From positions 1-34,340 of the forward strand of contig NZ_JADNRS010000007.1 in the NCBI RefSeq assembly GCF_015709225.1: a DNA stretch of 34,340 bases, read 5' to 3'. Position 1 is the stretch's first letter. Each line of letters begins with the position of its first letter. Source of the stretch: Acholeplasma laidlawii. GTDB lineage: Bacteria; Bacillota_I; Bacilli_A; Acholeplasmatales; Acholeplasmataceae. The translations under genes were made by a program, and so were the position numbers. The notes beneath the pieces are model-generated. The model made no database searches. It was not told where the DNA came from and saw only the letters and a program-made list of their open reading frames with translations. Below, piece by piece: positions 1-34,340 of the stretch.

Positions 1-40
1 AATTGTATAGTGTGTACCCTTTTTTTATGTAATTTAATTG

Positions 41-835
41 TTAACGTTTAAACCAATACCCTATAGATTTTCCACCACCACCGGAATTACCTCTACGACT
101 TGAAAAGAAGAATATAGGTAAAAATCTATATATAGAACCACCTGATAAAATAATAACAGCGAAAATAATCCAAAACCAATAACTAGATAACCAACCCTCA
201 TAAAATTCATATTTAGGAATTGCAGCTATATAATCATATTGAATTTCATAATATGCATTCATGTAAGAAGTATGATTATATGAAGTATAGTCATATACAT
301 TTAAATAAATATAAGACAAGACTCCATGAAATAGACTTATGATACGTGCATCATAATGGAACTCAGGTATTAATGGATCATTAAAATAGTCAGTAATCAA
401 TTGATTGGCACTAAACGCGGATAAGTATCCACTCATCGTAGTACCTATTTCAAATAGTACATTTTCATAATTAATATTATCTCCCTCTTTTGAAAAGAGT
501 ACCGTAATAAGAATACCCATATCATTTTCACCAATGCCCCAAGCATTAAAAATTTCTGTTGTATTATAGGTTGATTCATCACCTATATATGCAACAACAA
601 CCACTTGAGTACCTTGGATATTAGAAGGTATGTCATCTGCCTTAGAATCGAGATACAGTTCATTGGCATAGTTAAAAATAGTCCAGCTCGTGGCATTTAG
701 GAGTACAGAATCCGTATCATGAATGTAAAACAGTTTAGAAGGTTCTAACATCGTGTTTTTATTATTTGAACAAGCACTTAAAGTCATAATAAGCAGTAGA
801 ATCACCCAAACTATATAAAGTCGTTTATGATTCAT
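41..835 (-). CDS. TPM-domain membrane-anchored lipoprotein
   Basis: Predicted 264-residue surface protein. The N-terminus is a lipoprotein signal: basic MNHKR, a hydrophobic stretch, then the lipobox LSAC. The middle (about residues 60-150) has the look of the TPM domain (PF04536), with a DMGILITVLFSKEG strand and an IGTTMSGYLS segment. A membrane helix near residues 215-240 (WFWIIFAVIILSGGSIY) is followed by a Gly-rich tail (NSGGGGKS), as is usual in this family. ATG 835 is preferred because it places the signal sequence correctly; a TTG at 850 is also in frame, and neither has a clear SD. The gene begins just past the lemA-type gene (stop at 847), so translational coupling is likely. LemA plus TPM proteins are a recurrent bacterial pair; their biochemical role is unsettled. 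Family call by motif only. Confidence 0.72.
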   Translation of the reverse strand: MNHKRLYIVWVILLLIMTLSACSNNKNTMLEPSKLFYIHDTDSVLLNATSWTIFNYANELYLDSKADDIPSNIQGTQVVVVAYIGDESTYNTTEIFNAWGIGENDMGILITVLFSKEGDNINYENVLFEIGTTMSGYLSAFSANQLITDYFNDPLIPEFHYDARIISLFHGVLSYIYLNVYDYTSYNHTSYMNAYYEIQYDYIAAIPKYEFYEGWLSSYWFWIIFAVIILSGGSIYRFLPIFFFSSRRGNSGGGGKSIGYWFKR

Positions 836-846
836 AGTTTGATAAA

Positions 847-1416
847 TCAATCATTAAACGAAGGTAAGGTTTTATTGAAGTTTGCTACTTCATAGGTATC
901 ATATTGTGGATTATTACCTACAAACAAGTTATTTGGAAACATTCTTATATGCTTATTATAGGTAGCAACCGTATCATTATAAGCAAGTATAGCGGTTAAA
1001 ACTACATTGGTGGATGCATTAAATTCAGCCAAGGCATTTGCATAAAGTGCAGTTGTATTATAACTTGATGGGTTATCTTCTACATAGGATACTAGATTAA
1101 TAAAGGTGGAATTAATCTCTTGTATAGATTCATCAATTGATTCTAAATCATTAATAGCAAGCGCATTAGCAAATGCAGTTCGAGCAGCCATAATAGTATC
1201 TAAATACCCTTGAACTGTTGAATTTGCACTTTGGATTGTATCAATCATTGCTGCCATTTTATCATATCTTATCGATAAAGTAGCATGTACATCCCCACGT
1301 TTTTGGCTCACTTCCACATCATTAGACTGATATGTATTGTAAGCTGTAATCCAAATACTTGAGATTACAACAATAACTATTGCAACGACACCAAGTATAA
1401 TATATAGCTTTTTCAC
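847..1416 (-). CDS. lemA: LemA family protein
   Basis: LemA proteins have one N-terminal membrane helix and a helical-bundle domain outside the membrane; their function is poorly defined. Here the helix is KLYIILGVVAIVIVVISSIWI, followed by the family-like YNTYQSNDVEVSQKRGDV segment and long amphipathic helices. The late motif YNKHIRMFPNNLF corresponds to the family's YN..v..fP.n. I place the start at GTG 1416 because GGGGGA lies 7 nt upstream. An ATG at 1431 is in frame but has no SD. Product about 189 residues. It is the first gene of a two-gene unit with the TPM lipoprotein. Confidence 0.8.
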   Translation of the reverse strand: MKKLYIILGVVAIVIVVISSIWITAYNTYQSNDVEVSQKRGDVHATLSIRYDKMAAMIDTIQSANSTVQGYLDTIMAARTAFANALAINDLESIDESIQEINSTFINLVSYVEDNPSSYNTTALYANALAEFNASTNVVLTAILAYNDTVATYNKHIRMFPNNLFVGNNPQYDTYEVANFNKTLPSFND

Positions 1417-1437
1417 ATTATTTTCCCCCATTCATGT

Positions 1438-1490
1438 GAATTTATATCATAATTATATTGCTAATTAACAATTTCATATTAAAAATTGCT
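1438..1490 (-). promoter_or_regulatory. Candidate promoter for lemA-TPM operon
   Basis: On the minus strand, TGATATAAAT (extended -10) lies about 25 nt before the GTG start, with a possible TTGTTA -35 at a long 19-nt spacing. The -35 is weak, so the call rests on the extended -10. Confidence 0.4.
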
Positions 1491-1525
1491 TAAAAACCTC
1501 TTAAAATTTTATGAAAAATATTACA

Positions 1526-1555
1526 TTGCTCAGATTACCTAAAATATGATAAAAT
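1526..1555 (+). promoter_or_regulatory. Promoter of lepA
   Basis: TTGCTC (1526-1531), an 18-nt spacer, then TAAAAT (1550-1555) preceded by TGA, giving an extended -10. The predicted transcript start is near 1562, so the 5' leader is extremely short. That bears on which lepA start codon can be used. Confidence 0.6.
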
Positions 1556-1564
1556 ATTAAGAGC

Positions 1565-3403
1565 ATGAAAGGTATGAATAATTTGGACAAGAAAACATTA
1601 AACGAACGACAAAAGAATATTAGAAACTTCTCAATTATTGCCCATATTGACCACGGTAAATCAACGCTAGCAGACCGTATTTTAGAAATGACTTCGACTG
1701 TAGATAAGCGAAATATGAAAGCTCAGCTTTTAGATAGTATGGATCTAGAGCGTGAACGTGGTATTACAATTAAATTGAACGCTGTTCAATTAACTTATAA
1801 AGCAAAAGATGGCAATGAATATATATTACATTTAATCGATACCCCAGGGCACGTCGATTTTACCTATGAAGTTTCCAGATCGCTTGCAGCTTGTGAAGGC
1901 GCAATTTTAGTTGTAGATGCTGCACAAGGTATACAAGCACAAACATTAGCGAACGTATATTTAGCTTTAGATAATGATTTAGAAATCATCCCTGTATTAA
2001 ATAAAATAGATTTACCAAGTGCTGAACCGGAAAAAGTAAGAAGAGAAATTGAAGAAATCATTGGTATTGATGCATCAGATGCAGTTATTGCCAGTGGTAA
2101 ATCTGGTCTTGGTGTAATTGATATCTTAGAACGTATTGTTAGAGATGTAAAGCCACCTGAAGGTGATTCTAATGAACCTTTACAAGCATTAATCTTTGAC
2201 TCATTTTTTGATATGTATAGAGGGGTTATTCCTACAATTAGAGTTGTAAATGGTTCTATCAAAAAAGGTGATTTAATTGAGTTTATGGCTACAAAAGCTC
2301 AGTTTGAGGTTGTAGAGGTTGGTGTTTACACACCAGAACAAAAACCAGTAGATATATTAGGACCTGGTGATGTAGGTTATATCACAGCGGCAATTAAAAC
2401 ACTAGATGATGTTCGTGTGGGTGACACCATCACACATGTAAAGAACCATACAAAAAAAGCACTACCAGGTTATAGAACATTAAATCCTGTTGTATTTTGT
2501 GGATTATTCCCAATTGATCCTGATAAATATAGAGATTTAAGAGAAGCGCTAGAAAAATTAAAATTAAATGATGCTTCACTCATCTATGAACCAGAAACAT
2601 CTCAAGCTTTAGGATTTGGTTTCAGAACTGGCTTCCTTGGGTTACTTCACATGGATATCATCCAAGAACGTATTTCAAGAGAGTTTAACATTGAACTTAT
2701 AGCAACAGCACCAAGCGTTATTTATGATGTATATTTAACAGATGGTAGTAAGTTACTCGTAGATAACCCAAGTTTCTTACCGGATGTTCAAAAAATAGAT
2801 CGTATTGAAGAACCGATTGTTAAAGCAACTATCATGTGTCCTAAGGACTATGTTGGTGCTGTTATGGAAATATGTCAGAAAAAGCGTGGTATCTTTAAAG
2901 ACATGACTTATGTAGATCAAACAAGAGTAATGATCACTTATAGAATACCTTTAGCAGAAATTGTGTATGATTTCTTTGATAAATTAAAATCAAGTACAAA
3001 AGGTTATGCATCATTTGACTACGTTTTAGATGGTTATATGACATCCAGATTAAGAAAAATGGATATCTTATTAAATGGTGAAGTAGTGGATGCTTTATCT
3101 GTAATTGTTCACCATGACTTTGCATACTCACGTGGTAAAGCAATAGTTGAAAAATTAAAAACATTAATTCCAAGACAAATGTTTGAAATACCTGTACAAG
3201 CTGCATTAGGTGGTAAGATTATTGCTAGAGAAACAATTAAAGCGATGAGAAAAGACGTTATTGCTAAATGTTACGGTGGTGACGTGTCTCGTAAGAAAAA
3301 ATTACTAGAAAAACAAAAAGAAGGTAAGAAGCGTATGAAAACTTTCGGACGTGTGGATATACCACAAAGTGCCTTCCTCGCAATTTTATCAAACGAAGAT
3401 TGA
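1565..3403 (+). CDS. lepA: Elongation factor 4 (LepA) GTPase
   Basis: Ribosome-associated translational GTPase acting on stalled or mispositioned ribosomes. The sequence shows the G1 motif [10 protein letters not shown]3 DTPGHVDF and G4 NKID. It also has the LepA-specific C-terminal region ending with [20 protein letters not shown]. It is full length (606-612 residues) and highly similar to Bacillus LepA by recall. The start is uncertain. ATG 1565 lies almost at the predicted transcript start. ATG 1574 has GAAAGG directly abutting it. TTG 1583 has GAAAGG 9 nt upstream and gives an N-terminus matching Bacillus LepA in length ([10 protein letters not shown]). I list the longest form but favour TTG 1583. 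The gene is monocistronic, with a terminator after it. Confidence 0.97.
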
Positions 3404-3424
3404 TAACACTTATACTATAAAGTA

Positions 3425-3450
3425 AACAGGTGAAATTCACCTGTTTTTTT
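3425..3450 (+). terminator. Terminator after lepA
   Basis: AACAGGTGAA and TTCACCTGTT form a strong hairpin followed by a run of T, 22 nt after the lepA stop. Confidence 0.9.
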
Positions 3451-3507
3451 ATAGGCGATGAAAGGTGTAAAAATTAACATAAAATCACAAACTATAAACT
3501 ATTTATC

Positions 3508-3536
3508 TTGACATGAATGCGCTTACATGGTATCAT
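3508..3536 (+). promoter_or_regulatory. Near-consensus promoter before short ORFs
   Basis: A perfect -35 TTGACA (3508-3513), a 17-nt spacer and TATCAT (3531-3536). This is the best -35 match noticed in the window. It points at the 30-codon ORF at 3575. Confidence 0.8.
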
Positions 3537-3574
3537 ATGAATGTAGGATAAATCTATGTTCGTGAGGGAATTAA

Positions 3575-3667
3575 ATGAAGATGAAATATACATTTCAAGT
3601 GCATATTAATTCAATTGGTACGCGTCAATTTATTGACAAAATTTATAATAAAATTAAACTAGGGTAG
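3575..3667 (+). CDS. 30-residue small ORF, function unknown
   Basis: ATG 3575 is preceded by GTGAGGG with a 6-nt spacer and opens a 30-codon frame ending TAG at 3665-3667. The product begins MKMKYTFQVHINSIG and ends IYNKIKLG; it is basic and has no obvious membrane helix. It sits about 30 nt after a near-consensus promoter and immediately before a hairpin plus T-run, so it could be a microprotein or a leader ORF for the 67-codon gene that follows. I recognise no family. The support is the promoter/SD/terminator arrangement, not homology. Confidence 0.5.
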   Translation: MKMKYTFQVHINSIGTRQFIDKIYNKIKLG

Positions 3668-3694
3668 GAATATTATATATTCATACCTTTTTTT
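3661..3694 (+). terminator. Terminator or attenuator between two short ORFs
   Basis: GGTA-G-GAAT pairs with ATTC-A-TACC (one internal mismatch, 7-nt loop) and is followed by seven T. The 5' arm overlaps the stop of the 30-codon ORF, so a ribosome terminating there would cover part of the stem. Confidence 0.65.
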
Positions 3695-3713
3695 ATGACT
3701 TAGGAGGATAATT

Positions 3714-3917
3714 ATGAACACAATTCTTTATATGAATAACAAGAATCCATATGTAAAATATAGATCTGTTAATCCAGATACTGGTAATGTTAAGGTATCA
3801 ACAGAGGTTTATGATAAAGTCAATGATGAGATACTTGAAAACATCCTACACCAAACAACTAATAAAAAAAAAAATAATTTCTTTATAGAATTAAAAAACT
3901 TTTTCTCTCTCTTATAA
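3714..3917 (+). CDS. 67-residue hypothetical protein
   Basis: A small hydrophilic protein with strong initiation signals: AGGAGG sits 8 nt before ATG 3714. It starts MNTILYMNNKNPYVKYRS and contains a DTGNVKVSTEVYDKVNDEILENIL stretch likely to be strand then helix. It ends with a Lys/Asn-rich, Phe-rich tail (NKKKNNFFIELKNFFSLL) that could be an amphipathic membrane-contacting helix. No family recognised. It has a terminator on each side, so it may be expressed by read-through from the 3508 promoter. Confidence 0.65.
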   Translation: MNTILYMNNKNPYVKYRSVNPDTGNVKVSTEVYDKVNDEILENILHQTTNKKKNNFFIELKNFFSLL

Positions 3918-3954
3918 AGAGGTATCTATTCAGGCTAGATACCTCTTTATTTTG
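3916..3954 (+). terminator. Terminator after 67-residue ORF
   Basis: AAAGAGGTATCTA pairs perfectly with TAGATACCTCTTT (13 bp, 7-nt loop), then ATTTT. The stem begins inside the ORF stop codon. Confidence 0.9.
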
Positions 3955-3961
3955 ATATAAT
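3953..3961 (+). promoter_or_regulatory. Extended -10 promoter of hemW operon
   Basis: TGATATAAT with TATAAT at 3956-3961, directly after the preceding terminator. No good -35 because that space is the terminator stem. Predicted transcript start near 3968, 19 nt before the hemW ATG. Confidence 0.6.
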
Positions 3962-3986
3962 AGTAATAGAAGGTAGGTTTTTTACT

Positions 3987-5078
3987 ATGAAGGGTTTATA
4001 TATCCATATACCGTTTTGCGAGTACATCTGTCACTATTGTGATTTTGTTAAAAGAGTCCCTAAAAATCAAAATATGATAGATCAATATTTAATTAAATTA
4101 AGAGAAGAAATAATGACTTATGAGAGTCATTTTGATTCTATAGAGACAATCTTTGTTGGCGGGGGAACACCTTCCATGTTAACTGTAGATCAATTAACTT
4201 ACCTGTTTGACTCGCTTGTAAGAATTAAACCAGTAGAATTTTCAATTGAACTTAATCCAGAAAGCTACACACATGAAAAAGGTTTAGTATTTAAAAAATA
4301 TGGGATTAACCGTATATCCATGGGTGTCCAGAGTTTTGATGATAAAATACTTGCTTATTTAAATAGAGGACACAAAACAGAACAAGTGTTTTCTATCATA
4401 AAAGACTTAAAAGACCTAGGCATTCCTTATATTTCTATTGACTTAATATTTGCAATACCAGGACAAACCCTAGATCATATTAAGTATGATTTAGAGCAGT
4501 TCTTAAAATTGGAAATAACTCATATTTCTTATTATTCTTTAATTTTAGAAGATAAAACCTACTTTTATCATCAGTACCTTAAAGATAATTTCAAACCGAT
4601 GGATGAAGATAATGAAGCTATTATGTATGAGTATGTCATGAATTTTTTAACAAATCATGGTTATGATCAATATGAAATAAGCAACTATGCAAAAAATAAC
4701 CATTATTCACTACACAATAATATCTATTGGACATTAGGTGAATATATTGGTGTAGGATTAGGGGCTCATGGGTTTATTGATAATTATAGAACGTACAATG
4801 AGCGCGGTATGGGTCAATATATGGATCATTTCTTAAAGGAAAAAACACTTCAAACTGAGGATTTAAAACTACAAGATGAACTTATATTTGGCTTAAGATT
4901 AACTAAGGGTGTATACATTCCTAGACTAGAACAAAAATATAAAATAAAATTAACTGAAAAATACCCCCAAATTCATGATAAAATAAAACTAGGATTACTT
5001 GAAATTAAAGATGACTATATACGTCTAACTAAGGAAGGTACAATGCTTGGTAATCAAGTATTTATGATATTTGTATGA
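3987..5078 (+). CDS. hemW: Radical SAM heme chaperone HemW-like protein
   Basis: Radical SAM protein of the HemN/HemW family, 363 residues. The iron-sulfur motif is C11-x3-C15-x2-C18. Residue 20, which is Cys in true oxygen-independent coproporphyrinogen oxidase HemN, is Phe here, which favours HemW. The GGGTPS motif and the later SMGVQSF and SNYAKNNHYSLHNNIYW stretches are typical. HemW binds heme and is proposed to insert it into haemoproteins; no heme-synthesis gene is visible in this window. AAGGTAGG precedes ATG 3987. The last codons overlap xerD by an ATGA, so the two are co-translated. Confidence 0.88.
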   Translation: MKGLYIHIPFCEYICHYCDFVKRVPKNQNMIDQYLIKLREEIMTYESHFDSIETIFVGGGTPSMLTVDQLTYLFDSLVRIKPVEFSIELNPESYTHEKGLVFKKYGINRISMGVQSFDDKILAYLNRGHKTEQVFSIIKDLKDLGIPYISIDLIFAIPGQTLDHIKYDLEQFLKLEITHISYYSLILEDKTYFYHQYLKDNFKPMDEDNEAIMYEYVMNFLTNHGYDQYEISNYAKNNHYSLHNNIYWTLGEYIGVGLGAHGFIDNYRTYNERGMGQYMDHFLKEKTLQTEDLKLQDELIFGLRLTKGVYIPRLEQKYKIKLTEKYPQIHDKIKLGLLEIKDDYIRLTKEGTMLGNQVFMIFV

Positions 5079-5980
5079 CCTATTTGATCAAAGATTTTTC
5101 TTATTATTTGAATAATGAATTGGGTTTATCCAAGAATACAATAGATGCATATATCAGGGATTTAAAGGATTATGAGTCTTTCTTATATAAATATCATAAG
5201 CTAAAAGATGTGGATAATATTGAATCTAAACACATTGAAGGCTATCTTAAAAGTATAAAGAAAAAGGGTTTATCTGCTAAAACAATATCCAGAAAACTGA
5301 CCTCAATTAAATCATTTCATAAGTTTTTATTAATGGAGAAAGAAGTTGATGAAGATGTTACACATAAAATTGCCAGACCCAAAATTGAGAAAACTTTACC
5401 TACAGTATTGAGTGTTGATGAAGTAATTAGTATATTAGAAGTTGTAGATAAATCTACAACGCTAGGCCTAAGAAATATGGCATTACTAGAGCTTATTTAT
5501 GGTTCTGGACTCCGTGTTTCTGAGTTACTTAACATAAAGTTAAAGGATATTCATATGCAACAAAGCTATGTTATTGTTACTGGCAAAGGTTCAAAAGAAC
5601 GTATGGTACCCATATCAGATATGGCAATTATAGCAATTAGAAATTATTTGGTTAAGGCAAGAGATGAATTAATTAAGGAAAAAACAGATTATTTATTTAT
5701 TAATAATCAAGGTAAAACACTCTCACGTGTAGGTTTTTTTAAAGTCTTAAAGAAACTTGCTGGTGAAGCAAATCTGGACCCTGAAAAAGTATCTCCTCAT
5801 ACCTTAAGGCATTCATTTGCAACACACCTTTTAGAAAATGGAATGGATTTAAGAAGTCTTCAAAACCTACTAGGTCATGAAGATATATCAACTACACAAA
5901 TCTACACACATATCTCACAAACAAGATTAAAACAAGTTTATAATAAAACTCATCCAAGAGCAAAGGAGAATAATAAATGA
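5075..5980 (+). CDS. xerD: Tyrosine recombinase XerD
   Basis: Site-specific recombinase that resolves chromosome dimers at dif. An N-terminal SAM-like DNA-binding domain covers about residues 1-90. All catalytic residues are visible: R147 (GSGLRVSE), K171 (GKGSKER), H242 and R245 ([10 protein letters not shown]), H268 (LLGHEDIST) and nucleophile Y277 (IYTHIS). The 301-residue length is normal. XerD rather than XerC is inferred from its position just before deoB, as in Bacillus (xerD-drm). It overlaps hemW upstream and deoB downstream, each by 4 nt (ATGA). Confidence 0.9.
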
Positions 5981-7170
5981 GATTTAAAAGAGTATTTTTA
6001 ATCGTTATGGACTCTTTAGGAGTCGGTGCATCAGAAGATGCACATCAATATTTTAATGAAGGGGTAGATGATACAAAAGCAAATACGTTTGGTCATATTG
6101 CTGAAAGTATGGATCTTAAAATACCTAATTTAGAGAAGCTTGGCGTAGGTAATATCATACCTATAAAAGGTACTAAATCAGTAGATTTAACTTCATCCTA
6201 TGTAACAAAAATTCGTGAAAAATCACTAGGAAAAGATACGATGACAGGTCATTGGGAAATCATGGGCTTGTATGTTACAACACCGTTTCAAACCTTTACA
6301 GACACTGGTTTTCCAAAGGAATTACTAGATGAATTAGAGCAACGAACTGGACGTAAAATCATTGGTAATATTGCAGCAAGTGGTACTGAAATATTAAAAG
6401 ATTTAGGTGAAGAACACATGAGGACTGGAGACTTAATTGTCTACACATCTGCAGACAGTGTACTTCAAATTGCGATGCATGAAGAGATTATTCCTATTGA
6501 AGAACAATACAGAATTTCTGCAATTGCACGTGACATTACAATGAGACCAGACTGGAAAGTTGGACGTGTAATTACAAGACCATTCTTAGGTACAAATAAG
6601 GACAACTTTAAGCGCACAAGTAATAGAAAAGATTATGCATTAAAACCAAGTGAAGAGACAACTTTAAACTTCCTAAATGATGCAAATTATGATGTCATTG
6701 CACTAGGTAAAATTAATGATATTTTTGATGGTTATGGTATCAATAAATACAGTAAAACAGTATCAAATGATGATGGTATGAAACAAATTACAGAGTGGGC
6801 TAAAAAGGATTTTACGGGACTATGTTTCTTAAATCTAGTAGACTTCGATGCACTCTATGGACACCGCAGAGACCCTCATGGATATGGTAAAGCAATCATG
6901 GATATGGATAGTCAATTACCTGAATTAATAGCTAATTTAAATGATGATGATCTACTCATTTTAACGGCTGATCATGGTAATGATCCAACTTATGTTGGTA
7001 CCGATCATACGAGAGAATTTGTACCAATGATAGCTTATAGCAAGTCATTTAAATCAGGTGGAAATCTACCAGTGCTTAGTACATTTGCTGATTTAGGAAG
7101 TACAATTTCTGATAACTTTAAAGTCAAAAAAACAGAGCATGGTCATAGTTTCTTAAGTAAATTAAAATAA
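5977..7170 (+). CDS. deoB: Phosphopentomutase
   Basis: Interconverts (deoxy)ribose-1-phosphate and (deoxy)ribose-5-phosphate. Alkaline-phosphatase fold motifs are visible: [12 protein letters not shown] near the N-terminus, [10 protein letters not shown] around residues 85-94 carrying the phosphorylated Thr, and C-terminal metal ligands in [11 protein letters not shown] and [19 protein letters not shown]. Length 397 matches the family. It links the nucleoside phosphorylases (9878-11176 and 21759-22469) to DeoC (22450-23118). Its start overlaps the xerD stop by 4 nt and a terminator follows. Confidence 0.96.
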
Positions 7171-7197
7171 ATCAATGTTTACTAAATATAAACAAGG
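7169..7197 (+). repeat. Left inverted repeat of gene-free island
   Basis: 29 bp beginning in the deoB stop codon. The reverse complement of 8976-9004 matches it at 26 of 29 positions. It contains the core GTTTACTAAATATAAAC (7177-7193), whose GTTTA/TAAAC arms form a short dyad. The pair brackets almost exactly the stretch without genes. Confidence 0.7.
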
Positions 7198-7224
7198 TGT
7201 AGTATTTCTACACCTTTTTATTTT
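7194..7224 (+). terminator. Terminator after deoB
   Basis: AAGGTGTAG pairs with CTACACCTT around a 5-nt loop, followed by TTTATTTT. The stem starts inside the left inverted repeat. Confidence 0.88.
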
Positions 7225-7368
7225 GCAATAATATGCTGAATAATATCACAATGAAATACAAAAATAAATCGATCAAATGCACTATCAAATTAGATTTGAT
7301 ATATACACTTAGATCACTGAAACAAGGTAAAGTACAGACGAAATTTAATTATATTTATAAGTGGTAAA

Positions 7369-7445
7369 ATCGGCTTAAAAAACAAACATACAGGAAGTAT
7401 AGGTAATGATAATAATGTATGAAAAATCGATTTAATAAAGCCGAT
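7369..7445. repeat. Inverted repeat ATCGGCTT/AAGCCGAT
   Basis: ATCGGCTT (7369-7376) is exactly inverted at 7438-7445, 61 nt apart. Possible stem closing a larger fold. Confidence 0.35.
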
Positions 7446-7582
7446 AAATAAAGAGAAAATTATGGAAAAAGTGTCTTAATTAATCGCAATCTGAGTTACA
7501 GGATTACACGTAAAAGTAAAACTCGATTGCTCAAAACGCGTATAAAAAAAACATGTGAAAACCAGATATTATGAAAATGAAT

Positions 7583-7600
7583 ATTTTGAAATTTCAAAAT
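7583..7600. repeat. 18-bp perfect palindrome
   Basis: ATTTTGAAATTTCAAAAT is fully self-complementary and directly precedes the 14-bp-arm dyad at 7598-7650. Confidence 0.7.
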
Positions 7601-7650
7601 TCTATGTTTACTATTTAATGACTAAGTATACAATTGGTAAACATAGAATT
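7598..7650. repeat. Dyad with 14-bp perfect arms
   Basis: AATTCTATGTTTAC (7598-7611) pairs perfectly with GTAAACATAGAATT (7637-7650) around a 25-nt loop. Positions 7607-7650 also align directly with 8961-9004 at 36 of 44 positions, so this is an internal copy of the island's right end. Confidence 0.75.
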
Positions 7651-7936
7651 ATTTTTAAGAACCCATAAAAATTAGAAAATTTAGACAGGTGAAATGATTG
7701 AGTAATAGAGTAACTGTCAAAGTAAAAGTTTTAGTGATCATTTTTTTAGCGACGTGACATGATAAATTTAATCTTTAAATAGTAAATTGAGAAAAATGTA
7801 AGACCTGATTTTTGATTCCAAAATGATAAGTTGAAGGGTTTTAAAAAAGTATGATTTGATAAACTAATTAGCGGCTCACTCTACAAGCAAGACAGAATGA
7901 AATCAATTTTAAGTGTTTGATTCATAGTCATTATAC

Positions 7937-7954
7937 AATTATCAAATGATAATT
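7937..7954. repeat. Hairpin AATTATCA/TGATAATT
   Basis: 8-bp perfect arms separated by AA, inside the gene-free island. Confidence 0.5.
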
Positions 7955-7966
7955 TATAAAACGTAA

Positions 7967-7983
7967 GTTTACCAAATATAAAC
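7967..7983 (+). repeat. Internal copy of 17-bp motif
   Basis: GTTTACCAAATATAAAC differs by one base from the left-end copy at 7177-7193. It is followed by AATGTTTAATGATCGG, which is partly mirrored by the inverse strand at about 8024-8040. Confidence 0.6.
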
Positions 7984-8114
7984 AATGTTTAATGATCGGC
8001 TAACTCAAAAAAGTATAGGAGGGCGGTTTAAACATTGATTAAATGATAGGTAGTTGTAGCTGATCATGCTTTAACAATGAGTGCACAAAGATAGTAAATA
8101 CGCAATGAATGAAT

Positions 8115-8160
8115 AGCGTTTGAGATGGATATACGTCAGTTTGTTAAGCACTCAAACGCT
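8115..8160. repeat. Long-loop hairpin, 10-bp arms
   Basis: AGCGTTTGAG (8115-8124) and CTCAAACGCT (8151-8160) are exact reverse complements, 26 nt apart. GC-richer than the surroundings. Confidence 0.55.
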
Positions 8161-8296
8161 CAAAATTAACCATACAATTTGAACCTTTAGTATTGTTATT
8201 TACAAGGAAATTGGATAGATTTATAGTCTCAGACGCACCACCAGGGAGATTCATTTAATATCATCATTCAAACCGATGATTTTTAATAGATTATAT

Positions 8297-8309
8297 GTAA
8301 CCCGGTTAC
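8297..8309. repeat. Palindrome GTAACCCGGTTAC
   Basis: 13-bp dyad with a single central base, the kind of site a dimeric DNA-binding protein could use. No gene start lies next to it. Confidence 0.4.
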
Positions 8310-8465
8310 GGAAGCACTAAATATTAAGGATTTATAATTACAACATTCCCACACTATCTTTAATGACCGCACAGTAAGGCTCACATTAATAGGTTAACAT
8401 AATATACATTATAGGCACTAATTAATAAATAAAATAGTGTGGTTCTATCTTTTAAATGGGTATAT

Positions 8466-8547
8466 TAATATATAAATGAGTATGATTAAATCTATAATAT
8501 ACCTATTAATTTGCATATAAATATAATCATAATATATAAATGAGTAT
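8466..8547 (+). repeat. 18-bp exact direct repeat
   Basis: TAATATATAAATGAGTAT occurs at 8466-8483 and again at 8530-8547, a 64-bp period. The 46 bp between them are extremely AT-rich. Confidence 0.75.
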
Positions 8548-8776
8548 AAATAATGTTTTGAAGGTAAGTTTGATAGCATTTTATGTTACTTACGTTGACT
8601 AATTATGTGTCTCACTCGCTATTAGGCTTAAAACACGTGATATCATGTTTTTACATATCTCAGATGCTGATGGACTACTACTACTCTTATGATGCTATGT
8701 GTGTCATTTATTATCAACTTTGAGAAGTGGTTAAATCTCATCCATCGATCAAGAGACGGTTGACCACATCAGACGA

Positions 8777-8819
8777 AAGTAAAGGAGATGAGTAATATCT
8801 CTTCCCATCTCCTTTACTT
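8777..8819. repeat. Strong hairpin, 14-bp arms
   Basis: AAGTAAAGGAGATG (8777-8790) pairs perfectly with CATCTCCTTTACTT (8806-8819) around a 15-nt loop. There is no T-run directly after either arm, so it is not a standard terminator. The left arm contains an SD-like AAAGGAG that would be buried in the stem. Confidence 0.7.
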
Positions 8820-8871
8820 AATTTGAATGCGTAACCAGGAACACTTCTTATGCTAATCATATATCCTTGGT

Positions 8872-8888
8872 GTTTAACTTAAATAAAC
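8872..8888 (+). repeat. Diverged copy of 17-bp motif
   Basis: GTTTAACTTAAATAAAC keeps the GTTTA/TAAAC arms and the 7-nt spacing of the island motif, with a different centre. Confidence 0.4.
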
Positions 8889-8960
8889 TTTAGTCAATAT
8901 TTTAAGTTTAATAAAAGTATATCGTGTAATTAATTACTAAACATTAACAATTTTATTAAG

Positions 8961-9004
8961 TTTAGTATTTAATGTCCTAGTTTATAATTGGTAAACATTG
9001 ATTT
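8961..9004 (+). repeat. Right-end repeat of gene-free island
   Basis: 44 bp aligning directly with 7607-7650 (36/44). Its last 29 bp (8976-9004) are the inverted partner of 7169-7197 (26/29). It contains the 17-bp motif on the minus strand at 8980-8996. Confidence 0.7.
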
Positions 9005-9013
9005 TTTACTAGT

Positions 9014-9042
9014 AAATAAAAAAAGTGCTTTTCAGCACTTTA
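9014..9042 (-). terminator. Terminator after yneF-like gene
   Basis: On the minus strand AAAGTGCT-gaaa-AGCACTTT is followed by TTTTATTT. The flanking A and T runs would also allow termination on the plus strand. Confidence 0.85.
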
Positions 9043-9045
9043 TTT

Positions 9046-9267
9046 TTACTTAGTATTTTGTTTCATAGATGCTAGAACTTGTCTAACTTGTTTTTCAGAA
9101 GGAGTTCTTCCCATTTGTCTAAACATCTCTCTAATCGATCTTTCATCCATTGGCGGATTCTTTTCTAAATACTTTTTGAACCAAGCTCTGGCGATAAAAA
9201 ATCCTGCAACAGCACCAATTAGTAACGCACCAACTGCGATTGCTATAACCCAATACCACTCAATCAT
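9046..9267 (-). CDS. yneF: UPF0154 family (YneF-like) membrane protein
   Basis: 73-residue single-pass protein. It has an N-terminal helix YWVIAIAVGALLIGAVAGFFIARAWF. A soluble tail with KNPPMDERSIREMFRQMGRTPSEKQVRQ matches the UPF0154 signature (NPP...R.MM.QMG.KPS.K). Function unknown. The start is ATG 9267 (MIEWYWV) because AAAGGAG lies 9 nt upstream; an earlier in-frame start at 9300 has no SD. A candidate -10 TATAAT is at 9314-9319 on the minus strand. Confidence 0.85.
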   Translation of the reverse strand: MIEWYWVIAIAVGALLIGAVAGFFIARAWFKKYLEKNPPMDERSIREMFRQMGRTPSEKQVRQVLASMKQNTK

Positions 9268-9329
9268 TTGCGACAACTCCTTTCGTAAGTACATATTCAT
9301 TTTACTTTATTTCATTATAAATTACAATG

Positions 9330-9878
9330 TTAATGTTTACTTAATATTAATATCTTTTTACTGCCGTATACTTTTTCTTTTAAGACAGTATATGCTTTGA
9401 TTTGTTCTAAATCTAATATTCTATTTTTATCCATTTCTAACACGAGTAATGCATCCTCATTTAAGTGAGGTATTAGTTGGTTAGAAATGGATTCATAGAT
9501 GTCTAATTTATAGGGTGGATCTAAGAAAACAATATCTAATTTATCTTTTAGTTCTGACAGTTTTTTAAGGGCTATATTATAATCATGTTTCCATAGTATG
9601 ACCCTATCATTTACACCTAGATTTGCTATATTTTCATTCAAGGTGTTAATAGCAATTTGTTTAACATCATTAAACACTACATACTTAGCACCTCTAGAAA
9701 TTGATTCTAATCCATAACTACCTGATCCAGCAAATAAGTCTAATATGACAGCGTCTCTAATTGATTCACCGAGACTATTAAAGACTGCGCCCCTTACTTT
9801 GTCAGATGTCTCTCTGGTATCATTTGAGGGGACCATTTTTAATAATCTACTTTTAAATTCTCCAGAGATAATACGCAT
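9330..9878 (-). CDS. rsmD: 16S rRNA (guanine966-N2)-methyltransferase RsmD
   Basis: SAM-dependent methyltransferase acting on the small-subunit rRNA. It begins with the family-typical MRIISGEFKSR. It has the RETSDKVRGAVFNSL segment, the SAM-binding DLFAGSGSYGLESISRGA and catalytic DPPY in VFLDPPYK. Length 182 is normal. The start codon shares one base with the deoA stop (TAATG), so it is co-translated with the phosphorylase. No terminator was seen between it and the yneF-like gene. Confidence 0.93.
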   Translation of the reverse strand: MRIISGEFKSRLLKMVPSNDTRETSDKVRGAVFNSLGESIRDAVILDLFAGSGSYGLESISRGAKYVVFNDVKQIAINTLNENIANLGVNDRVILWKHDYNIALKKLSELKDKLDIVFLDPPYKLDIYESISNQLIPHLNEDALLVLEMDKNRILDLEQIKAYTVLKEKVYGSKKILILSKH

Positions 9879-11176
9879 TATAAGATTGTCTCTTTGATTA
9901 AATCTAGTTTGATTTTATGTGGACCAACTACGTAAGAATTATTGACGATTTCAACTGCTTCTTTAAGTCCTTTTTCTTCGTGATAGATTGTACAGATAGT
10001 GTCGCCAACTTTAACTTCGTCACCAATCTTCTTATGCAGGTCAATACCTACAAATAGATTGATTACATCATCTTTAGTTGCACGTCCTGCACCTAGTTTC
10101 ATTGCAGCAATACCGAAGTTTAATGCATCTACTTTTTCTAAGAAACCAGCAGCATTTGCTTTCACTTCATATGTCTTAGTTTTAGTTAAAATTTGATCTT
10201 TATTCTTTAAGAAATTTACATCTCCGCCTTGTGCTTTTACAAAGGTGTAGAATGTCTCTAGAGCATCACCATTACGTAGAGTATCATAAGATAATTTATA
10301 ACCGCTTTCGTAATCTTTTACGACGCCAGCATGTTTTAATAAGTGTCCTGAAATTACAGCAACTACTTGAGTTAAATCTTCTGGCCCATGACCTTCAAGT
10401 GTTTCTACTGATTCATAAATTTCTAACGCATTACCAATTTTATGTCCAAGAGGTTCTTCCATACCTGTAAGAATCGCAGTGACCTTTTTACCAGCCTTTT
10501 TACCGATTTCTACCATGATGCGAGATAAAGCTTCACCGTCTTCTAAAGTCTTCATAAATGCCCCAGAACCAACCTTAACATCAAGGACGATTGCATCAGC
10601 ACCTGATGCTAATTTTTTACTCATAATAGAGGATGCAATTAAAGGCATTGAGTCTACAGTTGCAGTAACATCTCTTAGTGCATACATCACTTTATCTGCA
10701 GGTGCAATATCACCACTTTGGCCAACAATTGCACAACCAATTTCTTTCACTTGGTTTTTGAATTGATCTAAAGGTAATACAACCTTAAATCCTGGAATGG
10801 ATTCTAACTTATCAATTGTTCCACCGGTATGACCTAAACCTCTACCGCTCATTTTTGCTAGCTTAGCACCTAGGTGTGCAACTAATGGTGCAAGTATAAT
10901 ACTTACCTTATCACCCACGCCACCTGTAGAGTGCTTATCAACCTTTGTTCCTTTAATATCTGTTAAATCTAATACTTCTCCACTATCACGCATTGCTAGT
11001 GCAAGTGCTGTTGATTCTTCAATATCCATATCGTTAAAATATACAGCCATTAAAAAGGCTGACATTTGATAATCCGGTATTTGACCTTTTGTAAAACCGT
11101 TAACTATAAAAGATATTTCTTCAGCAGTTAATTTTTGATTATATTTTTTCTTGTTTATTAAATCGACCATTTGCAT
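9878..11176 (-). CDS. pdp: Pyrimidine-nucleoside phosphorylase
   Basis: Phosphorolyses thymidine, deoxyuridine or uridine to base plus (deoxy)ribose-1-phosphate. The family signature SGRGLGHTGGTIDKLESIPG is intact, as are KVDKHSTGGVGDKVS (phosphate binding) and the C-terminal domain. ATG 11176 (MQMVDLINKKKYNQ) matches Firmicute Pdp N-termini and has TGGGG about 10 nt upstream. The ATG at 11197 lacks an SD. About 432 residues. Pdp versus strict thymidine phosphorylase (DeoA) cannot be settled by eye; the Firmicute resemblance favours Pdp. Confidence 0.93.
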   Translation of the reverse strand: MQMVDLINKKKYNQKLTAEEISFIVNGFTKGQIPDYQMSAFLMAVYFNDMDIEESTALALAMRDSGEVLDLTDIKGTKVDKHSTGGVGDKVSIILAPLVAHLGAKLAKMSGRGLGHTGGTIDKLESIPGFKVVLPLDQFKNQVKEIGCAIVGQSGDIAPADKVMYALRDVTATVDSMPLIASSIMSKKLASGADAIVLDVKVGSGAFMKTLEDGEALSRIMVEIGKKAGKKVTAILTGMEEPLGHKIGNALEIYESVETLEGHGPEDLTQVVAVISGHLLKHAGVVKDYESGYKLSYDTLRNGDALETFYTFVKAQGGDVNFLKNKDQILTKTKTYEVKANAAGFLEKVDALNFGIAAMKLGAGRATKDDVINLFVGIDLHKKIGDEVKVGDTICTIYHEEKGLKEAVEIVNNSYVVGPHKIKLDLIKETIL

Positions 11177-11221
11177 GTGACTTAAACCCCATTTCATTTT
11201 ATTATTTTTTTAATTTTATTT

Positions 11222-11527
11222 TTAACCGTTTAATACCATAAATATTAATACAATGATTCCTATCACTACTACAATCTTTAAAGACTTCTTGATTAATGAT
11301 AATAAGCCCATGATGAGTAATAGACCTAAGAATCCTACAAAGAGAATTTGTAGTAAAACAGGAAATGAATTAAAGTAATCAAAAGCCCCTTGCCACCAAC
11401 CATCGGTTGTTGGTTTTAAAAGTGGATCTAACCATCCAGTTGCACTTTCGAACCATGAAACGATAGTTTCCCATATATTTAGTAAAACTTCTTGCCAATT
11501 GTTTAAAATTATCATTTTGTTCACCAT
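11222..11527 (-). CDS. Small Trp-rich membrane protein, unknown
   Basis: About 100 residues. The N-terminal half is Trp-rich and amphipathic (NWQEVLLNIWETIVSWFESATGWLDPLLK). Two membrane helices follow, near residues 56-77 (PVLLQILFVGFLGLLLIMGLL) and 83-99 (LKIVVVIGIIVLIFMVL). No family recognised. The start is ambiguous: ATG 11527 sits directly after AAAGGA with almost no spacer, while ATG 11515 (MIILNN) has GGTGA 5 nt upstream. It is probably the first gene of the unit with pdp and rsmD; a divergent promoter region separates it from the phosphatase gene. Confidence 0.7.
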   Translation of the reverse strand: MVNKMIILNNWQEVLLNIWETIVSWFESATGWLDPLLKPTTDGWWQGAFDYFNSFPVLLQILFVGFLGLLLIMGLLSLIKKSLKIVVVIGIIVLIFMVLNG

Positions 11528-11561
11528 TTCCTTTACTATATTATTCTATCAAATTCTAACC

Positions 11562-11590
11562 TTGATTAAAAGGGTGAGCTTTGATATAAT
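11562..11590 (+). promoter_or_regulatory. Promoter of histidine phosphatase gene
   Basis: TTGATT (11562-11567), a 17-nt spacer and a perfect TATAAT (11585-11590) extended by TGA. Predicted transcript start near 11597, about 11 nt before ATG 11608. On the opposite strand TGATAGAAT in the same gap could serve the divergent gene. Confidence 0.8.
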
Positions 11591-11607
11591 TGCACATGGT
11601 GATAAAA

Positions 11608-12177
11608 ATGATATTAGCAATGGTTAGACATGGTGAAACCGATTATAACAAGCAACGTTTAATCCAAGGTAGAATCGATAATGTCTTAAATGAAAACGGA
11701 AAAAACCAGGCACATACTTTAGGAACATACCTAAAAGAAAACAATGAAACATTTGATGTTCTAATGACATCTCCAATGCTTAGAGCAAAAGAGACAGCAC
11801 AAATTCTTGGAAGCCATTTAAATATGACTATCACAAGCGAGCATGTTGCATTTATCGAAAGAGACTTTGGACCTTTTGAAGGTAAGTCAGTGGCAGATAC
11901 ATTACCATTTATAACTAAACATGATTTTAAGACAAAAGGTTATGAAGATAATGAGGCACTCTTAAAAAGATTAAGTGACGCAGTAAATGATTTATACAAG
12001 ACACATCAAGGTAAGAAAGTATTACTTGTTGTTCATGCACATGTAATCAAGTCATTACTTATATTAGCAGACTTTGAAAAGTATGATTACATTACGCATT
12101 ATGTAGGTAATTCAAGCATCGTATATTTCGATGTTAAACCTGATCAAATATCTGTATTAAATCAAATTGATTTATAG
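11608..12177 (+). CDS. Histidine phosphatase family protein
   Basis: 189-residue member of the phosphoglycerate mutase-like superfamily. Catalytic motif MVRHGETDYN is near the N-terminus, the acid is in FIERDFGPFEGK, and the second catalytic His is in VVHAHVIKSLL. Substrate cannot be assigned; small members act on sugar phosphates, nucleotides or cobalamin precursors. ATG 11608 is chosen because GGTGA lies 5 nt upstream. The ATG at 11596 and TTG at 11590 fall at or before the predicted transcript start. A terminator follows. Confidence 0.87.
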   Translation: MILAMVRHGETDYNKQRLIQGRIDNVLNENGKNQAHTLGTYLKENNETFDVLMTSPMLRAKETAQILGSHLNMTITSEHVAFIERDFGPFEGKSVADTLPFITKHDFKTKGYEDNEALLKRLSDAVNDLYKTHQGKKVLLVVHAHVIKSLLILADFEKYDYITHYVGNSSIVYFDVKPDQISVLNQIDL

Positions 12178-12186
12178 ATAATAATC

Positions 12187-12220
12187 AAAAGGAAACTTGT
12201 AAAAAGGGTTTCTTTTTTTT
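12187..12220 (+). terminator. Terminator after histidine phosphatase gene
   Basis: AAAAGGAAAC pairs with GTTTCTTTTT around an 11-nt loop, followed by a T-run. Confidence 0.75.
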
Positions 12221-12257
12221 AGAAAAAATATTAACATATAAAATCAACGATTTCTCA

Positions 12258-12285
12258 TTGACTTTATAAGTTTTTGCAGTAAAAT
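12258..12285 (+). promoter_or_regulatory. Promoter of antiporter operon
   Basis: TTGACT (12258-12263), a 16-nt spacer, TAAAAT (12280-12285). Predicted start near 12292, giving a leader of about 29 nt that contains the AAGGAGG SD. Confidence 0.8.
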
Positions 12286-12320
12286 TGAGTTTGTATGTAC
12301 ATTATAAGGAGGTTTTGCAA

Positions 12321-13646
12321 ATGGAAATAGGGTTATTGTTAACAAAGGTTGCAGTAATTTTATTTGTTGGTTTTATTGGTAGTTTAATTGCTAGAAAATT
12401 CAAATTACCAAACGTCTCAGGCTATTTGGTACTTGGTCTACTTATAGGACCATCTCTAGGACTTATTTTCCCTGGTTATGAGGGTTTTATTACAAGTGGT
12501 GACCAAGATGTCTTTGGCTTTATTAGTGAGCTTGCGCTCGCGTTTATTGCTTTTTCAATCGGTAGTGAATTTGCAATTAAAAGAGTGAAGAAAATAGGCA
12601 AGGAAATTTCAGTACTTACATTACTAGAAGTTCTAGGTGCAGTATCTTTAGTATTTATAGCTATGCTATTTATTCCAAAACCAGATAGTATATCCTCAGG
12701 GTATAATCCGTTTTCTAATTCCAGCATTGCATTTGCATTAATCTTAGCTTCTATGTCTGCTGCAACAGCTCCAGCTGCTACCTTAATGGTCATGCGTCAA
12801 TATAGAGCTAATGGTCCAGTATCTAAGGCAATTGTTCCAATTACAGCTTTAGATGATATCTTTGGCATCGTAATCTTTGGATTCTTCTTATCCATTGCAC
12901 AACTATTACTACCTCAAGGTGATCCACTTCCGGTATGGCTAATGATCTCAAAACCATTCATTGAAGTATTTGGTTCATTGATTATTGGGTTAATAGTTGG
13001 TATTGCACTATCTTATGGTGCTAAAAAGTTTGACAAGATTTCTGATGATATTCAAGTCTTATCATTGATTGCAATATTTGCTACAGTTGGTGGATTAACA
13101 TTAATGAATCATTACATGAGTGACTTCGGTATTTCATTCTCACCATTACTTGCAAATATTATGGTAGGTTCTGTTATTGCAAATATTGCACTTAAACCAA
13201 ATCGCACCTTCCAATCGATTAATGATTTAGCTACTCCGTTTTATATTATATTCTTCACATTAGCGGGTGCTTCATTAGACTTAGGTATCTTACGTCAAGA
13301 TTATTTAATACTAATTATCGCTGCAACCTATATTATTGCTCGCGGAAGTGGTAAAATATTAGGTACAATGGCTGGTGCTCAAATGGTCAACTCACATCCA
13401 AACGTTAAGAAGTATTTAGGTTTTGCACTTCTACCTCAAGGTGGTGTATCTATTGGGTTACTCACTATTGTTGCTGTGCAGATGACACAACTATATCCAG
13501 TAATTGCTGCAGTTATTATGTTATCTGTATTAGTATATGAAACAATGGGACCTATCTTTGCTAAATACTCACTCACTAAATCTGATGAGTTATATGGTCT
13601 TGATAAACTTAATGAATCTATGTTCGAAGAAGATACAGAAAATTAA
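12321..13646 (+). CDS. CPA2 family cation:proton antiporter
   Basis: 441-residue polytopic membrane protein with roughly 12-13 helices, of the KefB/GerN/NapA type. It has the family N-terminus (KFKLPNVSGYLVLGLLIGPS). Adjacent D178-D179 in TALDDIFGIV match the pair found in electrogenic Na+/H+ antiporters such as NapA; Kef-type proteins have QD here. No C-terminal NAD-binding (TrkA-N) domain is present. The start is ATG 12321, with AAGGAGG 8 nt upstream; the TTG at 12285 lies inside the -10. The next gene, 14 nt downstream, is a small PII-like protein, suggesting regulation by a separate ligand-binding partner. Confidence 0.88.
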   Translation: MEIGLLLTKVAVILFVGFIGSLIARKFKLPNVSGYLVLGLLIGPSLGLIFPGYEGFITSGDQDVFGFISELALAFIAFSIGSEFAIKRVKKIGKEISVLTLLEVLGAVSLVFIAMLFIPKPDSISSGYNPFSNSSIAFALILASMSAATAPAATLMVMRQYRANGPVSKAIVPITALDDIFGIVIFGFFLSIAQLLLPQGDPLPVWLMISKPFIEVFGSLIIGLIVGIALSYGAKKFDKISDDIQVLSLIAIFATVGGLTLMNHYMSDFGISFSPLLANIMVGSVIANIALKPNRTFQSINDLATPFYIIFFTLAGASLDLGILRQDYLILIIAATYIIARGSGKILGTMAGAQMVNSHPNVKKYLGFALLPQGGVSIGLLTIVAVQMTQLYPVIAAVIMLSVLVYETMGPIFAKYSLTKSDELYGLDKLNESMFEEDTEN

Positions 13647-13660
13647 TAAGGAGAAAACTT

Positions 13661-14020
13661 ATGGAAGCTTTATTTATAGTATTAAACGACTTAACCTTCA
13701 TGGATGATATTCTTGATAAATTTATTGAGTTACACATTAAAGGTGCAACTATCATTGATTCACAAGGTATGGCGCAAGCAATCATTGAAAAAGATGGTGG
13801 TGGACACGGTTTATTTTCTGGTCCATTCTACAAAGCTTTAGTAGGAGATCAAAATCATTCAAAAATGATCTTTACTGTATTACCAGATACATTTGATAAG
13901 AAACATGTAATTGCTGAAATTCGTTCTATTTTAGAACAATCTAAAAAAGCAGTGATTGGGTTTATGTTTACAATGCCTGTATCCGGTATCTATCCAATTA
14001 AATCTAAACATCAAGTTTAA
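13661..14020 (+). CDS. PII-like small regulatory protein
   Basis: 119 residues with a likely beta-alpha-beta-beta-alpha-beta ferredoxin-like pattern. First strand MEALFIVLND, helix around MDDILDKFIEL, second strand GATIIDSQGMAQAII, a Gly-rich loop KDGGGHGLFSG, then KMIFTVLPDT, helix VIAEIRSILEQ and a final strand VIGFMFTMPVSGIYPI. The layout and the GATIIDSQGM segment resemble PII-superfamily proteins encoded beside transporters. I did not confirm the family and the ligand is unknown. AAGGAG precedes ATG 13661. Co-transcribed with the antiporter. Confidence 0.65.
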   Translation: MEALFIVLNDLTFMDDILDKFIELHIKGATIIDSQGMAQAIIEKDGGGHGLFSGPFYKALVGDQNHSKMIFTVLPDTFDKKHVIAEIRSILEQSKKAVIGFMFTMPVSGIYPIKSKHQV

Positions 14021-14035
14021 AAAAATATAAATTAA

Positions 14036-14071
14036 AAAAATAAGGATTGGCACTGACCAATCCTTATTTTT
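14036..14071. terminator. Bidirectional terminator
   Basis: 15-bp perfect stem AAAAATAAGGATTGG / CCAATCCTTATTTTT with a CACTGA loop, placed between convergent genes and ending with a T-run on either strand. It contains the stop codon of the minus-strand Smr gene (14064-14066). Confidence 0.92.
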
Positions 14072-14396
14072 GTGTATGATATGATTTTTTCTTTATGATA
14101 GTAACACCGCTGTTCGTTATATATGAGCTGAGTTTACCTAACTCTTCAATACTAAAATGGGCTCTTTGGAAAGGATCATTTAAATCTGGACCAGATATGG
14201 AAACTTCAATTTGTCCCTTTTTTACTCTAGATTTTCCAATACTCCTAATTTGAGTTAATTTTTTGTATTGATTTGTTGTAGACCCATAACCATGAATAAT
14301 GATTAATATTTTTTGTCCTATTGTATCAATCGCTTGTCTTACAATGGATGATGCACTTAAGACATCCAAATCGTGTACATCAATTACTTGAATCAT
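14064..14396 (-). CDS. Stand-alone Smr-domain-like protein
   Basis: 110 residues. The N-terminal DVHDLDVLSAS corresponds to the LDLHG start of Smr domains. The strand-turn LIIIHGYGS corresponds to their central HGxG motif. Smr domains nick or bind branched nucleic acids and usually sit at the C-terminus of MutS2; here there is no MutS2 part. The first motif is imperfect (DVHD, not DLHG), so function may differ. It overlaps plsC by an ATGA and is the last gene of the pepV-thyA-dfrA-plsC unit. Confidence 0.65.
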   Translation of the reverse strand: MIQVIDVHDLDVLSASSIVRQAIDTIGQKILIIIHGYGSTTNQYKKLTQIRSIGKSRVKKGQIEVSISGPDLNDPFQRAHFSIEELGKLSSYITNSGVTIIKKKSYHTQK

Positions 14397-15184
14397 TTAT
14401 GTTCGAATCCAGAGTTAATTACATGCATCACCATATCACCAATTTCAGCTGTAGATAAACCTTGATAGTCTTCATGCGTAATTGGTTTATGAATAATGAC
14501 TTTAATTTTAGTTTTTCTAAATGGTGCACGATGTTGGATTTCAGAATTTCCAATAATTGTCATAGGTAAGATGGTTGCTTTTGGCTTTACTGCAATTTGG
14601 AAAGCACCAGCACGTGTTGCGACTACACTGTCTTGATCACGATTTTTACGACCACCTTCAGGAAACACTACCATTGAAAATCCAGTCTCTATATTCTTGA
14701 TAGTTTCTACTAAAGCTTTAGCGGTTTTTCTTGTATCATCCCTGTAAATTGGCATACAATGCATTTGTTTCATACCATCTTTTAAGATAGGTATTTTATA
14801 CAATGTCGACTTCGGAGTAAAGGCCATTGGTCTGTTGATTGCTTGAATTGCAATTACAGGGTCCAAGTAAGACTTATGATTCGTGTAAACAACCATTTTA
14901 CCGTCTTTTGGCACGTTTTCTGCACCGATAACCTTAATACTAATGTTAAAGACAAATACGCTTAAAAATCTTGCTAGACTTTGCCAACCATAATATTTAT
15001 ATCGGTTCATAAGTGGTAATTTTTGCCACGCATAAATATGAATTAAGGCACCAATTATGATTGGTATAAAACCTACTAAATAACCAAGTAGTATCCAAAG
15101 TATAATGTAGTAACCACCGAGTACATAGATGGACATAAGGGTTGAAAAGGTTGCCCAACCAATTAAAAATAAAATTGTAAACAT
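14393..15184 (-). CDS. plsC: 1-acyl-sn-glycerol-3-phosphate acyltransferase
   Basis: Makes phosphatidic acid from lysophosphatidic acid at the membrane. Acyltransferase motif I NHKSYLDP (NHx4D) and motif III FPEGGRKNRD are visible, and two hydrophobic helices lie within the first 50 residues. ATG 15184 (MFTILFLIGWATF) is preferred because AAAGAGA lies 9 nt upstream; the longer TTG start at 15214 would overlap dfrA. About 263 residues. It follows dfrA with a 4-nt gap and overlaps the Smr gene by 4 nt. Confidence 0.9.
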   Translation of the reverse strand: MFTILFLIGWATFSTLMSIYVLGGYYIILWILLGYLVGFIPIIIGALIHIYAWQKLPLMNRYKYYGWQSLARFLSVFVFNISIKVIGAENVPKDGKMVVYTNHKSYLDPVIAIQAINRPMAFTPKSTLYKIPILKDGMKQMHCMPIYRDDTRKTAKALVETIKNIETGFSMVVFPEGGRKNRDQDSVVATRAGAFQIAVKPKATILPMTIIGNSEIQHRAPFRKTKIKVIIHKPITHEDYQGLSTAEIGDMVMHVINSGFEHK

Positions 15185-15188
15185 AATA

Positions 15189-15659
15189 TCAAATCTCTTT
15201 CTTATATGTTGCAAAGATTAAACTAGGCGCTAATTTCTTGTCAACTAATTTGTAGCTAGATAAGTCAAAATGGTTAAAGTATACATTACCTTTATGAACA
15301 TCTAGTACATGTGTAATTAATAAATAATCAACATAAGGTAAGGTTAGGTTATAAATGACTTTACCACCAATGATCCATAGTTCATCTTTATAGTTTTTAA
15401 CAAAATCCACTACATCTGTGATGCATTCTGCATCCTCATAAGCCGTTTCAATGAGGTTAGCTACATAAATTTTACCGTATGGAAAAGGTTTATCTTTATA
15501 ATAACCTTTCAGTGATTTATAAGTTAAATCACCCATTAATACAGTTTTACCTTTAGTTTTCTCTTTAAAATACGCCAAGTCTTCTTTATAGTGCCAAGCA
15601 AGCTTATTATCTTGACCTATAAGCCAGTTGACATCCATAGCCCAAATTGCGTAAATCAT
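15189..15659 (-). CDS. dfrA: Dihydrofolate reductase, atypical
   Basis: Should reduce dihydrofolate to tetrahydrofolate, recycling the product of ThyA encoded just upstream. Family features: [10 protein letters not shown] at the N-terminus, active-site acid in [16 protein letters not shown] and LLITHV. Odd points, by alignment from memory with E. coli and Lactobacillus enzymes: LPW is LAW; the Arg after MG that contacts NADPH phosphate is Asp (MGDLTYKS); and the Arg of PLPGR that holds the folate carboxylate is Gly (PFPYGK). 156 residues. It overlaps thyA by an ATGA. Its place beside thyA makes the identity firm; cofactor preference is open. Confidence 0.88.
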
Positions 15660-16522
15660 ACAGCAACCACGCCTTTAATTGGCGGATATGGATCATAACC
15701 AACAAGTTCAAAGTCTTCATATTTGAAGTCTTCAAGTCTTGTAATCGATTTATTGATTTTTAATATTGGTAAACGTCTTGGCGTTCTTGTAAGTTGTAAG
15801 TTAATTTGATCAAAATGATTTGTATAAATATGTGCATCTCCAATGGTATGTACAAAACTACCTAATTCATATCCAGTTACTTGTGCAACCATCATTAAAA
15901 ATACAGCATAAGATGCAATATTAAATGGAATGCCTAAGAATACATCACCACTACGTTGGTATAGTTGTAAGGACAACTTGTTATCTACAACATAAAATTG
16001 AATTAATGTATGGCATGGAGGTAACATCATTTGACTGATTTCCGCTGGATTCCACGCAGATAAAACCATACGTCTGGAATCTGGGTTTGTTTTTAGTGTA
16101 TTAAGAATATATTCAATTTGATCTACACCATTAAAATTACGCCACTGGGAACCATAAACAGGGCCTAAATCACCCCATTTTTTAGCAAACTCATCACTTT
16201 GACGAATTTTATCTGAGAATTCTTTAATGGATTCTCCTTGATATTCTGAAGAATTCATATAATTTTTATATGGCCAGTCCGTCCAAATGCCAACATTATT
16301 ATCTACAAGATACTTGATGTTGGTATCCCCTTTAATAAACCATAATAACTCATGAATTATACCTTTTAAAAATGTCTTCTTAGTGGTTAGGAGTGGAAAC
16401 CCATCCTTTAAATCGAAGAACATCTGGTAACCAAAAATTGATTTGGTTCCAGTGCCCGTACGATCTGATTTTAATGTACCATTTTCCATGATATGACGGG
16501 CTAAATCTAAATACTGTTTCAT
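15656..16522 (-). CDS. thyA: Thymidylate synthase
   Basis: Methylates dUMP to dTMP using methylene-tetrahydrofolate. Catalytic Cys170 lies in [12 protein letters not shown]. The SDRTGTGT folate/phosphate loop, [11 protein letters not shown] and the [10 protein letters not shown] segment are intact, and the C-terminus PPIKGVVAV is the closing tail. 288 residues, normal for the shorter ThyA class. AGGAGTG precedes the ATG. pepV ends 16 nt upstream and dfrA overlaps downstream. Confidence 0.97.
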
Positions 16523-16538
16523 AATACACTCCTAGTTT

Positions 16539-17915
16539 TTATTTTGCGAGTTCGTAAAGACTTTCTGTATAAATTGCTAGAGCTTTCATTAAGTCATCAA
16601 TATCAATAAACTCATCTTTTTGGTGAATATATGTAGGTTTATCAATGAAATGTGGTCCAAATGCTACAACATTTTCTGTTGCTCTTGCAAATGTACCGCC
16701 ACCAATTGAAATTGGTGGTGTCATGTCATTGGTATGTTTTTGATATACCTTCATTAATGTTTTAATTAATGTTGAATTTGGGTCTTTGTATAATAATTTT
16801 TGATGATGATCAACATCCAAACCAAAACCTTCAGGTAATAGATTTGCAATTGGTTCAAATACATCTTTATCATAGTTGACGCCATTTGGGTATCTTAAGT
16901 TTAAAACAAGTTCAAATTGGTTATTTTCAGAACTTGCTAAACCGAAGTTAACTGTTAAGTCGCCCATTTCTTTATCCTTATAAGCAACACCTAATTTTTT
17001 ACCTAAATTATCAAATGTTAGATATGTAGTAGCAAAGTTTACTAATTCATTATCAACACCTGCGAATTTAAGTGCTTCAAATAAAATATGTAGGGCATTT
17101 ACACCATCATCTGGAAGAGATCCATGTGCAGATTTACCAAATGTCTCAAGTACTAATACATCATTTTCTAATCTAGCTTCACCTTTAAAATTATTTTTTT
17201 CTAGGTAATCTAAAAATCTATGTTTAATTACTAGATCAGGCTTTACATGGGCTTTAGCACTTTCAGGTACCATATTCGCACGTAAACCACCCTCTACTTT
17301 GTATAGGATATCGTTATTGAACTGACCTCTAATAATTGTCATAGTAATGCCTTTTTCAGCATAGATTAAAGGGAAGTCGGCATCTGGGATGAATCCTGCA
17401 ATTGGAGCTTGTGGATGCTTATTAAAGTAGTAATCAACACATCTCCAACCTGATTCTTCATCAAGGCCTAAAATAAGTTTAATACGTGTATTCAGTTCTA
17501 CACCTAATTCTTTTAATATCTTCATACCATAATAAACAGCCATTGTAGGTGCTTTATCATCTTCAGCACCACGTGCATAAATCTTGTTATCATGGATTTC
17601 AGCACCATATGCTGGATAAGTCCAACCAGTACCTGCTGGGACAACGTCTAAGTGACCAATGGAACCGATGTATTCTTTGGAATCACCAAATTCAATGTGT
17701 CCTGCATAACCATCAACGTTTTCAAACTTGAAACCATCACGTTTAGCTAAATTAAGCATAAACTCTAAGGCTTCTTTATTCCCTTCTCCAAATGGTGCAC
17801 CCACTCTATTTGGATCAAAAGTTGTTAACTCAGAATTAATTCTTAGTAACTCTTGAGTATCCTTAATAAATTGGTCCTTATATTTTAGGGCCAATGCTTT
17901 AAAATCTATTGACAT
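16539..17915 (-). CDS. pepV: Dipeptidase PepV-like (M20 family)
   Basis: Zinc dipeptidase that cleaves dipeptides in the cytoplasm, useful to an organism living on imported peptides. Metal-site motifs: IGHLDVVPAG, GAEDDKAPT, and LDEESGWRC with the catalytic and bridging acids. A late SIGGGTFARA and a C-terminal His complete the pattern. Length 458 matches PepV. AAGGAG precedes ATG 17915. First gene of the five-gene unit ending at the 14036-14071 terminator. Confidence 0.92.
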   Translation of the reverse strand: MSIDFKALALKYKDQFIKDTQELLRINSELTTFDPNRVGAPFGEGNKEALEFMLNLAKRDGFKFENVDGYAGHIEFGDSKEYIGSIGHLDVVPAGTGWTYPAYGAEIHDNKIYARGAEDDKAPTMAVYYGMKILKELGVELNTRIKLILGLDEESGWRCVDYYFNKHPQAPIAGFIPDADFPLIYAEKGITMTIIRGQFNNDILYKVEGGLRANMVPESAKAHVKPDLVIKHRFLDYLEKNNFKGEARLENDVLVLETFGKSAHGSLPDDGVNALHILFEALKFAGVDNELVNFATTYLTFDNLGKKLGVAYKDKEMGDLTVNFGLASSENNQFELVLNLRYPNGVNYDKDVFEPIANLLPEGFGLDVDHHQKLLYKDPNSTLIKTLMKVYQKHTNDMTPPISIGGGTFARATENVVAFGPHFIDKPTYIHQKDEFIDIDDLMKALAIYTESLYELAK

Positions 17916-17935
17916 ATATCATCATCTCCTTGTTA

Positions 17936-17950
17936 AATATTCTATCATTT
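17936..17950 (-). promoter_or_regulatory. Candidate promoter of pepV-thyA operon
   Basis: On the minus strand TGATAGAAT (TAGAAT at 17939-17944) is an extended -10 directly after the upstream gene's terminator. There is no convincing -35. Confidence 0.45.
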
Positions 17951-17955
17951 ATATC

Positions 17956-17979
17956 AAAAAAACTCTATCAAATAGAGTT
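17956..17979 (-). terminator. Terminator overlapping the end of a coding region
   Basis: AACTCTAT-ttg-ATAGAGTT followed by a T-run on the minus strand. The stop codon of the upstream membrane-protein gene (17968-17970) lies in the loop and stem, so its last codons are part of the hairpin. Confidence 0.85.
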
Positions 17980-18735
17980 CTTTTGTTCAATATATTCAGT
18001 ATATGCTTCTTCAAGACTTTCATAACTATCTATATAATCTTTTAGATAATTAAATAAATCAGAATCAATGGGTTTAAATGGACTTTCAGTCATCTTTATA
18101 TCATCTTGAATATAATATAAGTATTTCACTTTTCCATTTTCTTGATAGAAACCTCTTGGATATACTCTATCGACACCAGTGTATTTTTTTGCAATTAAAC
18201 GTGATCTAGAAGTATGTAATTCATAAACATGCTTAGTGTTTTTTCCTACAACTAATACATATGTAAATTTCTTTTTATAACCTAAGCCAATAATTGCACT
18301 TAATACAACAAGTGATAGTACACCCGTTACAGAAATACTCCAAATATTTTCTGCATCAAATGCTGATAATAAACCATCAAGCACTGCTAAACCTGCTCCA
18401 ATTAACAGGATAATAAATACACCCCATGAGGCAATTAGTATTCGATTAAATATAGCCACAAAAAATAGGGAAGTACGTGCATCATCATGTAAAACATAAT
18501 GCTTAATCATACTATTTACAGTAAAGTGTAAAGGTATTAAGAATAAGTAAGGCAATCCTAAAGCAATCAAATCAAGGGTATAAAGACCTTTAAATTGGTA
18601 ATAAATAAGTAATATGGCTACGACAGATAATATTGCGTACGTAGAGAGTATAATCCAAATCTTTCTTGGACCACAAATAACATATAGTAAACCCATTGTA
18701 AATAATGCAGCGAGAAGTAATGTCCAAAATATCAA
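17968..18735 (-). CDS. Orphan membrane protein with cytosolic C-terminal domain
   Basis: 255 residues. About five membrane helices are predicted (roughly 2-20, 27-47, 54-73, 96-118, 132-152). A hydrophilic domain of about 100 residues follows, with GKNTKHVYELHTSRSRLIAKKYTGVDRVYPRGFYQENGKVKYLYYIQDD, probably mostly beta strand. No family recognised. The start codon is TTG 18735, supported by AAGGAGG about 9 nt upstream. It has its own promoter and its own terminator, so it is a single-gene unit. Confidence 0.75.
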   Translation of the reverse strand: MIFWTLLLAALFTMGLLYVICGPRKIWIILSTYAILSVVAILLIYYQFKGLYTLDLIALGLPYLFLIPLHFTVNSMIKHYVLHDDARTSLFFVAIFNRILIASWGVFIILLIGAGLAVLDGLLSAFDAENIWSISVTGVLSLVVLSAIIGLGYKKKFTYVLVVGKNTKHVYELHTSRSRLIAKKYTGVDRVYPRGFYQENGKVKYLYYIQDDIKMTESPFKPIDSDLFNYLKDYIDSYESLEEAYTEYIEQKNSI

Positions 18736-18763
18736 ATGAGCTCGCCTCCTTTTTATTTACTTA

Positions 18764-18772
18764 ATTATACCA
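18764..18772 (-). promoter_or_regulatory. Promoter of orphan membrane protein gene
   Basis: Minus-strand TGGTATAAT, a perfect -10 (18764-18769) with TGn extension, lying just after the ssb stop. -35 weak. Confidence 0.6.
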
Positions 18773-18787
18773 TATTTTCGCTCTAGA

Positions 18788-19132
18788 TTAACTATTTAGA
18801 TCTGCACTATATTCTTCAATTTCTCTTGGTAAGAATATTACATGTTCTGCAATAATATTAACGTTTGTCCTATTTTTATCTTGATCATCAATCCATTTAC
18901 TAACCTCTAAACGACCTTTAATAGCAATACCCATACCTTTTCTAAAATAATCTTGGGCACGCTTATGGTTCTGCTCAAATAACGCTACCCTAAAATAATC
19001 AGTATCATAATTTCCATCATAATTTTTATAAGGTCTCATCACAGATACCCTTAAATCAGTATATTTCACACCATTATCACTTTCTTTCGGGTCAAAGCTG
19101 ACAACCCTTCCTATTAGGTTTACAAATGTCAT
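18788..19132 (-). CDS. ssb: Single-stranded DNA-binding protein, tail-less
   Basis: 114-residue OB-fold protein. The N-terminal MTFVNLIGRVV, the mid RVALFEQNHKRAQDYFRKGMGIAIKGRLEVSKW and the final strand VNIIAEHVIFL are typical of bacterial SSB. It stops at EIEEYSADLNS, without the flexible linker or the acidic DDxPF-type tip that recruits replication and repair proteins. It may therefore be an accessory SSB, like the short paralogs in Firmicutes, with a full-length SSB elsewhere. AGGAG precedes the ATG. No rpsF or rpsR neighbours, which also argues against the main SSB. Confidence 0.85.
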   Translation of the reverse strand: MTFVNLIGRVVSFDPKESDNGVKYTDLRVSVMRPYKNYDGNYDTDYFRVALFEQNHKRAQDYFRKGMGIAIKGRLEVSKWIDDQDKNRTNVNIIAEHVIFLPREIEEYSADLNS

Positions 19133-19227
19133 ACAAAAATCTCCTTTTTCTTTTAATGTAACATAATTTTAAAACATTAAAAAATATGCCTTTTACATAT
19201 ACAATGCGATGTAAGTCCTGATTATAA

Positions 19228-19258
19228 AGAAAAAAGACAACCAAAACTGGGTTGTCTT
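19228..19258 (-). terminator. Terminator after ymfH
   Basis: Minus-strand AAGACAACC / GGTTGTCTT stem with a 7-nt loop, then a T-run. It is the first terminator downstream of the ileS T-box, so it may end the whole ileS-to-ymfH unit. Confidence 0.88.
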
Positions 19259-19286
19259 AAAGTGTATATATTTTATTGATGAATTT

Positions 19287-20555
19287 TCAGCTATTTTGGT
19301 CATTTTTAATAAAATGTGAAAAACTAAACATATCTTTTGTAATGGATGCTTTAAAATCAAGTATATCTTGATAAGTTATTCCATCTAATAAGTTAAATGC
19401 CTCTTCTAAACTAATACCATTAAGTTGATATTTACCATATAAAAACAATCTATTTTCAATATCATCTAAAGCCATCATGAAGTGACCTAAATAAGCTTTT
19501 TTAAGTGCGATAAACGCCTCTTTTGTTAAATCCTTATTATCGGTACTAAAGAACTGATTTAGTACATGTTTTTTTAAATCAAAACTATGGTCAGACTCAA
19601 CATCCATCATAAAGATTAATGTTTCATCTTCTAAGATTAAATTGAAGTTAAAGCCATCAATCATGAGGTTTAAAGCACTCATCTGTTCTTGAAAATTTGT
19701 ACTTGTATCATAAAGCATACGCATTAAAAATAACATGTAAAGTTCGGTCTTAAATAAGACTTTTTCTTCTTTTGTATCTAAAATACATTTAATACCCATA
19801 TTAAAGACACCAACATTTATTTTAAGATGATAAATTTCTTCTCTAGATTTAATGCTTTTTGGTTCATCATTATTTAAGATCACTGGATGTTTGGTTTTAG
19901 TGATTAAAGACTCGTAATTAAGTAATGCATGTTTAAATTGTTCAACATCAATTGGTCCTAATATGAGTAATTGACGTTTATCAGACGTATAAAAATGATC
20001 AAATACACGTTGTAGGTCTTTAGCAGAGATGATGGATATGTCTGATTTTCTACCAGTAATTTCATATTTGATGGGATGTTCATAAATTAATTGATCAAAC
20101 ATCTTTTTTTGAACGATGGTATCTACTTCATCATCATACATTGCAATTTCTTCTTTGATGATTGATTTTTCTGCTTGGACACGTTCTCCTGTGAAATTTG
20201 TTGTTTCTAGCATCTCTAACAAGTATAGTGTAGCTTCAAGCATATTTTTATGACCAATCACGCCATATGTTGTTTGACGATAAGTTGTCATTGCATTAGC
20301 AATCACACCTAACTTATGAAATTGTTCAAAGGCATCATGATCTTTCATCATATACATCATATGCTCTAAAAAGTGAGCAATACCTGGTTTTAGTTGATGT
20401 GTTTTATTTCCGATTTTGTATGCTGTATGAATGGAGCCCAGTGGCACATCGTATTCTACATATGTTTGTAGCGTTGGAGCGTATATAAGTTCTACATTAA
20501 GACCGTTTTCCAACATAAACTTTACAGGCTTTTCATTAAAACCATTAAACTTCAT
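19287..20555 (-). CDS. ymfH: M16 family zinc peptidase, YmfH-like
   Basis: Catalytic member of an M16 peptidase pair. The inverted zinc motif HxxEH is present (HFLEH, residues 61-65), with the downstream acid in KEEIAMYDDEVD near residue 136. About 422 residues from ATG 20555, which has GGAGG 8 nt upstream; it overlaps the upstream partner by 11 nt. In Bacillus the homologous ymfF-ymfH pair was linked to 5-aminopentanol modification of elongation factor P. Whether that applies here is inference, because no efp is in view. Confidence 0.85.
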   Translation of the reverse strand: MKFNGFNEKPVKFMLENGLNVELIYAPTLQTYVEYDVPLGSIHTAYKIGNKTHQLKPGIAHFLEHMMYMMKDHDAFEQFHKLGVIANAMTTYRQTTYGVIGHKNMLEATLYLLEMLETTNFTGERVQAEKSIIKEEIAMYDDEVDTIVQKKMFDQLIYEHPIKYEITGRKSDISIISAKDLQRVFDHFYTSDKRQLLILGPIDVEQFKHALLNYESLITKTKHPVILNNDEPKSIKSREEIYHLKINVGVFNMGIKCILDTKEEKVLFKTELYMLFLMRMLYDTSTNFQEQMSALNLMIDGFNFNLILEDETLIFMMDVESDHSFDLKKHVLNQFFSTDNKDLTKEAFIALKKAYLGHFMMALDDIENRLFLYGKYQLNGISLEEAFNLLDGITYQDILDFKASITKDMFSFSHFIKNDQNS

Positions 20556-21762
20556 AGTCTTCACCTCCACTTAATGTATAGGTAGTAGTTAGTGTCATCA
20601 TACTTAAGACTTTCATAATATCCTCATTAGAAACCTCATCAATTTTGTTCATGATATCATCAAGTGTTTCTCCATAACCAAATAAATCAGCATTAAATTG
20701 TCTAGGAATCATACTATCTTGGAAATCAAGGGATGAATATATCTCATTTTTTAAGTAATCTTTAGCTTCTTTAAGTTGATCACTTGATGGACCATCAAAC
20801 ATAAAATTATTAATCGTTTCAACAATGATGTTATAAGCTAAATCCTTACTCTCTATATTAACGCCTGCATAGATAATGAGATATGATTTATCGTATTCGA
20901 ATTTGGAGTCTACATCATAAGCTAAATAATAGGTTTCTCTAAGTAATTTATATAACATACTTTCAGGATAACCACCAATAAGCATATTTACTAAGAGTGC
21001 TGCAGTATAAAGAGGATCTTTTCTATCAACATTTAAGTGATAAGCAAAGAATATGTAGGCTTGTCCCATTGGTAAGGTTTCATTATAGTTTTGGATAGTT
21101 TTATGTACATGATCAAATTTAAGTGGCTCAATGACAATTTCTTGTTCATAAGATTTTAATTCAGATAATTTATCCTTTAAATATGGATTGACATCACCAG
21201 ATACATAGAACTTAATCGTGTCATTTAAAAAGTAATTTAAGTAATAGTCATAAGTCTCTGTTAAAGATACATCAAGGGCTTCCTCAAGCGTTCCAGTAAT
21301 ACTTTTACCATACGGATGATCTAAGTAGATGTATTTAACGAGTTGCTCTTTTGCATAGGCAAATTTATGATCTTTTTTAGATTGTATTTCATTGATAGTA
21401 TATCGTTTAACCTCTTCAAATATAGATGGTAGAAATGGTTTTCTATCAAAAAACATTTCTTTAATGATTTGAACAATATCATCTAACATGGCATCATCTG
21501 AAATTAGGCTTGGGTTTGGGAAAACAAAGTTAAAACGCATAATATGGAAGTCTTTTAACACAAAAACATGGTTTGTTATAAACATACCATAAAGTGTGTT
21601 AAGTTTTTTAGATAGTTGTTGTTTAGACATATACGTTTCAGTGTAACTGGTGAGTATACGTGCTAATAAAAAGCGATACAAAAATGCATCGGATTCTATT
21701 TTTGAGACAAAATAGACTGATATATGTATCGCTTGATATTGTTTTGTTGGCAAGAAAATCAT
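20545..21762 (-). CDS. ymfF: M16 family inactive partner, YmfF-like
   Basis: 405-residue M16-fold protein. No HxxEH motif is found in the first 100 residues, as expected for the non-catalytic half. The segment DHPYGKSITGTLEEALDVSLTETYDYYLNYFLNDTIKFYVSGDVN is typical of M16 proteins. It probably forms a heterodimer with the product of the next, overlapping gene. ATG 21762 overlaps the deoD stop by an ATGA. Confidence 0.82.
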   Translation of the reverse strand: MIFLPTKQYQAIHISVYFVSKIESDAFLYRFLLARILTSYTETYMSKQQLSKKLNTLYGMFITNHVFVLKDFHIMRFNFVFPNPSLISDDAMLDDIVQIIKEMFFDRKPFLPSIFEEVKRYTINEIQSKKDHKFAYAKEQLVKYIYLDHPYGKSITGTLEEALDVSLTETYDYYLNYFLNDTIKFYVSGDVNPYLKDKLSELKSYEQEIVIEPLKFDHVHKTIQNYNETLPMGQAYIFFAYHLNVDRKDPLYTAALLVNMLIGGYPESMLYKLLRETYYLAYDVDSKFEYDKSYLIIYAGVNIESKDLAYNIIVETINNFMFDGPSSDQLKEAKDYLKNEIYSSLDFQDSMIPRQFNADLFGYGETLDDIMNKIDEVSNEDIMKVLSMMTLTTTYTLSGGEDYEV

Positions 21763-22469
21763 AATTTAGTATTTAATGCTATCTCCATCATTTTCGTAAA
21801 TGCATTTTGACGTTCTTCTGCACTTGTTGCTTCATGTGTAACTAATGAATCAGAAATCGTTAAAATACATGCTGCATTTTTACCTGTTGCTAATGCGTTT
21901 GCAAATAATGCAAAACTTTCCATTTCAACACATAATGCGCCATGTTTTTCATAAATATCTTTATATTCATCGCCATTAATACGATAGAACACGTCAGATG
22001 AATGAATTGTACCTTCTGTCATTGGAATACCTAAGCGTTTCGCTGTATTCTTTAATTTAGTATTTAATTTTTTAGTTGCTGATAATTTCTTTCTTCCAGA
22101 TACGCCCATTGTTTTAGCATAACTTGATTCTGACCAGCAGTTTTTAGCTATCACTACATCATATAGGTTTAATTTATCAGTGTATGCACCTGCTGAACCA
22201 ATACGAATGATATTCTCTACATCGTAGAATTTAAATAATTCGTAAGAATAGATACCAATACTTGGCATACCCATTCCAGAACCCATAACTGAAATTCTTC
22301 TTCCTTTATATGTTCCAGTATAACCTAACATATTACGTACACCATTAATTTGCACAACATCTTTTAGATATGTTTCTGCAATAAATTTCGCACGTAGTGG
22401 ATCTCCTGGCATTAAAACTGTTTTAGCAATTAAGCTTTTATCTTGTAACTCAATATGTGGTGTTGCCAT
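21759..22469 (-). CDS. deoD: Purine-nucleoside phosphorylase, DeoD type
   Basis: Phosphorolyses purine (deoxy)nucleosides, feeding deoxyribose-1-phosphate to DeoB. PNP_UDP family motifs: MPGDPLRAKFIAE, VMGSGMGMPSIGIYSYEL, IRIGSAGAY, CVEMESFALF and TISDSLVTHE, the last holding the purine-contacting Asp. 236 residues, as in hexameric DeoD enzymes. ATG 22469 (MATPHIE) has AAAGGAG upstream and lies inside the end of deoC (20-nt overlap), so the two are translationally coupled. Confidence 0.95.
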   Translation of the reverse strand: MATPHIELQDKSLIAKTVLMPGDPLRAKFIAETYLKDVVQINGVRNMLGYTGTYKGRRISVMGSGMGMPSIGIYSYELFKFYDVENIIRIGSAGAYTDKLNLYDVVIAKNCWSESSYAKTMGVSGRKKLSATKKLNTKLKNTAKRLGIPMTEGTIHSSDVFYRINGDEYKDIYEKHGALCVEMESFALFANALATGKNAACILTISDSLVTHEATSAEERQNAFTKMMEIALNTKL

Positions 22470-23118
22470 CACTTGTTTCTCCTTTAATTAATTTGACTCC
22501 GCTTGATGTACCTAAGCGGTTAGCCCCTTTTTCTATCATTAATAATGCATCTTCTTTACTGCGGATACCGCCACTTGCTTTAATCAGTGCGTCATCTCCT
22601 ACAGCTTTTTTAATCATAACGATATCTTCAACAGATGCACCTCTTGATGCATAACCTGTAGATGTCTTAACGAATGTAGCACCAGCTTTAACAGCTATTT
22701 TTGAAACAAATGTGATTTGTTTCTTGTCAAGATATGCTGTTTCAATAATTACTTTAACAGTTCTACCTTGAGCAGCCTTAACAACAGCTTTGATATCTTT
22801 GGATACACGGCTACGATCTTTAGAACGTACAGCATCCACATCAACAACCATGTCAATTTCATCTGCACCTTGTTTAATTGCTTCTTTTGTTTCAAAAGCT
22901 TTCACTTTTGGTAAGTGTGTTCCAAAAGGAAAACCTACAACTGTACAAACAAGTACACCTGTACCTTCTAGACGAGATTTAGCATGTGCAACCCAGATTG
23001 GTGAGACACAAACACTTTTAAACTGATTTTCTATTGCTTCATCAATAAGTGTATCGATATCACTTAAAGTAACAATTGGACCAAGTTTAGTATGATCAAT
23101 ATATGTATTTAATTTCAT
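22450..23118 (-). CDS. deoC: Deoxyribose-phosphate aldolase
   Basis: Splits deoxyribose-5-phosphate into glyceraldehyde-3-phosphate and acetaldehyde. Schiff-base Lys151 is in TFVKTSTGYASRGAS, Lys180 is in LIKASGGIRS, and the Asp of the EIDMVVD strand is present. 222 residues, class I DERA. GAAAGG precedes the ATG. Placed with deoD, it completes the deoxynucleoside route together with the pdp and deoB genes elsewhere in the window. Confidence 0.96.
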   Translation of the reverse strand: MKLNTYIDHTKLGPIVTLSDIDTLIDEAIENQFKSVCVSPIWVAHAKSRLEGTGVLVCTVVGFPFGTHLPKVKAFETKEAIKQGADEIDMVVDVDAVRSKDRSRVSKDIKAVVKAAQGRTVKVIIETAYLDKKQITFVSKIAVKAGATFVKTSTGYASRGASVEDIVMIKKAVGDDALIKASGGIRSKEDALLMIEKGANRLGTSSGVKLIKGETSDGNTTY

Positions 23119-23141
23119 ATATAATTCCTTTCAATGTTTTT

Positions 23142-24002
23142 TTATAAATCCATGAATATATTTAGGCTTTGCTTTGTAAAACTTTTAGTAATTGGTGTCC
23201 ACTTCATCTTCTTAGTCTTTTTATTTATCGACTTACTATTTTTTTTAGGTATCACTTTAGTATCTTGCAAGAAACCTGGTACATCAAGTAGTTGTTTTTT
23301 GAATTTTTCTACAAATTCAACATAACTAATGACTTTAATGACACCATCTGTTTGATGAAATAAAACATAGTCTAGATAAGGTGGAAACACAATCGTATCA
23401 TGTTCTTTCCATTCTGTTGCAATATAGGATTGTTCTTGTTCATCTTTAATAAAATAATATTTAGGTAATAATGTGTCTAAATCATCATAATAGCTTTGTA
23501 AAGCATCCTTTTCATCAATATATCTTAAGATACCTGATAATTTTTCTTCTTTAGTGAAGACGTAATTATTTGCTTCATTCGGATATTTTTCAACATAAGC
23601 ACGTTTAACCATTTCAAATACCTTAAAGATACGTTCAGCATTAAAAGATAATACATCTTCAAACATTTCTGATAATACAAAGAAGTTAAAGCGGTCACAG
23701 ACCTTCTTAATTAGTTGTATAACATGTTTAACGAAGTAATTCGGACTTAAAATCGGTAATCTTAAGTGGAAGTTTACTTCTAAGAACTGTGGGCTTAAAC
23801 GCTGAATATTAGGCACTTGTGATTTTGGTGTGATGAAGAATGCACAGGTATAGCCAAGTCTTGGATGCGTGTATAAAAATCTAACAGATTTTTCATCCAT
23901 CTCAACTTCCATACCTTCGATTGTTTCAAAAAAATCAATAACTTCTACCATATCAAGTTCCCTTGATTTTTCTTTAAAAAAGTGAATGTAGAAATGACTC
24001 AA
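23142..24002 (-). CDS. Orphan soluble protein, unknown
   Basis: 286 residues, no signal peptide or membrane helix. It is rich in aromatic and acidic residues (MVEVIDFFETIEGMEVEMDEKSVRFLYTH near the start) and ends in a strongly basic stretch (KVIPKKNSKSINKKTKKMKW) that could contact nucleic acid or membrane. No family recognised. The start is TTG 24002, supported by AAGGGGTGA 7 nt upstream; no in-frame ATG is better placed. It sits 16 nt after surE and 23 nt before deoC with no terminator, so it shares their transcript. Confidence 0.75.
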   Translation of the reverse strand: MSHFYIHFFKEKSRELDMVEVIDFFETIEGMEVEMDEKSVRFLYTHPRLGYTCAFFITPKSQVPNIQRLSPQFLEVNFHLRLPILSPNYFVKHVIQLIKKVCDRFNFFVLSEMFEDVLSFNAERIFKVFEMVKRAYVEKYPNEANNYVFTKEEKLSGILRYIDEKDALQSYYDDLDTLLPKYYFIKDEQEQSYIATEWKEHDTIVFPPYLDYVLFHQTDGVIKVISYVEFVEKFKKQLLDVPGFLQDTKVIPKKNSKSINKKTKKMKWTPITKSFTKQSLNIFMDL

Positions 24003-24018
24003 TTGTCATCACCCCTTA

Positions 24019-24750
24019 TTATGAATTAAATAACTTTTCAATCTTTTTGTAGTCTGTTCTATCCATTTTTAATGGAGTAATTGAAACATAACCTTCATTA
24101 AATGCAGTCATATCAGCATCCTGATCTTCTTTTACGAAGATATTAGATCCTAATATTCTATATGTATTTGGCTTATCGGTTTTAATGAATTCAGAGTGTT
24201 GAATTCTTAACCCCATTTTAGTAATTCGTGTACCAAGTACTTTTTTAAAAGATGCATGTGGATAGTTAATATTTAATATATCAGTTTCTAAATATAATTT
24301 ATTTTCAATGATTTCATCTAATATTTTGATAGTTTCGTCAAATATATAAGGTAATTTAATGTCAGGTGCTGAGAAAGCTATTGCATTTAATCCCATAATA
24401 GAAGCTTCAAAAGCTGCAGCTACTGTACCAGAGTATTGAACATCAATTGCTAAATTGACGCCATCATTGATACCTGATACAACTAGATCAAATTCTTGTT
24501 CAAAGACTTTCACACCTAATCGAACACAGTCTGCAGGTGTGCCATCAACAACTATAGTTCTTACACTACCTAATACAGGTTCAATTTCTTCAACATCAAT
24601 ATAACCTGTATAGGTAATTGATGCCGACTTTGCAGATTGTTGAACTTTTGGTGCAGACACATAGACACTTCCGTGATAACTTGCTGCTTTTGTTAATATA
24701 CGTAAACCTTCTGCATCGATTCCATCATCATTGACCACTAAAATGTTCAT
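24019..24750 (-). CDS. surE: 5'/3'-nucleotidase SurE
   Basis: Metal-dependent phosphatase on nucleoside monophosphates. N-terminal NDDG metal motif (MNILVVNDDGIDAEG), SAPKVQQSAKSAS, and SGINDGVNLAIDVQYSGTVAAAFEA, which completes the site. 243 residues, normal. It overlaps ileS by an ATGA. Its products are nucleosides, which the downstream phosphorylase DeoD can use. Confidence 0.95.
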   Translation of the reverse strand: MNILVVNDDGIDAEGLRILTKAASYHGSVYVSAPKVQQSAKSASITYTGYIDVEEIEPVLGSVRTIVVDGTPADCVRLGVKVFEQEFDLVVSGINDGVNLAIDVQYSGTVAAAFEASIMGLNAIAFSAPDIKLPYIFDETIKILDEIIENKLYLETDILNINYPHASFKKVLGTRITKMGLRIQHSEFIKTDKPNTYRILGSNIFVKEDQDADMTAFNEGYVSITPLKMDRTDYKKIEKLFNS

Positions 24751-27437
24751 TTAAGACCCTCCAGAACGCTTTCACAACGTAAACATACGTCATCTTGATT
24801 TACTTCTTTAACGATATTCCAACATCTTGCACAAACATGTCCATCAGCTTTAGAAACTTTAATATCTAATTGATCTGCTTTGGATATATGGACACTTGAA
24901 ACAATAAGTATTTTATCTAATTTATCTAATAAATCTAAATATTCAAGTGCATCATAAGTTGTTTGATCCACACTTAAATTTAGGTGAGCATCCAGTGATT
25001 TACCAATCACTTTTGCTTCACGAGCTAGTTCTAAATGTTTTAATACATGATTTCTTAGTTCGTCAAATATGTCATATTTTACTTGTAGTTTTGGTTCTTT
25101 TAGTTTACCACCAATTGGCATTTTTTCCAAATAGATGTTGTCATATTCTTTATATTTAAGACTATCGTAAGCCTCTGAAGTTGTATGAGGCATGATAGGT
25201 GTTAATAATCTAAGTAATCCTAATAGTATATCATAAATTGTTGATTGGATAGCACGACGTTCAAAATCATCTTCCGCATCACAATATAGGCTATCTTTTG
25301 TATAGTCTAGGTAGAATGCTGATAAATCATTTACTACAAATGGAATAATCAGTCTTGTAACTTCAACAAAGTTGTATTTTGCATAACTCTCATTCACTTT
25401 TGTAGCTAAAACATAGTATTTATCAGTCATAACACGGTTTAATTGCCCACGCATAGACCAACCAATATAATTTTCTTCCGGATTAAAACCATCTAAAACA
25501 CCAAGCATAAATCTGAATGTATTTCTAAACTTTCTGTAACTTTCAGAAACTTGCTTCATTAAATCATTAGAAATACGCACGTCTGCTTCGTAGTCTACAG
25601 ATGCAACCCATAATCTTAAGACATCGGCACCTTGATCGTTCATGACAGTTAAAGGGTCAATGACGTTACCTAAAGATTTAGACATCTTTCTACCTTTACC
25701 ATCTAAAACGAAACCGTGTGAAACAATTTCTTTGTATGGAGATACACCATCTACTGCGATTGCTGTAGTTAAACTTGAGTTAAACCATCCTCTATATTGA
25801 TCTGAACCTTCTAAATACATATCCGCAGGAAATGTTAGTCCACGACGTTTTAATATATTATAAGATGTACCACTATCAAACCAAACATCCATGATGTCTA
25901 GTTCTTTCGTTAAGTCTCTTGGTCCTTTATAATCATCTGGTAAAAGTTTTTCTACATCCCATTCATACCAAATATCTGATCCGTGTACTTCAAATAATGA
26001 GGCTACATGATCAATTAGTTTTCTATCTAGTAAAGGATTATTTTCATTATCATAGAAGATTGGAATTGGAACACCCCAAACACGTTGACGGCTAATGACC
26101 CAGTCATTACGGTCTTTAATCATGTTTGTAAGTCTCACCTCACCCCAGGAAGTATGCCATTTAACACCTTTGATTGCTTCAAGTAAATCACCTTTTAACA
26201 TATCAATACTTGCAAACCATTGAGGTGTAGATCTAAAGATGACAGGCTTTTTAGTACGCCAGTCATGAGGATATGAGTGGGTAATCGTTTCATCATATAA
26301 TAAATGACCATTTTCACGTAAATCTTCTACGATTTGTGCGTTAGCTTTTTCATAGAACATACCAGCATAAGGGCCTGCTTCTTCAGTCATGTGACCTTTT
26401 TCATCAACTGGTGAAAGTAGGTCTAGATTATATTTTTTACCTACAAAATAGTCATCTTCCCCGTGTCCAGGTGCTGTATGTACTAGACCAGTACCATCTT
26501 CAGCTGTAACGTGTTCACCTAAGATAATCGGGCTTACACGGTCATATAATGGGTGCTTATAGTTCATGAACTCTAGTGTGCTACCTTTGAATTCTTTTAG
26601 TACTTTCGCATTTAAAAAGCCTAATTTTTCTAATAATTTAGGAAGTAATTCTTTTAATGCAATATAATTTTTACCCTCATTATTAAACCATACATAATCA
26701 AAATTTGGATGCACTGAAACAGCTAGGTTCGCTGGTAGTGTCCAAGGTGTAGTTGTCCAAATAAGTAGTCTAGTATTTGGGAATTTATCACCCATCATAT
26801 CAAATCCAACATAAATAGATTTTGATTGTTTATCCATATACTCGATTTCAGCCTCAGCAAATGCTGATTCTGAGGATGGTGACCAATAGATAGGTTTTAA
26901 ACCTTTATAAATAATGCCTTTATCGACCATTTGACTAAATACTCTGACTTGGTCAGCAATATAAGATTTATCTAATGTTAAATAAGGATTACCCCAATCA
27001 CCTAAGATGCCTAAACGTTTAAATTGTGCTTTTTGTACTTCTACTTGTTTTATCGCATACTCTCTACAGATTTTTCTAAACTCTGCACGTGTGAGTTGTT
27101 TACGATCTACACCACTTTTGGTAACTTCATTTTCAATCGGTAAACCATGCGTATCCCAACCTGGAATATATGGGGTATAACGACCTGACATCGTTTGATA
27201 TCTTAAAACAAAGTCTTTTAAAGTCTTTTGAAAGGCATGACCTATATGAATGTTATTATTAGCATATGGTGGCCCATCATGTAAAACAAATGGTGTATTA
27301 TCTTTATTTTTTTCTAATACTTTATTGTATAAATCGATTGATTCCCAATGCTTTTGAATTTCAGGTTCTCTTTTACCAAGATTACCTCTCATTTCAAAAT
27401 CAGTTTTAGGCATTAAAAGTGTGTCTTTATAGTTCAT
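24747..27437 (-). CDS. ileS: Isoleucyl-tRNA synthetase
   Basis: Charges tRNA-Ile. Class I motifs HIGH (residues 64-67, NNIHIGHAFQ) and KMSKS (GRKMSKSLGN) are intact, as is the editing-domain stretch LIWTTTPWTLPANLA. A C-terminal zinc finger is present (CARC...CLRC). 896 residues, close to Bacillus IleS in size and type. Expression is governed by the T-box leader immediately upstream. surE overlaps its stop. Confidence 0.98.
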   Translation of the reverse strand: MNYKDTLLMPKTDFEMRGNLGKREPEIQKHWESIDLYNKVLEKNKDNTPFVLHDGPPYANNNIHIGHAFQKTLKDFVLRYQTMSGRYTPYIPGWDTHGLPIENEVTKSGVDRKQLTRAEFRKICREYAIKQVEVQKAQFKRLGILGDWGNPYLTLDKSYIADQVRVFSQMVDKGIIYKGLKPIYWSPSSESAFAEAEIEYMDKQSKSIYVGFDMMGDKFPNTRLLIWTTTPWTLPANLAVSVHPNFDYVWFNNEGKNYIALKELLPKLLEKLGFLNAKVLKEFKGSTLEFMNYKHPLYDRVSPIILGEHVTAEDGTGLVHTAPGHGEDDYFVGKKYNLDLLSPVDEKGHMTEEAGPYAGMFYEKANAQIVEDLRENGHLLYDETITHSYPHDWRTKKPVIFRSTPQWFASIDMLKGDLLEAIKGVKWHTSWGEVRLTNMIKDRNDWVISRQRVWGVPIPIFYDNENNPLLDRKLIDHVASLFEVHGSDIWYEWDVEKLLPDDYKGPRDLTKELDIMDVWFDSGTSYNILKRRGLTFPADMYLEGSDQYRGWFNSSLTTAIAVDGVSPYKEIVSHGFVLDGKGRKMSKSLGNVIDPLTVMNDQGADVLRLWVASVDYEADVRISNDLMKQVSESYRKFRNTFRFMLGVLDGFNPEENYIGWSMRGQLNRVMTDKYYVLATKVNESYAKYNFVEVTRLIIPFVVNDLSAFYLDYTKDSLYCDAEDDFERRAIQSTIYDILLGLLRLLTPIMPHTTSEAYDSLKYKEYDNIYLEKMPIGGKLKEPKLQVKYDIFDELRNHVLKHLELAREAKVIGKSLDAHLNLSVDQTTYDALEYLDLLDKLDKILIVSSVHISKADQLDIKVSKADGHVCARCWNIVKEVNQDDVCLRCESVLEGLK

Positions 27438-27461
27438 ATGAATATCCTTCCTTTTATTAAA

Positions 27462-27494
27462 TAAAAACGTCCTTAAAAATAAATTCTAAGGACG
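27462..27494 (-). terminator. T-box-controlled terminator
   Basis: Minus-strand CGTCCTTA / TAAGGACG stem with TTTTTATTT. The 5' arm is shared with the antiterminator of the T-box. Confidence 0.92.
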
Positions 27495-27657
27495 AAAGTC
27501 AAATTCGCGGTACCACCTTAGTTCACAATTAATCATTGTGCACTCAATTGATTTTTATGCTTGCTCCTAGTTGATAATAGCTGTTGTGTTTGTTTATAAG
27601 GCTTACACCATCCCTTACTCGCTTTAAACCTTTACAAGGCTACCTGTTCTAATCATT
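27462..27657 (-). ncRNA. T-box leader, isoleucine specific
   Basis: tRNA-sensing leader of ileS. The T-box core AAGGTGGTACCGCG is at 27506-27519 on the minus strand. The distal stem I element GCGAGTAAGGGATGGTGTAAG and a specifier-like ATC (Ile; about 27573-27575) followed by A lie upstream. The switch is visible. CTAAGG (27516-27521) can pair with CCTTAG (27486-27491) to form the antiterminator. Alternatively CGTCCTTA (27487-27494) pairs with TAAGGACG (27468-27475) plus a T-run to form the terminator. Uncharged tRNA-Ile should favour read-through. It begins right after the sepF stop. Confidence 0.95.
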
Positions 27658-27663
27658 GCAATA

Positions 27664-27990
27664 TTAATTTAAATTTGTTTTTAACCAAGTTTCCACTGTT
27701 TGGTCATCATATAGTTCTTTGTTACCAAATAAATATGTTGTTTCATTGATTTCAACAATATGACCGCTAATTGCGTATACAACACCAGACATAAATGCTA
27801 TCGCTTTATTGGCTCTGTCAATGTGAAGTGCCTCAAAATTAAGTATGAGTGGCGCACCATCCATCATTTGTTTAGCTAGTGCTGTGATATATGCATCATC
27901 ATCATTTTTTAATTGTTCCATAATGAAACGGTCAGCAGTTTGAATATGAACTTGTTGATTCTTTTGCTTTTTTTTACCAAATAAACCCAT
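27664..27990 (-). CDS. sepF: Cell division protein SepF
   Basis: FtsZ-binding protein that tethers and bundles the Z ring at the membrane. The 108-residue product has the SepF core: ADRFIMEQLKNDDDAYITALAKQMMDGAPLILNFEAL, then FMSGVVYAISGHIVEINETTYLFGN. The N-terminus is short (MGLFGKKKQKNQQ) compared with the longer linker of Bacillus SepF, so membrane binding may rest on MGLFGKKK. Its ATG shares a base with the yggS stop. The T-box leader follows directly. Confidence 0.9.
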   Translation of the reverse strand: MGLFGKKKQKNQQVHIQTADRFIMEQLKNDDDAYITALAKQMMDGAPLILNFEALHIDRANKAIAFMSGVVYAISGHIVEINETTYLFGNKELYDDQTVETWLKTNLN

Positions 27991-28583
27991 TATATGACCC
28001 CTTTAAATAGTGATCCAATGCGTAAGAAATCACTGTGATATTTAAGTGCTAATTCATAATCATTACTCATGCCCATGGATGTGTAGTTGAGATTGTACTT
28101 AATCTTTAAATCATTTAGTGTTTTAAATATTTCTTCGGTTCTTACAACATCATCTATCGCACCTATTGCCATAAATCCGATTAGATTAATTTTATCATAT
28201 TTTTTAATTTCTTGTATGAATTCATCTAGATTTTCTATTAAAATACCCTCTTTATTGTCGTTTTTTTCCAAATTTATTTGAATAAAACAATTTAATGGTG
28301 TATTTCTATATTTTTGAATGATGCTTGCTAGCTTAATTGAGTCTAATGTATGAAGATAATCTATTTCATTGATTATGAGTTTTGTCTTATTGGATTGTAG
28401 ATGTCCGATTAAGTGCCATGAAATATCTTTTAAGTCCTTTAAGGATGATTTTTTATCTAATAAACTTTGAACATAGTTCTCACCAAAGTGTCTTGCTCCA
28501 AGATTATAGATTTTTGTCATCTCATCGGTACTAAAATATTTACTTGCTACAATCGTTTTATCTAAATACTTTAAGAAACTCAT
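27990..28583 (-). CDS. yggS: PLP homeostasis protein YggS/YlmE, short form
   Basis: Pyridoxal-phosphate-binding protein of the YggS/PLPBP family. PLP Lys15 lies in TIVASKYFS. The motifs FGENYVQ, WHLIGHLQSNK and MGMSNDYELALKYHSDFLRIGSLFKG are present. At 197 residues it is about 30 shorter than usual because the N-terminal helix and C-terminal end are trimmed. In Bacillus ylmE stands just before sepF, as here. It overlaps ychF by an ATGA. Confidence 0.92.
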   Translation of the reverse strand: MSFLKYLDKTIVASKYFSTDEMTKIYNLGARHFGENYVQSLLDKKSSLKDLKDISWHLIGHLQSNKTKLIINEIDYLHTLDSIKLASIIQKYRNTPLNCFIQINLEKNDNKEGILIENLDEFIQEIKKYDKINLIGFMAIGAIDDVVRTEEIFKTLNDLKIKYNLNYTSMGMSNDYELALKYHSDFLRIGSLFKGVI

Positions 28584-29680
28584 ACATTAAACCTGAATAG
28601 AATGATGTCACCATCTTGAACAACATATTCTTTACCTTCGATACGCACCTTACCTTTTTCTTTAGCAAGTAATGGTGTACCAAATTCAATTAAGTCTTTA
28701 TAAGCAAGTACTTCTGCTTTGATAAAGCCACGTTCAAAGTCAGTATGAATAATACCAGCAGCCTCAGGTGCTTTCGTACCTGTTTTAAATGTCCAAGCAC
28801 GTGCTTCCATTGGTCCACATGTAAAGTAAGTATTTAATCCAAGTAATTTATATCCACTTACAATAACAGTATCTAATCCTGAAGATGTTAAGCCATAACT
28901 TTCCATAAAGATTGCTTGTTCTTCCGGATCATCTAATGAAGATATTTCATATTCAACTTGTGCAGAAATCGGAATGATTTCTATGCTTTCTTTTATAGCT
29001 TTAGCTTTTAAAGTTTGAAAATATGGATTACTTTCAGGATCTGCTAAATCTGTTTCAGCCATATTTGCGATGTATAAAGCAGGTTTAAGACTTAATAAGT
29101 TAAATCCTTTAACAATTTTCTCTTCTTCATCAGTAAAATCTAAGACAGATGTAGGTAGTTCATTTTCAATCATGTGTTTTACTTTAAGTAATGCTGATTG
29201 TTCTATGATAGCTTCCTTAATTTTCACCTTAACTTGTTTTTCTAAACGAGCTAGTCTCTTGTCAACAGATTCTAAATCAGATAATCTTAATTCGATTTCA
29301 ATAATTTCTAAATCTCTTAATGGATCGACCTTACCCTCTACGTGGGTGATTTCAGAATCTTCAAAACAACGTATAACGTGTGCAATAGCGTCCACTTGGC
29401 GAATGTGGCTTAAAAATTGATTACCTAAACCTTCACCACTTGATGCGCCTTTTACTAAACCAGCAATATCAATAAACTCAATCGTCGTTGGAATGATTTT
29501 TCCAGACTTATAAATGGCAGCTAATTTTTCTAAGCGCTCATCTTTAACATGAACAACACCAACGTTTGGATCGATGGTTGCAAATGGATAGTTTGCTGCT
29601 GTCACTTGAGATTTAGTTATTGCGTTAAACAATGTGGATTTACCTACGTTAGGTAAACCTACAATACCAATACTTAACAT
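28580..29680 (-). CDS. ychF: Redox-regulated ATPase YchF
   Basis: Obg-family P-loop protein that binds ATP rather than GTP and associates with ribosomes. P-loop GLPNVGKST (residues 8-16), switch region ANYPFATIDPNVGVV, FIDIAGLVKGAS, and the YchF-type NMAE (YIANMAETDL) in place of NKxD. The C-terminal TGS-like domain ends VQDGDIILFRFNV. 366 residues, full length. AAAGG lies about 10 nt before the ATG. Confidence 0.97.
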   Translation of the reverse strand: MLSIGIVGLPNVGKSTLFNAITKSQVTAANYPFATIDPNVGVVHVKDERLEKLAAIYKSGKIIPTTIEFIDIAGLVKGASSGEGLGNQFLSHIRQVDAIAHVIRCFEDSEITHVEGKVDPLRDLEIIEIELRLSDLESVDKRLARLEKQVKVKIKEAIIEQSALLKVKHMIENELPTSVLDFTDEEEKIVKGFNLLSLKPALYIANMAETDLADPESNPYFQTLKAKAIKESIEIIPISAQVEYEISSLDDPEEQAIFMESYGLTSSGLDTVIVSGYKLLGLNTYFTCGPMEARAWTFKTGTKAPEAAGIIHTDFERGFIKAEVLAYKDLIEFGTPLLAKEKGKVRIEGKEYVVQDGDIILFRFNV

Positions 29681-29696
29681 AATCTTAATACCTTTC

Positions 29697-29720
29697 GTTA
29701 AAAAAGGCTTTCGCCTCTTT
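29697..29720 (-). terminator. Weak terminator between ftsZ and ychF
   Basis: Minus-strand AGGC-gaaa-GCCT with flanking A and T runs, starting at the ftsZ stop. The core stem is only 4 bp plus A:T and wobble pairs, so some read-through is likely. Confidence 0.55.
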
Positions 29721-30841
29721 TATTTTCTATGTAACCAAGAAGGTAATGTACGCTTCTTAGTATCTTCACCAGATGCTTCCTTATCATTTAAAGGCTCTAA
29801 TCCAGTATCTGTTATTTTTACTTGTTGTGTACTATTGTTTCTAAAGATGTCACCAGCAATCTTTTCGACTTCATTGCCTTTAGCACGAAGTTCATAACCA
29901 GTTGCAACGATTGTAACAATCATTTCATCTTCTAAATCAACACTAACTGTATGACCGTAAATAACGTTTAAATCAGACTCAGTTGCATTTCTAATTTCAG
30001 TTAATGCAGCTTCAATTTCAAATAATGTTACTTCGGCTCCAGAAGAGATATTTACGATCGCATCTGTTGCACCATCAATAGATACTTCTAATAATTTGGA
30101 ATGGATTGCTTTTCTAGCTGCTTCAATCGCACGGTTTTCACCACTAGCCATACCAATACCCATTAGGGCTGTACCTTTATTTTCCATCACAGTTCTAACG
30201 TCAGCAAAGTCAACGTTGATCATACCAGGAACTGCAATAATTTCAGCAATACCTTGCACACCTTGTCGTAATACTTTATCAGATTCTCTAAATGCATCTA
30301 GTAATTGCATGTCTCTATCCGCAATTGAGAATAATCTTTCATTTGGTATTACAATTAAAGTGTCAACATTTGGTTTTAACTCTTCAAGTCCAGTAATTGC
30401 ATGTTGCATACGCAGTGGACCTTCAAATACGAATGGCTTTGTTACGATACCAATGGTTAGAACACCTAGTTCTTTAGCAATACGTGCAACTACAGGTGCA
30501 GCACCAGTACCAGTTCCACCACCCATACCAGCAGTAATAAAAACCATATCTGCATCAGATAGTACTTCTCTAATTTCATCCTCAGATTCTAATGCTGCTT
30601 GCTTACCAATAGCTGGTTTTGCGCCGGCACCTAATCCTCTGGTTAATTTTTTTCCTAATTGAATACGCTCATCTGCCTTTGATACCTTAAGTACCTGAGC
30701 ATCGGTATTCATTGCAACATATGAAACCCCTCTAACATCATTTTCAATCATGCGGTTTACTGCAGAGTTACCTCCACCACCGACACCGACGACCTTGATA
30801 ACGGGCTTTTGATTAAATTCGTCGTTAAATCCAAAAACCAT
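29720..30841 (-). CDS. ftsZ: Cell division protein FtsZ
   Basis: Tubulin-like GTPase forming the Z ring. [15 protein letters not shown] and the tubulin signature [10 protein letters not shown] are present. The T7-loop region ([18 protein letters not shown]) is intact. The C-terminal peptide [10 protein letters not shown] resembles the conserved tail that binds SepF and FtsA. ATG 30841 (MVFGFNDEF) is chosen because TAGGAGTG lies 5 nt upstream; in-frame ATGs further up lack an SD. 373 residues. Confidence 0.97.
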
Positions 30842-30901
30842 GATATCACTCCTATTCATACTACTCTCATTGTAAACTATTTTCACTAAAAAATAAAGAC
30901 T

Positions 30902-32017
30902 TTAGTAACTTACTTTAGGATAATTCGTTCTTTCATAAAACTCATCTTTAAAATCTAGTAATCTATCGTCTTTGATTGCTTGTCTAATTTCTGCCATTAA
31001 ATGCTTTAAGTATGCCAAATTTTGAATACTTACGAGTCTTTGACCTAGTTGTTCTTCCGCTTTAAATAAGTGTCTAATATAACTCTTAGAATATTTTGAA
31101 ACACTTGTTTGTAGATTTGGATCTAGACTTGACATATCACGTTCAAATTGTTTATTTTTAATAGTCACTTTACCGATAGTTGTAAGTGCAGTACCATGTC
31201 TAGCATTTCTAGTTGGCAGTACACAGTCAAACATATCTACACCATTAATCACGTTTTCTAGTAAGTCCTCAGGTGCACCAACACCCATTAAATAACGCGG
31301 TTTATTAAATGGTAAAATCGGGTTTAAATGTTTTGTCATTTCATACATTTCAGCCTTTGTTTCACCAACAGATAATCCACCAATAGAATAACCTGGGAAA
31401 TCCAGTTTAATAAGCTCTTCAGCACAGTGTGCTCTTAATTCTTTATTTAAACCACCTTGTACAATGCCGAATAAAGCTTGATCAGTTTTTAAAGCTTCTT
31501 TACCTCTTTTTGCCCAACGAATGGTTCTTTCTACTGAATCCTTCATATATTCATAGGATTCATAAGGTGGTGGACATTCATCAAAAGACATAATAATATC
31601 TGCTCCTAAATCCTCTTGAATGCGTATCGCATCTTCAGGACTTAAGAATAATGGAGCACCTGATTTATGATGCTTAAAATGAACTCCTTCTTCTTTAATA
31701 TCACGTAATTTAGCAAGTGAAAATACTTGAAAACCACCAGAATCAGTTAAAAGTGCACCATCCCATTTCATAAACCCACGAATACCACCGTGATCTTTTA
31801 CGATATCTTCACCTGGTTGTTGCCATAGGTGATAGGTGTTTGCTAAGATTAAACCTTCTGAAACTTCTTTAATTTCTTCAACTGTTAATGTTTTTACAGT
31901 AGCCAGTGTACCTACTGGCATAAAAATAGGTGTTTCAAACACACCATGTGGTGTCGTTAATTTACCAAGCCTAGCACCACTTTGCTTACAAACATGTAAT
32001 ACTTCATATGAAATCAA
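30902..32017 (-). CDS. tgt: tRNA-guanine transglycosylase, zinc site missing
   Basis: Exchanges G34 for preQ1 (bacteria) in tRNAs with GUN anticodons. Catalytic parts are intact: [45 protein letters not shown] and nucleophile Asp in [16 protein letters not shown]. The usual zinc ligands are absent. The CxCxxC loop after LDP reads [10 protein letters not shown], and the His of the later SIHNL is Gln (SIQNL). The start is TTG 32017 (MISYEVLH), with GGTGG 7 nt upstream. The ATG at 32035 falls at the predicted transcript start and has no SD. Divergent from queT. Confidence 0.93.
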
Positions 32018-32037
32018 AATAAAACCACCTTCCATGG

Positions 32038-32065
32038 TTGAAATTATATCATAAAATGGTAGAAT
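32038..32065 (+). promoter_or_regulatory. Promoter of queT
   Basis: TTGAAA (32038-32043), a 16-nt spacer and TAGAAT (32060-32065). Predicted start about 10-15 nt before the preQ1 riboswitch. Confidence 0.78.
32043..32051 (-). promoter_or_regulatory. Promoter of tgt, overlapping queT promoter
   Basis: Minus-strand TGATATAAT with TATAAT at 32043-32048 and a poor -35. It overlaps the queT -35 on the other strand, so the two genes probably compete for polymerase. Confidence 0.6.
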
Positions 32066-32081
32066 AAGGAATGTAAAAAAT

Positions 32082-32123
32082 AGCGGTAGCCTAGGGAAAT
32101 ACCCGCTTTAACAAAACAAGGAG
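32082..32123 (+). ncRNA. preQ1-I riboswitch controlling queT
   Basis: P1 is AGCGG (32082-32086) with CCGCT (32103-32107). The A-rich tail TTAACAAAACAAGG is identical to my recollection of the tail of the well-studied Thermoanaerobacter tengcongensis preQ1-I aptamer. The loop holds CCT (32090-32092), which can pair with AGG of the tail to close the pseudoknot. AAGGAG (32118-32123) in the tail is also the SD of queT. Ligand binding should thus block translation initiation. The loop is several nucleotides longer than in the short reference aptamers. Confidence 0.9.
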
Positions 32124-32129
32124 TAAAAA

Positions 32130-32621
32130 ATGAAAAAAGGTTTAGATTTAAAAGATATTGTCATACAAATGACTATTTCAGCAATTTATGTTGTTTTAGT
32201 GTTTGTATTTTATTTTATGAGTTTTGAAGCCATTCAATTTAGAATCGCTGAAATACTCTTAGTTCTGGTGTTTTTTAATAAAAAACACACAATAGGGTTA
32301 GTTTTTGGTACGTTTTTAGCAAATTACTTTGGTGCATTTGGTTTAATTGATGCCTTATATGGTTCACTTGCTACACTCTTAGTATGTATCTTCTTGTATA
32401 CTTTTAGAAAACAATGGGTACTTGCATTACTTATCTTTCCAGCATTATTTAATGGTCTAGTGATTGCTTTTGAAATATCTTACCATTTTGACACATTTAA
32501 CGTATATTGGTTCAATTTTGGAACCATTGCACTTGGTGAACTCATAGTCGTTGCACTACTTGGAATTCCATTTATGCTTTCGTTAAAGAAAACAGATGTC
32601 TTAATGGAATATTTGACTTAA
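32130..32621 (+). CDS. queT: preQ1 / queuosine-precursor transporter QueT
   Basis: Substrate-binding S component of an ECF transporter for queuosine precursors. 163 residues with about five to six hydrophobic segments and the family features FEAIQFRIAEILLVLVFFNKKHTIGLVFGTFLANYFGAFGLIDALYGSLATLL. The preQ1 riboswitch in front and the divergent tgt support the substrate. The ECF ATPases and T component must be encoded elsewhere. Its stop overlaps the convergent mutY stop by 4 nt. Confidence 0.92.
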   Translation: MKKGLDLKDIVIQMTISAIYVVLVFVFYFMSFEAIQFRIAEILLVLVFFNKKHTIGLVFGTFLANYFGAFGLIDALYGSLATLLVCIFLYTFRKQWVLALLIFPALFNGLVIAFEISYHFDTFNVYWFNFGTIALGELIVVALLGIPFMLSLKKTDVLMEYLT

Positions 32622-33622
32622 ATTTGCTTTATTTGCTTTTTAACAACTGTGGCGATTGGTACCTTACTAAAATCATGGACGATTTCGTAAGGTGATACGG
32701 TACTATTTACCGTACCACGGTATAAGTTGATTTGCCAAATCATATGCGTAAAAATGTGTTTGATAGGTTGTAACTCATCAAGTAATTGGATCTCTAGGCC
32801 CAATTCTTGAGCTTGAGTTAATGCACCATTTAAACTATCTGATTCAATTTGAACAAATTCATAAAACCCATGTAATAAATCTTCAGTACGCTTACGCATG
32901 AGAAATCCTTCTTTATATTCAAGTATGAATGTGAAGTATTGGATTTCTTTTTTTGTTCTTAAAGGACTCATTTTAGGATAGTTTTGCTGGACATTGTTTA
33001 TGTTTGCTAAACATACATCTTGTAAAGGACAATTATCACATAAAGGATTAGACACCTTACATACAGTTGCACCCAATTCCATCATACTTTGAGTATATAA
33101 GTAAGGATTGTTAGAATTCTCAATGAGTTCTTTATTCAATTCATTTAATTTCTTTTTATGCTTATCCAGTCTAAAATCATCTTCTAGCATTTTTACTCTA
33201 GAAAGCACTCGAATGACGTTACCATCTGTTGCTGGATAAGGTTTATGAAACGCTATCGACATAATTGCACCAGCTGTGTAGGCTCCAATACCCGGTATTT
33301 TTAGTATTTTAAAGTAATCTTCAGGCAACTTACCATCATGATGATCAATAACATATTGTGCACCTTTATGTAGCATTCTAAATCTTTTATAATAACCAAT
33401 ACCTTGTACTACTTTTAATACATCATCTATAGCTGCATCAGCAAGATCATGAATTGTCGGGAAGATAGTTAAAAATCTATCATAAAAAGGTAGCATTGTG
33501 TCTACTTGAGTTTGTTGTAACATAATCTCTGATACCCAAATATGATAAGGGTTATCTGTTTTTCTAAAAGGTAAATCTCGTTTGTTTGCTTGATACCATT
33601 CAAATAATCTTAAATATGCCAT
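32618..33622 (-). CDS. mutY: A/G-specific adenine glycosylase MutY
   Basis: Removes adenine mispaired with 8-oxoguanine. Catalytic Glu32 (SEIMLQQTQV), helix-hairpin-helix IPGIGAYTAGAI, and catalytic Asp133 (ATDGNVIRV) are present. A [4Fe-4S] loop C188-x6-C195-x2-C198-x5-C204 follows. The C-terminal domain (from QYFTFILEYKEGFLMRKR) is the NUDIX-like 8-oxoG sensor, shortened at its end. 334 residues. Convergent with queT and with no terminator between them. Confidence 0.95.
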   Translation of the reverse strand: MAYLRLFEWYQANKRDLPFRKTDNPYHIWVSEIMLQQTQVDTMLPFYDRFLTIFPTIHDLADAAIDDVLKVVQGIGYYKRFRMLHKGAQYVIDHHDGKLPEDYFKILKIPGIGAYTAGAIMSIAFHKPYPATDGNVIRVLSRVKMLEDDFRLDKHKKKLNELNKELIENSNNPYLYTQSMMELGATVCKVSNPLCDNCPLQDVCLANINNVQQNYPKMSPLRTKKEIQYFTFILEYKEGFLMRKRTEDLLHGFYEFVQIESDSLNGALTQAQELGLEIQLLDELQPIKHIFTHMIWQINLYRGTVNSTVSPYEIVHDFSKVPIATVVKKQIKQI

Positions 33623-33703
33623 AATCTCGCTCTCCGAAGCCTATTTTACCAAAATTATCATTTGTTGATGCTAAAATGACTTAGATGAAAGGATGATAAT
33701 GTA

Positions 33704-34312
33704 ATGAAAGATATAATTTTAGGTAGACGCTCTATTAGAAAATACACAAATGAAAAGATTTCTAATGAAACTTTAGAAAATATGTTGAACGATGCACTAC
33801 GTGCACCTTCTAGTAGAAATTTACAACCAGTTAGACTTTTTGTGATTGAAAGTCAAACCGCTAGAGAAAAGTTAAGACCAATCCTTATGGGTAATCAACT
33901 TCAACTAGACACTGCTTCTCACATTATCCTAGTCACAGCGGATATTCGTAAGTATGATGATGCGTATATTATTTTCGATCGCTCTGTTGAACGAGGTATG
34001 ATGCCTGTTGAAATTAGAAATAGAAATCTTGAAAGTTTTAAGAAACTTGAAATCGATCCAAATGATATAAGTTATTTAAACTCACTTCATTTAGATGGTG
34101 GATTATTCTCAATGAACTTTATGCTTGTAGCAAGAACTTATGGATATGATACATGTCCAATTGGTGGATTTAATAAAAAGTTAATTCATGAAGCGCTTGG
34201 TATTGATAGTCGTTATGCACCTGTGTTACTTATCTCGGTTGGTAAAGCAGATGAATCTGGTTATGAATCCGTTCGCTTAAGTGCTAAAGAAGTTACAAAA
34301 TTTATAGATTAA
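33704..34312 (+). CDS. Nitroreductase family protein
   Basis: FMN-dependent oxidoreductase of 202 residues. The N-terminal RRSIRKYTNEKIS and the FMN-binding LRAPSSRNLQPVRLFVIES are typical, as is the Gly-rich GYDTCPIGGFN segment where the isoalloxazine binds. Substrate unknown. AAAGGA lies about 10 nt before ATG 33704. A TGCTAAAAT extended -10 is visible at 33668-33676. The gene ends 28 nt before the window edge, so any partner downstream is not visible. Confidence 0.88.
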   Translation: MKDIILGRRSIRKYTNEKISNETLENMLNDALRAPSSRNLQPVRLFVIESQTAREKLRPILMGNQLQLDTASHIILVTADIRKYDDAYIIFDRSVERGMMPVEIRNRNLESFKKLEIDPNDISYLNSLHLDGGLFSMNFMLVARTYGYDTCPIGGFNKKLIHEALGIDSRYAPVLLISVGKADESGYESVRLSAKEVTKFID

Positions 34313-34340
34313 TTGTCTACTAAAGTAAAAAAGGGGAGCA

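Follow-up and report, generated by a model that had tools for sequence, protein, structure and literature searches.

A conserved unit between lepA and hemW in Acholeplasma as a candidate for carbon-controlled, translation-coupled attenuation of a small-protein gene

Expression of the E. coli pyrBI operon is governed by attenuation that is coupled to translation of a leader ORF (PyrL), and the streptococcal csRNAs share an architecture of a stem-loop, an unpaired pyrimidine stretch and a terminator. At pyrBI a short leader ORF extends to an intrinsic terminator, the hairpin of which would be blocked by a ribosome close by, with read-through as the result, and the system has a UTP-controlled pause. 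PMC4824070, in which details of pyrBI are cited, describes for E. coli that ribosomes repress a terminator situated within a few bp downstream of a stop codon and that this repression is gone when translation is removed. For B. subtilis, the account in PMC8464778 presents SR1 as a carbon-catabolite repressed small transcript that encodes the small protein SR1P, and places it mainly under CcpN, with a cre ~260 bp upstream. Strong cre boxes have the consensus TGAAAGCGCTTTCA, and those that overlap promoters repress, according to the treatment of the subject in PMC3463425. For A. laidlawii itself, PMC5138195 names a CcpA with a regulon of three operons, the main text of that article making no mention of lepA or hemN. 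Mollicutes are models of reduced regulation, and a catabolite-controlled, translation-sensing attenuator joined to an orphan small protein would, if true, mean that layered RNA-level control has been kept in Acholeplasma.

The window, by which we mean the whole 34,340-nt stretch of A. laidlawii DNA that was analysed, carries between lepA (1565-3403) and hemW (3987-5078) a small transcription unit that is real and conserved. Downstream of lepA's own terminator (3424-3446) lies a sigma-A type promoter on the + strand (3508..3536, TTGACA-17-TATCAT), in which the -35 (TTGACA, 3508-3513) and the -10 (TATCAT, 3531-3536) are separated by a 17-nt spacer, 11 of 12 consensus positions agree and a TG precedes the -10; from its position, transcription is predicted to start at ~3543. 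ORF1, a putative leader ORF of 30 codons, follows on the same strand (3575..3667) behind the ribosome-binding site GAGGG (3564-3568), and its stop codon TAG (3665-3667) falls within the 5' arm of a mid-unit hairpin that begins at 3661 and, together with a T7 run (3688-3694), makes up a putative attenuator (3661..3694, +). The first terminator scan was without this mid hairpin under its criteria, and later folds and another scan show it. Beyond it come the ribosome-binding site of ORF2, an AGGAGG read directly from the sequence (3702..3707, +), ORF2 itself, with 67 codons in the window (3714..3917, +), and the intrinsic terminator of the unit (3914..3950, +), in which 15 pairs were counted, four of them G-C. 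An extended -10 (TG-A-TATAAT, 3953-3961) was read by eye as the promoter of hemW. The first-pass annotation of this DNA had proposed a near-consensus promoter, a 30-codon first ORF with a good Shine-Dalgarno sequence, a terminator overlapping its stop and then AGGAGG, a second ORF and a closing terminator, and all of these are present. What it missed is the cre-like palindrome CATGAATGCGCTTACATG (3512..3529), a putative CcpA operator with a 14-nt core (3514-3527) in the promoter spacer.

A promoter and a terminator occupy the lepA-hemW place in all eight Acholeplasma genomes compared, among which G000 is the window genome and G002 its sister genome. The annotation had named a lack of conservation of the frames as one half of what would refute it, and on that half the proposal survives, the full two-ORF layout being kept in seven of the eight. 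By composition alone, in each of these seven genomes ORF1 would be open with a probability of 0.05-0.08 and ORF2 with one of 0.001-0.01, values that come from related genomes and hence are not independent. The exception is G001, where ORF1 and ORF2 are lost along with the mid hairpin, and the promoter, a CU-rich tract near the 3' end and the terminator are kept; the ORFs and the mid hairpin are hence dispensable there. At this locus of G001 (L027, positions ~1201-1480, upstream of hemW) other hairpins are found instead, the stability of which is not significant against shuffles (z of the G001 RNA about -1 to -1.5).

HemW is present in all eight genus genomes, and a family search found it in 56 of 81 genomes, 48 of them outside the genus. 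The other-genus loci that we examined are the 22 best-scoring of these 48: in 18 of them lepA ends only 64-73 nt before hemW, a gap that leaves the unit without room, while three have another neighbour at this place and one meets a contig end. The exact promoter/operator string occurs once per genome in seven of the eight genus genomes, the eighth, G004, having a one-base variant in the -35, and was found in 0/53 other genomes, with 0 matches for a reversed-pattern control. A slightly looser DNA pattern run against a named genome collection returned nine loci, four of them in Acholeplasmataceae (A. equifetale, A. oculi, A. granularum and the MAG UBA4853) and five in other taxa, and a protein scan of the same collection gave no relative. 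In this analysis the unit was seen only in Acholeplasma, the genus to which the window belongs, and the papers listed by a literature search included no report of a lepA-hemW unit.

The comparison of ORF1 across the seven genomes that have it separates its geometry from its peptide. Its length is always 28-31 codons, its start lies 36-40 nt beyond the -10, and its stop falls within the 5' arm of the hairpin or immediately next to it; on the 3' side of the hairpin six T are invariant (7/7). The differences in ORF1 are spread evenly over the codon positions, dN exceeds dS in 11 of 21 pairs, and a 13-nt string, TATTTTCATATAA, common to G007 and G003 is read in another frame in G007. From these comparisons we take ORF1 to be constrained mainly in its length, place and stop and not in its peptide. 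There may also be a weak constraint on the peptide, as in the sister pair G000-G002 dN/dS is ~0.44, a value from six changes only, and 12 of 30 residues are common to G000 and G005. The pattern suggests that ORF1 behaves as a regulatory leader ORF would, with its geometry kept and its peptide little kept. The unit could also be a simple bicistronic mRNA for two small proteins, with the mid hairpin setting the ratio between them, as a partial terminator or an element for stability, and not acting as a sensor. Such an mRNA would fit the ribosome-binding sites in front of both ORFs and the two frames that are open in 7/7 genomes, the net charge of the ORF1 peptide, which is positive in every genome (+2 to +5), and the dN/dS of 0.44 in the sister pair; it fits poorly, however, with the evenness of the ORF1 differences across codon positions over all pairs, with the frame change of the 13-nt string and with a stop that stays at the hairpin arm despite the drift of the sequence, and we consider it improbable. 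Of the three options that the annotation had put forward, a leader-controlled gene is the best supported: the frame and length of ORF1 and the coincidence of its stop with the hairpin are kept in 7/7 genomes while the peptide drifts. Its microprotein pair holds up for one partner, ORF2, which looks coding by its codon-position pattern, but nothing indicates that the ORF1 peptide acts.

Folding of the mid-hairpin region is better than that of shuffles (z -1.5 to -4.9), with stems that are weaker or bulged in G003, G004 and G007. The pairs of the hairpin covary slightly and no more than in shuffles (93-145 of 500), no competing antiterminator was found for it, and the 5' parts of the transcripts have folding z values of 0.2 to -1.5, except G007 at -2.4. 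An amino-acid leader-peptide attenuator of the trp/his type was considered and rejected, since no run of codons for a sensed residue is common to the seven ORF1 peptides, in which the longest same-residue run is 1-3. A T-rich element, TTTT.ATATAA, lies in the 3' part of ORF1 (window ~3640-3652); its ATATAA is kept in five of eight genomes, G001 included, and is altered in G000, G002 and G005.

In all seven genomes an intrinsic terminator holds the end of the leader ORF or lies next to it, as expected of a pyrBI-like attenuator, and in this the unit resembles pyrBI. It differs from pyrBI, with its UTP-controlled pause, in the stop of ORF1, which lies at the 5' arm, and in a downstream gene that encodes an orphan small protein. 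The best reading of the locus, and one that we hold to be probable, if only just, is a unit under carbon control in which attenuation of a small-protein gene is coupled to translation. The support from sequence covers conservation, geometry, the coding pattern of ORF2 and the covariation of the last terminator, and we infer CcpA binding, ribosome-controlled read-through and the role of ORF2. The strong promoter would start transcription, and a CcpA-type repressor would shut it when a good sugar is present. Given that ORF1, the presumed leader ORF, has its stop within or immediately next to the 5' arm of an intrinsic terminator, a ribosome that finishes ORF1 close behind RNA polymerase would cover this arm, and the polymerase would read on; were ORF1 untranslated or the ribosome lagging, the hairpin would form and the transcript would end at ~150 nt. 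Read-through would lead to ORF2, predicted to be a fast-evolving small soluble protein, and the longer transcript would end at the second terminator, before the apparently separate hemW promoter. Control of read-through at the mid hairpin by the ribosome is thus proposed by analogy with E. coli, and the conserved geometry offers a simple test of ribosome-RNA polymerase coupling in this lineage.

ORF2 is found at the same place in seven of the eight genus genomes and starts 43-53 nt after the ORF1 stop in 7/7; as regards ribosome reinitiation from ORF1 to ORF2, PMC4833913 reports that tenericutes show no distance peak of the reinitiation type. Selection on ORF2 is visible in the two closest pairs, with differences over the three codon positions of 2/0/6 between the sister genomes G000 and G002 and of 21/13/30 between G003 and G005, and the pairs with dN > dS (6/21) are all distant and near saturation. 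On this pattern we read ORF2, which looks protein-coding, as a gene that evolves fast under purifying selection. The 67 codons that the annotation had given it are present in the window, but this length is specific to the window, the ORF having 51-55 codons in six relatives. The window and the sister genome have the frame in common over roughly the first 54 codons, and the window frame runs past the end of the relatives after an A11 run inside ORF2 (3864..3874, +; read directly and compared between G000 and G002). The extension after A11 may be real, or due to polymerase slippage or to a sequencing error. As a candidate slippage site, the A11 run would give two ORF2 C-termini.

The annotation had called neither product recognisable, and indeed neither has a Pfam or NCBIfam match over the cut-off. 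When ORF2 was used as a single query only G002 and G004 were clearly matched, and a profile run against 160 genomes of the order returned the seven source genomes, by construction, and a weak match in G025 (E 0.005). Homology of ORF2 hence rests mainly on place and layout, because the single query matches few genomes and the profile matches are the source genomes. No convincing relative of ORF2 was found in Pfam, NCBIfam, PDB, PHROGs or PADLOC, the best PDB row (E 3.4e-4) matching a designed protein over 13 residues and the match to phrog_21830, a family of unknown function, having an E of 0.009. The structure model, with two strands and a helix, has a mean pLDDT of 68 and a pTM of 0.30, too weak for a fold search. 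At the RNA level, structured RNA within the ORFs was considered and rejected: the ORF2 bodies fold no better than shuffles in six of seven genomes (z -0.5 to 0.9; the exception is G005 at -2.2), and folding of the whole window transcript gives a z of -1.97. ORF2 adds a small-protein family without known relatives, and that it is a small effector tuning metabolism or translation under sugar scarcity is a guess.

The remaining option of the annotation, a toxin/antitoxin pair, finds no support in these data. A toxin-antitoxin or other selfish pair would be in keeping with the two short neighbouring ORFs, their own promoter and their fast evolution, but the unit sits at one fixed chromosomal site in eight genus genomes. 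No segment of the products is strongly hydrophobic, the highest mean over 17 residues being 1.19, Pfam and NCBIfam give no match over the cut-off, PADLOC, run with ORF2 alone, gives none either, and there is no DNA match in phage or plasmid collections. We regard such a pair as highly improbable.

The palindrome in the promoter bears on the carbon-controlled part of the preferred reading. Scored against the 14-nt cre consensus TGWAANCGNTNWCA, the core within the -35/-10 spacer has 0-1 mismatch in all eight genus genomes, and the 34-kb window holds five places with 0-1 mismatch, the promoter site included. Because the palindrome fills the spacer, a CcpA-type repressor is expected to shut the promoter. 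Genes for a CcpA-like protein and for HPr kinase are present in 8/8 genus genomes, and the best CcpA-like protein of the seven other genomes is 87-99% identical to the copy of the window genome. HPr kinase is over its cut-off in all eight, with a control that is weak, only two of 14 control genomes having matched. The CcpA-like proteins score below the NCBIfam ccpA cut-off in 8/8 genomes and the family model has 3-5 matches per genome at E<=1e-20, so the regulator could be another LacI-family protein. The unit adds a candidate to the three operons named for the CcpA regulon in PMC5138195. It resembles SR1/SR1P as a small transcript encoding a small protein, with a carbon-catabolite repression that is here predicted, and differs in the position of its cre, which lies in the promoter spacer and not ~260 bp upstream, and in having two ORFs and an internal terminator, base pairing being putative. 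SR1/SR1P was not returned by the Rfam, Pfam and NCBIfam scans.

At the 3' end, the CU tract CTTTTTCTCTCTCTT (3899..3913, +) stands directly 5' of the terminator in 8/8 genomes. Covariation in this last terminator is strong, with both-side changes in four of 12 pairs and a score reached by 0/500 shuffles. With the 3' module folded on its own the tract stays unpaired; within the full-length transcript the mean unpaired probability of the tract ranges over 0.33-0.81 and does not consistently exceed the background of 0.41-0.46. On its 5' side lies a small stem-loop, TTCT-TTAT-AGAA (3879..3890, +), which is weak in the window genome (p 0.36), better than shuffles (p<0.05) in three of eight and at p 0.36-0.47 in four genomes, with a Fisher p of 0.0007 over all eight and of 0.0004 without G002. 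We considered and rejected the tract as an antiterminator of the last terminator, as the stem compensates in G006 and G004 and the tract does not follow; with the G006 stem compensated and its tract unchanged, simple antitermination does not explain the tract. Of 98 distinct terminator-like sites in genus DNA, 14 have the tract, seven of them belonging to the unit and the others making up 7/91, a base rate that is if anything overstated because four of these seven come from loci fetched with a model that includes the tract. Other terminators of the genus with a CU tract directly upstream, one of them after a gene of G006 that we read as trpS, were seen at loci L094, L096, L100 and L104, and the tract is possibly a recurrent 3'-end feature of the genus. 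In a search for paralogues of the unit's 3' end the best extra match (G006:C5:21047, E 9.6e-5) is a trpS terminator with a CU tract, the others being weaker than E 0.01.

These 3' features raise the alternative of a dual-function RNA like B. subtilis SR1, in which the transcript, or its 3' end, would act as a base-pairing sRNA through binding of the CU tract to Shine-Dalgarno regions and the transcript would also encode a small protein. An sRNA role is possible because G001 keeps promoter, tract and terminator without the ORFs, and the constancy of the tract beside a compensated stem in G006, its rarity at other terminator-like sites, the small stem-loop and a small protein conserved in 7/8 genomes all agree with this alternative. 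The tract, however, pairs with the ribosome-binding sites of ORF1, ORF2 and hemW no better than shuffles do (seven genomes, without G001), the sole exception being G004 with ORF2, one of 21 tests, at p=0.01; its accessibility in the full transcript is variable, and ORF2 in the window would be translated through it. The 3' end, and this end only, recalls the csRNAs and Listeria rli36. An Rfam scan of the unit gave nothing at the gathering threshold, and at a lax threshold eight weak matches, among them the sRNAs rli36 (E 0.36) and csRNA1 (E 3.8) and others that are plainly unrelated. By this test the unit belongs to neither the csRNAs nor rli36, its scores being 20.0 and 21.3 bits where gathering requires 57 and 50. 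Taken on its own, a dual-function RNA seems to us unlikely. Still more doubtful, in our estimate, is a combination in which one carbon-controlled transcript has two fates set by the ribosome, a ~150-nt leader RNA where translation of ORF1 does not keep step with transcription or a ~410-nt mRNA for a genus-specific small protein with a CU-rich 3' sRNA seed, and in which G001 would have been left with a CcpA-controlled noncoding RNA after decay of the coding part.

Elsewhere in the window, at 84.1 bits and thus just under the gathering score of 93, for which reason the default Rfam scan missed it, we observed a T-box leader (RF00230, E 4.3e-19) on the - strand at 27485-27665, before ileS (24747-27437).
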